Positions 1 to 64,000 of a stretch of 64,000 nt of DNA are shown one piece after another. The position numbers and the translations under genes are program-made. How positions within the stretch are numbered: position 1 is the first letter of the stretch; each line of letters starts with the position of its first letter. This DNA is from Clostridia bacterium (GTDB lineage Bacteria > Acidobacteriota > Terriglobia > Terriglobales > Acidobacteriaceae), in the NCBI GenBank assembly GCA_035561135.1, contig DATMYA010000044.1:1-64000 (forward strand), read 5' to 3'. Below the pieces are notes generated by a model. The model ran no database searches. It was not told the DNA's origin and saw only the letters and a list, made by a program, of their open reading frames with translations.

Positions 1-1
1 A

Positions 2-1939
2 TCTGCAAAGTCTGCGCTTCGGAGTTATGCGGCGGCGCTGCTCATTATCCTCGGAACCCTTCAGGGCTCCGCTCTTGCGCAAGTTCGCTCAGCGACTGAT
101 AGAGACAGGGCCGACAAGGAAAAGGAACGTCAGGCGCAGGTCTCCGATTACATCAAGGCGAACTACACCAAGTACGAGTACCAGGTCCCCATGCGCGACG
201 GAAAAAAGCTATTCACCTCCGTCTACGTGCCCAAGGACAACTCGCAAACCTATCCCATCCTGTTCGATCGCACACCCTACGCCGTCGCTCCTTATGGACC
301 GGACAACTACCGCACGAACCTTGGACCTTCTGAACAGTTAATGCGGTCCGGCTACATCTTCGCCTATCAGGATGTGCGCGGACGCTTCATGTCGGAAGGC
401 GACTTCGTGGAAGTTCGCCCCTTCAACCCTAACAAGAAGGGGACCGACATCGATGAAAGCTCCGATGCCTACGACACCATCGATTTCCTGGTGAAGAACG
501 TGCCCAGGAACAACGGCAAGGTTGGAATGTGGGGCATCTCGTATCCGGGCTTCTACACGGCCATGGGAATGATCGACGCGCACCCCGCACTGAAAGCCGT
601 CTCTCCGCAGGCGCCTATCGCCGATTGGTTCATCGGTGACGACTTCCATCACAACGGCGCATTGTTTATGCCGCATATGTTGCTGTTCGAGGCTGCGTTC
701 GGACTGGCGCGCCCGAAGCCAACGACGAAGTGGCCCGAGCGCCTCGATCCGGGCACGCCTGACGGATACAACTTCTTTCTTGGTCTCGAGCCGCTCAGCA
801 ACGTGAACGAAAAATATTTCCACCGCCAGGTCAAATTCTGGGACGAGTTCATTCAGCACCCCAACTACGACGAATTCTGGAAGTCGCGCAGCACCCTGCA
901 ACATCTTAAGAACATCAAGCCTGCCGTCCTCATCGTAGGCGGATGGTATGACGCCGAAGACCTCTGGGGCGAAATCCATTCCTACGAAGCGGCTAATCGC
1001 CAAAGCCCGCAAGGCGACGTCAAGTTCGTGATGGGCCCATGGTGCCACGGCTGCTGGGGTCGAGGAGAAGGCGAACATCTTGGCTACGTTTGGTTCGGAT
1101 CAAAAACGAGCGTCTTCTATCGCGAGAACATCGAATTTCCATTCTTCGAGCAGTACCTGAAGGACAGGGGCGATGCCAAGCTGCCGGAAGCCTTCGTTTT
1201 CGAAACAGGCTCAAACGAGTGGAAGCAGTACGACGCCTGGCCTCCAAAGCAAGCGAAGCAAACTTCTCTCTACCTGCACGCTAATGGGAAGCTGAGCTTT
1301 GATCCGCCGGCGGCGAACGAAGCTTTTGACGAGTACGTAAGCGATCCCGCCAAGCCCGTCCCCTTTTACTCGGAGACGCAGATCGGCATGGCGCAACCTT
1401 ATATGGTTGACGACCAGCGCTGGGCCGGGCGCCGCACCGATGTTCTTGTCTATCAAACCGACGTTCTCGATCGGGACGTTACTCTCGCTGGGCCGCTCAA
1501 GCCGAGCCTTTTCGTCTCCACCACCGGAACGGATTCGGACTTTGTCGTGAAGCTGATCGACGTTTATCCCGATGACACGACCGATACGGACGATAAGAAT
1601 CCAGCGCACGTCCGCCTCGCGGCCTATCAGCAACTTGTGCGTGGAGAGCCGTTCCGCGGACGCTTCCGAAACAGCTTCGAGAAGCCTGAGCCATTCGAAC
1701 CCGGCAAGACCACAAAGGTCGAATTCGCAATGCCGGACGTGAATCACACCTTCCGCCGCGGCCACCGCATCATGGTCCAGATTCAGAGCACCTGGTTCCC
1801 GCTCGTGGATATCAATCCGCAGAAGTTCGTACCGAACATCTACCTGGCGGCACCGGCGGACTTTCAGAAAGCTACGCAGCGCGTTTACCACGCGACGAAC
1901 GCCGCCTCGCGCATCAACGTGACGACGCTGCAACCCTAA
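2..1939 (+). CDS. CocE/NonD family (S15-like) secreted hydrolase, 5' end cut by window edge
   Basis: The reading frame is open from the first bases, so the start codon lies upstream. The first visible residues form a hydrophobic signal segment (AAALLIILGTLQGSALAQ), so the protein is probably exported. The body matches the CocE/NonD and X-Pro dipeptidyl-peptidase S15 group: a GISYPG nucleophile elbow in the N-terminal half, a GGWYDAEDLWGE segment, and a C-terminal jelly-roll region with HTFRRGHRIMVQIQS. Family members hydrolyse esters or amides of acyl groups or amino acids; the substrate cannot be told here. A strong hairpin follows the stop codon at about 1965-2003. An internal ATG at 191 would remove the signal peptide and is unlikely to be the start. 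Confidence 0.88.
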   Translation, partial: SAKSALRSYAAALLIILGTLQGSALAQVRSATDRDRADKEKERQAQVSDYIKANYTKYEYQVPMRDGKKLFTSVYVPKDNSQTYPILFDRTPYAVAPYGPDNYRTNLGPSEQLMRSGYIFAYQDVRGRFMSEGDFVEVRPFNPNKKGTDIDESSDAYDTIDFLVKNVPRNNGKVGMWGISYPGFYTAMGMIDAHPALKAVSPQAPIADWFIGDDFHHNGALFMPHMLLFEAAFGLARPKPTTKWPERLDPGTPDGYNFFLGLEPLSNVNEKYFHRQVKFWDEFIQHPNYDEFWKSRSTLQHLKNIKPAVLIVGGWYDAEDLWGEIHSYEAANRQSPQGDVKFVMGPWCHGCWGRGEGEHLGYVWFGSKTSVFYRENIEFPFFEQYLKDRGDAKLPEAFVFETGSNEWKQYDAWPPKQAKQTSLYLHANGKLSFDPPAANEAFDEYVSDPAKPVPFYSETQIGMAQPYMVDDQRWAGRRTDVLVYQTDVLDRDVTLAGPLKPSLFVSTTGTDSDFVVKLIDVYPDDTTDTDDKNPAHVRLAAYQQLVRGEPFRGRFRNSFEKPEPFEPGKTTKVEFAMPDVNHTFRRGHRIMVQIQSTWFPLVDINPQKFVPNIYLAAPADFQKATQRVYHATNAASRINVTTLQP

Positions 1940-1964
1940 GGCACGCGCGTAAAGCGCGCAGCAA

Positions 1965-2003
1965 TGGCGAAGGGCAAACCGTCTCGGTTCGCCCTTCGCC
2001 GTA
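1965..2003. terminator. GC-rich hairpin after the CocE-like gene
   Basis: An inverted repeat of GGCGAAGGGC and GCCCTTCGCC encloses complementary AAACC/GGTT segments and a short loop. There is no T tract, so it may act as a transcript-end hairpin rather than a classical intrinsic terminator. Confidence 0.4.
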
Positions 2004-2030
2004 ACCATCCGTCCACAACAGGAGTGACCG

Positions 2031-2888
2031 ATGACCCGCATAGGCCTATTGTTCGCAACGTTGCTGTTAGCCGTTTCTGGCTTAGCAGCCGATCAGCCTA
2101 AGAGTGCGACATTCTCTACAAGCGACGGCGTGAAACTACACTACATAGAAAGTGGCAAGGGCCCCGCCATCGTTTTCATACCCGGTTGGACCATGCCCGC
2201 CACCATTTGGCAGCCACAAATTGATTCTCTTTCCCGGAACTATCATGTGGTCGCCCTCGATCCACGCTCACAAGGTGACAGTGACAAGCCAACAGACGGG
2301 CACTACCTCGAGCGTCGCGCCCAGGACGTGAAAGAACTTATCAACCACCTCAAACTTGAAAACGTCGTCCTCGTCGGATGGTCTCTCGCGGTACCGGAAC
2401 TGGTCACCTACGCAAAAAGTTTCGATAACGCGCACACCGCCGGGTACGTTCTCGTTGATGGAATGCTCTGGGACAAACCAGATCCCAAAGCGACCGCCGA
2501 GTTCGCCGGGTGGATGACAGAGTTTCAGAAAGCTCGAGTGAAGAGCACGACGGAGTTCGTCCGTAACATGTACAAGAAGCCACATCCGCCCGAATACTTC
2601 AAGAGTGTCGAACAGGCTTCCTTTAAAACGCCCTCCAACACCGCGGCCGTACTTATTTACAACATGGCGGCCGTGACCGATTTCAGCCCCGCAATCAGGA
2701 AGATCACGGTGCCCGTCATGTTCACCTACACGCCGGACACAAAGTCCAGCGCCGATCTTGTGAAATCACTTATTCCGTCCACACGCCTGGAACTCTTCGA
2801 GGACGACGGACACGCGCTTTTTGTCGATAATGCCGAACGTTTCAATCGCGTGCTGGACGAGTTCACCAAGTCAGTACAGCCCAGATAG
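2031..2888 (+). CDS. Secreted alpha/beta-fold hydrolase
   Basis: A 285-residue protein starting at ATG 2031 after a GGAG-type ribosome site. The N-terminus MTRIGLLFATLLLAVSGLAA is a signal peptide. The alpha/beta hydrolase core follows: an oxyanion region FIPGWTMPATIW, the segment DPRSQGDSDKP, the nucleophile elbow GWSLA, a late acidic segment, and the catalytic His in DDGHALFV. The elbow ends in Ala instead of the usual Gly (G-x-S-x-A). The family includes esterases, lipases and haloperoxidase-like enzymes. The precise substrate is unknown. It is adjacent to another secreted hydrolase but separated by about 90 bases and a hairpin. Confidence 0.85.
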   Translation: MTRIGLLFATLLLAVSGLAADQPKSATFSTSDGVKLHYIESGKGPAIVFIPGWTMPATIWQPQIDSLSRNYHVVALDPRSQGDSDKPTDGHYLERRAQDVKELINHLKLENVVLVGWSLAVPELVTYAKSFDNAHTAGYVLVDGMLWDKPDPKATAEFAGWMTEFQKARVKSTTEFVRNMYKKPHPPEYFKSVEQASFKTPSNTAAVLIYNMAAVTDFSPAIRKITVPVMFTYTPDTKSSADLVKSLIPSTRLELFEDDGHALFVDNAERFNRVLDEFTKSVQPR

Positions 2889-3051
2889 AACACTTGGGCG
2901 GAACTATGCTTGCAGCCTAGTTTTGCAGCGTGCGCCTGCAATGAAGCAAGCCCCGTTCCGCCCAGCGTTTCCCTCCCTTGCCTTGCCTGTTCTACAATTC
3001 CCGGTTGACCTTCCTGTTCTGGTGAATCCTAATCAACACTGGAGTACGACT

Positions 3052-4470
3052 TTGCCTGAGACGATCTATGACGTCGCTATTATCGGGAGCGGTCCTGCGG
3101 GTTACACGGCCGCCATCCGCGCCGGTCAGCTCGGATTGAAAACCTGCCTCATCGAGGGAGAGGCCAAACTTGGCGGCACCTGCCTGCACGTCGGCTGCAT
3201 CCCGACTAAGGCGCTGCTCTTCAATGCCGAAATCTTCGATCACATCAAGGATGCAAAGGAATTCGGGATAGAGGGTGTTGACGGCGCAAAGCTTAACTGG
3301 ACGACGATTCAGGATCGCAAGAACAAGATCGTCGCTAAGCACGCCAAGGGCCTTGAGTTCCTCATGAAGAAGAACAAGGTCACCGTCATCCCGGGTTGGG
3401 GACGCCTCGCCGGCCCAGCGCAAAACGGTGTTCACACCGTTGCGGTCGAGAACGGCGGCAAAAACCAGAACGTCCAGGCAAAAAACATCCTGCTGGCGAC
3501 GGGCTCTACGGCACGAATGCTGCCCGGGTTGCAGGCCGACGACCGCATTCTCACCAACGTCGAAATCCTGAACCTGAAGCAAATTCCGAAATCGCTGGTC
3601 ATCATCGGCTCCGGTGCCGTAGGCGTCGAGTTTGGATCGATTTACAAATCCTTCGGCGCGGAAGTCACTATTCTTGAAATGCTGCCGCGCATCGTTCCCG
3701 TGGAAGATGAAGAGGTCAGCAAGGAACTTGCGCGCGTTTACCGCAAGCGCGGCATCAACACGCACACCAGCGCGAAGGTGGAGAAAGTCGAACGCACGAA
3801 GACGGGCGTAGCCGTTACGTTCGCTGTCGACGGCAAGCCGCAGACCATCGAAGCCGAAAAGTGTCTCATCGCCGTGGGCCGTGCGCCGCGCACGGAAGGC
3901 ATCGGACTCGACAAGGTGCCGCAGATTAAGGTCGAGCGCGGCTTCATTCACGTTGACGAATGTATGCGCACGGGCGTCCCCGGCATCTATGCTGTCGGCG
4001 ACATCTGCGCCGGATACCCGCAACTCGCACACGCCGGCAGCATGGAAGGCATTACGGCTGTCACGCAGATCGCTGGAAAGCCCGCCAAGCCCGTGAACAA
4101 GAATCGCATTCCCGGCGCCACGTATTGCCATCCTGAAATCGGCAGCGTGGGCCTCACCGAAGCCAAGGCAAGAGAGCTGGGCTACGAGGTGAAGGTCGGC
4201 AAGTTCCCATTCACCGCCAACTCGCGCGCATCCATCGTCGGCCAGCACGAAGGCTTCATCAAGGTCGTCGCCGAGGCGAAGTTCGGCGAAGTTCTCGGCG
4301 TACACATCATCGGCCCGCAGGCGACCGAGTTGATCATGGAAGCCGTCGCCGCACTCGAACTCGAAGCGCGCGTCGAAGACTTGATGTGGACGATCCACGC
4401 GCACCCGACACTCGCCGAAGCAATGGGCGACGCGGTCGCGGGCGTTTATGGAATGTCCATCAACGCGTAA
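3052..4470 (+). CDS. lpdA: Dihydrolipoyl dehydrogenase (E3)
   Basis: FAD flavoprotein that reoxidises dihydrolipoamide in 2-oxoacid dehydrogenase and glycine cleavage complexes, passing electrons to NAD+. The sequence shows the N-terminal FAD motif GSGPAGYTAAIRAG, the redox-active disulfide GGTCLHVGCIPTK, the NAD-binding GSGAVGVEFGS, a second FAD contact GIYAVGDICAG, and the C-terminal dimer-interface HAHPTLAEAMGDA with the active-site His. I chose the TTG at 3052 because a GGAG lies 7 bases upstream and the 472-residue product has normal E3 length. The frame is open further upstream, but that part overlaps the preceding gene and its sequence does not resemble the family. lipB follows, which fits lipoate metabolism. 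Confidence 0.93.
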   Translation: MPETIYDVAIIGSGPAGYTAAIRAGQLGLKTCLIEGEAKLGGTCLHVGCIPTKALLFNAEIFDHIKDAKEFGIEGVDGAKLNWTTIQDRKNKIVAKHAKGLEFLMKKNKVTVIPGWGRLAGPAQNGVHTVAVENGGKNQNVQAKNILLATGSTARMLPGLQADDRILTNVEILNLKQIPKSLVIIGSGAVGVEFGSIYKSFGAEVTILEMLPRIVPVEDEEVSKELARVYRKRGINTHTSAKVEKVERTKTGVAVTFAVDGKPQTIEAEKCLIAVGRAPRTEGIGLDKVPQIKVERGFIHVDECMRTGVPGIYAVGDICAGYPQLAHAGSMEGITAVTQIAGKPAKPVNKNRIPGATYCHPEIGSVGLTEAKARELGYEVKVGKFPFTANSRASIVGQHEGFIKVVAEAKFGEVLGVHIIGPQATELIMEAVAALELEARVEDLMWTIHAHPTLAEAMGDAVAGVYGMSINA

Positions 4471-4525
4471 AACTCGTAAAGGCGCATGGCAGGAGACATC
4501 CGTGCCATGCGCTAGAGAATTGTGC

Positions 4526-4622
4526 GTCATCCTGAGGTCGAGGCTTCTAGTGCGGCCGAAGGATCTGCTTTGTTCAGGGTAGCGGCACAGAAAGCAGATC
4601 CTTCGCTTTCGCTTAGGATGAC
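4526..4622. repeat. Intergenic hairpin repeat (GTCATCCT...GAAGGATC type)
   Basis: A long imperfect palindrome: outer arms GTCATCCT and AGGATGAC, inner arms GAAGGATCTGCTTT and AAAGCAGATCCTTC. Related half or whole copies occur at about 15461, 26131, 28933 and 34952, always between genes. Confidence 0.7.
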
Positions 4623-4741
4623 CCTCTGTTTTTTGGCGTGACGCGTTTCGCGACGCGCCTCTACTTCGCTGCTTTAGCACTGGGTGAGAGCACGCGGAAG
4701 ATGATTTAGAATTCCTTTCACGCTTTCGTGGTGAACCGCCT

Positions 4742-5557
4742 TTGATCTCCGTCGTAAATCTCGGACGTGTTGACTACTCCTCAGCGCAGGAGCTACAGAA
4801 AACTCTCGTCGATCTTCGCAAGCAGAATCGCATCTCCGACGTGCTGCTGCTGCTGGAACACACGCCTGTAATCACGCTGGGACGCAACGCCAAAGAAAAC
4901 AACATCGTTGCTTCCCGGGAGCTTCTGGCAAGCCGAGAAGTTGAGGTCGTCGATTGCGACCGCGGCGGAGACGTGACCTTCCACGGCCCCGGACAGCTTG
5001 TCGCATATCCCATCTTCGACCTGCGAGCCTTCCGGGAAAAGATCGGCGCGGTCGAGTTCGTTCGCCGACTTGAAGAAGTCCTCATGCTCACTTGCGCCTT
5101 CTACGGCATCGCCACCCAGCGCATCAAGGGCATGACCGGAGTGTGGACCAACGCCGAACCGCCAGCACGCGCGCGGGTGGAGCCGCGCACTAGCAACGCC
5201 CCTTGGCCCGAGCGCAAGATTGCCGCCATCGGCGTACACATCTCGCGCGCCGTCACCTCGCACGGGTTCGCGCTCAACGTCAGCACTGACCTCGACTACT
5301 TCAACCTCATCGTGCCCTGCGGACTGACCAAACCTGTCACATCCATTGAGTTTGAAACCGGCCAGAATCCATCGCTTGAAGAAGTGATGCCCGTCGTAAC
5401 TCGACACTTCGGTCAGGTATTTCAGCAACAGGTGCTCTGGGTCGAGTCGCTCAACGACCTGCTTCCCGGCATCGACATCGGCGCTCCGCAGGACACGCCC
5501 GCTACCGCGCCCAGGAACCTGCACGAACTTCATGGCGACGACTTATTCAACGTTTAG
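4742..5557 (+). CDS. lipB: Octanoyl-[ACP]:protein N-octanoyltransferase
   Basis: Transfers octanoate from acyl carrier protein to lipoyl domains, the first committed step of lipoate synthesis. The sequence has the LipB signature: EHTPVITLGRNA, then RGGDVTFHGPGQLVAYPI (the conserved RGG and HGPGQ elements), then KIAAIGVHISRAVTSHGFALNV with the catalytic Lys region, and PCGLTKPVTSIE with the catalytic Cys. The start is TTG at 4742 with GGTGA a few bases upstream. A TAGAAT -10-like hexamer lies at 4707-4712. About 25 residues rich in Arg and Pro (near residues 139-155) interrupt the usual core just before the KIAAIG motif. Confidence 0.93.
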   Translation: MISVVNLGRVDYSSAQELQKTLVDLRKQNRISDVLLLLEHTPVITLGRNAKENNIVASRELLASREVEVVDCDRGGDVTFHGPGQLVAYPIFDLRAFREKIGAVEFVRRLEEVLMLTCAFYGIATQRIKGMTGVWTNAEPPARARVEPRTSNAPWPERKIAAIGVHISRAVTSHGFALNVSTDLDYFNLIVPCGLTKPVTSIEFETGQNPSLEEVMPVVTRHFGQVFQQQVLWVESLNDLLPGIDIGAPQDTPATAPRNLHELHGDDLFNV

Positions 5558-5674
5558 ATTCGTCAAAGAAACCGTGGTTCTTGCGAGTAACGGGCGTTGA
5601 CTTACTCGGCGCTCTCCTGCGTCACAAAATCGTTTAGACTGGGATTACTGAATTGAAGGACAGAAATCGTCATT

Positions 5675-6391
5675 ATGCCGACGCCCGTTTACAAGCGCAT
5701 TCTGCTCAAGCTTTCCGGTGAAGCCCTGGCTGCCGGCCAGGGGTTCGGTGTCGATAACACGCGCGTTCACGAGATCGCGGCGGAGATCAAAGACGTTCAT
5801 TCGCTCGGCATCGAGATGGCCATCGTCGTTGGCGGCGGCAACTTTTTCCGCGGAGTCGCCGAGCAGGCCAAGGAGATGGATCGCGTTTCCGCAGATCACA
5901 TGGGAATGCTTGCTACGGTCATCAATGCGCTCGCCTTGCAAGATGCCATCGAAAAACAGGGTGTACACACGCGCGTGATGTCGGCCATCGAGATGAACCA
6001 GGTTGCCGAACCGTTCATCCGGCGCCGCGCCATGCGCCACCTGGAGAAGGGCCGCGTCGTCGTCTTCGCCGCCGGAACCGGCAATCCATACTTCTCCACC
6101 GACACCGCCGCTTCGCTGCGCGCCATGGAGATCAAGGCTGATGTCATCATGAAAGCCACGAAGGTCGATGGCATCTACGACGCCGATCCGGTGCTCGTAA
6201 AAGACGCCACCATGTTCCCGGAGATCAGCTACTACGAGGTGCTCAAGAAGGGCCTTCGCGTGATGGACGCCACGGCGATCAGCCTCTGCCGCGAAAACAA
6301 TCTGCCTATCGTCATCTTCAACCTCAACACCTACGGAAACATCCGTCGCGTGGTGCTGGGCGAAAAGGTCGGATCTCTCGTCACCGCCTGA
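5675..6391 (+). CDS. pyrH: UMP kinase
   Basis: Phosphorylates UMP to UDP in pyrimidine nucleotide synthesis, using the bacterial hexameric amino-acid-kinase fold. Seen: [20 protein letters not shown] at the N-terminus, the glycine-rich [10 protein letters not shown] loop, [18 protein letters not shown], the nucleotide segment [23 protein letters not shown], and [13 protein letters not shown]. The 238-residue length is normal. frr follows after 135 bases, the standard pyrH-frr pairing. Confidence 0.96.
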
Positions 6392-6484
6392 TTTGCGCTG
6401 GCTGAACGGTCGAAGCTTTCGCACCCGGTATCGGGACTTGCAAACGGGCGCGTGAGCGTGTCTTCGGGATCGTTGTTTCAGGGT

Positions 6485-6490
6485 TTATAA
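6485..6490 (+). promoter_or_regulatory. -10-like TATAAT upstream of frr
   Basis: A perfect TATAAT hexamer 36 bases upstream of the frr start. I did not find a convincing -35 at the right distance, so frr may be partly independent of pyrH. Confidence 0.4.
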
Positions 6491-6526
6491 TCGCTCGTTC
6501 AGTACACTTGAAATAGGCGGACAACA

Positions 6527-7114
6527 ATGGCTCAGATCAGCATGGCGGCTGTGCCCGCATTGAAAGAACTGTACGTGCAGCTAAAAACACGTATGGAAAA
6601 GGCTGTCGAGGATTTCCGTAAGGAAATGGCCGCAACCCGTACCGGACGCGCCTCCGTACATATGCTCGACAACGTGCAGGTGGACTACTACGGTTCCATG
6701 ATGCCGCTTAACCAGATTGCGCAGGTACACGCTCCCGAACCACAACTCATCACCGTGCAACCGTTCGATCCCGGCGCACTGGCTGGCATCGAAAAAGCGA
6801 TTCGCAGCGGGGACCTGGGCCTGAACCCAATGAATGACGGCAAGATCATCCGCGTTCCCGTTCCGGCACTTACCGAAGAACGCCGCAAGGATATGGTTAA
6901 ACAGCTCCATAAGCTTCTTGAGGAGCATCGCACGGCGGTCCGTAATATACGTCGCGACGGCAACGACGCAATCAAGAAGATCATGAAGGACAAGAAGATC
7001 TCCGAGGACGAAGAGCGCGGTGCGATGGAACAAATCCAGAAGCTCACGGACGACGAAATCAAGCGCATGGAAGAAATGAGCAAGGTGAAGGAAAAGGAAG
7101 TGATGCAGGTCTGA
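6527..7114 (+). CDS. frr: Ribosome recycling factor
   Basis: Splits post-termination ribosomes together with EF-G. The sequence carries the RRF hallmarks: FRKEMAATRTGRASVHMLDNVQVDYYG, the central segment LITVQPFDP, IEKAIRSGDLGLNPMNDG, and the long helical C-terminal half including HRTAVRNIRRDGNDAIKK. At 195 residues it is about ten longer than typical, the extra being at the N-terminus. ATG 6542 is an alternative start. The GGCGGA before 6527 favours the first ATG. Confidence 0.96.
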   Translation: MAQISMAAVPALKELYVQLKTRMEKAVEDFRKEMAATRTGRASVHMLDNVQVDYYGSMMPLNQIAQVHAPEPQLITVQPFDPGALAGIEKAIRSGDLGLNPMNDGKIIRVPVPALTEERRKDMVKQLHKLLEEHRTAVRNIRRDGNDAIKKIMKDKKISEDEERGAMEQIQKLTDDEIKRMEEMSKVKEKEVMQV

Positions 7115-7145
7115 TCGCTTCTTGAGTTGCTTGAGTTCTTAAAGG

Positions 7146-7170
7146 AAGGCGCGCTGCGGCGCGCCTTTGC
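7146..7170 (+). terminator. Intrinsic terminator after frr
   Basis: Stem AAGGCGCGC/GCGCGCCTT with a TGCG loop, followed by a short T-containing run. It ends the pyrH-frr unit. Confidence 0.65.
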
Positions 7171-7236
7171 TTCTGCTTACGAAAAGTGGCCGTCTGCGTC
7201 TGAGTTTCCCGGAGGAAAAATCGTGAGCCTTGGAAA

Positions 7237-7812
7237 GTGGTGTTCCGTTGTTTCTTCTGTTTGCTGTTGGCCCTGGCCGCCGCTGCGCAGCAACCACTGC
7301 GTGTGCCTGCGGGTGAGTTCATCATGATGGATGGGAATCTCGATGCCACGGAGTGGAAAGATGCGGCGCGCATGCCGCTTGGAGATTTCGCGCGACTATA
7401 CGTCAAGCAAACGGACGGATACGTGTGGCTTGCAGTGGAATTATTGAAGAGCGACACGGGCACGCTTGATCTCTATCTCTCGCCAGGCGAAAACAAGGTG
7501 TATAACCTGCACGCTTCGGCCAAACTGGGAGAGCGCTTCCTGACGACTGGTGTCTGGCCTGAAGAGTGGCACTGGTGGAACAACACTGGCTGGGTTGCGA
7601 ACGTCTCGCGCGTTGATGCCTGGGACAAGCGCACCTTCATGCCGGAGAAGGTTCGCGAGTATCAGATATCGCGAGCGCGATTCCCCGGCAGCGAATGGCG
7701 AGTCATGTTGGAAATCATGACGCCGGCTAAACCCTCGTGGCAGACAACGGCTTTTCCTGCGGGCGCTAACAACACTGATCCAAAGGACTGGATCAGGCTG
7801 CGGCTTGACTAA
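7237..7812 (+). CDS. Secreted protein of unknown function, CBM9-like in places
   Basis: A 191-residue protein beginning with a typical signal peptide (CFFCLLLALAAAAQQ). The mature part starts with MDGNLDATEWKDA, a pattern seen at the start of family 9 carbohydrate-binding and DOMON-like domains, followed by many Trp/Tyr-rich strands and YQISRARFPGSEWRVMLEIM. Function is not recognised. The GTG start at 7237 has only a weak ribosome site. A good GGAGG lies at 7211-7215 in front of GTG 7223, but that codon is in another frame that stops at 7327. Either translation starts at 7237 or an indel sits near the start. Confidence 0.6.
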   Translation: MVFRCFFCLLLALAAAAQQPLRVPAGEFIMMDGNLDATEWKDAARMPLGDFARLYVKQTDGYVWLAVELLKSDTGTLDLYLSPGENKVYNLHASAKLGERFLTTGVWPEEWHWWNNTGWVANVSRVDAWDKRTFMPEKVREYQISRARFPGSEWRVMLEIMTPAKPSWQTTAFPAGANNTDPKDWIRLRLD

Positions 7813-8146
7813 TCTCGTCAGACGTCAGGTCAGGCATCAGCCGTCACGAGACCTGAATCTACAGGTGGGTACCTGAGCCGCTGCTTCCTGCTTGTCGAGT
7901 GCAGGGACTGAAGGCCTGCTCCGATCAAAGTCCGGATCGGTTTTCGATTGAAAGAACGGTAGCTTCAACTTCGGACCGAGCTTCGGGACTTTCAAAAGCG
8001 TAGCCGAGTGACTCTGCTCTGGTCGGCGCGCATAGCCGAAACTTGGTCAACTTTTGCGGGTTCGATTTGTTATGGGACTTCCAGGCGGGTGCCGCTTGTG
8101 GTATTCCGGACGCTAGTTCCGTATAATCAACGTTTCCGCACTCCAA
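7813..8146. other. Intergenic region upstream of bamA
   Basis: No credible gene. It holds a short tract of CAGACGTCAGG-type repeats at about 7817-7855, a small inverted repeat near 7925-7950, and a TATAAT at 8122-8127 that may be the bamA -10. A -35 at normal spacing is not obvious. Confidence 0.5.
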
Positions 8147-11035
8147 GTGTCTGAGGGTGTTCCCATTACCGGCATTCATCACGTCAATGCTGTGCCTGCC
8201 GTCGGTTGCAATCCGCGCCGAAATCGCAAGATTGCATTCCTACTCTGCCTCTTCGTGCTGCTCTGCTGCGGTTTGGCATTTGCGCAGCAGGGTGTGGTCG
8301 AGGAAGTCATCATCCACGGCAACCGGCGCATCCCGGCCGACACCATCCGTGCACGACTGTTCACTCGTCCAGGTGATGTGTATGACCAGCCCGGGATCGA
8401 GCGTGACTTCAACTCGCTATGGAATACCGGCTACTTCGACGATTTGCGCATCGAGCGCGAAGAAACGCCTAAGGGCTGGCGTTTGCACGTTTACGTCAAA
8501 GAGAAGCCGACGATCCGCGAGATCAAGTACGACGGACTGAAGTCAGTTTCTCAGTCCGATGTGCTTGAGAAGTTCAAGGAGCGCAAGGTTGGACTGACAC
8601 AGGAAAGTCAGTATGACCCGACCCGCGTCAAGAAGGCCGAAGTCGTCCTGAAAGAACTGCTTGCCGCTCGCGGACGCCAGTTCGCCACCATTCGCACGGA
8701 AATCAAGCCGATTCCTCCCGCCGCCGTCAGTGTCAGCTTCATCGTCAAGGAAGGCACGAAGGTTAAGGTCGGCAACATCCGCTTTGAAGGCAACAAGAAA
8801 GTCAGCAGCCGATTCCTCCGTAGCGCGATGAGGAACTCGCGACCCATCGGCATTCCGCACAGCATCATCCTCGAGAGCCTGTTCGCCAAGACCTTCGACG
8901 CCACCAAGCTGAGCGAAGATGCCGAACGCGTGCGCGTTGCCTATCAGGAGAAGGGCTACTTCAAGGCGCTCGTGCAGGATCCCAAAACGAAGATCCGCGA
9001 CGCTGGCGGCGTGAGATGGTATTTCCCCTTCAAGGCAAACAATGGGAAAGTCGTAGATATTACGGTTCCTGTCGAGGAAGGCGAGCGCTTCCACCTGAAA
9101 GAGATCAACTTCAGCGGTAACAAGGCCATCACCAACACTGCCTTGTTGCGCAGGTTGTTCAAGATGAAGGAAGGCGACCTTTTCAACACTTCCTTAGTTC
9201 GCAAGGGCCTCGACGAACTTCGCAAGGCATACGGTTCGCTCGGCTACATCAACTTCACTTCGGTTCCGAACACCGTAATCGATGACGAGAAAAAGCAGAT
9301 TACCATCAACGTCGACGTCGACGAGGGAAAGCCGTTCTATGTTCGCCGTATAGAGTTTGCGGGGAACAGTACCACGCGCGACAAGGTCATCCGCCGCGAG
9401 TTGGCGTTGGAAGAAGGCCAGGTTTACAACTCGCAACTGTGGGAACTGAGCCTGCTGCGCCTCAATCAGTTGAATTATTTCGAGCCGCTCAAGCCTGAAG
9501 AGGATTCCGAAGTTCACCAGAACAATCAGGAAAGCACGGTCGATATCACGCTCAAGGTCAAGGAGAAGGGCAAGAACTCCATCGGCCTGACTGGCGGTGT
9601 CAGCGGTCTTGCCGGTTCGTTCATCGGCTTGAATTACGAAACCAATAACTTCCTCGGCATGGGAGAAACCTTACACGTGGAAGCGAACGTTGGCAGCCGC
9701 GAGCGCAACCTTGTGTTCGGATTCACCGAACCGTACATGTTCGATCGTCCGCTCCAGTTCGGATTCACGGTCTTCACCCGCAAGTACAACTACGACCAGG
9801 CAAAGGAAGCGGAGATTTCCAGCAACCAACAGCTCAATCTTCCGCAATCATTCCTGGAGTCCTTGCAGAATTTCACGCAGTCATCGACCGGCTTCACCGT
9901 ATCCGCCAGTTATCCGCTGCATCGTTCGTTCAAGCGTGTCGGCTTAACGTATTCGCTGGACACCTCATCGGTCGAAGTCTTCACGGACGCATCACGCGGA
10001 TATTTCGAGGCCCTCGCGTTCCGCGGCATTTCCGGCCCAGACTCCTTGAAGGGCGTAATCACCAGCAAGTTCGTTCCGACGTTCAGCTTCAGCACAATCG
10101 ATAACCCGATGCGTCCGCACAGCGGCCACAGCCTGTTCCTCGGCACGGACATTTCCGGACTCGGCGGCAACGTACAGATGCTGCGTCCCGTCATGGAGTA
10201 CAAGCGCTTCATGCCGATGAAGGGGATCCACTTTGCCGACGCTCAGACAGGTCAGCAGACGCTCGGCATCCGCCTCCAGAGCACGTTTGTGACAGGCTAT
10301 GCGGGCAGAGTGGCGCCTCCGTTCGAGCGGATGTACACCGGCGGCGACAACGATATTCGCGGTTTCGATATCCGCTCCATCTCGCCAGTCGCGTTCCTGG
10401 TGGATAGCGTTAGCATGCCGTTGACCAACCCTGACGGTTCTGTGGTGCCGATCGATCCGAGTAACCCGCGTCGTGGCAGCGTCACCGTTCCTATCCCGGT
10501 TCATCGCCTCGTATTCCCCGGCGGCGACACCAGCATCGTGGGCAACGTCGAGTACCGAGTTCCCATCGCAGGTCCGGTCACGCTGGCCGCCTTCGTCGAT
10601 AGCGGTATGAATTTCGTGTTGCGCAACTCGCAACTCCGGTTGAGCGACGTTCAGGTCAATAACCTGAACAACACTCCGTTCGGCTGCCCTGTGATCGCAC
10701 CCGGCAGTTTCACTTGTGGCGGCACTCAGAACTTGACGTTCCAGCGCGAACTAACGCCGCTGAGCAAGACGAATTACATTCCCCGCATGTCGACCGGATT
10801 AGAACTTCAGGTCATCATGCCTGTCGTCAACGCGCCGTTCCGCATCTACTATGCGTACAATCCCTTGCGGCTCGACACGTTTGCGACACCTCCGTCTCAG
10901 TTCAATCGGTCAATGTTCCCTGTAGGCGCAGCAGGCGATTTCACGTTCCAGCAGGCGCAGGCACTCTACGGCTCGGCCTTCATGCTGAGAGAACCAAGAA
11001 AGACGGTGCGCTTCACGGTCAGCACCACGTTCTAA
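8147..11035 (+). CDS. bamA: Outer membrane protein assembly factor BamA
   Basis: Central component of the machinery that inserts beta-barrel proteins into the outer membrane. After a hydrophobic signal segment (LLCLFVLLCCGLAFAQQG) come five POTRA-like units: VVEEVIIHGNRRIPADTIRARLFTR, then TIREIKYDGLKSVSQSDVLE, VKVGNIRFEGNKKVSSRFLR, FHLKEINFSGNKAITNTALLR and FYVRRIEFAGNSTTRDKVIR. The C-terminal half is the Omp85 barrel, including GGDNDIRGFDIRSISP (the conserved RGF region) and a C-terminal strand ending in Phe. The 962 residues exceed E. coli BamA, mainly in barrel loops. GTG 8147 is the outermost start. A GTG 14 codons later is possible. The Skp-like gene follows, as in many Gram-negatives. 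Confidence 0.94.
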   Translation: MSEGVPITGIHHVNAVPAVGCNPRRNRKIAFLLCLFVLLCCGLAFAQQGVVEEVIIHGNRRIPADTIRARLFTRPGDVYDQPGIERDFNSLWNTGYFDDLRIEREETPKGWRLHVYVKEKPTIREIKYDGLKSVSQSDVLEKFKERKVGLTQESQYDPTRVKKAEVVLKELLAARGRQFATIRTEIKPIPPAAVSVSFIVKEGTKVKVGNIRFEGNKKVSSRFLRSAMRNSRPIGIPHSIILESLFAKTFDATKLSEDAERVRVAYQEKGYFKALVQDPKTKIRDAGGVRWYFPFKANNGKVVDITVPVEEGERFHLKEINFSGNKAITNTALLRRLFKMKEGDLFNTSLVRKGLDELRKAYGSLGYINFTSVPNTVIDDEKKQITINVDVDEGKPFYVRRIEFAGNSTTRDKVIRRELALEEGQVYNSQLWELSLLRLNQLNYFEPLKPEEDSEVHQNNQESTVDITLKVKEKGKNSIGLTGGVSGLAGSFIGLNYETNNFLGMGETLHVEANVGSRERNLVFGFTEPYMFDRPLQFGFTVFTRKYNYDQAKEAEISSNQQLNLPQSFLESLQNFTQSSTGFTVSASYPLHRSFKRVGLTYSLDTSSVEVFTDASRGYFEALAFRGISGPDSLKGVITSKFVPTFSFSTIDNPMRPHSGHSLFLGTDISGLGGNVQMLRPVMEYKRFMPMKGIHFADAQTGQQTLGIRLQSTFVTGYAGRVAPPFERMYTGGDNDIRGFDIRSISPVAFLVDSVSMPLTNPDGSVVPIDPSNPRRGSVTVPIPVHRLVFPGGDTSIVGNVEYRVPIAGPVTLAAFVDSGMNFVLRNSQLRLSDVQVNNLNNTPFGCPVIAPGSFTCGGTQNLTFQRELTPLSKTNYIPRMSTGLELQVIMPVVNAPFRIYYAYNPLRLDTFATPPSQFNRSMFPVGAAGDFTFQQAQALYGSAFMLREPRKTVRFTVSTTF

Positions 11036-11090
11036 GTTATTCTGATCGGGCCTTGGAAGACGTCATCAACATAGCTTTAGATTGTTTGGT

Positions 11091-11119
11091 TTGACGCTTG
11101 CAGGCCCTAATTCTATAAT
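11091..11119 (+). promoter_or_regulatory. Sigma-70 promoter of the Skp-like gene
   Basis: TTGACG at 11091-11096 and TATAAT at 11114-11119 with exactly 17 bases between them. The gene starts 125 bases downstream, leaving a long leader. Confidence 0.65.
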
Positions 11120-11243
11120 TCGTACTCCGAAGCCAATGAAATTTTTTGGTTGGGCATGAACGGCTGATTCTCTGCCGAGCGCCCCATTCCTGAAAGGTTT
11201 CTGAGGATTCACACGGAAGCTCCCAAGGAGTGAAAGCAACTCA

Positions 11244-11918
11244 ATGACACACAAGCTCGCTCGTTTCATCCCGGTTCTTGCGCTCGTTCTTTCTATCTCA
11301 GCGGTCGCGCAGACGGGCACCGCAGCACCCGCCGCCGCACCCGTTGCTGGGCCGGCCAAAGTCGGTATCATCAACGTGCAGGCCGCCATCGTCAGCACCA
11401 ACGAAGGCCAGCGCGATTTCCAGGGTTTGCAGAAGAAATTTGATCCCAAGCGCACGGAAATCGAGGGCCTCGGCAAGCAGGTTGACGATCTGAAGAAACA
11501 GCTCAGCGCACAAGGCGACAAGCTAAACGACGACGCCCGTGCTCAACTCGTCAAGCAGATCGAGCAGAAGCAGAAAGTACTTCAGCGCGAATACGAAGAC
11601 GCCAACAACGAACTGCAGGCGCAGCAGAACGAGATCGCCAGTCGCATCGGCCAGAAGATGATGCAGATGCTTGAGAAGTATGCTCGTGAAAACGGCTACA
11701 CAGTTGTACTCGATGCAGGCTCGCAGCAGAGCTCGGTCCTGTGGGCCACCCAAGCCGCGGACATTACACAGGCCATCGTCGATTCGTACAACGTTGAGTC
11801 CGGCGTTCCTGCTCAGCCTCGCCCCGCTGGCGCTCCTGCGGCAGGCACGGCGGCTCCGAAGACCGCGACTCCTCCGGCGCGTCCGGCTGGTGCTGCGACC
11901 AAGCCTACGCCGAAGTAA
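11244..11918 (+). CDS. skp: OmpH/Skp-family periplasmic chaperone
   Basis: Holds unfolded outer-membrane proteins in the periplasm for delivery to BamA. Signal peptide LARFIPVLALVLSISAVAQ, then VGIINVQAAIVSTNEGQRDFQGLQKKF, the typical start of the family. A long coiled coil rich in Gln, Lys and Glu forms the tentacles, and the strand-forming end is NGYTVVLDAGSQQSSVLWATQAADITQAIVDSYN. The 224 residues include an extra low-complexity Ala/Pro/Thr tail of about 40 residues. It lies directly downstream of bamA with its own promoter. Confidence 0.88.
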   Translation: MTHKLARFIPVLALVLSISAVAQTGTAAPAAAPVAGPAKVGIINVQAAIVSTNEGQRDFQGLQKKFDPKRTEIEGLGKQVDDLKKQLSAQGDKLNDDARAQLVKQIEQKQKVLQREYEDANNELQAQQNEIASRIGQKMMQMLEKYARENGYTVVLDAGSQQSSVLWATQAADITQAIVDSYNVESGVPAQPRPAGAPAAGTAAPKTATPPARPAGAATKPTPK

Positions 11919-11943
11919 ATTCGCACATTCTGTTCTATTGACT

Positions 11944-11970
11944 AGGCCGCCCCGACCGGGCGGCCTTTCG
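11944..11970 (+). terminator. Intrinsic terminator after the Skp-like gene
   Basis: Stem AGGCCGCCC/GGGCGGCCT followed by TTCGTTCTTG. Confidence 0.7.
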
Positions 11971-12110
11971 TTCTTGATCTTGTTTGACTCCTGACGCCGC
12001 ATACCTGTGATTTGTTCCCTGTGCGCGGTCTTTATATTTTTCGCCACCCTCCTGAAATCCGACCGTTGCCGGTGTCCATTCTCAGTACAAGCGACGTACG
12101 GAGGTGGACG

Positions 12111-12833
12111 ATGTTCGACAACGCTGTTTTCGATACGCTCGAAACCACTCCCCACAATCGGACGTGGACGACGATGGCGTCATTCGCGCTGCAAGGGATT
12201 GGCATCGGAGTGCTCGTGCTCATGCCACTCATCTACACGGAAGCCCTGCCAAAATTGCGGATCGCCGAAGCGCCGTCCGCACCGCCTGCGCCTCGCCGGC
12301 CGCAGGCAGCCGAAGTTGTCCCTGTCCCGGCAACGTTGCGCCATGCCAGCCAGTTTGTGGAAGGCGCGCTCGTCGAACCGCGCTGGATCCCGAAACACGC
12401 CCAATACTTCAACGATCCGCCGCCGCCAGCACCGGGTGGCGATGGCATCGGCGTTCCGTATGGCCTGGGGACGCCAGACGCCAGGCAGAGCGCAGCTTTG
12501 CGCAACATCCTTGCCCTTAACGTTGCACCGGCCGTTGCCCCGACGGTGGTGCGTCCGCGGCCATCCGTACTGTTGCAGGGCAACCTCGTCCGTCGCATCG
12601 AACCTGCATATCCGGCGAAGGCTCGCCTCGCACGCGTGCAGGGTCCGGTGCTGCTTGCCGCCGTCATCGATGCCGACGGTAACATTGCGAACTTGAAAGT
12701 AATCAGCGGACACCCGTTCCTGGCTGAGGCCGCGCTCGACGCCGTCCGCCAGTGGCGCTACCGCCCGTACGTTCTCAATGGCGTGCCCATCGAAGTCGAA
12801 ACGCAGATCACTGTTGTGTTCACCCTGCGCTGA
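12111..12833 (+). CDS. TonB-type energy transducer / TonB C-terminal domain protein
   Basis: The start is ATG 12111 with GAGGTGG ten bases upstream. The 240-residue product has one N-terminal membrane segment (ASFALQGIGIGVLVLMPLIY), a Pro/Ala-rich linker that would span the periplasm, and a C-terminal TonB domain (RIEPAYPAKARLARVQGPVLLAAVIDADG through AALDAVRQWRYRPYVLNGVPIEVETQITVVFTL). Such proteins couple ExbB/ExbD proton-motive energy to outer-membrane receptors. No exbBD is visible nearby, so its partner receptor cannot be named. Confidence 0.85.
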   Translation: MFDNAVFDTLETTPHNRTWTTMASFALQGIGIGVLVLMPLIYTEALPKLRIAEAPSAPPAPRRPQAAEVVPVPATLRHASQFVEGALVEPRWIPKHAQYFNDPPPPAPGGDGIGVPYGLGTPDARQSAALRNILALNVAPAVAPTVVRPRPSVLLQGNLVRRIEPAYPAKARLARVQGPVLLAAVIDADGNIANLKVISGHPFLAEAALDAVRQWRYRPYVLNGVPIEVETQITVVFTLR

Positions 12834-12879
12834 GCAAGCTCCCGCCGTGCTCTTCCTCAGCGTTCTTCCGGATTCAGGA

Positions 12880-12907
12880 GGCGCCTCATCGCAGGCGCCT
12901 TTTTTTG
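12880..12907 (+). terminator. Intrinsic terminator after the tonB-type gene
   Basis: Stem AGGCGCC/GGCGCCT with an eight-base loop, followed by a run of seven T. Confidence 0.8.
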
Positions 12908-13413
12908 GTTCCAAATCAGTACTTGAATCTGTTCCCAACGAACTTGAGTTGCTTCAAATATGTGGCAGCTTCGGTGGGGAAGAAATTACGCAATGCGGAG
13001 ACGCAGTTTTTACGCGCCCTGCAAACTGCGCCGCCAGAAATTCCCCTGTTCCGATCTGGCACGCCTGTGGAAAATTTTGTGGAATACGCAGAGGTGCTCC
13101 GCCAGACAGCTCGCCACGGAGCCCTGAGATGTCCTTTGGCAGGCTAGGGAAAGCCATGAAGCCACTGCGTTTTCAGCGATTTGCGATATTACGGTTTTTG
13201 TTGTTGACGAGAGGATTGTTGTCTGCGAGAGAAACGTTCTAAAGAGAGTTTTGCACACCTATCACCTTAGACAGCGACTTGAACTCTCCTGTGCCTCGGA
13301 CCGTAGATGCCGAGTTTTCAGCAGCTTAGGATGTAGAAATTGCAGAAATCTGAAGGTCGATGCCGGTTGGAAAGACGACAGTATTTACGCCGAAGTTAAC
13401 TAATTGAAGTTAA
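12908..13413. other. Intergenic region without a supported gene
   Basis: About 500 bases between convergent genes. Short open frames occur on both strands but lack ribosome sites and recognisable motifs. A direct repeat of GAAGTTAACTAA lies just before the lepA stop codon. Confidence 0.5.
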
Positions 13414-15216
<1,803 letters not shown>

Positions 15217-15597
15217 GTCCTACGTATTCTGTTCGGTTTCGAATGGCGGCGCGCCGAAAAGGCGCTGCCCACGATCGGGTAGTCGCAAACGCCGATCATG
15301 CCCCAGCACACGTCGAACTGCGGTACTGGGCTGGAATGGGACTGGCTTGATTGTAGCATCCAGCGCGCGTTATCACTTTGCGCCGGAAGGCGGCAACCTT
15401 TTTACTAAGTCGCTTAGCTGCTGAATCGCTGAGTCGCTTGGCTACCGCAAAATCGCGTTCTCCTGAGAGCGTAAGCCCGAGTCGAAGGATACTTTTTGGC
15501 TTTGTGCTGATCGTAGGGTCCTTCGACTCCGCGGCGCTCCGCTCAGAGAAGGAAGACAACTCAGCTTGACGCTTTGGCAGTTCAGTAGCTTAGGAGC
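15217..15597. other. Intergenic region with two repeat families
   Basis: No gene supported. It contains AGTCGCTTAGCTGCTGAATCG-like tracts at 15407-15432 and 15577-15600, and a large hairpin repeat at 15461-15548. Confidence 0.55.
15461..15548. repeat. Intergenic hairpin repeat (CGAGTCGAAGGAT type)
   Basis: Arms TCCTGAGAGCG...CGAGTCGAAGGAT and TCCTTCGACTCCG...CGCTCCGCTCAGA form a long imperfect inverted repeat, related to the one at 28933-29033. Confidence 0.65.
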
Positions 15598-17397
15598 TCA
15601 GCAGCTTCGTAGCCGCTGGAACACTCGCACGGCATAACCGTCTTCGTCGCTCGCAAAGGCCTGTCGCCAGCATTTTCCGGGATCATAATTCGCCTCACCT
15701 CGGAATCTCGCCACGACCAGGATTTTAGGCTCGTCCCTGGGCACCTGCATCACCAACTCGTCTTCGCGAAACTCGGCAGCGCACGTACGTTCGCCGTGAG
15801 CAATATGACGCCGGCGCAATGCAAGCAACTGCCGATACCAGCGCAACATGTCGTTCTCATCCGTTGCCAAATCCCAGTGCAGGCGCGAGCGCTCGAAGGT
15901 CGAAGCATCCTGCGGATCAGGAACATCGTCCCACTTGAAGGCCTTGAATTCCTTTCGACGCCCTTCGCTCACAGCCTGCTGGAGATTCGGATCGCCGAAG
16001 TCGGTGAAGAATTGAAACGGCGAGGGTTCATCGTATTCCTGCCCCATAAACAGCAGAGGGGTTTGCGGCGCGAGCAGCAGTAGCGCGGCGGCAAGCTTGC
16101 GCGCCCCCCGCGGCACCAGATGATTCAGGCGCTCGCCCCTGGCGCGATTCCCGACTTGATCGTGATTTTGAATGGAGATGATGTGCTTCGGCAGCGGAAT
16201 CCCCACAGCCGAAGTGCCGCGAACGTCGCTCCAGTAGTGGAAGAACTCTCCCTGGAAGACGAAGCCTTCGTTCAGCGCGCGCGCAATCTGTTTTTTGTTT
16301 CCGAAATCCTGGTAATAGCCTTCGCGTTCGCCCGTCAGGTACGCGTGCAGTGCGTGATGGAAATCGTCGCTCCAGACGGCGTCCAGCCCATAGCCGCCTT
16401 TCTCGGCGGGCAGTACGTAGCGCGAATCGTTCTCGTCGGTTTCAACCGTCACACAAACAATCCGCCCTAGTTCGCGAGCCAGCGCCTGCACATTTTGCTG
16501 AATTTCGGCTGTGATGTGCAGCGGCGAATCATCCTTGATTGTCTGCACCGCATCCAGCCGTAGTCCGTCGAGATGGTATTCGCGAATCCAGTACAGCGCG
16601 TTATCCACGATGAAGCGGCGCACGCCTTCACAGCCATCGTCGTCGTAATTCACGGCTTCGCCCCAGGGCGTCTGGTGCTTCGCCGTGAAGTACGGGCCGA
16701 ACATCCGCAAATAATTGCCCTCATTACCCAGGTGGTTGTAGACAACGTCGAGCATGACGCCAAGGCCTTCACGGTGTGCTGCGTCCACAAAGCGTTTGAA
16801 CGCATCCGGCCCTCCGTAGCTCGCCTGCACTGCGTACAGCCCCACCCCGTCGTATCCCCAGTTGCGCTTTCCAGGAAACGCATTCACCGGCATAACTTCG
16901 ATGATCGAAACGCCGAGTTGCTTGAGATAACTCAGCTTTTCGATTGCTGTGTCGAACGTGCCCTCGGACGTGAACGTGCCGATATGCAGTTCGTAGATGA
17001 CGTAGTCCCGCAGTTCGCGACCGCGCCAGTCGTGATCTGTCCAGCGGAACGTGCCCGGCTCCACTATTTCCGTCGGCCCGTGCACTCCCTCCGGAAGCAG
17101 CCGCGACACCGGATCGGGCACCGGTTTCTGATCGTTCACCATGTAGAAGTAGCGGTCGCCCGGGCGCGCGTCGATTCCCGTCAGCGCCCACGTATCCATG
17201 TCCACCAGTTCGGAGAGGTCCGGCAGGCCGAAATCCGCTGAGCCCAGCCGCCGCATAGAAATGTCCTCGGCGTCACAGCGCCCTGCCCGCATCAGTCGCA
17301 AAACGACCTTCTGTGCCGCAGGCACCCACACGCGGAACTCCACCTCGCGGCCGCGCACAATCGCGCCGTTCATCGTGCTTTGCACTTCGGTGCTCAC
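15598..17397 (-). CDS. treZ: Malto-oligosyltrehalose trehalohydrolase
   Basis: GH13 enzyme that releases trehalose from maltooligosyl-trehalose made by TreY. Seen: an N-terminal carbohydrate-binding domain (VEFRVWVPAAQKVVLRL), then DYVIYELHIGTFTSEGTFD, the family-specific VMPVNAFPGKRNWGYDGVGLYA, VMLDVVYNHLGNEGNY, the nucleophile region HLDGLRLDAVQTI, the acid/base region CVTVETDEND, and SIQNHDQVGNRARG. Length 599 is normal. It starts at GTG 17397 or ATG 17373, neither with a strong ribosome site. treY and treX are not in the window. Confidence 0.92.
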   Translation of the reverse strand: MSTEVQSTMNGAIVRGREVEFRVWVPAAQKVVLRLMRAGRCDAEDISMRRLGSADFGLPDLSELVDMDTWALTGIDARPGDRYFYMVNDQKPVPDPVSRLLPEGVHGPTEIVEPGTFRWTDHDWRGRELRDYVIYELHIGTFTSEGTFDTAIEKLSYLKQLGVSIIEVMPVNAFPGKRNWGYDGVGLYAVQASYGGPDAFKRFVDAAHREGLGVMLDVVYNHLGNEGNYLRMFGPYFTAKHQTPWGEAVNYDDDGCEGVRRFIVDNALYWIREYHLDGLRLDAVQTIKDDSPLHITAEIQQNVQALARELGRIVCVTVETDENDSRYVLPAEKGGYGLDAVWSDDFHHALHAYLTGEREGYYQDFGNKKQIARALNEGFVFQGEFFHYWSDVRGTSAVGIPLPKHIISIQNHDQVGNRARGERLNHLVPRGARKLAAALLLLAPQTPLLFMGQEYDEPSPFQFFTDFGDPNLQQAVSEGRRKEFKAFKWDDVPDPQDASTFERSRLHWDLATDENDMLRWYRQLLALRRRHIAHGERTCAAEFREDELVMQVPRDEPKILVVARFRGEANYDPGKCWRQAFASDEDGYAVRVFQRLRSC

Positions 17398-17466
17398 GCT
17401 CGTGAGACGAGACCCGCACCGGCAAGGATGTATGGATGTAAACGAGGGCGGTACAATCGCTGCCGT

Positions 17467-18039
17467 ATGCTCATCCTGGCCTCCGCCTCACCACGCCGCT
17501 CCGAACTGCTGCGCAATGCCGACATCGCTTTCCAGGTCAAACCAGCGCACGTGCCTGAAGTCGCCGATTCCGGCGAAGCGCCGTTGGCGTATGCAAAGCG
17601 ACTCGCGCGCGATAAGGCACGGGCCATCTCCGCCGCGCACCGCTCAGACTTCGTCCTCGGCGCAGATACCGTCGTCATCGTGGACGAACACCTGCTCGAG
17701 AAGCCGCGCCACGCCGACGACGCAGCGCGCATGTTGCGCTTGCTCTCGGGACGCGTTCACCAGGTCACAACCGGCGTCTGCCTCATTGGCCCGGCGGAGG
17801 ATGGGAATTCGTTCGAGGACGTCCGCTCCGCAACAACAGAGGTGACGTTTAACCACCTTAGCGACGACGACATTCGCGCCTACATCTCGAGCGGCGAACC
17901 CATGGACAAAGCTGGCGCTTATGCCATTCAGGGCATAGCCTCTCGTTGGATTCCGCGCATAGACGGCTGCTACTTCAACGTTGTCGGACTGCCGGTGCCG
18001 CTCGTCTTCGCCATGCTGCGAGAGCGCCTGGCCATCTGA
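17467..18039 (+). CDS. maf: Maf family nucleotide pyrophosphatase
   Basis: Hydrolyses non-canonical or modified nucleoside triphosphates (dTTP/UTP-type or m7GTP-type). The start at ATG 17467 gives MLILASASPRRSELL, the canonical Maf N-terminus. Further motifs are VLGADTVVIVDEHLLEKPRHADDAARML, GRVHQVTTGVCLI, and EPMDKAGAYAIQG with the conserved DKAGAY. The product has 190 residues. It is divergent from treZ, with a 69-base gap. Confidence 0.93.
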   Translation: MLILASASPRRSELLRNADIAFQVKPAHVPEVADSGEAPLAYAKRLARDKARAISAAHRSDFVLGADTVVIVDEHLLEKPRHADDAARMLRLLSGRVHQVTTGVCLIGPAEDGNSFEDVRSATTEVTFNHLSDDDIRAYISSGEPMDKAGAYAIQGIASRWIPRIDGCYFNVVGLPVPLVFAMLRERLAI

Positions 18040-18056
18040 GCGTTGTGCAAAAGCGA

Positions 18057-18077
18057 ACGCCCCACAGTAGGGGCGTT
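18057..18077 (-). terminator. Hairpin between maf and tatA, likely tatA terminator
   Basis: Stem AACGCCC/GGGCGTT with a seven-base loop. On the minus strand it is followed by TCGCTTTTGC, so it probably ends tatA. It may also serve maf, whose stop codon lies 18 bases away. Confidence 0.6.
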
Positions 18078-18105
18078 ACAGATCAAAGCTCGTGCCAATC
18101 GACGT

Positions 18106-18273
18106 TTAGGCCTTCTTGTCGGTCTCGCCGTCGCCGTCTTTCACAGCGCTCTTGAAGTTGCGGATTCCATCGCCAAGACCTTTTCCCAATTCCGAGAGCC
18201 GACCCGGCCCGAAGATCAGGAGCGCGATCGCGAGGATGATAAGGATTTCGGGCAGTCCGATTTTGCCAAACAT
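18106..18273 (-). CDS. tatA: Twin-arginine translocase subunit TatA/TatE
   Basis: A 55-residue protein, easily missed because of its length. It reads [20 protein letters not shown], then [20 protein letters not shown] and a short charged tail ending in KKA. This is the complete TatA pattern: an N-terminal helix, the FGP hinge, then an amphipathic helix with GxGxxIRxFK. GGAGG lies 5 bases upstream of the ATG. TatA oligomers form the pore for folded proteins with RR signal peptides. tatB and tatC are not adjacent. Confidence 0.93.
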
Positions 18274-18616
18274 ACGACCTCCAATTTAGTGCAGGCCCAT
18301 CAAGTCGCTGCCGGGGTTGTGCCGCACAACAAATATATACGCCGCTCCTCCAAACTCACATGGAGTGTTTCAGCAACGGCGCGCTCCCTAGGCTTAATAC
18401 ATAGTCTAGGTCAGCTTGCGGCGCGAGTCAAAGGAACTGCTACTCACGAGGCCAGGCATCAGACGCCGGACCTTGGACGTCAAACGCGAGACATCAGACA
18501 TTAAACGTCGACGGCTCGCAAGCAGACTACGAAGACCCTGATTCGGAATCTTATCTCTGATCAAGAACAACCGCAGCGTAAACTCAGGCAAGCTTCATGC
18601 CTGTGTAAAGACTCGC
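18274..18616. other. Intergenic region with degenerate repeat tract
   Basis: No gene supported. Positions 18450-18510 hold degenerate CAGACGTC/GACATCAGAC repeats like those at 7817, 32735, 35080 and 38185. Confidence 0.5.
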
Positions 18617-19792
18617 TTACATGCTTTCCAGGAGCCGGGCCAACAGCGCTGCCCTGCGTGGAATATCCGCTACTATCACGTGTTCGTGCTTGGCGTGCGC
18701 ACCGTCGCCGACCGCTCCAAGGCCATCGAGAGTAGGAATACCGATACCGGCGGTGAAGTTTCCGTCGGAACCGCCGCCTACCGAGGTTTCGGCCAATTCA
18801 AAGCCAAGCTCGGCTGCCAATCCCCGCGCTTTGCCGTAGAGCGCAGCCACCCCGTTGGTCCGCTCGAAAGGTGCTCGGTTCAGCCCGCCTGCAACCTCGA
18901 TCGTGCAACGCTTATCGAACGGCCGCAGGTGGCGCAACTTACGATCCAGAGCTCGACCATCGCGCATGGTTGCAACGCGCACATCGATCTCGGCTTCAGC
19001 CGAAGCCGCCACGACGTTCGTGCGCGTGCCTCCGCGCACAAGCCCCGGATTCACAGTGGTTCCGCACTTCAGATCCGTGAACTGCACCACCTCGACTAAC
19101 TGCCGCGCCAGTTCCGTGATTGCGCTGGCACCCTTCTCGAAGTCCAGTCCAGCGTGGGCTGCGCGCCCTGTCACCTTGATCGTGTAATTGCCGACGCCTT
19201 TGCGCGCCGTCTTGCACGCGCCTCTCGCTCCCGCCGCCGGCTCCAGCACGAGCACGGCATCGCAACCCGTCGCCAGCTTTTCCGTGACCGCTCGCGATGC
19301 CACGCTCCCCACCTCTTCGTCAGTGTTCAGCAGCACCGTCACAGGACATGGCAGCCGACCACTAACTTCCTTCAGCGCGCGAAGTGCGTACAGCATCTGT
19401 GCGATGCCGGCTTTCATGTCGAAGACTCCGGGCCCGTAGATACGCCCGCCGCGCTCACGCCACGGCATGACCGAAAGGGTTCCCAGTTCATACACGGTAT
19501 CGATGTGCCCCAGCAGCAGCACCCGGCCGCGTTTCGCTTTCGTGACGAAGTCCGCTTGCAGAAGGTTGCCGAATTCCCGTTGCCTGTGCAGGCGCACTCG
19601 TCCTCCTGCGCTATCCAGTTCCGCCGCGACGAACTCGCCTAGCGCATCGACTGCGTGCTTACTACTGCTCGGCGATTCGCGCACGACCAGCTCGCGCGTT
19701 AGCGCAACCATCTCGCTGCGCCGCTGCACCAGCCACTTCAACAGCGCTTGCTCATGCGCCGCATCGGCAGTCACGCTCTTCGCCTTCGTCAT
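18617..19792 (-). CDS. M20 family metallopeptidase (carboxypeptidase G2-like)
   Basis: A 391-residue two-zinc exopeptidase. The motifs are VVRESPSSSKHAVDALGEFV near the N-terminus, the metal-binding GHIDTV, GPGVFDMKAGIAQML with the bridging Asp, NTDEEVGS with the catalytic Glu pair, and GGGSDGNF near the C-terminus with a final His-containing segment (GDGAHAKHEHV). The dimerisation domain lies between. The start is ATG 19792. The open frame extends upstream but loses family similarity and overlaps the fabZ promoter region. Likely substrates are N-acylated amino acids or glutamyl amides, which the sequence does not settle. Confidence 0.85.
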   Translation of the reverse strand: MTKAKSVTADAAHEQALLKWLVQRRSEMVALTRELVVRESPSSSKHAVDALGEFVAAELDSAGGRVRLHRQREFGNLLQADFVTKAKRGRVLLLGHIDTVYELGTLSVMPWRERGGRIYGPGVFDMKAGIAQMLYALRALKEVSGRLPCPVTVLLNTDEEVGSVASRAVTEKLATGCDAVLVLEPAAGARGACKTARKGVGNYTIKVTGRAAHAGLDFEKGASAITELARQLVEVVQFTDLKCGTTVNPGLVRGGTRTNVVAASAEAEIDVRVATMRDGRALDRKLRHLRPFDKRCTIEVAGGLNRAPFERTNGVAALYGKARGLAAELGFELAETSVGGGSDGNFTAGIGIPTLDGLGAVGDGAHAKHEHVIVADIPRRAALLARLLESM

Positions 19793-19832
19793 TTGATAAC
19801 CCGTCCTTCGCGGTCGTTCGCCGTTACGCGTG

Positions 19833-19838
19833 TATAAT
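19833..19838 (+). promoter_or_regulatory. -10 hexamer of the fabZ-lpx operon
   Basis: A perfect TATAAT preceded by TG-containing sequence (GCGTGTATAAT), 24 bases before the fabZ ATG. Confidence 0.5.
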
Positions 19839-19861
19839 TTTCGATTCCGACTGGATTTCTC

Positions 19862-20383
19862 ATGACTGACACCACGAACCTCCCCACGGAAAACGCGGCC
19901 ACCGCGACACCGACGACGCTGGACATCAACGATATCCAGCAAATCCTTCCGCACCGCTATCCGCTGCTGCTCATCGATCGCGTCATCGACATGACGCGAT
20001 GCAAGCGTATTGTTGCCATCAAGAACGTCACCGTCAATGAACCGTTCTTTACCGGACACTTTCCCGGTTATCCCATTATGCCCGGCGTGCTCATTGTGGA
20101 AGCCATTGCGCAAGCCGGTGCAGCGCTATTGCTCACCGAGATTCCGGATCGCAAAAGCAAACTGATGTTCTTCGCGGGCATCGAGCGCGCCAAGTTTCGC
20201 AAGCCCGTCGTGCCTGGCGACCAGCTACGCATTGAGGTTGACGTCATCGTGTGGCGAAGCACCGCCGTAAAGATGCAGGGCAAAGCCTACGTTGACGGCA
20301 AACTCGCGTGTGAAGCCATTGTCACCTGCCAGCTTGTAAACCGACCGGACAAGCCGAACGCTGAACGCCCCAGGGCCACGTAA
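19862..20383 (+). CDS. fabZ: 3-hydroxyacyl-[ACP] dehydratase FabZ
   Basis: Dehydrates 3-hydroxyacyl-ACP in fatty-acid elongation. Its 3-hydroxymyristoyl-ACP substrate is shared with LpxA. Seen: IQQILPHRYPLLLIDRVID, then NEPFFTGHFPGYPIMPGVLIVEAIAQAGA with the catalytic His and Glu, and FRKPVVPGDQLRIEVDV. The 173 residues include a 20-residue Thr/Ala-rich N-terminal extension. lpxA follows after 21 bases. Confidence 0.95.
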   Translation: MTDTTNLPTENAATATPTTLDINDIQQILPHRYPLLLIDRVIDMTRCKRIVAIKNVTVNEPFFTGHFPGYPIMPGVLIVEAIAQAGAALLLTEIPDRKSKLMFFAGIERAKFRKPVVPGDQLRIEVDVIVWRSTAVKMQGKAYVDGKLACEAIVTCQLVNRPDKPNAERPRAT

Positions 20384-20404
20384 CTATAAACGGATAACAT
20401 CGAA

Positions 20405-21181
20405 ATGAGTATTCACCCAAGCGCCGTCGTCGATCCTTCAGCCAAAGTTCCGGCTTCTTGCCGCATCGGACCGTTCTGCTTCGTGGGACCGAACGTGGAG
20501 ATGGGCGAAGAGTGCGAACTGATATCGCACGTCGTGCTGCAAGGCCCCACCACCATGGGCAGCCACAACCGTGTCTTCCCATTCTCCACCCTGGGAGTCG
20601 GCCCGCAAGACCTCACGTACAGCGGACAACCAACGCGCCTTGAGATCGGCGACCACAACGAGATACGCGAATACGTCACCATCCATCGCGGCACCGTGAA
20701 AGGCGGTGGACTGACGCGCCTTGGCAACCACGCGCTCATCATGGCCTACGCGCACATCGCCCACGACTGCTTCATCGGCGATAACGTCATCATGGCCAAT
20801 GCGGCCACACTCGCCGGTCACGTAACAATCGAGGACTGGGCCGTTGTCGGTGCCCTCTGTCCCGTCCATCAGTTCGTCCGCGTCGGCAAGCACGCATACA
20901 TCGGCGGCGGGACTACGATCACCCAGGACGTCCTTCCATTTTCGAAGACGAGCGCTGTGCGCGATGTCCACGCCTATGGCGCGAACTACGTCGGCCTCGA
21001 ACGTCGAGGTTTTTCGAGTGACCGCGTCCGCAAGATTCAGCGCGCTTTCCGCATCCTGCTGGCTTCCAAGCTGAACACAACACAGGCAATCGAACGCATC
21101 CGCTCCAACGGCGACTTAAGCGAGGAAGTAGAGATGCTCCTCCGCTTCATCGAGAGCTCCGAGCGCGGAGTGCTGAAGTAG
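20405..21181 (+). CDS. lpxA: Acyl-ACP--UDP-N-acetylglucosamine O-acyltransferase
   Basis: First step of lipid A synthesis. A left-handed beta helix built from hexapeptide repeats (IHPSAVVDPSAKVPASCRIG onward), with the catalytic His in AHIAHDCFIGDNVIMANAATLAGHV, then VGALCPVHQFVRVGKHAYIGGGT. The C-terminal helical domain starts after GANYVGLERRGFS. The 258-residue length is normal. Confidence 0.95.
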   Translation: MSIHPSAVVDPSAKVPASCRIGPFCFVGPNVEMGEECELISHVVLQGPTTMGSHNRVFPFSTLGVGPQDLTYSGQPTRLEIGDHNEIREYVTIHRGTVKGGGLTRLGNHALIMAYAHIAHDCFIGDNVIMANAATLAGHVTIEDWAVVGALCPVHQFVRVGKHAYIGGGTTITQDVLPFSKTSAVRDVHAYGANYVGLERRGFSSDRVRKIQRAFRILLASKLNTTQAIERIRSNGDLSEEVEMLLRFIESSERGVLK

Positions 21182-21220
21182 GCAAGACAGTTGCCGGTTC
21201 CCGGTTGTCAGTTGCCAGTT

Positions 21221-21580
21221 ATGGGTAAAAGCTACAGAGATCTACTCGCTTGGCAGAAAGCCATGGACTTCGCCGAACAGGTTTACGGCGCAACCGAGCA
21301 ATTCCCGCCGCGCGAGACCTATGGACTGACCTCGCAACTGCGTCGCGCTGCAGTTTCCGTCCCGAGCAACATCGCTGAGGGCCAGGGAAGAAGAACATCT
21401 GCTGACTTCGTACACTTTTTGAGTAACGCAAGAGGGTCACTCATGGAGGTGGAGACACAGTTGATGCTTGCACGGAGATTGCGTTTCGTATCTGATGAGC
21501 GCTGCACCGACCTGCTTAACATGGCAGGCGAAATTGGCCGAATGTTGAACGGACTTATGAACTCATTGCGCGCGAAGTGA
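21221..21580 (+). CDS. Four-helix-bundle protein (S23 / 23S rRNA intervening-sequence family)
   Basis: A 119-residue protein starting at ATG 21221. The hallmark segments are YRDLLAWQKAMDFAEQVY, YGLTSQLRRAAVSVPSNIAEG, and FVHFLSNARGSLMEVETQL, which define the S23/IVP-like four-helix bundle family. Family members are found inside 23S rRNA intervening sequences in some bacteria and as free-standing genes in others. Their molecular role is unclear. Here it sits between lpxA and lpxI and is flanked on both sides by degenerate AACTGGCGACTGGC-like tracts, which suggests it arrived as a small insertion. Confidence 0.85.
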   Translation: MGKSYRDLLAWQKAMDFAEQVYGATEQFPPRETYGLTSQLRRAAVSVPSNIAEGQGRRTSADFVHFLSNARGSLMEVETQLMLARRLRFVSDERCTDLLNMAGEIGRMLNGLMNSLRAK

Positions 21581-21647
21581 CGTAAGGTCTGGCAACACTC
21601 GACCGGTTTTCTCCTGGCAACTGGCGACTGGCGACCAGCAACTAGCT

Positions 21648-22487
21648 ATGTCAAAGCTTGGACTCATCGCGGGAAATGGCAAGTTCCCCTTCCTCGTTCT
21701 GGAAGCGGCGAAGGCGCGCGGTTACGAAGTCGTAGTCGCTGCAATCAAGGAAGAGACTTTTCCTGAGATCGAGAAGCACGGCGCTTTGGCCGTTCACTGG
21801 CTCTCGCTCGGCGAACTCTCGAGGCTGATCGACACCTTCAGGCGTGAAGGCATTACCGAAGCCGTGATGGCCGGGCAAGTAAAGCACAAGCAAATCTTCA
21901 GCAGCATCCGTCCTGATTGGAAATTGGCGAAGTTGCTCATGTCGCTCGCCACGCGTAACACGGACGCGCTTATCGGCGCCGTCGCCAAGGTGCTCGCCGA
22001 TGAGGGCATTCACCTCATGAATTCCACGGCCCTGCTTGAGCCTTTGCTCGCAAAGCCAGGGGTGCTGACCCGGCGGGCGCCCACGGACCAGGAGCAGACG
22101 AACATCACCTACGGTCGCGCCGTCGCGCAACACGTCGCGCGCTTCGATATTGGACAGACCGTCGTCATCGCAGAAGCCGCCTGCGTTGCGATTGAAGCCA
22201 TGGAGGGCACAGACGCCGCCATCCTGCGCGCCGGAGAACTTATGGCCACGCTGCGCGGAGAAGCTTCCACGTTCAGCCGCGCTCTCACCGTGGTCAAAGT
22301 CGCGAAACCGAAACAGGACATGCGCTTCGATGTTCCTGTCGTTGGCCTTTACACGATTGAGACCATGAAGCGCGCTGGCGCAAGCTGTCTCGCCCTGGAA
22401 GCCCAGCGCTGCCTCGTGCTCGACGGCGATGCCGTGTACCGTGCCGCCGACGAAGCCGGCATCGCCATCGTCGCCGACCCTGTCTAG
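21648..22487 (+). CDS. lpxI: UDP-2,3-diacylglucosamine pyrophosphatase LpxI
   Basis: Cleaves UDP-2,3-diacylglucosamine to lipid X. It is the alternative to LpxH used by many non-gammaproteobacteria. Seen: LGLIAGNGKFPFLVLEAAKARGYEVVVAAI, then EAVMAGQVKHKQIF, and the C-terminal domain with VVIAEAACVAIEAMEGTDAAILRAGEL, VKVAKPKQDMRFDVPVVG, and EAQRCLVLDGDAV. The 279-residue length is normal for this DUF1009 protein. It belongs functionally with fabZ and lpxA upstream. Confidence 0.92.
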   Translation: MSKLGLIAGNGKFPFLVLEAAKARGYEVVVAAIKEETFPEIEKHGALAVHWLSLGELSRLIDTFRREGITEAVMAGQVKHKQIFSSIRPDWKLAKLLMSLATRNTDALIGAVAKVLADEGIHLMNSTALLEPLLAKPGVLTRRAPTDQEQTNITYGRAVAQHVARFDIGQTVVIAEAACVAIEAMEGTDAAILRAGELMATLRGEASTFSRALTVVKVAKPKQDMRFDVPVVGLYTIETMKRAGASCLALEAQRCLVLDGDAVYRAADEAGIAIVADPV

Positions 22488-22542
22488 GCTTTCCCCCAGC
22501 GCTTACGTCTGCGACAATCGATGGTTCGCGAAAGAGGCCTCT

Positions 22543-23616
22543 GTGCAATCATCCAAAACCATTCGCGTTGCCGTCATCGGCGTCGGCTCTTTCGGGCGCA
22601 ACCACGCCCGCGTCTATCACCAGCTTCAGCAGGAGTCGCAGAAGGCCGCGTCAGCACCAACGGCATCATTACCTCCGGCACCAGCACCACGGATCGAACT
22701 TGCGGCTATTGTAGATGCCAATCCGGAGCGTGCCACCGAAGTCGCTCGCGAGTTCGGCGCACAACCGTTCACGTCCATCGAACAGATGCTTCGGGCCACG
22801 ACCATCGACGCCGCCTCTGTGGCAGTGCCTACCATCGCGCACCTCGAAGCTGCCTCTGCCCTGATGAATGCCGGCGTGGACGTGCTCATCGAGAAGCCGA
22901 TCGCCGCCTCGCGCGAGCAGGCGGATGAGCTCATCTCAATCGCCAAGCGCACCGGGTGCATCGCACAGGTCGGCCAGCTCGAACGCTTTAATCCAGCCGT
23001 TCGCGCAACCATGCCGTTCATCACGAATCCCATGTTTTTCGAAGTGCACCGGCTCAGCATTTTCACGCCGCGCTCACTCGACGTGGACGTTGTGCTCGAC
23101 CTGATGATTCACGATCTCGACGTCGTGCTTTCGCTCGTCAACTCGCCGGTAAGCGAAATTCGCGCGGTCGGCCTGCCCGTGCTCACCAACAAGGTAGATA
23201 TCGCCAATGTGCGCGTGCAGTTCGAATCCGGCTGTGTGGCGAACTTCACCGCCAGCCGCGTCAGCACGGAACGCGTACGCAAGCTGCGCTTCTTCCAGCC
23301 CCATCAGTATGTCTCGCTCGACTACTCGCGCCGCGATGTGTTCATGCTCACAGTGAAGCCCATCGGTGCAGCAGCTTCCGCATCGTCGGAATTCACCATG
23401 CCCGACATTGTCCCGTCCAAGCCTGAGGTTGTCGCCGAAGAGCCGCTGCTTGCCGAACTACGCAGCTTCCTGCACGCGGTCGATACGCGAACAGCGCCCC
23501 TTGTTCCTCTGGAAGATGGACGTCGCGCACTGGCCCTTGCGCTCGACGTGCTCTCGGCCATTGAGGAACATAGCCGTAGAGCTAATCTCGATTCAATCAT
23601 TCACGCGAAGGCTTGA
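22543..23616 (+). CDS. Gfo/Idh/MocA family oxidoreductase, possibly lipid A-linked
   Basis: NAD(P)-dependent sugar dehydrogenase fold. An N-terminal Rossmann motif IRVAVIGVGSFGRNHARVY is followed by the catalytic region DVLIEKPIAASREQADEL and a C-terminal alpha/beta domain with VDVVLDLMIHDLDVVLSLV. The start is GTG 22543, with AGAGG a few bases upstream, giving 357 residues. Its position after lpxI suggests a role in lipid A or nucleotide-sugar chemistry. A GnnA-type UDP-GlcNAc 3-dehydrogenase is one candidate. No GnnB aminotransferase follows in the window, so this stays a guess. Confidence 0.82.
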   Translation: MQSSKTIRVAVIGVGSFGRNHARVYHQLQQESQKAASAPTASLPPAPAPRIELAAIVDANPERATEVAREFGAQPFTSIEQMLRATTIDAASVAVPTIAHLEAASALMNAGVDVLIEKPIAASREQADELISIAKRTGCIAQVGQLERFNPAVRATMPFITNPMFFEVHRLSIFTPRSLDVDVVLDLMIHDLDVVLSLVNSPVSEIRAVGLPVLTNKVDIANVRVQFESGCVANFTASRVSTERVRKLRFFQPHQYVSLDYSRRDVFMLTVKPIGAAASASSEFTMPDIVPSKPEVVAEEPLLAELRSFLHAVDTRTAPLVPLEDGRRALALALDVLSAIEEHSRRANLDSIIHAKA

Positions 23617-23872
23617 CTGAAGTGCGTCAGGTTAACACCTGAGTTGTACGTGTAATTGAGAAGCTAGTACCAACGATTGGGCGGGTGACGCGCCCCATGA
23701 CGACGCCAGAAATGAGAGAATATCCACAGCAACAGCTTGTGGCACTGTGTGTTTGTAATATTCAAAGGTGCGCCGCTTGCCGTGAGGTTCGTTACCAACT
23801 TCGTGCGACGCCGTTAGTGCCCTACGCGCGTCTAACAGAAAGCAGAGACGCGAACTGACCAACTCAAGGCCG

Positions 23873-24937
23873 ATGGCAACATTCGAGATTCCGCCTAGAC
23901 CTCCTGATCCCGGCCAGCCCGGTTCCGATCACCTCCGCCGTTCCGGAGATGAAGCTGCGGAATTCGCGCCCGTGCTGCTCAGCCAGCTACAGGATGATCT
24001 CGCGCGTTCGCGCATGCGCGAAGCCTTTTGGATCTCGGTAGTCGTTCACATCCTCCTCGTGCTGACGATAGCTCTTGCGCCCAAATACATGCCGCACCGC
24101 GGCTACGTTCAGGTCGCCACCGCCGAGGATCTTCTGCGGAACAAGGAACTCACGTATCTGGAGTTGCCGTCCGATCAACAGGCGCCTCCGCCTAAGCCGC
24201 CAGACACGAAGTTCATGTCTGACAAGAATCGCATTGCTACATCGCGAGCGCCGCAACTCGACAAGAAGACACTGGAAGACCTGCGCCCGAGTCCGCCACC
24301 CGGACCTCCGGGGCCGCCTGAACCACAGCAGAGTGCGCGTGCGACTCCGGCCGCTCCCCCACCTCAGGGAGGCCAACAGGCAGCGCAGCAGCCGGGTGGC
24401 ACGCCTTCGGCCAATTCGAACTCTCCATTCACCGCCCCGGCAAATGCTGCCAAGCCGAACCCGTTCGGTGGCGCTATGTCCGCAGGCACATCGATCGCCG
24501 AAGCCGCACGTAACAGCGCTCGCGCCGGATACGGCGGCGCTGCCGGTGACTTCGGAATCGGCCCCGCTGGTTCCCCCGGTAAGATCCGCAGCAACATGGA
24601 CGTGCTCAGCGACACTATGGGCGTCGACTTCGGCCCTTACCTCTCGCGCGTTCTACAGGCGGTTCGCATGAACTGGTATACGTTGATTCCTGAAGTTGCG
24701 CGCGCGCCGTTGATGAAAAGAGGAAAGTCTTCGATTGAGTTCGCAATCCTGAAAGACGGTCGCGTTGCAGGTATGCGTATGGTCGGTCCGTCTGGCGACG
24801 TTTCCCTCGACCGCGCCGCCTGGGGCGGCATTACGGCTTCCAATCCGTTCCCGCCATTGCCCGGCGAGTTCCACGGACCTTACCTGGCGCTGCGCTTCCA
24901 CTTCTATTACAACCCCGACAAAAATGACATGCAGTAA
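23873..24937 (+). CDS. TonB C-terminal-domain protein with Pro-rich linker
   Basis: A 354-residue protein: a cytoplasmic N-terminus of about 55 residues, one membrane segment (AFWISVVVHILLVLTIALA), a long Pro/Gln/Ala-rich periplasmic linker (about residues 100-210), and a C-terminal domain (VDFGPYLSRVLQAVRMNWYTLIP to ALRFHFYYNP) of the TonB/TolA type. It probably transmits energy to the outer membrane or bridges the envelope. The pattern with YLSRVLQAVRMNWY also resembles TolA-like C-termini. No tol or exb genes are adjacent. Confidence 0.75.
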   Translation: MATFEIPPRPPDPGQPGSDHLRRSGDEAAEFAPVLLSQLQDDLARSRMREAFWISVVVHILLVLTIALAPKYMPHRGYVQVATAEDLLRNKELTYLELPSDQQAPPPKPPDTKFMSDKNRIATSRAPQLDKKTLEDLRPSPPPGPPGPPEPQQSARATPAAPPPQGGQQAAQQPGGTPSANSNSPFTAPANAAKPNPFGGAMSAGTSIAEAARNSARAGYGGAAGDFGIGPAGSPGKIRSNMDVLSDTMGVDFGPYLSRVLQAVRMNWYTLIPEVARAPLMKRGKSSIEFAILKDGRVAGMRMVGPSGDVSLDRAAWGGITASNPFPPLPGEFHGPYLALRFHFYYNPDKNDMQ

Positions 24938-24987
24938 CGCCGCTGTATCAAATCTCTACTGATTCAACTGACAGACGAGCCGCTACA

Positions 24988-25152
24988 ATGTGCGTCGTGG
25001 AATCTGAGCAGGCCAAACCGCAGTCGCAAACACCTGTGCCGACGCGTCCCCCGGTTGACCCGGCCGTCGTGGGCCTGCTCGTTCTCGCAGTCGTCTTGTT
25101 CCTCTACATGATCGTTCGCTACTTCCGCGTCATCCCGTGGAGCGCGCGCTGA
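24988..25152 (+). CDS. Small single-pass membrane protein coupled to miaA
   Basis: A 54-residue frame from ATG 24988. It starts MCVVESEQAKPQSQTPVPTR, continues with a Pro/Val linker, a membrane helix VVGLLVLAVVLFLYMIVRYF and a basic end (RVIPWSAR). Its TGA overlaps the miaA ATG (TGATG), which favours real translation and coupling. No known family recognised. It could be a membrane anchor or simply a leader frame that loads ribosomes onto miaA. Confidence 0.55.
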   Translation: MCVVESEQAKPQSQTPVPTRPPVDPAVVGLLVLAVVLFLYMIVRYFRVIPWSAR

Positions 25153-26108
25153 TGGAGACGACGGCTTCACCGCAGCATCCTCTCGTCGTAATTCTTGGCC
25201 CGACCGCCAGCGGAAAGACATCTCTCTCTATCGCGCTGGCACGCCGATTCGGTGGCGAGATCGTGAACTGCGACTCCGTTGCCATCTATCGCGAGCTCGA
25301 GATAGGCACCGCCAAGCCCGACGGCCTCGAACGCTCGCTCGCGCCGCACCATCTCCTGGACATCGCGCTGCCCACGCAGGGATTCACCGCCGGCGAGTAC
25401 GCCCGCATGGCTCGCTCCGTTCTCGGCGAGATCGCCTCGCGCGGAGCACTGCCTATCGTCGTCGGCGGCACCGGACTCTATCTGCGCGCACTACTTGAAG
25501 GACTCTTTCCCGGCCCCCAGCGCTCGGACGAACTCCGCGAACGCCTTCGCCACCGCGAGCGACAGAAGGGTTCCGTGCATCTTCATCGAGTGCTGTGGCG
25601 ACTCGATCCGAAGTCTGCGTCAAACATCCACCCGAACGATGCACCGAAGATCATCCGGGCCATCGAGGTCTGCCTGGCGGCCAAGCGGCCCATGAGCGAA
25701 CTACTGCAACAACAGGCGCGCGACCCGCTGCTCGGCTTCCGAATCCTGCGCCTCGGCCTCGATCCTGCGCGCGAAGCGCTCTATTCGCGCATCAACGACC
25801 GGGCCAGGCAGATGTTCGAGCGCGGCCTCGTCGAAGAAACTCGCAATCTGCTTGCCAGATACGGCGGCCCCGACGTCGCGCCACCGCTCGGCTCGCTCGG
25901 CTACAAGCAGGCCACCGCCTTCCTGAACGGAGGACTCACGCTCGAGCAGGCCGTAACCGCCGCGCAGCAGGGCCATCGCAATTACGCCAAACGTCAGATG
26001 ACGTGGTTCCGCCGCGAACCCGATGTCCATTGGCTACGCGGCTTCGGCAACGATGCAGAAGTTGCAAACGAGAGCATCGCGTTGGTGGAGAGCTTTGTGA
26101 CGGCATAG
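25152..26108 (+). CDS. miaA: tRNA dimethylallyltransferase
   Basis: Adds the isopentenyl group to A37 of tRNAs reading UNN codons. Seen: P-loop LGPTASGKTSLSIALARRFGGEIVNCDSVAIYRELEIGTAKP, HHLLDIALPTQGFTAGEY, VVGGTGLYLRALLEGLFPGP, and SLGYKQATAFLNGG near the C-terminus, followed by the tRNA-contact end RQMTWFRRE. I chose ATG 25152, giving 318 residues and overlap with the small upstream frame, over the ATG five codons earlier. Confidence 0.95.
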   Translation: METTASPQHPLVVILGPTASGKTSLSIALARRFGGEIVNCDSVAIYRELEIGTAKPDGLERSLAPHHLLDIALPTQGFTAGEYARMARSVLGEIASRGALPIVVGGTGLYLRALLEGLFPGPQRSDELRERLRHRERQKGSVHLHRVLWRLDPKSASNIHPNDAPKIIRAIEVCLAAKRPMSELLQQQARDPLLGFRILRLGLDPAREALYSRINDRARQMFERGLVEETRNLLARYGGPDVAPPLGSLGYKQATAFLNGGLTLEQAVTAAQQGHRNYAKRQMTWFRREPDVHWLRGFGNDAEVANESIALVESFVTA

Positions 26109-26130
26109 ACGGTCGCCCACACCCCTTGTC

Positions 26131-26256
26131 TTCCTGAGCTGCCGAGTTCGCTTGTCTTGAGCGGAGCGAAGCAGTCGCGGAGTTGAAGAACCCCTATGGT
26201 CAGCACTGAGCTGGCCATAGGTGTTTCGACTCGGACTTGGGCAATCACTCAGGAGG
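26131..26256. repeat. Intergenic hairpin repeat (TTCCTGAG...CTCAGGAG type)
   Basis: Outer arms TTCCTGAG and CTCAGGAG. It includes a strong internal pair CCTATGG(TCAG)/(CTGG)CCATAGG. Related to the repeats at 15461 and 28933. Followed at 26270-26302 by a CAGTAGCTCAGTAGC tract. Confidence 0.55.
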
Positions 26257-26389
26257 ACAGATTTATTCCTGCTCAGTAGCTCAGTAGCTTAGCGACTCAG
26301 CGGCGGAGTTCATTGAACGCTGTCTCGTTTCGCTGCGCTGCACAGATTTCCGCACCTACACTCGCCTCTGCTCTGCTATCGTGCTCCCG

Positions 26390-28273
26390 ATGCGGAAACG
26401 TCTGCGGAAACGTCTTGTCCTCATATTGTTCTTACTGGTTTCGCTCGGCACCGCTAAAGATCGCTTTCAGGCAGCCAGCCCCATTCACCTCGACCGCGAT
26501 GGCGAGCGCTGGGCCGAGCGCACATTGCGCAAACTTTCGCTCGAAGAGAAGGTCGGCCAATTGTTCATGGTCAGGGCGCGCGTCGAGTTCTATAACGTTG
26601 CCAGCCCTGATTACCGGCAACTGCGCGAGAATATGCGCAAGTACCACATTGGTTCCTTCCTGGTGACGGTCACCGCTGAAGGGCCTTTCCTTTACCGCAA
26701 CCAGCCCTACGAAGCGGCCATGCTCGCCAACTCGTTGCAGCGCGACTCCGAACTGCCGCTGATCTTCGCTGCCGATTTCGAACGCGGCCTCTACATGCGC
26801 CTGAACGGCACAACCGGATTCCCGCACGCGATGGCGTTTGGCGCGACGGGCAACAAAGATTACGCATTCGCCTTCGGCAAGATCACGGCCGAGGAAGCGC
26901 GCGCTATCGGCATCCACTGGAACTTCTATCCCAACGCGGACCTTAACTCGAATCCCGCCAATCCCATCATCAACACGCGCTCGTTCGGCGAAGAGCCGCG
27001 ACAGGTCAGCGAATTGGTGAATGCCTACATCGCGGGCGCGCGCGGCGCGGGAATGCTGACCACCGTCAAGCATTTCCCCGGCCACGGCGATACCGACGCC
27101 GACACCCACCTCGCCCTCGCACGCGTCGGCACAACACGCGAGCATCTTGAGAGCATCGAGCTCGTTCCTTTCCGTAACGCCATCAACGCCGGGGTGGACG
27201 CCGTCATGGTCGCGCACGTCACCGTACCCGCGTTGGAGCCCGACCCGAATCGCGTCGCGACCGTTTCCCGCAACGTCATCACTGGGCTGCTGAAGCAGCA
27301 ATTGGGTTTCAATGGCATCGTGATCACAGACGCCATGGACATGAATGGCCTCATGCGCCTCTTCCCGTCCGAAACGCCGGCAGCCAGCGCCGGGCGAGCA
27401 GCTGTGGAGGCCATTAAGGCGGGCAATGACATGATCCTGATCCCGTCCGACCTCGATGGTGCCTACAACGGAGTCCTTGCTGCCGTCCGCCGTGGCGAAA
27501 TCCCGGAGACCCAGATCGACGCGTCGGTGTTGAAGCTTCTCCGCGCCAAGGCCGCAGTCGGCCTGCACCGTGGTCGTTTCGTCGATATCGATGCGATGTC
27601 CAGCCTGATTGCCCGGCCGGAGAACCTTGCAGTGGCGAAGCGAGTTGCAGAGGACGCCGTCACCCTCGTCCGCTACACCGGGCAATTTCTTCCGTTGCGT
27701 CCGTCTGGAACCACCGCTCCCGCTCTTGCGTATAAGAATACGGAGGAGACGCGCAACCGCGTCGTAGCCATCGTGTTCTCAGACGACGTTCGCTCAGATT
27801 CGGGCCGCGTTTTCGAACGCCAACTTAAGCTGCGCCTGCCAGACGCGAACGTGCTCTTTGTGGACAGCCGCACCGCCGCGGGCGCCGCGCCGGTGGTGCT
27901 GGAGGCTGTGCGCCAGGCACAAACCGTCCTGGCCGCCGTGTATGTAATTCCCAGCGCCGGACGTACAGTGCGCGCTGGCGGCGCGATGAAAGCCTCTGTG
28001 GCGCTTTCCGACGTCCCCGCCGCGCTGCTGTCATCCGTTCTTCAACAGGCCGGCGAAAGGACTATGCTGCTCGCCATGGGAAACCCGTACCTTGCCGCCG
28101 ACTTCCCGGCCGTGCAGAATTATCTCTGTACTTTTTCTAACGAGCCCGTTTCGGAAACGAGCGCCGTCAAGGCTTTGTTCGGCGAGATCACCATCAAAGG
28201 ACGCCTGCCCGTTACCATTCCTGACGTCGCCGTGCGTGGCTCCGGGCTCGATCGCGTCGCAAATTCAAGGTAG
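26390..28273 (+). CDS. Glycoside hydrolase family 3, NagZ-like beta-N-acetylhexosaminidase
   Basis: Signal sequence with a basic start and a hydrophobic LVLILFLLVSLG run, then the GH3 barrel: LSLEEKVGQLFMVR, FAADFERGLYMRLNGTTGFPHAMAFG, NFYPNADLNSNPANPIINTRSFGE, KHFPGHGDTDADTHLALARV (the NagZ loop with the Asp-x-His dyad), and the nucleophile in GIVITDAMDMNGLM. A C-terminal alpha/beta domain follows, unlike short proteobacterial NagZ. It likely removes GlcNAc-type residues in peptidoglycan turnover or chitin degradation outside the cytoplasm. Start ATG 26390 gives 627 residues. Confidence 0.88.
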   Translation: MRKRLRKRLVLILFLLVSLGTAKDRFQAASPIHLDRDGERWAERTLRKLSLEEKVGQLFMVRARVEFYNVASPDYRQLRENMRKYHIGSFLVTVTAEGPFLYRNQPYEAAMLANSLQRDSELPLIFAADFERGLYMRLNGTTGFPHAMAFGATGNKDYAFAFGKITAEEARAIGIHWNFYPNADLNSNPANPIINTRSFGEEPRQVSELVNAYIAGARGAGMLTTVKHFPGHGDTDADTHLALARVGTTREHLESIELVPFRNAINAGVDAVMVAHVTVPALEPDPNRVATVSRNVITGLLKQQLGFNGIVITDAMDMNGLMRLFPSETPAASAGRAAVEAIKAGNDMILIPSDLDGAYNGVLAAVRRGEIPETQIDASVLKLLRAKAAVGLHRGRFVDIDAMSSLIARPENLAVAKRVAEDAVTLVRYTGQFLPLRPSGTTAPALAYKNTEETRNRVVAIVFSDDVRSDSGRVFERQLKLRLPDANVLFVDSRTAAGAAPVVLEAVRQAQTVLAAVYVIPSAGRTVRAGGAMKASVALSDVPAALLSSVLQQAGERTMLLAMGNPYLAADFPAVQNYLCTFSNEPVSETSAVKALFGEITIKGRLPVTIPDVAVRGSGLDRVANSR

Positions 28274-28283
28274 GAGGCTTCCC

Positions 28284-28892
28284 ATGAAGCACACGTATCG
28301 TCGCTCAACCCGCACCGGCCTGGTGCGTGCCGTTGCCCTGCTGGCCACCATCGTCAGCCTGCTGCTCCTCTCCTCCTGCAACATGCGCGTTAACAAGGGC
28401 AAGAACGGCGAAGAAAAGAAGGTGGATATCCAAACGCCCTTCGGCGGCCTCAAGGTTCGCACAGACGACGTTCAGGCCAAGGATACCGGCCTGCCGCTCT
28501 ATCCAGGCGCCGTGCCCAAGCCGAAGGATGGTAACGATGACGATCACAAGGCCAACGTCAACCTGAACTTCGGCAAGTTCGGACTCAAGGTCGTCGCGCT
28601 CAGCTTCACCAGCGGCGACTCGCCCGACAAAGTTCTCGAGTTCTATCGCAACGAGATGAAGAAGTACGGCAATACGATCGAATGTAAGGGCGGCTCAACC
28701 GGAGGCTTCCGGATGAAGAAGAGCGACACCAAGGAACTCTCTTGCGAGAAAGCCGATACCAATAGCCAAACGATCGAGTTGAAGGTCGGCACCAGTGATC
28801 GCCAGCGCATCGTCGCCGTCAAACCGAACGGCAGTGGCAGCGAGTTCTCACTCGTATACGTTCAGACTCATGGCGACGAGGGAGAACTGTAG
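28284..28892 (+). CDS. Lipoprotein of unknown function
   Basis: A 202-residue product with TAGGAGG upstream of ATG 28284, only 10 bases after the GH3 gene, so probably cotranscribed. The N-terminus is a lipoprotein signal with lipobox LLLLSSC. The mature part begins with charged NMRVNKGKNGEEKKVDIQTPFGG, followed by LPLYPGAVPKPKDG and a domain with SFTSGDSPDKVLEFYRNEMKKYG, a pattern common in secreted proteins of this style. Function not recognised. Confidence 0.72.
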   Translation: MKHTYRRSTRTGLVRAVALLATIVSLLLLSSCNMRVNKGKNGEEKKVDIQTPFGGLKVRTDDVQAKDTGLPLYPGAVPKPKDGNDDDHKANVNLNFGKFGLKVVALSFTSGDSPDKVLEFYRNEMKKYGNTIECKGGSTGGFRMKKSDTKELSCEKADTNSQTIELKVGTSDRQRIVAVKPNGSGSEFSLVYVQTHGDEGEL

Positions 28893-28932
28893 CGACTGAG
28901 CTACTAAGCTACTGAGCAAGGAACAACCTGTC

Positions 28933-29033
28933 TCCTGAGCGAGGGCGCAAGCCCGAGTCGAAGGATCCCTTTTGCCAGGTTCGTGGTGATGATAGGGATC
29001 GTTCGACTCCGCGACTGCGTCGCTCCGCTCAGG
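28933..29033. repeat. Intergenic hairpin repeat (CGAGTCGAAGGATC type)
   Basis: Arms TCCTGAGCGAGGGCG...CGAGTCGAAGGATC and GATCGTTCGACTCCG...CGCTCCGCTCAGGA. Flanked on both sides by AGTAGCT/GAGCTACT-rich tracts (28890-28920 and 29078-29100). Confidence 0.65.
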
Positions 29034-29143
29034 AAGAACAACGAAACTCCGCAGCCCAGCAGGCGGCAAGCCCAGCCACTCAGTAGCTCAGCAGCTCTTC
29101 CGCTTCCTTGCATCTTCGCCGTCCCTGCTGATACCTTCGCTTC

Positions 29144-29857
29144 GTGGAACACGCTTGTCACAAGTGCGGTGCAACAGTTGAAGATGGCACTCCGTTTTGT
29201 GCCCAATGTAATGCTCCGCAGATCCGCGTGAATGTATTGCTCGGCGAGGAACCTGCGACACCGCCATTGCCTCCCAGCACGCCGGATAACCTGCAGCCAC
29301 CGTCCGAACCACTACGCCCCACAGAGTCGCCTCTAACTCTGCCCGCCGATATCCTCCCCGGTCGATTGAACTGGGGGCAGGCACTCCGCACGGCGCTACT
29401 GGTCGGGATTATCGCCGGCCTGATCACGATCGTGCGCAGTCCATTGCTGCTGGGCTTATGGCTGCTCGCGGCGGGAGGCATCAGCGTCGCTTTCTATCGC
29501 GCGCGAATGGCGCACCACCCCATTACGCCCGGAATCGGATTCCGCTTAGGCGCTGTGACTGGCCTGGTCGCTTTTGCCGTTAAGGCCATCGTCAGTTCCA
29601 TCGGCGTGCTTGTACCCGCGAGCCGCGCTGAAATTGTGCGCCAGGTACAGGAGCAGGTTGCTGCCGCTATCGCCAACAATCCCGATCCGGCGGCGCAGGA
29701 GATGATGCGCAATATCGGTGAATGGTTGAATACTCCCGGCGGATTCGCCACCATGTTCACCATCGGCCTGCTGTTTTTGTGCCTATTCTCCACGGTCTTG
29801 GCTGGCGTAGGGGGGGCATTGGGCGCTCTCTTCGGACGCAAAGACCACGAACCTTAA
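29144..29857 (+). CDS. Zinc-ribbon membrane protein of unknown function
   Basis: 237 residues from GTG 29144. The N-terminus has two CxxC pairs (ACHKCGATVEDGTPFCAQCN), a zinc ribbon. A Pro-rich linker follows, then membrane segments: ALLVGIIAGLITIV, LLLGLWLLAAGGISVAFY, LGAVTGLVAFAVKAIVSSIGVL, and the C-terminal FTIGLLFLCLFSTVLAGVGGALGALF, with a soluble helical stretch before the last. No specific function is recognised. Confidence 0.65.
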   Translation: MEHACHKCGATVEDGTPFCAQCNAPQIRVNVLLGEEPATPPLPPSTPDNLQPPSEPLRPTESPLTLPADILPGRLNWGQALRTALLVGIIAGLITIVRSPLLLGLWLLAAGGISVAFYRARMAHHPITPGIGFRLGAVTGLVAFAVKAIVSSIGVLVPASRAEIVRQVQEQVAAAIANNPDPAAQEMMRNIGEWLNTPGGFATMFTIGLLFLCLFSTVLAGVGGALGALFGRKDHEP

Positions 29858-29951
29858 AGCTGTACTCTGGCTACGCTCTTCCCACAGCGCGGCCTGCTTC
29901 GGTCTACGTAGATTTGCCCCAGTGCTTTCGAGTCGGATATCATGCGAGCTC

Positions 29952-30527
29952 ATGAACGTTCCAGTTTCTTCTCGCCCTCCGAATCTTTGCGAAAAAGCGC
30001 AACTCATGTCGGCCTCCGAGATTGAGCGCACCCTTGTTCGGCTCGCGCACGAAATTGTCGAGAAGAACAATGGTGTCGGCAACCTAGGCCTGGTCGGGAT
30101 CAAGCGACGCGGCATTCCCATTGCCGAACGCCTTGCCCGGCACATTGAACGGATCGAAAAGGCGCCCGTCCCGGTCGGGACGCTCGATATCACCTTGTAC
30201 CGCGACGACCTCACCACGGTCGGCCCGAAGCCGGTTGTCGAAAAGTCGGAGATGCAGTTCGCCATCACCGGCAAAGACATCGTCATGTGCGACGACGTTC
30301 TCTACACCGGACGCACCGTCCGCGCCGCGCTCGATGCTCTCTTCGACCACGGACGCCCCCGCCGCGTGCAACTGCTCGTTCTCATTGACCGCGGACACCG
30401 CGAACTACCCATCGAAGCCACATTCGTCGGACGCCGCATCCAGACCAGCGATATCGAGATTATTGAAGTCAAATTGCAGGAAACCGATCAGTCGGAAAAG
30501 GTCCTGCTCGTAGAACGCCAAGACTAA
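29952..30527 (+). CDS. pyrR: Bifunctional pyr operon regulator / uracil phosphoribosyltransferase PyrR
   Basis: Phosphoribosyltransferase fold with the PRPP motif IVMCDDVLYTGRTVRAAL, plus GIKRRGIPIAERLARHI and DITLYRDDLTTVGPKP. In Firmicutes and others PyrR binds pyr mRNA and controls attenuation; it also has uracil PRTase activity. The start at ATG 29952 gives 191 residues. It heads a pyrR-pyrB-pyrC operon, the expected arrangement. I could not define an attenuator in the short leader. Confidence 0.92.
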   Translation: MNVPVSSRPPNLCEKAQLMSASEIERTLVRLAHEIVEKNNGVGNLGLVGIKRRGIPIAERLARHIERIEKAPVPVGTLDITLYRDDLTTVGPKPVVEKSEMQFAITGKDIVMCDDVLYTGRTVRAALDALFDHGRPRRVQLLVLIDRGHRELPIEATFVGRRIQTSDIEIIEVKLQETDQSEKVLLVERQD

Positions 30528-30529
30528 CC

Positions 30530-31441
30530 ATGACCACCAGCTCGCGCTCCCTGCTTGCAATAGAGCCTATGGAGCCGAAGCAGATTGTTTCCCTGCTTCG
30601 GCTTGCGAAACGAATGCATTACGAAAAGCCACGCAATATTCTGCGTGGCCGTCGCGTGGTTTTACTTTTCTACGAGGCGTCCACTCGTACCCGCGTTTCG
30701 TTTGAATTCGCAGCCAAGGCTCTCGGCGCAACGACGGCGGTCGTCAGCGCAACTGCTTCCAGCATCGAAAAGGGCGAATCGCTCCTCGATACCGGCGCCA
30801 CCCTCCGAGCCCTCGGCGCCGATGCCATCGTCATTCGCCATCCTTCGTCCGGCGCGCCGGGCCTGCTCGCCCGCAATCTCGATATCCCGATCATCAATGC
30901 CGGCGACGGCATGCACGAGCATCCCTCGCAGGGACTGCTCGATGCCTTCACCATCCTTGAGCACAAGGGTGATCTGCACGGGCTGCGCGTTACGATCGTC
31001 GGCGACGTCTTTCACAGCCGTGTCGCCCGCTCCGATGTCCATCTGCTCAGCAAATTTGGCGCGAAGATCACCTTGTGTGGGCCGCCAGCGCTCGTCCCGG
31101 ACAATGCACTCGCGCTTGCGCCCGGCATTCGCATCAGCCAGAACCTCGATGAAAGCCTGCACGGAGCCGATGTAGTCATCCTGCTCCGCGTGCAGAAAGA
31201 ACGTCTGCAAGGCCTTGAACTCGACGTGCACGAATACACAGTTAATTATCAGCTCACCCGCGAGCGGCTGCGCCTTGCGCGCCGCGGAGTTATCGTGCTC
31301 CACCCCGGCCCCATCATGCGAGGCATGGAACTCACCGACGACATAGCCGACGGTTCTCAGAACGTCATTCTCGATCAGGTTCGTAACGGCGTCAGCGTGC
31401 GTATGGCCATTCTTGCTTACGCCCTCGGAGGTGCTCGATGA
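30530..31441 (+). CDS. pyrB: Aspartate carbamoyltransferase catalytic subunit
   Basis: Forms carbamoyl-aspartate in de novo pyrimidine synthesis. Seen: the carbamoyl-phosphate loop YEASTRTRVSFEFAAKALGA, STASSIEKGESLLDT-like loop (SATASSIEKGESLLDTGATL), IRHPSSGAP, NAGDGMHEHPSQGLLDAFTI, and the late HPGPIMRGMEL. 303 residues. It begins 3 bases after pyrR and its end overlaps pyrC. Confidence 0.96.
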   Translation: MTTSSRSLLAIEPMEPKQIVSLLRLAKRMHYEKPRNILRGRRVVLLFYEASTRTRVSFEFAAKALGATTAVVSATASSIEKGESLLDTGATLRALGADAIVIRHPSSGAPGLLARNLDIPIINAGDGMHEHPSQGLLDAFTILEHKGDLHGLRVTIVGDVFHSRVARSDVHLLSKFGAKITLCGPPALVPDNALALAPGIRISQNLDESLHGADVVILLRVQKERLQGLELDVHEYTVNYQLTRERLRLARRGVIVLHPGPIMRGMELTDDIADGSQNVILDQVRNGVSVRMAILAYALGGAR

Positions 31442-32730
31442 CCAGCCGCGAAAGCATTCTTATCCGTCGCGGGCGCGTCATTGATCCGGCGCAAAAGCTC
31501 GACGCCGAGATGGACATCGTCCTGAGCGACGCGCGCGTGACCCAGATTGGTCTGCCGGGCAGCCTTCGCGGCACTCCCGATCATGTCATCGACGCGCACG
31601 GCCTCGTCGTCACGCCCGGTCTCGTCGATCTCCACGTTCATCTGCGCCAGCCCGGCCAGGGATACAAGGAGACGATCGCCAGCGGTACCGCTGCGGCAGC
31701 GGCAGGCGGCTTCACTTCCGTCTGTCCCATGCCCAACACCACGCCCGTCAATGACCTTCCCGAAACCACAGCGTGGATGCAACATCCGGAACGCGGCGCA
31801 CTCGTTAACGTCTTCCCGATAGCCGCCGCCACTCAGGGCAGTGAAGGCCGAGTGCTCACCGACTTCCGCAAACTGAAACTTGCTGGCGCTGTCGCAATCA
31901 GCGATGACGGCAAGCCGATTCTCGATGACGGCCTGATGCGTCGTGCGCTCGTGCTCGCCCACGAAGTGGGTCTGCCTGTCATCCAGCACGCCGAAGACAC
32001 CCGCCTCACCGCGGGCCGGCCCATGAATCTTGGCCCCACGTCGTTCCGTCTAGGCCTGCGTGGGCAGCCAGCTTCGGCCGAAGCTCGCGTCGTTGAACGC
32101 GACATTGCACTCGCCGCCGAAACGGGAGCGCATCTTCACATCGCCCACATCTCCACCGCTGAAGCGCTCCAAGCCGTGCGCAAGGCGAAGCGCGCTGGAG
32201 TGCAGGTAACGTGCGAAGTGGCACCGCACCACTTCCTCTTCATTGACGAGGATATTGGCGACTACAACACGAACTTGAAGATGAATCCGCCGCTGCGCTC
32301 CGCGGCCGATCGCGAAGCCATGCTTGCCGGAATCGCGGACCGTACCATCGACGCCATCGCAACCGACCACGCCCCGCATGCGCGTTATGAGAAGAACGTC
32401 GAGTTTGACCGCGCGGCTTACGGCATTACCGGCCTGGAAGTTGCGCTCGCCTTGGCCATTACGCGCCTGCATCGCGTGAAAGGCGTGCCGCTGTCGCACA
32501 TAGTGGCTCTGCTCTCAACCAATCCGGCGCGCATCATCGCCCGTAGTGGCCGAGGCACGCTGGCCAAGGGCTCATACGCAGACGTAACGATCTTCGATCC
32601 GAAGAAGCGCTGGACCTACGACGTTTCGAAATCGCGATCACTTTCCCGCAACTGCCCATACGATGGCATACACCTCTACGGCAAAGTCATGTACACCATC
32701 GTCGCCGGAGAAATGATTTACGGCGGATAA
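31438..32730 (+). CDS. pyrC: Dihydroorotase
   Basis: Cyclises carbamoyl-aspartate to dihydroorotate. Amidohydrolase motifs: GLVDLHVHLRQPGQGYKETI with the metal His-x-His, the PMPNTTPVND segment, HIAHISTAEAL, EVAPHHFLF, and IATDHAPHA with the catalytic Asp. 430 residues, with the ATG overlapping the pyrB stop codon (ATGA), so translation is likely coupled. Confidence 0.96.
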   Translation: MTSRESILIRRGRVIDPAQKLDAEMDIVLSDARVTQIGLPGSLRGTPDHVIDAHGLVVTPGLVDLHVHLRQPGQGYKETIASGTAAAAAGGFTSVCPMPNTTPVNDLPETTAWMQHPERGALVNVFPIAAATQGSEGRVLTDFRKLKLAGAVAISDDGKPILDDGLMRRALVLAHEVGLPVIQHAEDTRLTAGRPMNLGPTSFRLGLRGQPASAEARVVERDIALAAETGAHLHIAHISTAEALQAVRKAKRAGVQVTCEVAPHHFLFIDEDIGDYNTNLKMNPPLRSAADREAMLAGIADRTIDAIATDHAPHARYEKNVEFDRAAYGITGLEVALALAITRLHRVKGVPLSHIVALLSTNPARIIARSGRGTLAKGSYADVTIFDPKKRWTYDVSKSRSLSRNCPYDGIHLYGKVMYTIVAGEMIYGG

Positions 32731-32887
32731 ACAGACAGCAGACGTTGGACATCGACCTCGGACGTCTGCCGTTGGACATCAGACGTCAGAAAGCCGCCTG
32801 CCGACTGAGGTCTGACGTCTGCCGTCTGAGTGCTAACTAAATTTTCTTCGCTACTCCTTTTCCAATTACAGTTGTACTTCGGGCCTC
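32731..32887. repeat. Degenerate CAGACGTC repeat tract between pyrC and recQ
   Basis: Positions 32735-32835 are almost entirely made of variants of CAGACGTC, GACGTCTGCCGTT and GACATCAGACG in both orientations, so the tract can fold on itself. Confidence 0.55.
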
Positions 32888-34879
32888 ATGGATACTCTCA
32901 CCCACAAGCTGAACTCCGTTTTCGGCATTTCCGCTTTTCGCCCTGCGCAACGCGAAGTCATACAGGACCTGCTTGCCGGTCATGACGTCGTCTGCGTCAT
33001 GCCGACAGGTGCGGGTAAGAGTTTGTGTTTCCAGCTTCCGGCGGTCGTTACCGGCGGACTCACCATCATCATCTCGCCGTTGATTTCACTGATGGCCGAT
33101 CAGTCCGCTCAGTTACGACGACTCAACATCCCGGCTCTTGTGCTCAACAGTTCGCAAAGCGGCGACGAACAGCGGAGTGCGCTTTCCGCGCTGCATCGCG
33201 GCTTCACCGGGCTCCTCTACATCGCGCCCGAGCGTTTCAGCGCTCCCAGCTTTCAGTCATTGTTGCCTAAGCTTCAACCCAAGCTCTTCGCCGTGGACGA
33301 AGCGCACTGCATCAGTTCCTGGGGACACGACTTCCGCCCCGAATACGCTCGTCTCGGCGAGATGCGCCGTCAACTCGGATCAGCCCGAACCATCGCGCTC
33401 ACGGCGACGGCAACACCGCTTGTGCGCGACGACATAATCAGGCAACTCGGCCTCAAGTCCCCGCGCATCCATATCACCGGCTTCGACCGTCCTAACCTCG
33501 CTTACACCTGCCAGAGGCTCGAGGACGCCGGCACCCGCAACAACGAACTCGTTAACTTCCTGCGCAAGAACACCGGCAGCGGAATTGTTTATTGCGCCAC
33601 GCGCAAGGCCGTCGAACTGGTCACGACGCTCATCAGCAATCGCATACCATCGCGTCCTGTGTTTTCGTATCACGCCGGAATGGATCAGTCGGCGCGCAGT
33701 TCGAACCATAAGCGCTTCATGGAAGGCGCTGGCGCAATCGCTGTCGCCACGAACGCCTTTGGCATGGGCATCAACAAGCCTGATATTCGATTCGTCGTCC
33801 ACTACAACATGCCGGGAACGGTCGAGGCCTACTACCAGGAAGCCGGCCGCGCTGGCCGCGATGGGAATCCTTCGGAGTGCATGCTCCTCTACAGCGCCTC
33901 CGATCGCCGCACGCAGGAATTTTTCATCGATAAGATTGGCGACAACAACGACGCGCTCAGCCCGCGTGCGCTGGCCTTGCTGAAAGATCACGCCCGGAAG
34001 AAGCTGGCCGCAATGACTTCTTACGTCTTCTCCGCGCGCTGTCGCCGCAAGGGCATTCTCGACTATTTTGGCGACAAGACATCCGAGGTCACGAACTGCG
34101 CTTGCGACAACTGCGCATCAGCGCGTCGGCTTGCAACGGCCACAGCCATCGCCGCCCCGGAGACAATGGCCACGCCACGCCTCCCGCGTGAAGACGTCCT
34201 CACCATCCGCAAAATTCTTTCGGCAGTCCAGCAGATCGAACGCCGAGGGGCAATGGGCGTTCACATAGTTGCCGATGTCCTCGTGGGCAGCAAGAACCGT
34301 AAGCTCCAAGATCTCGAACTTGACCAGCTACCCGCCTACGCCGCGCTGCAAGACTACAAGCAGGACGAAGTCGTTAGACTCCTGAATGCGCTTGTCGAAG
34401 AACGCCTCGTAAATCGCCGCGGCGCAAACGGCAACGCAATGCGTCCGGTCGTAACGCTCTCCGCTACGGGTATCGCCGTCACTGGCGGCCATGCTGAGCC
34501 ACCATCTTCGCTTGCTCGCGCTCTGCATCGGCCGCAGACGTCTGTGCCAAGCACCAAGCCAACACAGCACTCGTACACCGCTAAGACTGCGCCGCAGTCA
34601 GCAAAACGAGACACCGTTTACGAGCCACTCGACAATGAGTACTTCGATGGCAACGAAGACGCGCGCTTCGGTCGCCTCCGCCGTGTGCGCGCCGAGCTTG
34701 CGAAGAAAGCCGGACGCCCCGCGTTCCTCATCCTGCACGACAGCACTCTCCGCGAAATCGCCCGTGTCGCCCCCAGGAACATGACCGCACTTGCAAAGGT
34801 AAAGGGCCTCGGCCCGATCAAGCTTGAGATGTTCGGCAGCGACTTACTTCGCGCCCTCTCGGACGACGAAGCCGGGTGA
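32888..34879 (+). CDS. recQ: ATP-dependent DNA helicase RecQ
   Basis: 3'-5' superfamily 2 helicase for recombination and replication-fork repair. Motif 0 FGISAFRPAQREVIQDLL, motif I MPTGAGKSLCFQLPA, motif II VDEAHCISSWGHDFRPEY, motif III ALTATATP, motif V AFGMGINKPDIRFVVHYNMPG, motif VI QEAGRAGRDG. A RecQ-C zinc site follows (CRRKGILDYFGD...CACDNC), then a winged-helix region and a C-terminal HRDC-like domain (LRRVRAELAKKAGRPAFLILHDSTLREIA). 663 residues, slightly longer than E. coli RecQ. Confidence 0.94.
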   Translation: MDTLTHKLNSVFGISAFRPAQREVIQDLLAGHDVVCVMPTGAGKSLCFQLPAVVTGGLTIIISPLISLMADQSAQLRRLNIPALVLNSSQSGDEQRSALSALHRGFTGLLYIAPERFSAPSFQSLLPKLQPKLFAVDEAHCISSWGHDFRPEYARLGEMRRQLGSARTIALTATATPLVRDDIIRQLGLKSPRIHITGFDRPNLAYTCQRLEDAGTRNNELVNFLRKNTGSGIVYCATRKAVELVTTLISNRIPSRPVFSYHAGMDQSARSSNHKRFMEGAGAIAVATNAFGMGINKPDIRFVVHYNMPGTVEAYYQEAGRAGRDGNPSECMLLYSASDRRTQEFFIDKIGDNNDALSPRALALLKDHARKKLAAMTSYVFSARCRRKGILDYFGDKTSEVTNCACDNCASARRLATATAIAAPETMATPRLPREDVLTIRKILSAVQQIERRGAMGVHIVADVLVGSKNRKLQDLELDQLPAYAALQDYKQDEVVRLLNALVEERLVNRRGANGNAMRPVVTLSATGIAVTGGHAEPPSSLARALHRPQTSVPSTKPTQHSYTAKTAPQSAKRDTVYEPLDNEYFDGNEDARFGRLRRVRAELAKKAGRPAFLILHDSTLREIARVAPRNMTALAKVKGLGPIKLEMFGSDLLRALSDDEAG

Positions 34880-35012
34880 GTCGTGAGTCGCGAGTCGCAA
34901 GTAAGTCGTGAGTCGCGGGTCGCGAGCAACCTGTGAGCAAACAAAGAGAGCGTCATCCTGTAGCGAAGCGAAGGATCTGCTTTGTGCCGCAGCGGAAAGC
35001 AGACCAGCCTGA
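34880..35012. repeat. AGTCGCGAGTCG tract and half hairpin repeat
   Basis: 34880-34930 consists of GTGAGTCGCGAGTCGCAAG-like units. 34952-35007 is a partial copy of the GTCATCCT...GAAGGATCTGCTTT hairpin repeat at 4526. Confidence 0.5.
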
Positions 35013-35103
35013 AGGTCAGAGAGAGCACCTACAGCTAGTGCAAAAAAGGCACGGCCGAAGCCGTGCCCAACTAAGGTCTGCCGTCCAACGTCTGCCGTCT
35101 GCC

Positions 35104-36318
35104 TTACAGAATTCCCATCCTCTTGCCTACGCGCTTCAGCGTCTCCAGCGCCTGGTCCAGCTCTTCGCGAGTGTGTGTCGCGGTCACAATGGTGCGGATG
35201 CGCGCTTTGCCTTCTGCCACCGTTGGGAACGCGATGCCTGTTCCCATCACGCCTTCCTTGAACAGCTCGCGCGAGAACTCCATCGTCAACTTCCCGTCAC
35301 CAATAATGATCGGCGTAATCGGGGTCTCGCTCGCAGGCGTGTTCACGCCACCGATGTTGAAGCCAAGCGTTCCAAGCTCTTTCTTCCAATACTTCGTGTT
35401 GGCCCAGAGCTGCTCCATCCACTGCGGCTCGGTTTCGAGCACATCGAACGCCGCGATACACGTCGCCGCCACTGAGGGCGGATGCGAGGTCGAGAACAGA
35501 AACGGGCGAGCGCGGTGATATAGAAAGTCAATCAGATCCTTCGATCCGCAGACGTAGCCGCCCAACGCGCCAATCGCCTTCGACAACGTTCCCACCTGCA
35601 CATCCACACGGCCGTGAACGTTAAAGTGGTCGATCGTGCCGCGCCCGTTGCGCCCCAACACACCCGACGAATGAGCATCGTCCACCATCATGATCGCGCC
35701 ATACTTCTCCGCCACTTCGCACAATCCTGGCAGCGGACCAATGTCGCCGTCCATCGAGAAGACGCCGTCCGTGATCACCAACTTGTGTCCGGGCTGATCC
35801 TTCACGCTCGCCAACTGCTCTTCCGCGTGCTTTACGTCCTTGTGCCGGAAAACCAAAATCTTAGCTCTGGACAACCGGGCACCGTCGATGATCGACGCAT
35901 GGTTCAACTCGTCGGAGATGATGTAGTCTTCCTTGCCGAGAATCGCAGAAACTGTCCCCGAGTTAGCCGTGAAGCCCGACTGGAATACGACGCACGCTTC
36001 CACGTTCTTGAAGCGTGCAATCTTCTCCTCGAGTTCCATGTGGATCTTCATCGTCCCGGCGATCGTGCGCACCGCGCCCGAACCAACACCGTACTTCCTG
36101 GTCGCAGCCAGCGCGGCTTCGCGCAGCTTTGGGTGCGTGGTCAGGCCGAGATAGTTGTTCGACGCCAGGTTGATTACCCGCTTGCCATCGAACGTGCATA
36201 CCGCCGCCTGCTCATCATCAAGCACGCGCAACTTGAAGTGAGTGCCCTTTTCTCTTAGTTGGTTGAGTTGCTCCGTCAAATAGGAAAGCTGAGGACGAGT
36301 GCCAGTAGTCGTTGCCAT
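35104..36318 (-). CDS. kbl: Glycine C-acetyltransferase (2-amino-3-ketobutyrate CoA ligase)
   Basis: PLP enzyme that splits 2-amino-3-ketobutyrate with CoA into glycine and acetyl-CoA. Seen: VINLASNNYLGLTTHPKLREAA, SGFTANSGTVSAIL, DELNHASIIDGARLS, MVDDAHSSGVLGRNGRG, and the PLP-lysine motif VGTLSKAIGALGGY. The start at ATG 36318 gives 404 residues. The tdh gene upstream on the same strand supplies its substrate, so the two form the threonine-to-glycine pathway, although a terminator lies between them. Confidence 0.93.
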   Translation of the reverse strand: MATTTGTRPQLSYLTEQLNQLREKGTHFKLRVLDDEQAAVCTFDGKRVINLASNNYLGLTTHPKLREAALAATRKYGVGSGAVRTIAGTMKIHMELEEKIARFKNVEACVVFQSGFTANSGTVSAILGKEDYIISDELNHASIIDGARLSRAKILVFRHKDVKHAEEQLASVKDQPGHKLVITDGVFSMDGDIGPLPGLCEVAEKYGAIMMVDDAHSSGVLGRNGRGTIDHFNVHGRVDVQVGTLSKAIGALGGYVCGSKDLIDFLYHRARPFLFSTSHPPSVAATCIAAFDVLETEPQWMEQLWANTKYWKKELGTLGFNIGGVNTPASETPITPIIIGDGKLTMEFSRELFKEGVMGTGIAFPTVAEGKARIRTIVTATHTREELDQALETLKRVGKRMGIL

Positions 36319-36674
36319 AATTGTAAGAACCCCGCCGCAGGCGTGAATTATCGCAAAATTCAAACTCAACAGTCTAACCCTTTGCCTGCGGGGAGGGAAC
36401 GAGGATGCGCCAAAATCGCATCGTGGGTGCCGAACCTATGTGTGCACCCGCACCGACCGCTTCATTGTGTCTGACTGCTGCGCCTCAGCGAACTCTCGTG
36501 ATCTCCACCCAATTCCGGGCCTTAGGCGCTTCTTGCAAGGCGGCCGATGCTCGCTCGCTCGAACGTTTGCGAAATGCAAAAAGGCCGCCCAAAAAGGGCG
36601 GCCTCAAATCTCTGCTTATTAATTCCAAATCGACCGAATTTCGAATTACCCGATTACAAATTACCCGATCGTTC
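36319..36674. other. Region between tdh and kbl
   Basis: No gene supported. It contains the tdh terminator at 36578-36603. The rest shows no recognisable element. kbl must have its own promoter here or depend on read-through. Confidence 0.5.
36578..36603 (-). terminator. Intrinsic terminator of tdh
   Basis: On the minus strand a GGCCGCCC/GGGCGGCC stem with a TTTTT loop is followed by TTTTTGC. Confidence 0.8.
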
Positions 36675-37727
36675 CTACTTCACTCCGTTCGGATACAGCA
36701 AAATCTTGCTTGCGACGCCTGAATTCAGCATATCCATGCCCTTACTGAAATCCTTCATTGGCAGGCGATCGGTGATCACCGGATGCAGATCCAGCATCCC
36801 GGCCTTCAGCAGCGCCGTCATCTGATACCACGTCTGAAACATACGACGCCCATTGATGCCCTGCACCGTCGCACCTTTGAAGATAATGTCCGTCGCCAAA
36901 TTCATTTCTACCGGGCGCGAAGGGATGCCCAGCAGCGATGCCCGTCCGCCCAGGCGCAGCACATCGAATCCCAGTTTGATCGCGTCCTTGTGGCCCGCCA
37001 TTTCAAGCAATACATCTACGCCCGTGCCATCCGTTTGTTCTTTGAGGATCGCCCGCACATCCTGCGTCGCAGGATCCAGCACCAGGTCGGCCTTCATTTT
37101 TTCGGCGACTTTGCGGCGATGCTCATTCACTTCGATCGCGAAAACCTTGGTCGCGCCGCACGCCTTTGCCACGGCAATGGCGAATAATCCTATTGGGCCG
37201 CATCCGCTGATAACAACCGTCTTCGTTGCGATGTCGCCTGCAAGCACCGTATGCACCGCGTTGCCAAGCGGATCGAGCAGCGACGCGTACTCCAGCGGGA
37301 TCGAGGGGTCCAGTTTCCAGATGTTCGATTCGGGGATGGTTACGTACTCTGCAAAAGCACCATCGGCATCCACGCCGATGATCTTCACGTGCTGGCAGAT
37401 ATGCGCTTCGCCCGTGCGGCACTGGTAACACTTGCCGCAGTTCACGTGCATCTCGGCGGAAACGAAATCGCCCTCTTTCACGGTCGTAACTTCGTCGCCA
37501 ACGGCTGCAACTTCGCCGCAGAACTCGTGCCCGGGAATCAGCGGCGGATGGATGCGCCCTTGCGCCCAGGGGTCCCAGTTGTAAATGTGAACGTCGGTGC
37601 CGCACACCGAGGCCACTTTCACTTTCACCAGCACCTCTGTTGGTCCAAACTTGGGAACTTTTACGTCGCGAATTTCTGCGCCGGCCTTGGCTTCGGGCTT
37701 AACAACGGCAAGCATTGTGTCAGGCAT
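36675..37727 (-). CDS. tdh: L-threonine 3-dehydrogenase
   Basis: Zinc-dependent medium-chain dehydrogenase oxidising threonine to 2-amino-3-ketobutyrate with NAD+. Seen: VASVCGTDVHIYNWDPWAQGRI with catalytic Cys, PLIPGHEFCGEVAAVG, the structural zinc cluster CGKCYQCRTGEAHIC, and the nucleotide-binding VVISGCGPIGLFAIAVAKACGA. 350 residues. Confidence 0.94.
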   Translation of the reverse strand: MPDTMLAVVKPEAKAGAEIRDVKVPKFGPTEVLVKVKVASVCGTDVHIYNWDPWAQGRIHPPLIPGHEFCGEVAAVGDEVTTVKEGDFVSAEMHVNCGKCYQCRTGEAHICQHVKIIGVDADGAFAEYVTIPESNIWKLDPSIPLEYASLLDPLGNAVHTVLAGDIATKTVVISGCGPIGLFAIAVAKACGATKVFAIEVNEHRRKVAEKMKADLVLDPATQDVRAILKEQTDGTGVDVLLEMAGHKDAIKLGFDVLRLGGRASLLGIPSRPVEMNLATDIIFKGATVQGINGRRMFQTWYQMTALLKAGMLDLHPVITDRLPMKDFSKGMDMLNSGVASKILLYPNGVK

Positions 37728-37927
37728 TAGGATGGCTGCTTTCTCGCCGCGCGGCTCAGGACGGGATTATCGGTCGCCGCTGGGCGTGATTACTCAGTAG
37801 GAGACTAAGTATTCTAGCACCGGGCGCTACTCACATTGTCCGCGGCAACAACCGGGTGCATCACTGCGAACTGCTCAGCGCTTTCAGATTAGAGTCAAGT
37901 GAGCAACACTTTTTTTGTCGAATTTTA

Positions 37928-37956
37928 TTGACATAAAAGGTAAGTCACCACAAAAT
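37928..37956 (+). promoter_or_regulatory. Promoter candidate for the Lys/Ala microgene
   Basis: A perfect TTGACA at 37928-37933, 17 bases, then CAAAAT at 37951-37956. The surrounding DNA is AT-rich compared with the rest of the window. The microgene ATG is about 100 bases downstream. Confidence 0.55.
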
Positions 37957-38057
37957 CTGGTGTCAGTAATCGCGCTCACACAAATTCGTGGGCTGGCGAT
38001 GCAAGGAATGGGCCCTATCTAACAACCTTCAAGGGAGAAGGTTCTAGGAGGCAACAC

Positions 38058-38114
38058 ATGCCAGTAAAGAAAAAGCCAGCAAAGAAAGCCGCAAAGAAGA
38101 AAGCCAAGAAGTAG
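38058..38114 (+). CDS. 18-residue Lys/Ala-rich microprotein (histone H1 tail-like)
   Basis: MPVKKKPAKKAAKKKAKK, then TAG. An AGGAGG at 38046-38051 is placed ideally before the ATG. A TTGACA promoter candidate lies upstream and a strong intrinsic terminator downstream, so the unit looks like a complete, well-expressed single-gene transcript. The composition (11 Lys, 4 Ala, 2 Pro) resembles the tails of histone H1-like and HU-like DNA-binding proteins. It could neutralise nucleic acid charge. There is no homology evidence, and the size makes any family call impossible. Confidence 0.65.
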   Translation: MPVKKKPAKKAAKKKAKK

Positions 38115-38148
38115 CAACCATCCACTTCAGGCCCAACCACTTCTTTCG

Positions 38149-38176
38149 AGTCTCCGCTTCGGCGGAGACTTTTTGT
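38149..38176 (+). terminator. Intrinsic terminator after the microgene
   Basis: Stem AGTCTCCGC/GCGGAGACT with a TTCG loop, followed by TTTTTG. Confidence 0.85.
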
Positions 38177-38263
38177 TTACGGCAGGCGGCAGACGACAGG
38201 CCTCAGACGTCAGACATTGGCGTGTAAAACAGATTGGCGCCGACTGCCTGGCGGACGAAACTC

Positions 38264-40444
38264 CTACGGACCTACGGGGTGTCCCGGCGACACTTCCGTT
38301 TTATGGGATAGGTCGCAGGTTGAAGCTGGCGCTGTCGGCGGTCCCAACACTTGCACCAGAGTCTTGCAGGTGGCATCGTTTGCGTCCGAGGCGTTGCACC
38401 ACCAAGGCTGCTCCGGCATTGGCGGGGGCGTCATCCACGATGGATTTGCAAAATCGAAAAACTCCGACATGTCGTCTGCGGCCGCGTCTCTCGCGGTTAG
38501 CGGCGGCACGTTGAACCGCGTCTCGATCAGCTTCAAGATGGACGCAGTGGTCCGCGGAGTATGTGAAACGAAGTTCTTCTTTGCCCACGGCGACACCACG
38601 ATCACCGGCGTGCGGAACCCGGAGTCCGTGAACATGTCCCACTGTCCAATATCCGTAGACAGCAGATTCGGCGGCGTGCCGTCCGGTGCAGGAACGGCGA
38701 ACGGCGCTACGTGTTCGTACAGGCCGCCGCCCTCGTCGTAGGTCAATATGAATGCCCACGTTGGCCAGGCAGCGCTTGCCATCAGCGCATCGATCATCTT
38801 CTTGGTATTGAATACTCCCGGTTGCAATCCCCACTTGTTATCAGGATGCTCGTTCAGTTGCCAGCCCGCCGCCTGCTCCAGGAACACGACTTGCGGCAGC
38901 AATTGGTCTGCCTTTGGATCCGACAGGATTCTGAAATACTCCGAAATGTTGCGCACGCGCCCCTGCGAAGCCGGGTCGTTCCAGATGTCAAACTGCGCCA
39001 GGTACACGTCGCCGCTCTGGTAGTAGTAACGCCACGTCACACCTGCTTCGTTCAGCGCCTGGAATAGAGTTTTCTGCGTGTACGGCGGATGCTTCGAACT
39101 GGAGTCCGGGCGCGTAAACCCGAACGAGGTCCCGGTAAACAGATACATGCGGTTCGGTATCGTCGGGCCCATCAGCGACGCGAACCACCGGTCACTGGTT
39201 GCGAACTGCGTTGCCAGTTCGTAGTAGTACGGAATGTCGCTCTGGTCATAGTACCCCAGCGAGCGCGTGTAATGCGGGTCCACCGTCGAGTGCTGCGAGT
39301 CCTCCTGCTGCATCATCCAGAAGTCCATCCCGAATGTGCCATTCGACTTGCGGTGCGCGAAAAAGTGACTCTCGTTCCACCCCGGACTCGTCACCTCGAT
39401 GCAGGTTGTCGGCGTGTGAAAGGGCTTCACCTCGTGACCGTAGTAGTCGGTGAGTACCTTGTTGACATCGATGCCATCGGCATCAGCCGGCAGGCCCTTG
39501 CTCTGCCTGTATTGCCCGAGCATGCCGAAGTAGTTATCGAACGACCGGTTCTCCTGCATGTAGAAAATGATGTGCTTCAGCGTACTCAGTCCCGCACTAC
39601 CTCCAAGCACCGTGACGGTTGCCGTCGCAGTCTTTGTCGTTCCGTTCACATCTGTTGCCGTGGCCGTATAGGTCTTCGTAGTCGAGGGCGTCACGGGTGC
39701 TGAACCATTCAGATTCACCGAGCCGAGATCCGTAATAGAAACGCTGACCGCGTTCTGCGATGTCCATTCCAACGTGCTCGAACGGCCGCTGCTCACGTTG
39801 ACCGGATTCGCGGCCAGCGTAATTCCCAACTGGCCGACGGCTGCGACTGTCACGGTCGCGGTTGCCGCGGCGCTTCCGCCTGCGCCAGTCACAGTCGCCG
39901 TGTAGGTTGTCGTTGATGATGGAGTGACCTTCGCGGAGCCGCTGGCCGTCGTGAACGTGCCCACGTTGTTATCAATCGTTATGGAAGTTGCATTCTGCGC
40001 GGACCACGATAGTTCCGAAGTCTGTCCGGCGTTGATCGATTCGGGCGACGCAGTGAAGGTGATGGTCGGCTTCGCGGGAGTCACACTGATTGTCACAGCC
40101 GCCTGCTTCGAACCATCAGAGTTCGTCGCAGTTGCGGTGTACGTCGTAGTCGAGAGCGGAGCGACCTGGATCGTCCCTGTCAAGTCCAGCGCGTCCTCAC
40201 TCACCGGAGGCGTGATCGTCAATGACTTCGCGTTTGTTGTGCTCCAGTTCAGCGTGACCAGGTCTCCGGCCGTTGATGTCATCTTGTCGGCCGTGATGCT
40301 TACGCCCGGAAGTTGCGGATTCCCGCTGCCACCGCCAGCGTTGTCGTTGGAACTGGATGCGCTGCCGGACGAGCCGCAACCGCACGAGAGGACAACCACA
40401 GAGGCGACAGCCAAGATTAAGCAGAAGCGGAGCATCCGGAACAT
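38264..40444 (-). CDS. Phospholipase C / acid phosphatase-type phosphoesterase lipoprotein with Ig-like repeats
   Basis: Starts at about ATG 40444 (ATG 40435 is possible) with a lipoprotein signal ending SCGCGSS. About 250 residues follow with three similar Ig-like beta-sandwich units, each containing a variant of LxWSxxNAxSxTI and TTTYTATxT. The catalytic domain begins STLKHIIFYMQENRSFDNYFG, the hallmark of the phosphoesterase family containing phospholipase C and AcpA, and continues with DRWFASLMGPTIPNRMYLFTG and FILTYDEGGGLYEHV. It is probably cell-surface bound and releases phosphate from phospholipids or other esters. Confidence 0.88.
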   Translation of the reverse strand: MFRMLRFCLILAVASVVVLSCGCGSSGSASSSNDNAGGGSGNPQLPGVSITADKMTSTAGDLVTLNWSTTNAKSLTITPPVSEDALDLTGTIQVAPLSTTTYTATATNSDGSKQAAVTISVTPAKPTITFTASPESINAGQTSELSWSAQNATSITIDNNVGTFTTASGSAKVTPSSTTTYTATVTGAGGSAAATATVTVAAVGQLGITLAANPVNVSSGRSSTLEWTSQNAVSVSITDLGSVNLNGSAPVTPSTTKTYTATATDVNGTTKTATATVTVLGGSAGLSTLKHIIFYMQENRSFDNYFGMLGQYRQSKGLPADADGIDVNKVLTDYYGHEVKPFHTPTTCIEVTSPGWNESHFFAHRKSNGTFGMDFWMMQQEDSQHSTVDPHYTRSLGYYDQSDIPYYYELATQFATSDRWFASLMGPTIPNRMYLFTGTSFGFTRPDSSSKHPPYTQKTLFQALNEAGVTWRYYYQSGDVYLAQFDIWNDPASQGRVRNISEYFRILSDPKADQLLPQVVFLEQAAGWQLNEHPDNKWGLQPGVFNTKKMIDALMASAAWPTWAFILTYDEGGGLYEHVAPFAVPAPDGTPPNLLSTDIGQWDMFTDSGFRTPVIVVSPWAKKNFVSHTPRTTASILKLIETRFNVPPLTARDAAADDMSEFFDFANPSWMTPPPMPEQPWWCNASDANDATCKTLVQVLGPPTAPASTCDLSHKTEVSPGHPVGP

Positions 40445-40633
40445 GCTGTTCACATGGACCACCCACAACCAATTTCAGAGTTCTTGGATTCCGAATGGGT
40501 GGTCGGAGTTGTTCCCGGACGGCGGGTCGTGGTAAAAGCAGTTACACCCGGAATGCGGTATGGCTGCGCACGGGCGCGAATGTCAGTTTCCGGAGCGAGC
40601 GCAGCGTCAAGGTCAGCGTCCCGCACACAAACC

Positions 40634-41035
40634 ATGAGCACTGCAAAGAAAAGGCGTGTGAAGAGCCAGGCGGATGAAATCACCGTCCCTGACAAGCTCT
40701 ACTTCCGCATCGGCGAGGTTGCAAAACTCAGCCGGTTGCCTGCTTACGTCCTTCGCTTCTGGGAGACCGAGTTCCCGCAGTTGAAACCATCCAAGGGCAG
40801 CACCGGCCAGCGTATGTACCGCCGACGCGATGTCGAGAATGTCCTGGTAATCAAAAAGCTTTTGTACGAAGAGGGCTACACAATCGCTGGCGCGCGAGAG
40901 AAACTGAAGGCAGACGTTCGAATCACCAGGTCTCAGCCGGTTCTGCCGTTCCCCAAGAAGGCGCCAGCCGAGAGCCTCAAACGCGTCCGTCACGGATTGA
41001 AAGAGATTCTGGAAATCCTGACTACACGCCGTTGA
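40634..41035 (+). CDS. MerR-family transcriptional regulator
   Basis: 133 residues from ATG 40634. A MerR winged helix at about residues 22-90: LYFRIGEVAKLSRLPAYVLRFWETEFPQLKP, then GQRMYRRRDVENVLVIKKLLYEEGYTIAGAREKLK. The C-terminus is short, with no sensor domain or metal-binding cysteines. This shape is typical of the small MerR proteins found near ihfA or pheT in many bacteria. Its target is unknown. Confidence 0.88.
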   Translation: MSTAKKRRVKSQADEITVPDKLYFRIGEVAKLSRLPAYVLRFWETEFPQLKPSKGSTGQRMYRRRDVENVLVIKKLLYEEGYTIAGAREKLKADVRITRSQPVLPFPKKAPAESLKRVRHGLKEILEILTTRR

Positions 41036-41081
41036 TCGCCGCCGTGGTTCTGAGTTGCTTCGGAGCGTTCCGCCCGCATCC

Positions 41082-41822
41082 TTAGTCGGAAACCGCCAAC
41101 TCTCCTGGCAATATCTTCCGAGTTCGTGGCAGAACGCCGCGCCGGGCAAGTGAACCGATAACAACGATGACCGCTATGAAAGCAGTGAGCATCAGGACAT
41201 CGGTGAACCGGCTCTGTGGAAGCGCGACCCACAACAGCCACAGGGCAGCGTGCGCGACAGGAACCGACCAGACCGCTCCGTAGAAGTAACGGCGCTCGTC
41301 ACCTTCTCCCTTGGTCGAGGCTTTGACGCGCGGCAATCTCCCCCAAAAACCGAGAAGCCACAGGCTAGCGACCATCGGCAGGTAACCCACGGCGTAGATC
41401 TGTTGCAGTCGCCACTTGCCAATCACGATCGCTCCGGCCAGTCCGCAGATATTCAGAACTGCGTAGGTGATAAGTTCACTCCAGGCGAGCGTATAGCAGA
41501 TACGCCGATACAGAGGGTTCGGACGATCTTCGGTAAAGCGAAGGATGTAAGGTCTGGGCTCCACACCCGGTAACTTTCCAAATAGACCGGAAAGGGCTGT
41601 TCCCACGACAACGATGGCAAGCCAGTAGCCCATCGCGCGGTCAGCCCCATGAGCAAATAGATTGAACGTCATTGGGCCCGGCACGAGATAGAACACCACA
41701 ATCCAAATCGGCCAGTGTGCAAGACGGTAGTAGAGCTTGTTGCGCACGCGAAGCTTGTGCGCGCTGGAGTATTCAACCTGGCAGGCCATTCCTGCCGGTT
41801 TACAGACTTGACCTTCACCCAT
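41082..41822 (-). CDS. Polytopic membrane protein of unknown function
   Basis: Start at ATG 41822, preceded by AGGA, giving 246 residues. About six membrane segments: WPIWIVVFYLVPGPMTFNLF, GYWLAIVVVGTALSGLFG, LITYAVLNICGLAGAIVIG, IYAVGYLPMVASLWLLGF, VPVAHAALWLLWVALP and VLMLTAFIAVIVVIGSLA. No motif recognised. The open frame extends upstream through a dispersed repeat palindrome at 41913-41941, which is why I do not use the earlier ATG. Confidence 0.6.
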   Translation of the reverse strand: MGEGQVCKPAGMACQVEYSSAHKLRVRNKLYYRLAHWPIWIVVFYLVPGPMTFNLFAHGADRAMGYWLAIVVVGTALSGLFGKLPGVEPRPYILRFTEDRPNPLYRRICYTLAWSELITYAVLNICGLAGAIVIGKWRLQQIYAVGYLPMVASLWLLGFWGRLPRVKASTKGEGDERRYFYGAVWSVPVAHAALWLLWVALPQSRFTDVLMLTAFIAVIVVIGSLARRGVLPRTRKILPGELAVSD

Positions 41823-41912
41823 GCCCACGTCCTGACGCATCGGATGGTGGTTCAGTCTTGGATGCTGTTTGCGCGTTGTTCGATAGCGTGGCAGTTCCCG
41901 CGGGTCGGGTGC

Positions 41913-41941
41913 CCCATGCAAGCCGACTTTGCTTGCGTGGG
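41913..41941. repeat. Dispersed palindrome, copy 1 (palindrome only)
   Basis: CCCATGCAAGC...GCTTGCGTGGG. This is the same core as the copies at 48233, 51071 and 53613, without the following 80-base conserved part. Confidence 0.65.
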
Positions 41942-41944
41942 ATT

Positions 41945-43048
41945 CTAATGTTGCAAGAACCATTCCCGATTTACAAAGGGCTTTCCAAGCTCGACCTTCT
42001 CTCCCGGCGCTGGAGTCACAATCTGCACGCCGGCTTTTCTGGCTGCCGCCACGGTGCGAACGATCGGCTCATCCCACGCATGGTAGCTCAGGTTGAATGT
42101 CGCCCAGTGCACGGGAAGAAACACTTTTCCTCCAAGGTCTTGATGCGCTCGAATTGCGGACTCGGGGTCCATTTGGATGTCGAGCCAGGTACTTCCATAG
42201 GCTCCGACTTTCAACACAGAGAGGTCGACGGCACCCAACCGCTTACGAGTTTCGCTGAAGTGATGGGAATAACCTGTGTCACCACTAAAGTAGAACGAGG
42301 AATGCGGCCCTCGGACCAACCATGCTGACCAAAGTGTCGAGTTATCCATCCGCTTTCGTCCCGAATAATGGCGAGCAGGGGTGCAGTTCACTTGAACACC
42401 CTTGATCTCAGCAGAGTCCCACCAATCCATCTCGTGAATTTGCTGTGCGGGTACGCTCCAACGCGCCAGATGCGCGCCAACTCCAAGAGGAACGTAGAAG
42501 TGTGTGCCTCGGGCGGCAAAGTGCTTCGTCGCCTCCATATCGAGATGATCGAAATGATCGTGCGAGATCACGACCGCATCCACTCGAGGCATCTGCTCAA
42601 GAGCGAGCGGAACCGGATGAAGCCTCTTGGGGCCGACTCCCTGGAACGGAGACGCATATTCCGAAAACACAGGGTCTGTCATAACCCGTATTCCATCGAT
42701 TTCAATCAGCGTAGTCGAATGGCCAAACCAGTAGGCACGAAGTCCCGGCTCAATTTCTTCAGCAAACTGACTCGTTGTGAGCTTTACGACAGGAACTACA
42801 AATTGCGGCTTTCTCACCTGCCCCTTGGAGTAGTCCTGTAGCGTCTTCAGAAACTCCATCTCACTTTTCTGGGGAGGCGTATTCTCGAACCGGTTTTCGT
42901 GGAACTGTGGCGAATGGCGCATTCTCTCCCAGCGCGCCTCTTCGAAGCTTCCCCCGAATATCGGCATGCGGAATATGAAGATCGCGGCTACACCAAAAGC
43001 AGCAATTGCTCCAGTTGCCCAGATCAAGAGTCTCTTCAGGCTTTTCAT
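41945..43048 (-). CDS. Membrane-anchored MBL-fold metallohydrolase (UlaG/NAPE-PLD-like)
   Basis: 367 residues. An N-terminal hydrophobic anchor (LIWATGAIAAFGVAAIFIF), then a metallo-beta-lactamase fold: YWFGHSTTLIEIDGIRVMTDPVF, the metal motif VVISHDHFDHLDMEA (HxHxDH), HYSGRK, FYFSGDTGYSHHF, and LPVHWATFNLSYHAWDEP near the end. This arrangement is that of the L-ascorbate-6-phosphate lactonase and N-acyl-PE phospholipase D group. The likely substrate is a phosphodiester or lipid phosphoester, by family only. Confidence 0.85.
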   Translation of the reverse strand: MKSLKRLLIWATGAIAAFGVAAIFIFRMPIFGGSFEEARWERMRHSPQFHENRFENTPPQKSEMEFLKTLQDYSKGQVRKPQFVVPVVKLTTSQFAEEIEPGLRAYWFGHSTTLIEIDGIRVMTDPVFSEYASPFQGVGPKRLHPVPLALEQMPRVDAVVISHDHFDHLDMEATKHFAARGTHFYVPLGVGAHLARWSVPAQQIHEMDWWDSAEIKGVQVNCTPARHYSGRKRMDNSTLWSAWLVRGPHSSFYFSGDTGYSHHFSETRKRLGAVDLSVLKVGAYGSTWLDIQMDPESAIRAHQDLGGKVFLPVHWATFNLSYHAWDEPIVRTVAAARKAGVQIVTPAPGEKVELGKPFVNREWFLQH

Positions 43049-43407
43049 TCGTCAGACACCCCCGCCGCCAGACCGCACCCCGTCGAAGGCGCGCTTCATT
43101 CCACAAATACGGGTTGTTCGAAGCAAGACATGACAACGGCAGCATAGACCTGGAGTCCGCCTGATGGGAATGAAATTTGGGGAAGAAACAAACTGGACCC
43201 TAAACGAAGGAGGTAGATGGTCGGCTTTTTGGCCCTTACGCCCTCGCTCGCAGGCAGCCTGACGTCAATCTCCTGCGGAAACTATCCACACAAGCAAAGG
43301 AAAACTTGCGCCCTACAGAATCTCGGACCTTGCAACAGAGAGATCGACGATGGCAAATGAAATGCCGTGATCACCTGTGCCCGAGCAACTCGGACACAGG
43401 TGTTGCC
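43049..43407. other. Intergenic region with large hairpin
   Basis: No gene supported. A hairpin with CACCTGTG/ACACAGGTG outer and CCGAG/CTCGG inner stems lies at 43372-43402, just after the end of the small minus-strand gene. Confidence 0.5.
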
Positions 43408-43617
43408 TCATTTTCTTCGAAGGCTATAAGGGGACTGATTAGTCGGTTTGAGCGAAATTTCCTCTGAAGCAGCCTTGGAATAAACCGCCGCCTCGCTTCG
43501 ACCAAGCTTGTGTGCAATCAGACCAGTGGGTGTGTTATGCGTCGCAAGTTGTTCCAATCGCGTAACTTCGTTTTTCGTCCACGGCTTGTTGTTGTTCGTA
43601 GGTTTGTTGCTACTCAT
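43408..43617 (-). CDS. Small Myb/SANT-like DNA-binding protein
   Basis: 69 residues. The core KPWTKNEVTRLEQLATHNTPTGLIAHKLGRSEAAVYSKAA matches the helix pattern of Myb/SANT-like and related homeodomain-like domains (initial W-T-x-x-E, then xIAxxLGRSExAVxxKA). Probably binds DNA. Ends are polar. Its neighbours give no clue to a target. Confidence 0.65.
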   Translation of the reverse strand: MSSNKPTNNNKPWTKNEVTRLEQLATHNTPTGLIAHKLGRSEAAVYSKAASEEISLKPTNQSPYSLRRK

Positions 43618-43656
43618 TCGTATCTACTCCTGCAAGCAAATGGCTTGCTTGACTTC

Positions 43657-43713
43657 CGGGGGAGCAAGCCCGAAAATTGGAGATGAAGCATGATTCGGGG
43701 CTTGCTCCGGGTT
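43657..43713. repeat. Inverted repeat GGAGCAAGCCCGAA/TTCGGGGCTTGCTCC
   Basis: A near-perfect 14-15 base inverted repeat separated by about 27 bases, upstream of the Myb/SANT-like gene on the minus strand. Possible operator or transcript hairpin. Confidence 0.55.
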
Positions 43714-43872
43714 GAAAGTTTCGGTGACGCATATCACCGACTGGCGCTCACCATGGCCTACTTCGATGTCCCTCGAAGACATCGGAGTGGGTCTTGTTGT
43801 TTTGGCCCGAACGCACGGTGTGCATGGTGCGAGAGGCTACGCGTCTAACGTCATAACGTGACCTTTCATCAG

Positions 43873-44694
43873 CTACCCAACTTCCTTCCGCTCAGTTTGC
43901 CGCGCCTGTTGCGATGGCGAGGATGGTTGATCCTCCTGTAGCGACAATTCCAGAATCGCCAGTAGCCTCTTTAGGTCTCTTGCCTCGTCCCAGTCTCCCG
44001 GCAATTCCAAGTACGCCGTGCGCCCTTTACCGAGTGGAATCGAAATACGTTCCGACCGCTGTAAAGATTCTGTTGCGTGAAATGGGACCGCGCGCGCATG
44101 CGTTGTACTGCTCTGATCCTCTGTTACGTCCTTACCCGCAAAAATGCTCAGGAACGAGAACTCTGAATATGCGCGAAGCAATTCGCCCTCGCGGACGATC
44201 AAGCCAGCAGCCAGGAGAAAATCAACAATGATAGAAACTTGTGATGCATGTGAGGAGTTGCCGCCTGCGGCATTCACGAGTGTTGCAATCGACTCTTGCA
44301 ATGCGAGCGGACACTCTCGCAGCCTCGGAAGCAATGCTTGCGAAAACCACGTTTTCTTAAGCGCCGGGGCGAGTTTCTCGGCAGCACGGGCATCTCGGCA
44401 ATCGTGCGCTAGGCTGTAAGCAGTAACATCAAAAGTAGGTTTATAGCCTGTTCCCAAGCCTTTAGTTAGTAGGTTGGCTGCAACAAAGAATGGATTACAC
44501 GTCGATACTGTCGTTGCTGCCATCCCAGCAGCTTCTGCTACCTGTTCATTAGTGACGTCCTTATTCTCCCGTCCGAGACGGGCATAAGTTCGAAGGAGAA
44601 ACAGCTGCCGAGTAAAGCCGACGCGGTCGGAAGGAAACTGGAATTTGGGTTTGCTACGACCAAGCGTTCCAATCGAGTTGAGGTCAAGTGCCAT
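43873..44694 (-). CDS. Hypothetical protein, possible winged-helix regulator
   Basis: 273 residues, no signal peptide or membrane helix. The N-terminal third contains TNEQVAEAAGMAATTVSTCNPFFVAANLL, which resembles a helix-turn-helix, and the middle VSIIVDFLLAAGLIVREGELLRAY looks like a winged helix. The C-terminal part has a beta segment ISIPLGKGRTAYLELPGDW and a helical end. This suggests a cytosolic regulator, but no family is recognised. Confidence 0.6.
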   Translation of the reverse strand: MALDLNSIGTLGRSKPKFQFPSDRVGFTRQLFLLRTYARLGRENKDVTNEQVAEAAGMAATTVSTCNPFFVAANLLTKGLGTGYKPTFDVTAYSLAHDCRDARAAEKLAPALKKTWFSQALLPRLRECPLALQESIATLVNAAGGNSSHASQVSIIVDFLLAAGLIVREGELLRAYSEFSFLSIFAGKDVTEDQSSTTHARAVPFHATESLQRSERISIPLGKGRTAYLELPGDWDEARDLKRLLAILELSLQEDQPSSPSQQARQTERKEVG

Positions 44695-44877
44695 CAGTTG
44701 ATGATGCTAGCCCTCTTTTGAGTAATTGGCAAGGCCAAATTTTGAGTGCTGACTCCAATTGCTCAATTCTTAGACATCTCATTGGAGCACGCCTGGGGGC
44801 GATTTCAAAGTTTCGCACCCACGGCCGACTTGCCGGGGCCTGACCGTTTTCGAGATGGCTGAGCCCTGCCGACTCCC

Positions 44878-45639
44878 TCATCCGGAACGCCCGGCGACCC
44901 GCAGCAACTCGCTGAGTTCGTGGATATCGGCTGGACTGGCGTCGCCTACCACAACGTAACGCAATCCACCTTCGCTCCATGTTTCCAGGTTGAAGGCCAT
45001 TTCGCGAGTAGCGGTTGCGCCCGTCGGCAGCGGAATCATTCCCGCCTGGTCCTGAAAGACAAATACCGATAGCTGGTGATTGCGAAGTTCGAACAGCAAC
45101 TGGGCACCCGCACTGTGCTTCAAGTACATAACTCTTCCGCCAACCAGCTTGAACGAAGAATTCTGCAGTTCGGGAAGGTTGAAAGTGAATGGGAGCTTGC
45201 CCTGGAACCATGGCTTCACGGTGTGCCGATCGGTTGAAATCACGTCGACGGGATTCGCGCTCGCCGTGGTGGCGACGTGCACATCGAGCAGCTCTGCGAG
45301 AGTCTGCTCGCGAGCTGAATACCGCATCCACAGAGCCACTGAGGCAACGATCAGCACGAGCGGAATGGCGACCGCGACCAGCCGCATCCACGTGAACGCC
45401 CAGACCGGCTTGCGATTCGCCCCGATACTCTGTTCAAGGCGCAGCCGGAACTGCGGCGATGGGGAGTATCGCGCAGCTGCGGCAGCTTGCGTCATGCGCT
45501 TCATCTGCAGGCGACCGAGCGCGTCTGCAGCGCACGACGGACACGTTCGCAGATGGGCCTCCAGGCTCGCCAGTTCCTCTTGCGACGCATCGTTGTCCAC
45601 GTAAGCGTCCAGCTTGTCCTGCCACAGATCGCAGGTCAT
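44878..45639 (-). CDS. Anti-sigma factor with zinc-binding N-terminus
   Basis: 253 residues. The N-terminus MTCDLWQDKLDAYVDND...HLRTCPSC is the zinc-associated anti-sigma (HxxxCxxC) motif. One membrane segment follows (AVAIPLVLIVASVALWM), then a periplasmic domain of about 140 residues. Its ATG overlaps the TGA of the sigma gene (ATGA), typical of a co-translated sigma/anti-sigma pair. It should hold the sigma factor inactive at the membrane until an envelope signal arrives. Confidence 0.88.
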   Translation of the reverse strand: MTCDLWQDKLDAYVDNDASQEELASLEAHLRTCPSCAADALGRLQMKRMTQAAAAARYSPSPQFRLRLEQSIGANRKPVWAFTWMRLVAVAIPLVLIVASVALWMRYSAREQTLAELLDVHVATTASANPVDVISTDRHTVKPWFQGKLPFTFNLPELQNSSFKLVGGRVMYLKHSAGAQLLFELRNHQLSVFVFQDQAGMIPLPTGATATREMAFNLETWSEGGLRYVVVGDASPADIHELSELLRVAGRSG

Positions 45640-46184
45640 CGCGAACCCTCCCGTAATTTGGCCGCCAGCAATTCGCGCATGGCTTTTCGCGCGCGAGAAA
45701 GGCGCGACATCACCGTACCCGTGGGAATCCCGAGCGTCTCGCCGATTTCCTGGTAGCTCATCTCCTCCAGATCAGACAAAAGAATGATCTCGCGAAACTT
45801 CACCGGCAACAGCGCCAGAGCGTTCTGGATGGTCTCCAATTCCACCCGCGCGAGCAGAACCGATTCTGGAGTGTCGGCAGCCGCTGGTTCGGTCGGCTTG
45901 TCGTCTTCGTTATCGAAGGAGACGAAGGCGCTGGCCTTCAGCCCCACCTGCGTCGTCAGGAAAGTATTCCGCAAAATCCTGTACATCCAAGCGCGGCAGT
46001 TCGTTCCCTGCCGGAAGGAAGAAAAACCTTGCAGCGCCTTCATATACGTTTCCTGCACAAGATCCTCCGCTGCGGCGCGGTCCTGGGTGAGCCAGTGGGC
46101 AAAGTTGTAGAGCTTGGCGAAGAGCGGCATCGCCAGTTCTTCGAACGACCCGAAATCACCAGCACGATCAGCCACAGCCCCCAC
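45636..46184 (-). CDS. ECF RNA polymerase sigma factor
   Basis: 182 residues from GTG 46184, chosen because GGAGG lies 7 bases upstream and the product then has normal ECF length. Region 2: MPLFAKLYNFAHWLTQDRAAAEDLVQETYMKALQGFSSFRQGTNCRAWMYRILRNTFL. Region 4: ALLPVKFREIILLSDLEEMSYQEIGETLGIPTGTVMSRLSRARKAMRELL. Preceded by a DoxX-family gene and followed by its anti-sigma factor. Confidence 0.92.
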   Translation of the reverse strand: MGAVADRAGDFGSFEELAMPLFAKLYNFAHWLTQDRAAAEDLVQETYMKALQGFSSFRQGTNCRAWMYRILRNTFLTTQVGLKASAFVSFDNEDDKPTEPAAADTPESVLLARVELETIQNALALLPVKFREIILLSDLEEMSYQEIGETLGIPTGTVMSRLSRARKAMRELLAAKLREGSR

Positions 46185-46246
46185 CAGTCCACCTCCGGCG
46201 AGGCTCGTCCTCTCTCCCCGCCGGAGTTCCAGGGCCGCCAACCAAT

Positions 46247-46792
46247 TCAGTGGCTGGTGGCAGCCGACAAGTCCAGCGACCTCTCCGACTGGACGCGTTC
46301 CAAGACGCCGCCCTTTCTCCATTTGCGGAGCAGCACCGCATCCAGCGACCACTTTCCGGGCCCATTCCCTAACAGAAAAGCAACCGTCAGAAGCTGCGCG
46401 TACTCGGATCGGATTTCGTGCAGCACAGCCCAGAAACCGACCTGTGGAGGCACCGGCGGCAATGGCAACGGCGACGTTCCCAGATACAACGAAATCTTCG
46501 TCGAAAGTATCGCCACAATCATCTCGACAACAAACGGGATCGCAATCAGCCTCGTCATCAGGCCGGTAAGCAACAGCAGCCCTCCAACGATCTCAAGGTA
46601 TCCGATGGTGGTGGCCGTGAAATGCGGAAACGGAATCCCAAGTTTTGTAAACCGGCCAACGCCCTGGTTCACATATACAAACTTCAAAATCCCTTCCCAG
46701 AGAAACACTCCTCCTGCCATAAGTCTCAGCAGTAGTGTGGATTTGGGACCGTCAGTTGGAGGATGTGTGAGCCACAAAAGAAACTTTTTCAT
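46247..46792 (-). CDS. DoxX-family membrane protein
   Basis: 181 residues with about four membrane segments: LLLRLMAGGVFLWEGILKFVY, IGYLEIVGGLLLLTGLMTRLIAIPFVVEMIVAIL, and YAQLLTVAFLLGNGPGKWSLDA. The GxxFLWEGxLKF and NGPGKWSLD segments are typical of DoxX. Located 62 bases upstream of the sigma gene, so likely in the same transcript. Family members are linked to oxidative and thiol stress membrane complexes; the function here is inferred only. Confidence 0.85.
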   Translation of the reverse strand: MKKFLLWLTHPPTDGPKSTLLLRLMAGGVFLWEGILKFVYVNQGVGRFTKLGIPFPHFTATTIGYLEIVGGLLLLTGLMTRLIAIPFVVEMIVAILSTKISLYLGTSPLPLPPVPPQVGFWAVLHEIRSEYAQLLTVAFLLGNGPGKWSLDAVLLRKWRKGGVLERVQSERSLDLSAATSH

Positions 46793-46918
46793 TGGTTGCT
46801 CCCTTCACCACATACAACTGGAACAACCTAAAAATATTCCCTGATATTCGATCTGTTCCTGATCGAACGCCCACGCGTCACTATTGACTGTGCAACAAAG
46901 CCAACGTCAAGCAGTCGT

Positions 46919-47458
46919 TTACGCGGTGGACAGCTCCGGTGCGATCATGTATTCGCTCTGTACCATGCCGCTCGGATAGGATCGCGTGGCCACGTGTTGC
47001 ATTCGTATGTCGTGCGGCAGAGGTCCGAACAAGGGAATCCCGCTTCCGAGGAGCAACGGTATTCGCGTGATGATTAAGTGCTGGATGAGTCCTGCCTTTA
47101 AGAAGCCTTGAATAGTCACTCCGCCATCGACGTAGAGATGGTTGAAACCACGTTGCGCGAGCCGAGCCACGATCTCGTGTGGCGTGCCGGCCATCACATC
47201 GCACACGGCGCCCTCAGGCATTTTCAACTTTGACATCGTCGTGCTGAGCACTACCACCGGCTTCTTGCCGTACGGCCAGGCATCGAATGTCAACACCGTC
47301 TCAAACGTATTGCGGCCGATCACAATACAATCCACCGTGGCGATGAACTCCTCGTATCCGTGAGGTTCGCCGCCGTTGGCTGGCAGCCAATCCAGCGCAC
47401 CGTCCTGCCGCGCGATGAAACCGTCGACGCTCGTTGCAATGAATACCGATGACTTCAT
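46919..47458 (-). CDS. Dihydrofolate reductase family protein (RibD C-terminal type)
   Basis: 179 residues. Seen: SSVFIATSVDGFIARQDGALDWL at the N-terminus, IVIGRNTFETVLTFDAWPYGKKPVVVLS, and LYVDGGVTIQGFLKAGLIQHLIITRIPLLLGSGIPLFG, the usual pattern of the DHFR-like/RibD_C family. These are NADPH-dependent reductases of unknown substrate. True folA identity is unlikely because key substrate-binding residues differ from classical DHFR. Confidence 0.85.
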   Translation of the reverse strand: MKSSVFIATSVDGFIARQDGALDWLPANGGEPHGYEEFIATVDCIVIGRNTFETVLTFDAWPYGKKPVVVLSTTMSKLKMPEGAVCDVMAGTPHEIVARLAQRGFNHLYVDGGVTIQGFLKAGLIQHLIITRIPLLLGSGIPLFGPLPHDIRMQHVATRSYPSGMVQSEYMIAPELSTA

Positions 47459-47522
47459 CTCACCCTCACCACTAAGCCTTCGCCCATCCTATTGAAACGC
47501 CAGATTGGGATTGGCCATCACG

Positions 47523-48062
47523 TCACTTCACCCGCTTCCAATGGCTCTGCGAATAAACGGCGAACTCCTTTTTGGGTTCTGCCAGTTCGAACACCTCGAT
47601 GAACTCATCTTGGCTCACGATTCTGTAGGTTTCCCGCGCCCTCCAGCCGTCTGGTATGTTCTCGATTCGCTCGGTCTCGAATGCGAGCGTTTTGCCGTCT
47701 TTTCCCTCCTGCTCGACATATTCATTTACGAACCCTTCTACATGAAACTGTCGGAGCACAAGTCTTTTCCGTTGGCGATCGAAGCTGAAGAAGCCAACAT
47801 CTTCGTGAACTTCGCCCTTTGGATTCTTTTCTTGCGGGGGATAAACGGTCTTGTTGGTTGCGCGAAGAAACTTGCCGCCGAACACAAATTCGTAGTTTCG
47901 ATCTCCCTTACCTTTGCCAGGTTCGCCCTGCGATGTGCCTTGCCAGTGACCGACAAAGAACTTCACTGGATCAAAAGGAGACTTCGCAATTGATTCTTGC
48001 CCTATCGCTATTCCGGGGAGGAGGAGAATGATGACGACTGTCAGAGAGTAGATCGGCTTCAT
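47523..48062 (-). CDS. Secreted protein with nitrobindin/DUF1579-like beta-barrel
   Basis: 179 residues from ATG 48062. Signal peptide MKPIYSLTVVIILLLPGIAIG, then FFVGHWQGTSQGEPGKGKGDRNYEFVFGGKFLRATN, a strand pattern seen in DUF1579 and nitrobindin-like calycins, and later FFSFDRQRKRLVLRQFHVEGFVNEYV. Ends with a segment typical of such barrels. Ligand unknown. Confidence 0.65.
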   Translation of the reverse strand: MKPIYSLTVVIILLLPGIAIGQESIAKSPFDPVKFFVGHWQGTSQGEPGKGKGDRNYEFVFGGKFLRATNKTVYPPQEKNPKGEVHEDVGFFSFDRQRKRLVLRQFHVEGFVNEYVEQEGKDGKTLAFETERIENIPDGWRARETYRIVSQDEFIEVFELAEPKKEFAVYSQSHWKRVK

Positions 48063-48154
48063 GGCGAGAATTGTCTCATTTATTCTCGCTTCGCCGAAAA
48101 GTGGCGTGCGGGTGTGGTGCTGCTGGAGCGAACTCCATATCCGCTGCCCACGTA

Positions 48155-48210
48155 CGCGCAACTAACGTCCCTAACAATGCAGCCGCATTGCGAGCCAGAC
48201 TGAAATTGGG
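48155..48210. repeat. Repeat unit CTAACGT...TGCAGCCGCxTTGCG, copy 1
   Basis: This stretch and 49855-49910 share CTAACGT, then TAACA-TGCAGCCGC-TTGCG and CAG-C-GAAA at the same spacing. It precedes dispersed palindrome copy 2. Confidence 0.5.
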
Positions 48211-48228
48211 AATTGAAGCTAATTCGTG

Positions 48229-48337
48229 GTGGCCCATGCAAGCCGGTGTTGCTTGCATGGGCATGAGTGCAATCGAATCCGCGCGCAGCGCGTCCAAGAC
48301 TCTCAACTGGGAACCGGCTATGAGAACCGGCAACCAT
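48229..48337. repeat. Dispersed palindromic repeat, copy 2
   Basis: Palindrome CCCATGCAAGC...GCTTGCATGGG at 48233-48261, then a conserved tail with GCGCGCAGCGCGTCCAAGAC, CAACTGGGAACCGGCT and GAGAACCGGCAA. Same order as the copies at 51066 and 53609. Confidence 0.75.
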
Positions 48338-48344
48338 CCATTAA

Positions 48345-49748
48345 CTAAGCGACTAAGTTGCCGACTGAGAGTTCCTCGGCCGGTCGAATGTTCTGATTTA
48401 CCCGGAAAAAGTTCTTGGGGTCATACTTCTTCTTGATTTCGGCCAGACGCTGATAGTTATCGCGATATGTGGCTTGAACGCGATCCTGGCCCTCATCCAT
48501 CATGAAGTTTACGTACGCGCCACCCGCCGAGAACGGATGCAGAGCGTCCCAATACTCTTTGCACCACGAAGTGATTTTCTGAGCGTTCGCGGGATCAGGG
48601 TCCACGCCCACGATTACCTCGGAGAACAGCGCTTCACGAAAACTGTATGCCGTCTCGTTCTTGCCGACGCCTTGTGGCGCGCCATTGACCGGGTAAAGAT
48701 GCATCGTTGAGAGCATGGTCGGGATCTGAGATCCGTGCTCGACATGCCGGGCGATCGCCTCTTTGCTCAATTCCGTGAAGTTGTCAGCCCGCCAATACCA
48801 TTGCAGGCCGGGAACGAACAGTGGATCAAACAAACTTTGCGCGGCCGGAAATGGCACAGCCCCTACGTGGTCGAAAAGCGGGTGGCCGAGCGACCGCATC
48901 GGCTTCAGGGCTTGCTCCGTCTGTTCGGCAGAGCCAGTGCAACACCAAACGATGCCGCACACGTTCTTGTTGTGGAGATGCTCAGGGAACATTGGAGCGG
49001 GCGGGACGACAAGAAAAGCAAAGAAGCCGCTCACGTACTCGGGAGCGTTCTTGATGAAGTCTTGATAGGCGCTGAGTACATTCGCGGCCTCGGCGAGCGG
49101 CCAGAACGTCGGGCCGAACTGGACGATGTTGACCGGGTGCAGCCGAAACTTGAAGGAAGTGACCACGCCGAAGTTTCCTCCACCGCCGCGTACGGCCCAG
49201 AACAAATCGGGGTTCTCCTCGCTACTCGCCGTCACAAAGCTCCCATCGGCCAAAACCATGTCCACCGCGAGCAGATTGTCGATCGTCAGGCCATATCTGC
49301 GGGTGAGATATCCGATCCCTCCGCCCAAGGTGAGCCCGGCCACCCCGGTGGTCGAAATGAATCCGCTGGGCGTAGCCATGCCGAAAACATGTGTTGCATG
49401 ATCGACGTCGCCCCAAACGCACCCTGCCTCAACGCGGACGGTTCTGTCCTCGGGGTCCACGCGAATGCCCTTCATTCGTGAAAGATCGATAACCAGACCG
49501 TCGTCACAAATTCCTAGGCCCGCACCGTTGTGTCCGCCACCACGAATCGCGGTCAACATCGCATTGCCCGCACCAAACCGTACCGCCGCTATGACGTCGG
49601 CAACATCCACGCAGTACGCAATGAGACGCGGGCGCTTGTCAATCATCCCGTTGTAGACTTTGCGAGCGGACTCATAGGCGGCATCTGTCGGTTGAACAAG
49701 CTCCCCCCGGAAAGAACTCTTCAACTGATCTAACGATTGTCCAGGCAT
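48345..49748 (-). CDS. FAD-binding oxidoreductase (BBE / 6-hydroxynicotine oxidase-like)
   Basis: 467 residues from ATG 49748 after TGGAGG. N-terminal FAD-binding PCMH domain: AIRGGGHNGAGLGICDDGLVIDLSRMKGI (the His is the usual covalent FAD site), VRVEAGCVWGDVDHATHVFGMATPSG, GLTLGGGIGYLTRRYGLTIDNLL, RGGGGNFGVVTSF. C-terminal BBE segment: YVNFMMDEGQDRVQATYRDNYQRLAEIKKKYDPKNFFRVNQNI. Oxidises alcohols, amines or sugars with O2. The substrate is unknown. Confidence 0.9.
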   Translation of the reverse strand: MPGQSLDQLKSSFRGELVQPTDAAYESARKVYNGMIDKRPRLIAYCVDVADVIAAVRFGAGNAMLTAIRGGGHNGAGLGICDDGLVIDLSRMKGIRVDPEDRTVRVEAGCVWGDVDHATHVFGMATPSGFISTTGVAGLTLGGGIGYLTRRYGLTIDNLLAVDMVLADGSFVTASSEENPDLFWAVRGGGGNFGVVTSFKFRLHPVNIVQFGPTFWPLAEAANVLSAYQDFIKNAPEYVSGFFAFLVVPPAPMFPEHLHNKNVCGIVWCCTGSAEQTEQALKPMRSLGHPLFDHVGAVPFPAAQSLFDPLFVPGLQWYWRADNFTELSKEAIARHVEHGSQIPTMLSTMHLYPVNGAPQGVGKNETAYSFREALFSEVIVGVDPDPANAQKITSWCKEYWDALHPFSAGGAYVNFMMDEGQDRVQATYRDNYQRLAEIKKKYDPKNFFRVNQNIRPAEELSVGNLVA

Positions 49749-49854
49749 GGCATCCTCCAATCACATCTCGGATGAACGACTACTCGGAAGTCGTTGCCAG
49801 TGACGAGTTCCAAATCGAAAGATGGGTCTGCCTTGTAAGTTGAGGGGCGCGTTC

Positions 49855-49910
49855 GCGCAGCTAACGTTGGGTAACAGTGCAGCCGCCTTGCGGGTCAGGC
49901 GAAACTTGAG
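49855..49910. repeat. Repeat unit CTAACGT...TGCAGCCGCxTTGCG, copy 2
   Basis: See the copy at 48155-48210. It lies immediately downstream of the cyclase gene. Confidence 0.5.
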
Positions 49911-49947
49911 AGTGATGCTGCTCACCACACTCTTATCGCGGATCGGT

Positions 49948-50769
49948 TCAACGCAACGGAAGCACTGCCACGATTCTCGTCGGTGCGCCGGAGCCGCCCC
50001 CGATCTTCATCGGCAAAGCAATCAATAGTGCGCCAGTAGCTGGTACGTGATCCAAGTTGGCAACGTTTTCCAGGCCATAGAGATTCGCGCCGTTGATAAC
50101 CGCGTGAGTGGCGAAGTCCTTCGACTGTCCGTAATCCATGCTTGCGGTATCAATGCCAACCGCGACAATTCCACGTGAAGCGAGCAGCTTGGCTGCTTCC
50201 ACCCCGATTCCGGGAAAATGCAGGTTGGCCACATCACCCTTTGTGTCCGTGCCCATGTACTGTTTTTTGTTCGGCCAGAACTTTCCCCATCCTGTGCGCA
50301 CCAACGCGATCGAACCTTTCGGGACACGGCCATGAAACCTCTCCCAATCCTCGACATCGCGTGGTGTTAAAAGGTAGTCACGATTCACTCTGCATTGCTT
50401 GCTGATGTCGATCACCACTGCCGGCGCTATCAAATGCGAAACCGGAATCTCATCCACTGTGTGTCTTCCCTGCGAAAAGTGAATCGGAGCATCCATGTGA
50501 GTGCCGCCATGTTCGCTCGCGGCATAGTGCCCTGCCGCGTACCAGCGGCCGTCCTCACGCGGACCCCAATGCTCCGGCCTCCACTCAAATGCACTAGCGT
50601 TCGGCCAGTAGATAGTTTGTGCATTGAAGGGATACGTAAGATCGACCAGCTTGGATGGGTCGATTACCGTTGCCAATGGGTGAGAGCCCTGCTGTTGCGC
50701 AGACAGGGAGATAACAGTGCAGAACACCAGAGCTACTACCGTCGTCACGAGCTTAGATAATTTCTTCAT
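49948..50769 (-). CDS. Secreted cyclase-family metal-dependent hydrolase
   Basis: 273 residues from ATG 50769. Signal peptide KLVTTVVALVFCTVISLSAQ. The cyclase/kynurenine formamidase-like core contains LVDLTYPFNAQTIYWP and the metal-binding motif ASEHGGTHMDAPIHF, then GSIALVRTGWGKFW and FPGIGVEAAKLLASRGIVAVGIDTASMDYG. Family members include arylformamidases and isatin hydrolases. Export suggests an extracellular substrate, which I cannot name. Confidence 0.85.
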   Translation of the reverse strand: MKKLSKLVTTVVALVFCTVISLSAQQQGSHPLATVIDPSKLVDLTYPFNAQTIYWPNASAFEWRPEHWGPREDGRWYAAGHYAASEHGGTHMDAPIHFSQGRHTVDEIPVSHLIAPAVVIDISKQCRVNRDYLLTPRDVEDWERFHGRVPKGSIALVRTGWGKFWPNKKQYMGTDTKGDVANLHFPGIGVEAAKLLASRGIVAVGIDTASMDYGQSKDFATHAVINGANLYGLENVANLDHVPATGALLIALPMKIGGGSGAPTRIVAVLPLR

Positions 50770-50799
50770 GCCCAACGTGTGATGCAGGAAACGCAGGAG

Positions 50800-50875
50800 C
50801 CCGGTGCCCCATGTCTGGCCGTCTCGGTTGGCTGACAGAAGACAGACTCCGCGCGAAGCGCGTCCAAGAAAAGAA
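50800..50875. repeat. Diverged partial copy of the dispersed repeat
   Basis: GGTGCCCCATG followed, after unrelated sequence, by CCGCGCGAAGCGCGTCCAAGA, which matches the tail of copy 2 (CCGCGCGCAGCGCGTCCAAGA). A 75-residue open frame at 50811-51038 runs over this copy and is not supported as a gene. Confidence 0.45.
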
Positions 50876-51065
50876 AATTCACAGCCTCACGAACAAGGGT
50901 GCGATCAGTCGTACAATCTACTTCCTTATTTCCGAATACGGCAATGCCGCGTCGAAACAGATCAATAAGCGCAAGGAAACGCGTGAAGGAACACGATTGC
51001 CCTCACCCCGAACACACGGAAAGATGCGCACGGCGTAACTGGCGTAACTGATGAAGCGGCACACT

Positions 51066-51188
51066 GGTGGCCCATGCAAGCCGGGGTTGCTTGCATGGGG
51101 AATGCGCCCCGATGCATTCGAACCGTGCGCAGTGCGTCCAAGACTGCAACTGGGAATCGGCTACCGAGAACCGGCAATCGGAAAGAAA
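51066..51188. repeat. Dispersed palindromic repeat, copy 3
   Basis: Palindrome CCCATGCAAGC...GCTTGCATGGG at 51071-51099, then GCATTCGAACCGTGCGCAGT, GCGTCCAAGACTGCAACTGG and GAGAACCGGCAATCGGAAAG. Very close to copy 4 at 53609. Confidence 0.8.
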
Positions 51189-51399
51189 ATGGTCAGCCCT
51201 AGCAGGCGATCTTAGAACTTTCCTGTCATCCCGCTTCCCCGAACGCTACAGAGTGCCTTGAGCTCTGGATAGCTGCGTTGGGGAGTGGTGACATATGTGT
51301 TTGCCCGGCGGTTTTGGCACATATGGGAGTCATCGGAGTCATCCTTCAATGCCAGAACTCACTCGATGATAAAACAACAAAGAGGTGGAGATTGAAGAG

Positions 51400-51554
51400 A
51401 CAAAGACCCACATCTGCCAACGTCAGGCAGATGTAGGGCACCTTCGAGGTCTTCCTATCTCGAGATGTTGATTGGATAAGGGCGAAGGCTTCGCTTCGAT
51501 CCAGAGTAGTCCTTGGGTTTGAGGACTCAAGACCTCTGGGAAGAAGGAGCCTTC
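51400..51554 (+). ncRNA. IS110 left-end noncoding region, possible bridge RNA
   Basis: The DNA before the transposase contains a perfect 8-bp hairpin CATCTGCC/GGCAGATG (51411-51433) and further short inverted repeats near GAAGGCTTCGCTTC and CTTGGGTTTGAGGACTCAAG. IS110 elements encode a bridge RNA in this position that pairs with target and donor DNA. I infer this only from location and folding. The boundaries are uncertain. Confidence 0.4.
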
Positions 51555-52595
51555 ATGACTATTGTAGGCTGTGACTTTCATCCGAGCTGGCAACAAGTTG
51601 CGGTTTTTGATGCCGAAACGGGAGAGATATCCGAACTCAAGCTGGTCAACGGAGATGGTGAGGCGGAGCGGTTTTACCGTTCGCTATCTGCAGCGGCGTT
51701 GATTGGGATCGAAGCCTGCGGCAACAGTCAGTGGTTGATCGACTTGTTGTCGCAGCTGGGCCACGAAGTCTGGGTTGGCGATGCGGCGCAGATTCGCGCG
51801 AGCTACGTGCGCAAGCAGAAGACGGACAAGCGCGACGCGGCGCACATTCTGAAGCTGCTGGTGGAGGGGCGGTTTCCGCGGCTGTGGATGCCTTCGGCCG
51901 AGCAGCGTGACGTGCGGCAGCTGCTGATTCATCGCTACAAGCTGGTAGAGATCCGCACGCGGGTGAAGAACGGGTTGCAGCACCTGATGCTGAACCGCGG
52001 CGTGCAGAAGAAGCGCAAGCTGTGGAGCGAGGCGGGGCAGAAGGCGCTGCGCGAGCTTCCGCTGGAAGGCTGGGCAGCGCGGCGGCGCGAGGATTTGCTC
52101 GGTCTGCTGAAGAGCTTGGACGAGCAGATTGGCAAGCTCGACCAGGCGGCGGAGATGGCAGCCGCCAAGCACCCGCAGGCGCGCTTGCTGATGACGCAGC
52201 CGGGCGTGGGTCCGATCACCTCTCTGGCGTTTGCGGTGACCATCGGCGACCCGACGCGGTTCAAACGTGGCAAGCAGGTGGCCAGCTATCTCGGACTGAT
52301 TCCGCGCGAGTACAGCTCGGGCGGCCGGCAGCAGCTGGGTTCGATCAGCAAACAGGGGAACCGCTTCGTCCGCATGTTGCTGGTGGAAGCGGTTCACAAC
52401 GTCACGCGGTTGGATGAAGGGTTTCGTAAACAGTACAAGCATCGCTGTCACACGATGGAAAAAGGCGTGGCCAAAGTGGCGGCGGCGCGGCGGTTGGCGG
52501 TACGACTCTACTGGATGCTGCGCACCAACACAGCGTATCCGGAGATCGTTCATGTCGAGAGCAGCTCGCGGGTGGCCCTGGTCGGCGAAAGCTAG
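51555..52595 (+). CDS. IS110-family transposase (bridge-RNA-guided type)
   Basis: 346 residues from ATG 51555 with AAGGAG upstream. The N-terminal RuvC-like DEDD domain has IVGCDFHPSWQQVAVFD (D7), GIEACGNSQWLIDLL (E53), and DKRDAAHILKLL (D91, D94). The C-terminal domain has TQPGVGPITSLAFAVTIGDPTRF, ASYLGLIPREYSSGGRQQLG with the Ser/Gly segment at 254-257, and SISKQGNRFVRMLLVEA. Full length and apparently intact. A CATCCAGC/GCTGGATG hairpin lies just downstream (about 52622-52642). Confidence 0.93.
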   Translation: MTIVGCDFHPSWQQVAVFDAETGEISELKLVNGDGEAERFYRSLSAAALIGIEACGNSQWLIDLLSQLGHEVWVGDAAQIRASYVRKQKTDKRDAAHILKLLVEGRFPRLWMPSAEQRDVRQLLIHRYKLVEIRTRVKNGLQHLMLNRGVQKKRKLWSEAGQKALRELPLEGWAARRREDLLGLLKSLDEQIGKLDQAAEMAAAKHPQARLLMTQPGVGPITSLAFAVTIGDPTRFKRGKQVASYLGLIPREYSSGGRQQLGSISKQGNRFVRMLLVEAVHNVTRLDEGFRKQYKHRCHTMEKGVAKVAAARRLAVRLYWMLRTNTAYPEIVHVESSSRVALVGES

Positions 52596-52988
52596 ACCGA
52601 TGTGTTGACTGGGCGCTCTCGCATCCAGCACGAGGCTGGATGTTCGCATAGAAGAATCATGGCCGCAGTAGAGGCCGCATCGATGGTTGGTGGAACGACT
52701 TCTTGAAAAGCCGTATAGAACACGCAACAGCAACGGCTTCCTAAGAAGAGAAAACCACCGCAGGGTGATTCAGCGTGAAATGCCCAGGGTCTTGGTCCTC
52801 AACCTTCTCTGGCAAACACGCGGTGTCACAAACACCGGGCAGGATATCTTTGTCCTTGACAAAGCCTTCGCCCTTATCGAGGGCCACCAGCCGGGGCGTG
52901 TGACCGACAAGTTCCACTGGCAGTCGCCGTAAACACTTCGGTTCTGAGCCCTGTTCCACTATTGCAAGTGCGGGGTACCATTGCTGCC
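52596..52988. other. Region between the IS110 transposase and the lipoprotein gene
   Basis: Probably holds the right end of the IS element. Open frames on both strands at about 52690-52960 have no recognisable domain and no good ribosome site, so I do not call them as genes. Confidence 0.4.
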
Positions 52989-53837
52989 GTGAAGAACGTC
53001 ATCGCTATCTTCGTTTTTCTGTTTGCCGTAGCGGCTTCAGGATGCCACCGCGCTTCACACTCTGAGTCGCAACCGCAAGTTGTTGACATCGAACAAGTCG
53101 TGGCGAGGCCCCAGTCGTACGCACACAAAGTGGTGACGGTACACGCATGCTTTGTCAGCAGCTTCGAACGGGTTGCGCTATTACCTTGCCAAGGTGCTGA
53201 CCTTGACTACTCCATCTGGGTCGAAGATGCAGAGATGCTTCATGCGATGCAGGAAACGAGCCTTCCCGCTATGCCACAGGCCGTTCCAGACGAGCTACGG
53301 ACAGCACCGAAAGCCGGGTTCGTCTTCAGGTACGACGAGGCAAAAATCAGAGCCGCTTGGAATAAACTGCGTCCCGAGAACTCTCCGAATCCTTACCGTG
53401 CGGAAGTTGTCGTTGTGGGCCAGTTCGAGACGGTTGAGCCACGCAGACCCGAGGTGTTGAAGAACGGCTTCGGGCACATGAACATGTACGCACACGAACT
53501 CATACTCGTGGACGTCCTCGCCGTTTCTCCGCTCTCGGGTACTACGCAGAAGTCATCCGAATCTACGCCCCCGAGTGGAGAACCCGTTGGGGAAGGGGAC
53601 GTAGCGCGCATCCCCATGCAAACTGGTGTTGCTTGCATGGGAAATGCCGCCCCGATGCATTCGAACCGTGCGCAGTGCGTCCAAGACTTTCAACTGGGGA
53701 CCGGCTACCGAGAACCGGCGACCGGAGAAAAGAAAATGGTCGGGACGGGCAGATTTGAACTGCCGACCCCTCGCACCCCAACAGAGGGCGCTCCGTTAAC
53801 AGCAGTGAGCCCGCGGCTCTTGAGCAACGCTATGTAG
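52989..53837 (+). CDS. Putative lipoprotein whose 3' end runs into a repeat and an antisense tRNA fragment
   Basis: GTG 52989 gives MKNVIAIFVFLFAVAASGCH with a lipobox ASGC. The first 190 residues look like a genuine secreted domain, with segments VVARPQSYAHKVVTVHACFVSSFERVALLPC and NPYRAEVVVVGQFETVEPRRPE. From about residue 205 the frame reads through dispersed repeat copy 4 and then the complement of the tRNA-Pro fragment (giving GTGRFELPTPRTP). The native C-terminus was therefore probably lost or replaced. Function unknown. Confidence 0.6.
   Translation: MKNVIAIFVFLFAVAASGCHRASHSESQPQVVDIEQVVARPQSYAHKVVTVHACFVSSFERVALLPCQGADLDYSIWVEDAEMLHAMQETSLPAMPQAVPDELRTAPKAGFVFRYDEAKIRAAWNKLRPENSPNPYRAEVVVVGQFETVEPRRPEVLKNGFGHMNMYAHELILVDVLAVSPLSGTTQKSSESTPPSGEPVGEGDVARIPMQTGVACMGNAAPMHSNRAQCVQDFQLGTGYREPATGEKKMVGTGRFELPTPRTPTEGAPLTAVSPRLLSNAM
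53609..53736. repeat. Dispersed palindromic repeat, copy 4
   Basis: Palindrome CCCATGCAAAC...GCTTGCATGGG at 53613-53641, then GCATTCGAACCGTGCGCAGT and the same tail as copy 3. It ends directly at the CCA end of the tRNA-Pro fragment. Confidence 0.8.
53737..53781 (-). other. 3' half of tRNA-Pro(GGG): attachment-site copy of an integrative element
   Basis: Read on the minus strand: anticodon loop TTGGGGT, 3' anticodon stem GCGAG, variable GGGTC, T arm GGCAG-TTCAAAT-CTGCC, acceptor CGTCCCG, then A and CCA. The matching 5' anticodon stem should be CTCGC but is CTCTG here, and no CGGGACG acceptor strand exists upstream, so only the 3' half is present. Such half copies mark one end of elements that insert into tRNA genes. 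The integrase gene lies 0.9 kb away on the element side. Confidence 0.75.
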
Positions 53838-53912
53838 TGCTATACCAAGCGATTACATGCGATGGGGCAAGAGAGCCGCGGACACCCCAAAAAGACCACT
53901 TACGGCACGTTT
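53782..53912. other. Element end with inverted repeat
   Basis: Contains CCGCGGCTCTTG and CAAGAGAGCCGCGG about 50 bases apart, an imperfect inverted repeat next to the attachment copy. It may be a transcript terminator for the minus-strand pair of small genes or part of the recombination site. Confidence 0.45.
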
Positions 53913-54209
53913 TTATGCTTGTCCCTTTGAAGATTCCTTTGAGGGTTTCAGCTTGTCAAATCCCAACGTGAGCACTCCGTTCGTCTGAACCATCACCACC
54001 ACATTCCCATGGTGTGCTGCGACTTTCGCGACGGACCCAATGAGTGCCAATTCTTCCGGATCGTATTCGTCACCTATCGCTTGCTCTTGGATGACGAGTA
54101 TCGATTTTCCCTGTCGAATCTTCTCCAACGACCCGGGATACCTTTCTTCCAACTGTTGCTCAGCCTGCGCAAGATAGTCAGCGGCAGTGTACAGCTTCTT
54201 TTCTCGCAT
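53913..54209 (-). CDS. Small protein of unknown function beside the excisionase-like gene
   Basis: 98 residues, soluble: an N-terminal helix-rich part (AADYLAQAEQQLEERYPGSLEKIRQ) and a beta-rich part (SILVIQEQAIGDEYD, VVVMVQTNGVLTLGFDKL). It begins immediately after the stop codon of the upstream excisionase-like gene, so the two are one operon. No family recognised. Confidence 0.65.
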   Translation of the reverse strand: MREKKLYTAADYLAQAEQQLEERYPGSLEKIRQGKSILVIQEQAIGDEYDPEELALIGSVAKVAAHHGNVVVMVQTNGVLTLGFDKLKPSKESSKGQA

Positions 54210-54491
54210 CTATTTCTCCGGCTTTATCAGATTGCTCTCAATTAAGGCGACAAGTGACCGCTCGGTAATTCGTACGCAACGACCAATACGTACGACTTCG
54301 ATCTTCTCGCGACGTAGAATCCAAGAACGGATCGTTGCAGGTTTCACACCCAGGCGGGCAGCTGCTTGTGGAACGCTGAGAAGCGAGCCCACGTCTCTGT
54401 TCTCAGGTGGTTCGAAAGTCGGTTGCACCTCGGGTTGTTTTCGCGGGGACCCAGACGTTGTGATTCTGTCCTGCCCCTTCTTATGTTCCAT
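54210..54491 (-). CDS. Excisionase-like helix-turn-helix protein
   Basis: 93 residues. The C-terminal half, SVPQAAARLGVKPATIRSWILRREKIEVVRIGRCVRITERSLVALIE, is the HTH_17/excisionase-type winged helix. The N-terminal half is polar and unstructured. Divergent from the integrase gene, as recombination directionality factors often are. It may control excision or transcription of the element. Confidence 0.75.
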   Translation of the reverse strand: MEHKKGQDRITTSGSPRKQPEVQPTFEPPENRDVGSLLSVPQAAARLGVKPATIRSWILRREKIEVVRIGRCVRITERSLVALIESNLIKPEK

Positions 54492-54571
54492 ATCTTTCCT
54501 TTCGAATGTTGTTGACGTTTAGGAACGGCTGAACTGCGCCATTCCTCTGCTTGCGAGAATCCGCGCGAGTG

Positions 54572-54600
54572 TTGACGAGCTACAGCTCGCGTGGCACACT
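54572..54600 (+). promoter_or_regulatory. Promoter candidate for the integrase
   Basis: TTGACG at 54572-54577, 17 bases, CACACT at 54595-54600 (weak -10). A second TTGACG occurs at about 54515. The 165-base space between the divergent genes probably holds their control sites. Confidence 0.35.
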
Positions 54601-54656
54601 GATGTCCTTCCCTCCCCAAGTGAAGGCGGACGACTATTCCCAAAAGGGAGATCCGC

Positions 54657-55886
54657 ATGTCACTTTTCAAGTACCGCAAGAAGGGCAACTACCATTACGA
54701 CTTCCAATTCAAGGGCAAAACGTACCGAGGCACACTTGGCACGTCGAAGTTGACGGTCGCACGGGATCGCCTACGTGCAATCAGGAACCGCATCGAAGAC
54801 GCTTATTACGGAACGAACCGAGGCGGGATAGACAAGACTTTCGAAGAAGCTGCCAAGGAGTACCAGGCTTCAAGAAAGCACGCTGTCTCGGATTCGATGA
54901 TGGACATCGAGTTCTACAGTCTTCAGCACCTCCTGCCCGTGTTTGGGAAGATGATGCTGTCCCAGATAACGGACAAGGATCTGAAGGCGTATCAGCAGGC
55001 CAGGCTTGCAGAACGCGCTGCTCCTGCCACCATAAACCTCGAGTACGATGCCTTCCGCGGCATCATGAAGATGTTCAAGTGGTGGGATGGTATTCGCGAC
55101 AATGTCCGCAAGCTGCCGGTGGGCGACTTTCACGGAATCGCGCTATCTCCTGATGAGGCTTGGTGGTTAGTTAGAGTTTGCGCAAAGAGCGTCGCTCGCT
55201 ATTTGGCTGTTGTCGTCGTGCTCGCACTGTCCACGACGATGCGTGACGAGGAGATTCGCCTGCTTCGTTGGTGGCAAGTTAATCTTGTCGGCTGCTATCT
55301 GGAGGTGCGCAAAAGCAAAACCAAACACGGAAGTGGAAGAGTTATTCCACTAAACCCGTTTGCTATGCGGGCGATGACTTGGTGGGCCAACCAGTTCCCG
55401 GATCGGCATCAGGATGACTACGTGTTCCCCCACGAGCGATCATCCATGGGCCGCGATGGTAAAGCGCGCCGCAAAACAATTCCCACACGCGCGCTGGGTT
55501 CATGGAAGAAGTGTTGGCAGACTGCGAAGAAGAGGGCCGGAGTGAAGTGCAGATTTCACGACCTCCGTCACACGGCGATCACGTGGATGTTGGAGGCGGG
55601 CATCCCCTACGCGATTGTGGCGGGGATCGCCGGTTGGAGTGCCAGTCAGGCCATCCACATGGCGAAGAGGTATGGCCATATCGGTCAGCGACCGTACCTT
55701 GATGCGGTCTGGGCCATTCAGGACAGGTTTGGTGTACTGGCTACACCGCCGCTCCTCGCACCAGCAGATTGCCCGCTAGACGACGCCGAATTCGAAGTTG
55801 AGGAGAGTCCGCATTCAGAGGCATGGACAGACCTCGATGAATGCGCGGATCTAATCGATGCTTCCCGGGGTGAACTCTGCGCTTAG
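54657..55886 (+). CDS. int: Tyrosine recombinase / integrase
   Basis: 409 residues, site-specific recombinase of the element. N-terminal DNA-binding part with FKYRKKGNYHYDFQFKGKTYRGTLGTSKLTVARDRL, a SAM-like core-binding domain (TFEEAAKEYQASRKHAVSDS to MKMFKWWDGI), then the catalytic domain: STTMRDEEIRLLRWWQV with the first Arg, the Lys-containing KSKTKHGSGRVIPL, RFHDLRHTAITWMLEAG with His-x-x-Arg, and AKRYGHIG with the likely Tyr. The second His position is occupied within GWSASQAIHMA. The tRNA-Pro fragment nearby suggests its target site. Confidence 0.92.
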   Translation: MSLFKYRKKGNYHYDFQFKGKTYRGTLGTSKLTVARDRLRAIRNRIEDAYYGTNRGGIDKTFEEAAKEYQASRKHAVSDSMMDIEFYSLQHLLPVFGKMMLSQITDKDLKAYQQARLAERAAPATINLEYDAFRGIMKMFKWWDGIRDNVRKLPVGDFHGIALSPDEAWWLVRVCAKSVARYLAVVVVLALSTTMRDEEIRLLRWWQVNLVGCYLEVRKSKTKHGSGRVIPLNPFAMRAMTWWANQFPDRHQDDYVFPHERSSMGRDGKARRKTIPTRALGSWKKCWQTAKKRAGVKCRFHDLRHTAITWMLEAGIPYAIVAGIAGWSASQAIHMAKRYGHIGQRPYLDAVWAIQDRFGVLATPPLLAPADCPLDDAEFEVEESPHSEAWTDLDECADLIDASRGELCA

Positions 55887-55947
55887 AGTGGGTGTGGGCA
55901 CAGCACCAATACAATGCCCTTGCGCTGGGAGATTGGTTCTGTGCCCT

Positions 55948-57015
55948 CTAGCTGCTGGATTTAGCAACCTTCGTCTGTTTTCGTGTTGATTTGGTCGGCG
56001 TTCCTGACATCTCGACTGCAGCCTCAGCCAAGAGGTGTGGCTGCAAGAAATCGAACCTCACTCGTGACGCGTCAATGTAGTCCTGCTTGATCTCGACTGA
56101 CTTCCATCGACGGCCGAGCATTTCAGCAACGGCACCTGTCGTATTGCTGCCCGCAAAAGGATCAATCACTAGGTCGTTCGCTGACGTCAGAAATCTAATG
56201 AAGAACTCGACTAACTTCGCCGGCATGCGTGCCGGGTGGAGAGGGACGTCGTTCTTCCGGCAGTGTTCTTGGTAACCATCATTGCTACCCGTGTTCGCCA
56301 GTGCGAACACGTTGCCCGGTTGCGAGGTTATCTCTTCCACGACACTCGCAATGGATGCGGCCAGAACGTTTGGAGGAATTGCACCGCGATTGTTCGTCAG
56401 GAACGACTTCTCCCCAATCTTGAATTCAGATGGACGATGACCGGGGTTATACGTTCCGCTCTCTAGCAGCTTCTTCATGCTGTCGCTGTACGAGGTCAGC
56501 ACGTTTCTGTTATCCGCCTTGGGTCGTGGGGTGGAAGAGAGCCACCAAACTCGAGTGAACGCATCTTTCACGCGACAACGTTCTACGTTCACCCATTGCG
56601 CGGGACTTGGCAGTCTAGCGGGGTTGTAGCAAACGAACTCTTGGCATAAATGAAACTTACCCTTCCGCTTGAACGCTAGCAGCGCCTCCAGGGGCAACGT
56701 TGACATAGTGGGCTTCCCCGGGACCCACCCGTTCCCAAGCTCAATGACAATCGAACCATCCGGCTTGAGTAAGTCCGCGAACAGCGGCGCCAATGAACTT
56801 AGCCACTGAATGTATTCCCGCCCGGTGAGGTTTCCGTACTTCTTCTTCCGGTTCAGGACAAATGGAGGAGAAGTAAAGATCAATTGAGCCGAGTGCTTGA
56901 AACCAGCACGGTTGAGCTTCGCGAGGATTTCCTTCGCGTCGCCTGCGTACATCTCGCCCGACGGCGTAGAGTAAGCGGGCTCCAACCTGATGATCTTCTT
57001 CTTATGTTTCTTCAT
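55948..57015 (-). CDS. Beta-class DNA methyltransferase
   Basis: 355 residues. Motif IV comes first (IFTSPPF, residues 48-52), and the SAM-binding motif I late (DPFAGSNTTG, residues 285-294, followed by GRRWKSVEIKQDY). This order and the TSPP form fit beta-class N4-cytosine or N6-adenine methyltransferases such as those of type II systems. A target-recognition region lies between. No restriction endonuclease is visible nearby, so it may be a solitary enzyme or a component of the system that includes the GHKL ATPase. The stop end is free. Its start overlaps the small regulator gene by 14 bases. Confidence 0.88.
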   Translation of the reverse strand: MKKHKKKIIRLEPAYSTPSGEMYAGDAKEILAKLNRAGFKHSAQLIFTSPPFVLNRKKKYGNLTGREYIQWLSSLAPLFADLLKPDGSIVIELGNGWVPGKPTMSTLPLEALLAFKRKGKFHLCQEFVCYNPARLPSPAQWVNVERCRVKDAFTRVWWLSSTPRPKADNRNVLTSYSDSMKKLLESGTYNPGHRPSEFKIGEKSFLTNNRGAIPPNVLAASIASVVEEITSQPGNVFALANTGSNDGYQEHCRKNDVPLHPARMPAKLVEFFIRFLTSANDLVIDPFAGSNTTGAVAEMLGRRWKSVEIKQDYIDASRVRFDFLQPHLLAEAAVEMSGTPTKSTRKQTKVAKSSS

Positions 57016-57196
57016 TGCGTGGGAACCGAAGCGGAATCTGCTTATCCCTGTGATCCTCGACGAAGGTCGCGATCGCGATGCGAACGACCTGCGCCAACTT
57101 CATGCTGTTCAGCTCGGCAATTCGCTCCAAGACCTGCCGTTGGCCTGGAGCCAGCGTGACCGTAAGTCGATCGCCTTCGCTAACTTGTAATGCCAT
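57002..57196 (-). CDS. Small ribbon-helix-helix-like regulator
   Basis: 64 residues from ATG 57196. The core GDRLTVTLAPGQRQVLERIAELNSMKLAQVVRIAIATFVEDH matches the ribbon-helix-helix/CopG pattern: a beta strand followed by two helices. An ATG nine codons earlier is possible, but the direct repeats at 57205-57232 occupy that region. It overlaps the methyltransferase start and probably regulates it. Confidence 0.75.
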   Translation of the reverse strand: MALQVSEGDRLTVTLAPGQRQVLERIAELNSMKLAQVVRIAIATFVEDHRDKQIPLRFPRNEET

Positions 57197-57204
57197 GATG
57201 AAAA

Positions 57205-57234
57205 CCTCATCAGGTTGCATCATTTTGCATCACA
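57205..57234. promoter_or_regulatory. Three 10-bp-spaced direct repeats, candidate operator
   Basis: CCTCATCAGG, TTGCATCATT and TTGCATCACA follow each other with exactly 10-base spacing, so the repeats face the same side of the helix. They lie just upstream of the ribbon-helix-helix gene, a location and spacing expected for cooperative binding and autorepression by such a protein. Confidence 0.55.
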
Positions 57235-57278
57235 AGTGGCGACAGCTCAAGTGTGAAATATGGGTGAGTGAAATAGGC

Positions 57279-57503
57279 TTACTTCGACTTCAGACGCCAG
57301 ACGCTATTCCGCTTGCCGTCACACACCGCCATCACCTTTAGTTCCCTCCGAAGCTGATGCATCCATTCCAGGTCAGTGTCACGCAGCTTCTCTCGGTGCG
57401 GGCATGGCGTTGACTGGCAATCTTGTGGCTGGCGCTCACGCGCTAACGTGTACAGCTCTCGAACGGTCGCAGGCAATTCATCGGTTATGAGTTTCTCAAA
57501 CAT
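57279..57503 (-). CDS. Small hypothetical protein
   Basis: 74 residues: FEKLITDELPATVRELYTLARERQPQDC, a CxxxxCPHR segment, then DLEWMHQLRRELKVMAVCDGKRNSVWRLKSK. It resembles a winged helix ending in a beta wing, suggesting DNA binding. No family recognised. It is divergent from the GHKL gene and could be its regulator. Confidence 0.55.
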   Translation of the reverse strand: MFEKLITDELPATVRELYTLARERQPQDCQSTPCPHREKLRDTDLEWMHQLRRELKVMAVCDGKRNSVWRLKSK

Positions 57504-57577
57504 GGCGTAGCAATCCTTCTTCCCATCTTCAGTACCGCCGAGTGCTGGTATGTGCGATCAGTTACGATCGTTTGTGG

Positions 57578-57583
57578 TATGAT
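57578..57583 (+). promoter_or_regulatory. -10-like TATGAT upstream of the GHKL gene
   Basis: TATGAT preceded by GTGG, about 97 bases before the GHKL start codon. No clear -35 at 17 bases. Confidence 0.3.
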
Positions 57584-57679
57584 GATGCTGGCAGCGTGCG
57601 AAAGCAAGCTGTTCGCTTCACGGCCAGTCCGGCGGTGAGGCGTGTATTTGCCCAGTCAGGGCGTACATGGAGATTAACG

Positions 57680-60454
57680 ATGAAGCACCCTACCGGGGCT
57701 GTTCCTACCCCTGCGTCTGCCCCAACGCAAAATAAGAAGGCAATTCCGCCTTCGTTCCCGTCTCTCTCGAAGCTGCCAACCACCCCGGAAGAACTGTTCC
57801 GTTCTTTGGCGCTGACCGTCACCAGTTCCGTATCGCAGCCGCATCCCAATGGCAAGTCCACGAAGAAGCAGGACTACACGTTACCTTGGGCAGGCTTCGG
57901 AGGGTGGCGCGACGCACGTGCACGGTTGAATCACTTCGAGGAGCATTTCAAAGGCAACATTGGGTGGAAGCCGTTCAACGACTCGACTTCGAATGACGGT
58001 CCGATGAGCCTGAATTCCATTCCAGGCCGGGCTTTTATCGAGCGCGTGACTAACGAAGGCGACGCAAACCTTGAGGCGAAGGCTGTTACGCATACCGGCC
58101 CGATGCCGATGTCGCCCGTTGCTGCCGCTGAGAAGTGGTTTGGTCTGAGCACCGAAGCACTCTCTGTCGGACTGACGAACGATCAGGTTCTCGATCTGGC
58201 GAAAAGTACCGTCACGGTGGCTGGGTGGGTGGGAGATCCTAGCGATCCGAAGGATCTCATCTTTGACGCGCGCGACTACGGCATTGGGTTGACCAGTGAG
58301 GAAATGCCCAGCACCATCTTGTCGCTCAACCGCGGAAACAAGAAGAGCAAGCACTACTTGACTGGCAAACATGGTCAAGGTGCGTCCAGCACTTACCAGT
58401 ACACCGACCTCACACTGATCGCCGCTCGCAAGGTTGGTTCCAAGAAGGTGGCGTTCACGCTTGTAGAGGCCAAATGGAATCTGGCGGTCGGCGACAAGAC
58501 GCCCACCTACCGTTATCTCGTGATCGACGGCAAGATCCCCGAAATCGAGATCGCCGAAGCAGAATTTAAAGCAGGCACCCTCGTGCGTCACATCGGCTAC
58601 AACGCAGCCGCGTTGTTCAACCCCGTCGGTGAAAACAGCCTGTATGGCTTGCTCATGCGCTCGCTCGCTGAACCTCTGTTCCCCGTCTGGTTGGAGATCT
58701 TTTCTCTCCGTCCTTCCAAGGCTGAGGGGTACCCCACGTTTCCGGGTTACCGGCGCTATGGTCGCGTGATCCGTGGCACTGTCAATGCACTCGAACGCGC
58801 AAACGCGAATTCCTTGAAAGCGGGGGCCGAGAGCCAGGTAGCAGCGGAGGAAGCGGACGCCGAGGGCACCGAGAGCAACGAGGACGATCCGGACGAAAAG
58901 ACGGGGACGAAGATCCTCCATCGCAACTCCGAGTACTACGAGCTGCCGAAGTGGGACTTCGGCGGCCGCGAAGGCGTTGGCGAACTGGGTCGCGTGAAGA
59001 TCACGTACTGGGTCGTTGATCCCGCCGGCCGCAGTTCGCAGGGCGTGTTGCGCAATTGGGTTGATCCCGACAAGACTATCCTCATGACCCTCGATGGCCA
59101 GACGCATGCAGAAGAGAGTCGTGCGATCATCACTGGCCAAACGGGAGCTAAGTTGTGGGCCGTCGGCAAGTACATGATCGTGCAGATCGACTGCAACGAC
59201 CTGGATCCGCGCGCGAAGTACGAGATGTTCACCTCTACGCGTGAGCATGCGAAGGAAACGCCCATCAAGAAGATGATTCTCGAGGAGCTGGTCCGGCGTC
59301 TCGGGTTCGATGCGAAGCTGCAAGATCTCAACGTGAAGCTCGCTGCCGCCGACATTGGCAACAAGAACGGCGACAATCCGGAGAACATTTCTTCGCTCAT
59401 CAAGAAGTACTTGAAAGCGGCTGGAATTAACTTCGAGCAGCTCACGCGTAAGGTAGAGAAGTGGGTGACGGTCGAGGAGGAAAAGAAGGTTCCGGTCGGC
59501 CCCAAGGAGCCGCTTCCAATCGAGGCGCACGAACCCCCCACGTTCATCCGGTGGAAGTTCGCGGGAACGGAAGCGAAGCTGCACCCCGGTCAGCGTTACA
59601 GCTTCGTGTTCGAGACCGACGCAGCCCCTTCGTATTGGAAGCCCGAAGACCCGGTGAATTCGAAGATCAAGGTGACCGCGCACGAGGTGCGGTACGTCGG
59701 ATCGGGTGACATGAAGGGCGGACGCGTCCGTTGTCACTTCGAGTGCGCCGACGACGCCCCCGTTGGCACCAAGGCCTTCATCCAGGTTCAATTGGAATAC
59801 GCGCCTGGCGCTGCCATTACCAAGGTACTTCCGATCGAGATCGTTGCGAAGCCCGAGGCAAAAGCGAAGCCGAGCGGGAAGAAGAACGAGAAGGAAGAGA
59901 ACGATGACAGTGACACGACGAAGGTCATCAAGGTGAAGATTCGTAAGAAGGACTTCACTGAAGTTGACATCCCCGTCGTGAAGCCCATTCCGGTAAAGAC
60001 TACCGACACCGCTTGGGGGACTCTGGGGTGGCCGCATGATCCGCAGCGCGTCGGGTTCTCGATCCGCTCGCTGATGAACAAGATCCACCTGTACTACAAC
60101 GCCGAATTCCCTCCGTTCCTCGACCTGCGGCATCGCATGTCGAAGAAGAGCCTCGAAGATGAGTTCATTCGCCGCTATGAACTCAAGCTCATCCTGCACA
60201 CCATCTTCACTCTGAACTACGAGTTCGTGGATGAGGATGACTTCCCGGAGGATCAGCGGAAGCGCGTACGCGACTTGCTCTGTGCCACCGCTGAGAGTTT
60301 GGCGTTGGCAACCAAGTCCGAGCTTGAGATTGAAGCCAAGCTCAAGAGTGAAGAATCCACTCCGCTCGAAACCGCTGTCGCTGCGGACCTTCAGCAAGCT
60401 GCGGTTCCCGAGCCGGCTGAAACTGTGAACGGAAATGGATCGGCAGTGATGTAG
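57680..60454 (+). CDS. Large GHKL-type ATPase of the integrative element
   Basis: 924 residues from ATG 57680. The GHKL (gyrase/Hsp90/kinase/MutL) ATP site is complete: N box ERVTNEGDA (residues 121-129), G1 box FDARDYGIGL (195-204), and G2 box LTGKHGQGASS (227-237). The rest has a middle segment with TSTREHAKETPIKKMILEEL, a beta-rich region (WKFAGTEAKLHPGQRYSFVFE to AFIQVQLEYA) that looks like a beta-sandwich, a charged linker, and a helical C-terminus. Not a histidine kinase or MutL. Large GHKL proteins of this kind often sit in phage-defence regions. It is followed by a small partner gene and cas9. Function unproven. Confidence 0.8.
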   Translation: MKHPTGAVPTPASAPTQNKKAIPPSFPSLSKLPTTPEELFRSLALTVTSSVSQPHPNGKSTKKQDYTLPWAGFGGWRDARARLNHFEEHFKGNIGWKPFNDSTSNDGPMSLNSIPGRAFIERVTNEGDANLEAKAVTHTGPMPMSPVAAAEKWFGLSTEALSVGLTNDQVLDLAKSTVTVAGWVGDPSDPKDLIFDARDYGIGLTSEEMPSTILSLNRGNKKSKHYLTGKHGQGASSTYQYTDLTLIAARKVGSKKVAFTLVEAKWNLAVGDKTPTYRYLVIDGKIPEIEIAEAEFKAGTLVRHIGYNAAALFNPVGENSLYGLLMRSLAEPLFPVWLEIFSLRPSKAEGYPTFPGYRRYGRVIRGTVNALERANANSLKAGAESQVAAEEADAEGTESNEDDPDEKTGTKILHRNSEYYELPKWDFGGREGVGELGRVKITYWVVDPAGRSSQGVLRNWVDPDKTILMTLDGQTHAEESRAIITGQTGAKLWAVGKYMIVQIDCNDLDPRAKYEMFTSTREHAKETPIKKMILEELVRRLGFDAKLQDLNVKLAAADIGNKNGDNPENISSLIKKYLKAAGINFEQLTRKVEKWVTVEEEKKVPVGPKEPLPIEAHEPPTFIRWKFAGTEAKLHPGQRYSFVFETDAAPSYWKPEDPVNSKIKVTAHEVRYVGSGDMKGGRVRCHFECADDAPVGTKAFIQVQLEYAPGAAITKVLPIEIVAKPEAKAKPSGKKNEKEENDDSDTTKVIKVKIRKKDFTEVDIPVVKPIPVKTTDTAWGTLGWPHDPQRVGFSIRSLMNKIHLYYNAEFPPFLDLRHRMSKKSLEDEFIRRYELKLILHTIFTLNYEFVDEDDFPEDQRKRVRDLLCATAESLALATKSELEIEAKLKSEESTPLETAVAADLQQAAVPEPAETVNGNGSAVM

Positions 60455-60516
60455 TGGATGTGAGGCGCCTCAGGTGAATCCTGGGGCGCCATTTCTTCAA
60501 GGGAGAGCGAACCAGG

Positions 60517-60798
60517 ATGGCGAAATCAAAGAAGCCGGCGAAGTGGAACAAAGTAACGCTGGACATGCCGAATCGGCAGTTGGCGCTGTACACGGGCGCG
60601 AAGGTTCAACACGCGCTACAAGAAGTGACAATGAACATGGACGTCTATCAAGGTGTTCGTCTAGGCGAGGTCCTCGAAGCGGTGTACCAGCAGGGTTTGA
60701 AGGATGGCCGTCGCGAGATCATCGAACAGTTCGAGCAGAACATCACGAAGAAGGTTAAGTACCTCCCTCCTGGGCAGCCCCGCAAGAACCGGAAGTAG
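60517..60798 (+). CDS. Small partner protein downstream of the GHKL ATPase
   Basis: 93 residues with an AGGG-type ribosome site. Basic N-terminus (MAKSKKPAKWNKVTLDMPNRQ), a predicted helix YTGAKVQHALQEVTMNMDVYQGVRLGEVLEAVYQQGL, then GRREIIEQFEQNITKKVKY and a basic tail. The central part resembles a ribbon-helix-helix or small helical adaptor. Located 62 bases after the GHKL gene on the same strand, so likely cotranscribed and acting with it. No family recognised. Confidence 0.7.
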   Translation: MAKSKKPAKWNKVTLDMPNRQLALYTGAKVQHALQEVTMNMDVYQGVRLGEVLEAVYQQGLKDGRREIIEQFEQNITKKVKYLPPGQPRKNRK

Positions 60799-61044
60799 CT
60801 TCCTCGGACTCCTTTGAAAAGCCGTCGCAAGGCATTTGCGGCCAATTGCGACTGATTTTAGGCGTCTTTGCAAGCTATTGAAATGAATGGTCGGCTTTAG
60901 AGGACGATTTTAGAACTTTTCTATCTCCGGGTTGCGAAGCCTCTCAGATTGCTCCTTTGACCGCGTGCACTGAGCCGTCGGACAAGCATCTCGAAACTCA
61001 CGTCTGCGATAGTAGATAAACCGTTCGGTTCGGTCGGCAAAGAA
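60799..61044. other. Intergenic region between partner gene and the candidate tracrRNA
   Basis: No gene. GTCGCAA/TTGCGAC (about 60824-60852) forms a hairpin after the partner gene. Positions 60886-60925 resemble 51188-51227 (about 31 of 40 bases identical by eye). Also scanned for CRISPR repeats: none found. Confidence 0.5.
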
Positions 61045-61144
61045 GAACGCCCCGTCGCCGGGGCGTTCAGAGGTCGCTCGTTGAGCGGAGCCTTACGACG
61101 AAAGCTTACTGAGAATAGCCAAGCAACCGCCGCTCAAGTACACT
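61045..61144 (-). ncRNA. Candidate tracrRNA divergent from cas9
   Basis: On the minus strand, TTGACA (61179-61174), 17 bases, AAGACT (61156-61151) form a promoter-like pair. The predicted transcript starts near 61144 and has an unstructured 5' part (about 61140-61107), then three adjacent hairpins: AGCTTT/AAGGCT, CGCTC/GAGCG with loop AAC, and GAACGCCCCG/CGGGGCGTTC, followed by TTCTTT. This is the layout of a type II tracrRNA: anti-repeat, nexus-like hairpins, terminator. Without a CRISPR repeat in view, pairing cannot be checked. Confidence 0.6.
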
Positions 61145-61150
61145 GGTGCG

Positions 61151-61179
61151 AGTCTTTCCTCCCCCATACTTTTTGTCAA
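61151..61179 (-). promoter_or_regulatory. Promoter candidate of the tracrRNA
   Basis: Perfect -35 TTGACA and a weaker -10 AAGACT at 17-base spacing. It lies within 40 bases of the cas9 start codon, so the two transcripts begin back to back. Confidence 0.5.
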
Positions 61180-61189
61180 GGCCTTTCTT

Positions 61190-64000
61190 ATGACTAGGAA
61201 TGTGGCCATACCCGAGTACACTCTCGGACTTGACCTTGGTTCAGCGTCTATCGGCTGGGCTCTCGTTGCACTCGATTCCTTCCACCGTCCGAACGGACTG
61301 CTCAAAGCGGGTGTTCGAATCTTTGAGCCCGGAGTGGAAGGTTCCACCCTTGATATTGAACAAGGCAAGGATAAGTCCAAAGCCGTCGCTAGACGTGAAG
61401 CAAGATTGCACCGTCGTCAACTACGACGGCGCGCGGCTCGGCAGCGAGACTTGTTTCTTCTACTACAACGCAAAGGATTGTTGCCCGCCGCTTCCGACAC
61501 GTCGGTCGATTTGTCCTGTCAACGCCATCAGGTCCTCAACGAATTGGACCAAGTTTTGGCGGCGGCGCTTCGCCATGGCATTGCCCCACAAGACTCCGCA
61601 GCGGTTGAGCAGGCACTTCCCTACTATTTGCGTAAGCTTGCCCTCGATAAGAAGCTGACCGAACCCGAACTCGGGCGAATCCTATATCACCTGATACAGC
61701 GGCGCGGCTTTAAGTCGAATCGCAGGGAAGGTAAGAAACAAAAGGACGACATTGGCCAAGTTAAGGCCAGCATCTCTGAGTTGTCTGCGCGGATGGCCTC
61801 GTCGGGTGCTAGGACGCTTGGCGAGTATTTTGCAGGACTGAATCCACACGAGCGACGAATCCGAAACCGCTGGACCGCTCGCAGCATGTACGAGCAAGAG
61901 TTCAGTCTTATCTGGCAAGTTCAACAGTCCCACTGGCCGGAATTGTTAAACGAGGAATTCAAGGCGCAGTTGTGCGAGCTTCTTTTCTTCCAGCGCCCCA
62001 TCGCAGCACAGGCGCACTTGATCGGATTCTGCGAACTGGAGCCAAACGAGCGCCGTGCTTCATGGGCCTCACTGGAGGCGCAGAGATTTCGGATACTTCA
62101 AAAGGTGAATGATTTAGCGGTAGTTGCTCCAGGCTCGTTGGCAGAGACGAAGTTATCGACCAGCGAGCGGGAAACAGTTTATGCGCTACTCGATCAGGAA
62201 GGCGACCAAACATTTGCCGCGCTTCGGAAGAAATTGGGTATCAACAAAGCTCACTTCAATTTGGAGCGCGGCGGCGAAAAGAAGCTTCGAGGTAATCGCA
62301 CAAACGCGATGATGCGCACGGTTTTCCGCGAGTCATGGCAAGAGCTGACGTCCGAAACTCAGGCCGAAATCGTCGATCGCTGGGCTGTCACTGAATCAGA
62401 GGACGAAATCGTCGAGTGGCTCAAGAGAGAGTGGGCTCTCGATGAGGTCGCAGCGCGCAACCTCGCAGACAACCACCCCGAAGACGGCTACTGCAGCCTA
62501 TCGCTCAAGGCACTTCGCAAGGTGATACCGCTGTTGGAAGGCGGCAAGTCCTATGAAACGGTTCGCAGAAACCTTTATCCAGACCTATTCAAGCAAAAGA
62601 CCCCACTTGATGAATTGCCCATAGTCAGAAAAGCGCTTCCGACACTGCGGAACCCTGCCGTCGAGCGAGCTTTAACGGAGCTTCGCAAGGTTGTAAATGC
62701 GATTGTAGGCGAGTACGGAAAGCCATACGAAATCCGAATCGAGATGGCTCGTGAGCTTAGAAAATCCCGCAAAGAGAGAGAGGAGGCAACGCGACGGATC
62801 CGCGCGAATGAGAGGCAACGCATTGAAGCGAAGAAGAAGATTTTCGATGAATGCCGAATCGACAACCCCTCTCGTGCAGACATTGAAAAGGCACTTCTTT
62901 TTGATGAATGCGGCGGCATCTGTCCATATACCGGCAAATCCATTGAGTTCAGCTCCCTTTTTGGAGACTCGCAGTTTGACGTTGAACACATCATCCCTTT
63001 GAGCCGTTGCCCAGACGATTCTTTCGTTAACAAGACTCTCTGTTATCACGAGGAGAACCGATCAAGGAAGCGAGGCCGCACGCCTTGGGAGGCATACAGC
63101 GCAGACGAAGAACAGTGGGACTTGATTGTCCAACGTGTACGAAGTTGGCAACCCGGAAACGAGGCAAAGCTCCGACGCTTCCAGCTATGCAGCCTGGAAA
63201 AGCTGGAAGAGTTTACGCAACGACAGATGAACGATACCCGTTACACGACCCGACTCGCTGTCGACCTATTGAGCACACTTTATGGAGGTCGAGATATCCA
63301 GTGCGGCGACGGCACGAGTCGCAGAGTAATACACGCTACCACGGGAATGGTAACGGCAACTCTGCGTAAATCGTGGGGATTGGAAGCGATTCTGCGCGAG
63401 GCTGCTCCCGCAGCAAGCTCTGAACGCCGTGGGAAACCACGTACCGATCATCGCCACCACGCCATAGATGCAATCACCATCGCGCTCACGAGTCAGGCCA
63501 TGGTTCAACGCATGAGCGTTGCGGCCGCTGGCGCGCCAGGATGGCAGCAAGACCGTCGGGTATTTCGTGGCATGGAGTCCCCGTGGCCCAATTTTGTGGA
63601 CTCCATCCGCCCGGCGTTTGAGCGCATGACCATTTCCCATCGACCGGAGCACAAGTTGAGTGGTGCCTTCCACGATGAAACGAACTATGGCAAACCCCGT
63701 CTCGAAGGCAAGAAATCCTACGTTCATATTCGCAAGCCGATTACGGCATTAAGCGAGAAGGACATTGCCAACATCGTTGATCCCGTAGTGCGCCGAGCGG
63801 TTGAGGAGAAGTTCGTTCTTCTTGGTGGCGACCTCAGTCGCTGCGAGGCAACGAACGACTGGCCTAGTCTGCCCGCTACCAGTGGTCGTATTCCGATCAG
63901 AAAAGCACGCATCCGCAAGGTTCTCAATGTGTCCACAATTGGCAAAGGGAACCGCGAACGTTTTGTCATGCCATCCAGCAATCATCACGTCGAGATATTT
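61190..64000 (+). CDS. cas9: Cas9 RNA-guided endonuclease, 3' end beyond the window
   Basis: The frame from ATG 61190 is open to the last base: 937 codons and no stop. RuvC-I: YTLGLDLGSASIGWALV (D15). Arg-rich bridge helix at about residues 60-95 (AVARREARLHRRQLRRRAAR). RuvC-II: YEIRIEMARELRKS (E518). HNH: FDVEHIIPLSRCPDDSFVNKTLC with H600, N614 and N623; the H-N spacing of 23 equals that of SpCas9 H840-N863. RuvC-III: RTDHRHHAIDAITIAL with H757 and D760. All catalytic residues are present. HNH and RuvC-III positions suggest a total near 1,050-1,100 residues, a compact II-C-like enzyme. The PAM-interacting end is mostly outside the window. AAGG upstream is a weak ribosome site. Confidence 0.95.
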   Translation, partial: MTRNVAIPEYTLGLDLGSASIGWALVALDSFHRPNGLLKAGVRIFEPGVEGSTLDIEQGKDKSKAVARREARLHRRQLRRRAARQRDLFLLLQRKGLLPAASDTSVDLSCQRHQVLNELDQVLAAALRHGIAPQDSAAVEQALPYYLRKLALDKKLTEPELGRILYHLIQRRGFKSNRREGKKQKDDIGQVKASISELSARMASSGARTLGEYFAGLNPHERRIRNRWTARSMYEQEFSLIWQVQQSHWPELLNEEFKAQLCELLFFQRPIAAQAHLIGFCELEPNERRASWASLEAQRFRILQKVNDLAVVAPGSLAETKLSTSERETVYALLDQEGDQTFAALRKKLGINKAHFNLERGGEKKLRGNRTNAMMRTVFRESWQELTSETQAEIVDRWAVTESEDEIVEWLKREWALDEVAARNLADNHPEDGYCSLSLKALRKVIPLLEGGKSYETVRRNLYPDLFKQKTPLDELPIVRKALPTLRNPAVERALTELRKVVNAIVGEYGKPYEIRIEMARELRKSRKEREEATRRIRANERQRIEAKKKIFDECRIDNPSRADIEKALLFDECGGICPYTGKSIEFSSLFGDSQFDVEHIIPLSRCPDDSFVNKTLCYHEENRSRKRGRTPWEAYSADEEQWDLIVQRVRSWQPGNEAKLRRFQLCSLEKLEEFTQRQMNDTRYTTRLAVDLLSTLYGGRDIQCGDGTSRRVIHATTGMVTATLRKSWGLEAILREAAPAASSERRGKPRTDHRHHAIDAITIALTSQAMVQRMSVAAAGAPGWQQDRRVFRGMESPWPNFVDSIRPAFERMTISHRPEHKLSGAFHDETNYGKPRLEGKKSYVHIRKPITALSEKDIANIVDPVVRRAVEEKFVLLGGDLSRCEATNDWPSLPATSGRIPIRKARIRKVLNVSTIGKGNRERFVMPSSNHHVEIF

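Follow-up and report, generated by a model that had tools for sequence, protein, structure and literature searches.

Two questions are raised by the cas9 gene at the right-hand end of this stretch of DNA: whether it belongs to a mobile element, and whether it stands there alone. The window, that is, the whole stretch analysed, comprises 64,000 nucleotides of contig DATMYA010000044.1, for which the initial annotation had described a Cas9 borne by an integrative element that uses tRNA-Pro(GGG), with neither cas1-cas2 nor an array next to it. The contig runs on to 76,836, past the end of the window (all positions above 64,000 lie outside it), and cas1, cas2, and an array of 74 repeats follow directly after cas9. 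These seemed absent because the window stops inside cas9 at position 64,000. The lone-Cas9 reading is thus a window-edge artefact, and the misleading impression of an orphan Cas9 is corrected.

The prediction of an intact tRNA-Pro(GGG) further to the right on the minus strand, sharing the 3' end of the partial copy, proved accurate. The gene is located at 75051-75127 (-), and yggX lies beyond it (75311-75583, -). On the left, the 3'-end copy (attL; 53735-53781, -) has the orientation originally reported and forms an exact 47-bp direct repeat with 75049-75095, the right-hand copy being within the intact tRNA. The duplicated sequence corresponds to tRNA nucleotides 33 to 77 plus 2 bp, with identity extending from nucleotide 33 to the tRNA 3' end, and the element between the copies measures 21.3 kb. 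An HTH_17 excisionase-like gene and a tyrosine integrase gene are located just inside its left end, a tracrRNA gene and cas9-cas1-cas2-array occupy the middle, and a module with a Rep_trans-like gene and a large serine recombinase gene forms the right end. Direct repeats, one of which completes the tRNA 3' end, together with an integrase and an excisionase-like gene near one end are the hallmarks of tRNA-gene islands with a tyrosine integrase of the anticodon-loop class. The region is probably a 21.3-kb genomic island that integrated into tRNA-Pro(GGG) at its 3' end and whose cargo is a complete type II-C CRISPR-Cas9 system. No relaxase or conjugation machinery was recognised among the genes in 53.7-75.1 kb; the island does not qualify as an ICE, and its transfer would need help. 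In G021, a genome of another genus whose left flank is non-syntenic with that of the island, tRNA-Pro adjoins yggX without a recombinase.

Genes at the integrase end have counterparts in related elements. A 98-aa protein gene adjoining attL (53913-54209, -) has a homologue in the tRNA-Pro element of G131 (tblastn, L111, 33% identity), and homologues of the neighbouring HTH_17 DNA-binding, excisionase-like gene (54210-54491, -; Pfam 2.7e-10) are present near the integrase in both G131 and G123. The tyrosine integrase itself (intY; 54657-55886, +), recognised by Pfam and as a PHROG integrase, has homologues at tRNA-Pro with duplications of 47 bp (G131) and 48 bp (G123). These same-sized duplications and the intact tRNA support the proposal that Cas9 is carried on an integrative element at this site. 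Cargo genes encode an N6/N4 DNA methyltransferase (55948-57015, -; Pfam, and PADLOC MTase_II) and a 970-aa protein (57542-60454, +), 3' of which lies the gene for a 93-aa protein without a family match (60517-60798, +). A further small gene encodes a 73-aa protein with weak, sub-threshold resemblance to antitoxin/repressor families (57002-57223, -). While Pfam backs the excisionase-like, integrase, methyltransferase, and intact Cas9 assignments of the initial annotation, the GHKL ATPase label given to the 970-aa protein is unproven. The motifs NEGDAN, DYGIGL, and GKHGQGAS, identified by eye, fit GHKL, and no match was obtained in Pfam, NCBIfam, or PADLOC. Its relatives are remote (a single distant match among 200 genomes of the family, and remote plasmid matches); a search for a viral relative found none, and folding from the one sequence gave a model of no use (pLDDT 36).

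On sequence grounds, the central locus is a complete type II-C CRISPR-Cas system. The genes cas9 (61190-64402, +), cas1 (64362-65300), and cas2 (65288-65626) and the array (65676-70519) are contiguous, with no csn2 or cas4, and the next gene, u360, has no family match. The Cas9 ORF is intact, with RuvC and HNH domains (Pfam) and a TIGR01865 score of 676 bits; its nuclease motifs are also intact, and the invariant alignment columns include D15, E518, H600, H757, and D760. The cas1 and cas2 products match Cas1_II and Cas2_II (PADLOC). The array consists of 74 identical 36-bp repeats and 73 unique spacers, and no other copy of the repeat was found in the same genome. By sequence, the PDB chains nearest to the island Cas9 are of the NmeCas9 type, and the best of these structures scores no more than about 261 bits. 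Type II-C systems of the NmeCas9 group share with the island the order cas9-cas1-cas2-array, the 36-bp repeats, and a tracrRNA beside cas9.

The tracrRNA gene (61036-61145, -), which had been missed in the initial annotation along with the serine recombinase gene, is divergent from cas9 and has a full-length anti-repeat, stem-loops, and a GC-rich terminator hairpin; all Rfam families stay below their gathering scores there. It is conserved in all nine cas9 loci compared. The part of the anti-repeat opposite the 5' end of the crRNA repeat shows only C-to-U differences, which keep G-U pairing and so favour the minus-strand reading of tracrRNA and crRNA, and a change in the repeat of G096 is mirrored in the tracrRNA of that genome. 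A plus-strand orientation, considered first, was rejected in favour of the minus strand, which gives the full-length anti-repeat, the pairing-preserving changes, and the terminator. Both array and tracrRNA would accordingly be transcribed from the minus strand.

A second recombinase is encoded at the right end of the island. The module comprises u360 (70552-71634, -), two small ORFs (71685-72456), a Rep_trans-like gene (72449-73417), a 64-aa ORF (73441-73635), and the large serine recombinase gene serR (73632-75116), which ends inside the tRNA-Pro gene. An IME would have its own integrase plus a mobilization gene, such as one for a MobT/Rep_trans relaxase; here the Rep_trans match is below threshold (27.1 bits against a cut-off of 29.6), only one of five relatives matches the family, and a profile search of PDB with the Rep-like protein found no relative. 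A scan of genome contigs with the serine recombinase gave one distant match. G031 keeps the module order, from u360 to the tRNA, and has it at the same tRNA-Pro/yggX site, where a serR-type element stands alone with its own cargo between its left end and u360.

Two unrelated kinds of element use tRNA-Pro in the relatives, one with a tyrosine integrase and duplications of 47-48 bp, the other with a serine recombinase and duplications of only 30 and 23 bp. For the island, intY may have made the present outer ends by a crossover around the anticodon loop, as its relatives at this tRNA would, and the serR module would be the second element kind, joined to the island by stacking. A tandem of two independent elements that never moved as one unit is a serious if less probable alternative: an integrase element from attL to about 60.8 kb with the methyltransferase and GHKL-like cargo, and to its right a serR element with the CRISPR-Cas cargo, which would be the mobile carrier of Cas9. 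Consistent with this, serR-type elements can stand alone with cargo, as in G031, and G131 has an intY element stacked with a serR remnant at a single tRNA. In G096, which belongs to another genus, a different cas9-cas1-cas2-array directly adjoins the same serR-rep module at tRNA-Pro without intY. Joint descent of its Cas9 with that of the island is rejected by the Cas9 tree (p-AU 0.017), and by this comparison G096 is a second, separately acquired case of CRISPR-Cas beside serR; no distal attachment copy above the level of shuffled sequence was found in that genome. Tandem accretion at a tRNA is also documented: IME_Sag2603_tRNAlys (PMC5704250) resembles the island in that a single tRNA 3' end hosts two integration modules, but there both integrases are of the tyrosine type and an internal att is present, whereas in the island one of the two enzymes is a large serine recombinase and the search for an internal att found none. 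That no further copy of the tRNA 3' end turned up between the two parts, where local alignment against shuffled sequence gave nothing significant, weighs against the tandem and against stacking alike, and the sole perfect duplication encloses all 21.3 kb. One candidate copy near 60887 scored 13.5, within the null range of the shuffles. We raise only tentatively that in this family a serR-driven, tRNA-directed lineage of elements, in which the target tRNA gene encodes the last 20 or so residues of the recombinase, has on two or more occasions taken up a complete, adapting Cas9 system, and that this lineage competes for the tRNA-Pro site, or merges there, with the tyrosine-integrase kind.

That the CRISPR-Cas locus is instead old, chromosomal, and immobile, with the recombinases belonging to elements or remnants that landed alongside, seems unlikely. 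The family does contain further II-C loci without an intY- or serR-kind recombinase beside them, but the locus here sits between two perfect tRNA copies, and both recombinase genes are full-length. Further, of 200 family genomes only 12 have cas9; these are spread across genera, and the neighbourhoods of the gene differ, so it is not a fixed block in all relatives.

A single integrative island carrying a full CRISPR-Cas system, our preferred reading, is a further case of a known but uncommon arrangement, with precedents such as CampyICE1. This conjugative Campylobacter ICE of 70-129 kb has a type II-C Cas9 without cas1-cas2 and three short arrays with mostly anti-plasmid spacers (PMC8743540). 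In both cases the integrative element that carries such a Cas9 occupies a tRNA gene and has integrase/recombinase genes at an end. In contrast to CampyICE1, the island has 21 kb, no conjugation genes, a full cas9-cas1-cas2 set, a single 74-repeat array, an extra large serine recombinase, and one known phage-directed but no credible plasmid-directed spacer; it therefore shares neither the conjugative backbone nor the Cas9 without cas1-cas2 nor the mostly anti-plasmid spacers that define that element. In a different host group, mobile elements and genomic islands of Vibrio are likewise reported to carry CRISPR-Cas systems as cargo (PMC6360697). To the short list of CRISPR systems on integrative elements the island adds a small, complete, apparently adapting Cas9 system with a clear boundary; the 74 identical repeats and the anti-prophage spacer described below are indirect signs of spacer acquisition and RNA-guided interference. 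One tRNA gene that serves two unrelated classes of recombinase opens a way to ask which of the enzymes carries immune systems from one bacterium to another.

The initial annotation had suggested a role in defence or in competition between elements. A credible target was found for only one of the 73 spacers: spacer 65 agrees at 29 of 30 positions with a gene in the tail region of a prophage that this genome itself carries. Because of this match, use for defence is favoured; Cas9 with crRNA:tracrRNA would cut phage DNA in the cell, and the island would protect its host and thereby itself. Competition, as proposed for CampyICE1, found no support in the spacers. A system serving mainly as a weapon against competing mobile elements would fit the plasmid-directed spacers of CampyICE1 and the two element kinds at tRNA-Pro, but it is improbable given that the one good target is a prophage gene. 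Searches of phage and plasmid collections, including PLSDB for plasmids, gave nothing credible, and no spacer matched the tRNA-Pro elements of the relatives compared. Related viral contigs gave only 13-17-nt matches, and no exact 23-mer of spacer 65 was found in IMG/VR. Across 398 genomes of relatives, the weak spacer matches (per-genome E of about 1e-3) were at chance level. Finally, an assembly or binning artefact joining unrelated sequence is very improbable: the draft genome has 95 contigs and tRNA repeats can break assemblies, seemingly so in G037, but both flanks are on a single contig, the G+C of the Cas region resembles that of the left flank, and the match of spacer 65 to a prophage of its own genome ties the array to this host.

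The source genome (4.19 Mb in 95 contigs, rated 100% complete with 1.5% contamination) carries the island on contig C44 (76,836 bases). The window covers the first 64,000 bases of C44, and the remaining 12.8 kb were examined as part of stretch L005, whose coordinates convert to contig positions by adding 60,000. An intact tRNA-Pro(GGG) was identified with ARAGORN at 75051-75127 on the minus strand, to the right of the element, as the initial annotation had predicted. Comparing the attachment regions at the two ends, the longest stretch of perfect identity measures 47 bp (53735-53781 versus 75049-75095); it comprises tRNA nucleotides 33-77, the shared 3' end, plus two flanking bases, and the duplications enclose a unit of 21,314 bp. 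The proposal of Cas9 on an integrative element at this tRNA is thus borne out by a real, well-bounded and correctly placed element. The 3' ends of tRNA genes are targets of tyrosine-recombinase IMEs (PMC5704250). The right flank of the island is yggX (Fe2+-trafficking protein), which tRNA-Pro(GGG) adjoins directly in family genome G021 and at one contig start of G037; no recombinase was found at this site in G021. Because G021 belongs to another genus and its left flank lacks synteny with that of the island, it represents an empty site only by gene order. Except for a same-genus empty site, the element has the features of a tRNA island; it is not an ICE and is at most a candidate IME. A dispersed repeat of ~100-130 bp (80-89% identical) occurs in three copies at 48233-48335, 51071-51194, and 53613-53741, the third directly adjoining attL, and the latter two flank an IS110 transposase (51513-52595).

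Cas9 had initially appeared to lack neighboring cas1-cas2 and an array, and all three are present in the last 12.8 kb of C44. The 1070-aa Cas9 contains RuvC_III, HNH, and Cas9 alpha-helical-lobe domains, scores 676 bits against TIGR01865, and belongs to an alignment of nine relatives without variation in the catalytic columns. Its nearest solved structures are a group of Cas9 chains known as NmeCas9. Downstream of cas9, cas1 and cas2 lie in overlapping frames with best scores to type II models, and in the array 74 identical copies of a 36-bp repeat separate 73 spacers of 29-31 nt, all of them unique, with no further repeat copy elsewhere in the source genome. A tracrRNA on the minus strand, between a 93-aa ORF and cas9, includes a full-length anti-repeat followed by stem-loops and ends in a GC-rich terminator. 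Structures of the same kind are present upstream of cas9 in all nine loci examined, and a T-to-G change in the G096 repeat is also found in the G096 tracrRNA. When read on the minus strand, the anti-repeat retains pairing over its second half via G-U, suggesting that crRNAs are transcribed from that strand. The locus has the sequence features of a complete type II-C system. The island carries a complete Cas9 system as integrative-element cargo, a kind already known, and is less odd than first claimed. The closest precedent is CampyICE1, an ICE at tRNA-Met (PMC8743540), which likewise places a type II-C Cas9 on an integrative element at a tRNA; whereas CampyICE1 lacks cas1-cas2 and has mostly plasmid targets, the island has cas1-cas2 and one anti-prophage spacer. 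CRISPR-Cas systems have also been described on mobile elements of Vibrio (PMC6360697).

The spacers were joined end to end and searched against 398 family genomes. One credible match was found outside the array, between spacer 65 and positions 102867-102895 of contig C51 in the source genome itself (29/30 bases). Genes for integrase, tape-measure, major tail, tail-terminator, neck, and head-closure proteins surround the match, identifying this region (about 94.9-125 kb of C51; L155-L157) as a prophage. The sole mismatch is the base adjoining the PAM side in crRNA orientation, which would fit an escape mutation; from this one case, the prophage is a possible escape variant. The other 72 of the 73 spacers have no identified target in the sequences searched, and phage and plasmid collections yielded no credible match. 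Given one prophage match and none credible in these collections, use against phages, the defense role initially suggested, is favored, and competition between elements, the other suggestion, is unsupported by any spacer match. Separately, spacer 6 of the type II-C array in G054 (L086) is self-targeting, with a 31/31 match to a chromosomal gene of its own genome (L182, 9979-10009) that adjoins a response-regulator-like gene.

The island contains both a tyrosine integrase (intY, 54657-55886) and a large serine recombinase (serR, 73632-75116; L005 13632-15116), and the sharing of one tRNA by two recombinase classes is unusual. Relatives of intY at tRNA-Pro have duplications of 47 bp (G131) and 48 bp (G123), in agreement with the island's own 47-bp footprint. 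Relatives of serR (53-68% identity) occur in several other family genomes; they mostly end inside tRNA-Pro (GGG or CGG), with one in tRNA-Arg, and where a second copy could be detected, in two cases, the duplications are only 30 bp (decayed) and 23 bp. The order u360 (70552-71634, minus strand), two small ORFs, the Rep_trans-like gene rep, small ORF, serR, and tRNA is common to the island and G031, where the module occupies the same tRNA-Pro/yggX site. In G131, a serine-recombinase remnant lies just outside the intY element, so stacking at tRNA-Pro has occurred elsewhere. From these footprint sizes, the shared module, and the G131 arrangement, we interpret the island's present outer ends as tyrosine-integrase ends and the serine module as a second element that became merged into the island. 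A serious alternative is that the island is a tandem of elements, as on record for an ICE-IME composite at a tRNA (PMC5704250). The internal tRNA copy expected under stacking is not detectable within the island. The G131 element also carries a gene resembling a cytosine DNA methyltransferase, judged by eye, which with its neighbor (L111, 5507-7607) is perhaps restriction-modification cargo.

All 11 aligned serine recombinases (the island serR and relatives in L079, L089, L090, L092-L096, L119, and L120) end in a C-terminal tail (..KPFD..EWSGRxDLNxRPxxP..), which is encoded antisense to the target tRNA gene in 10/10 with an intact tRNA. A homologue on a Legionella adelaidensis plasmid (L184, 4995-6494) has the same ending in tRNA-Asn, beside a tyrosine recombinase. 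Upon excision, the end of the island serR would switch from ASALPG to QRALR. Site-specific serine-recombinase IMEs have been reviewed as disrupting dispensable genes, and tRNA 3' ends are not described there as their targets (PMC5704250).

Also unusual is the recurrence of a Cas9 system in another genus: in G096, tRNA-Pro(GGG), serR, a small ORF, and rep are followed by cas9-cas1-cas2 and a 27-repeat array. Since a distal boundary was looked for and not found, this CRISPR system is placed beside the serR element and probably inside it. The Cas9 tree groups G096 with G008 (100/99), apart from the island Cas9; a constraint uniting the G096 and island proteins was rejected (p-AU 0.017) in a test of nine sequences, some on long branches. 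The two systems were likely, though not certainly, acquired separately.

Among the other island cargo, no restriction partner was recognized for the methyltransferase. The 970-aa protein at 57542-60454, initially called a GHKL ATPase, does show GHKL-like motifs by eye, but the name has no support from any database searched. It has one distant match apart from itself in 200 family genomes and remote relatives on plasmids of Ensifer, Hymenobacter, and Devosia, and is perhaps a defense gene.
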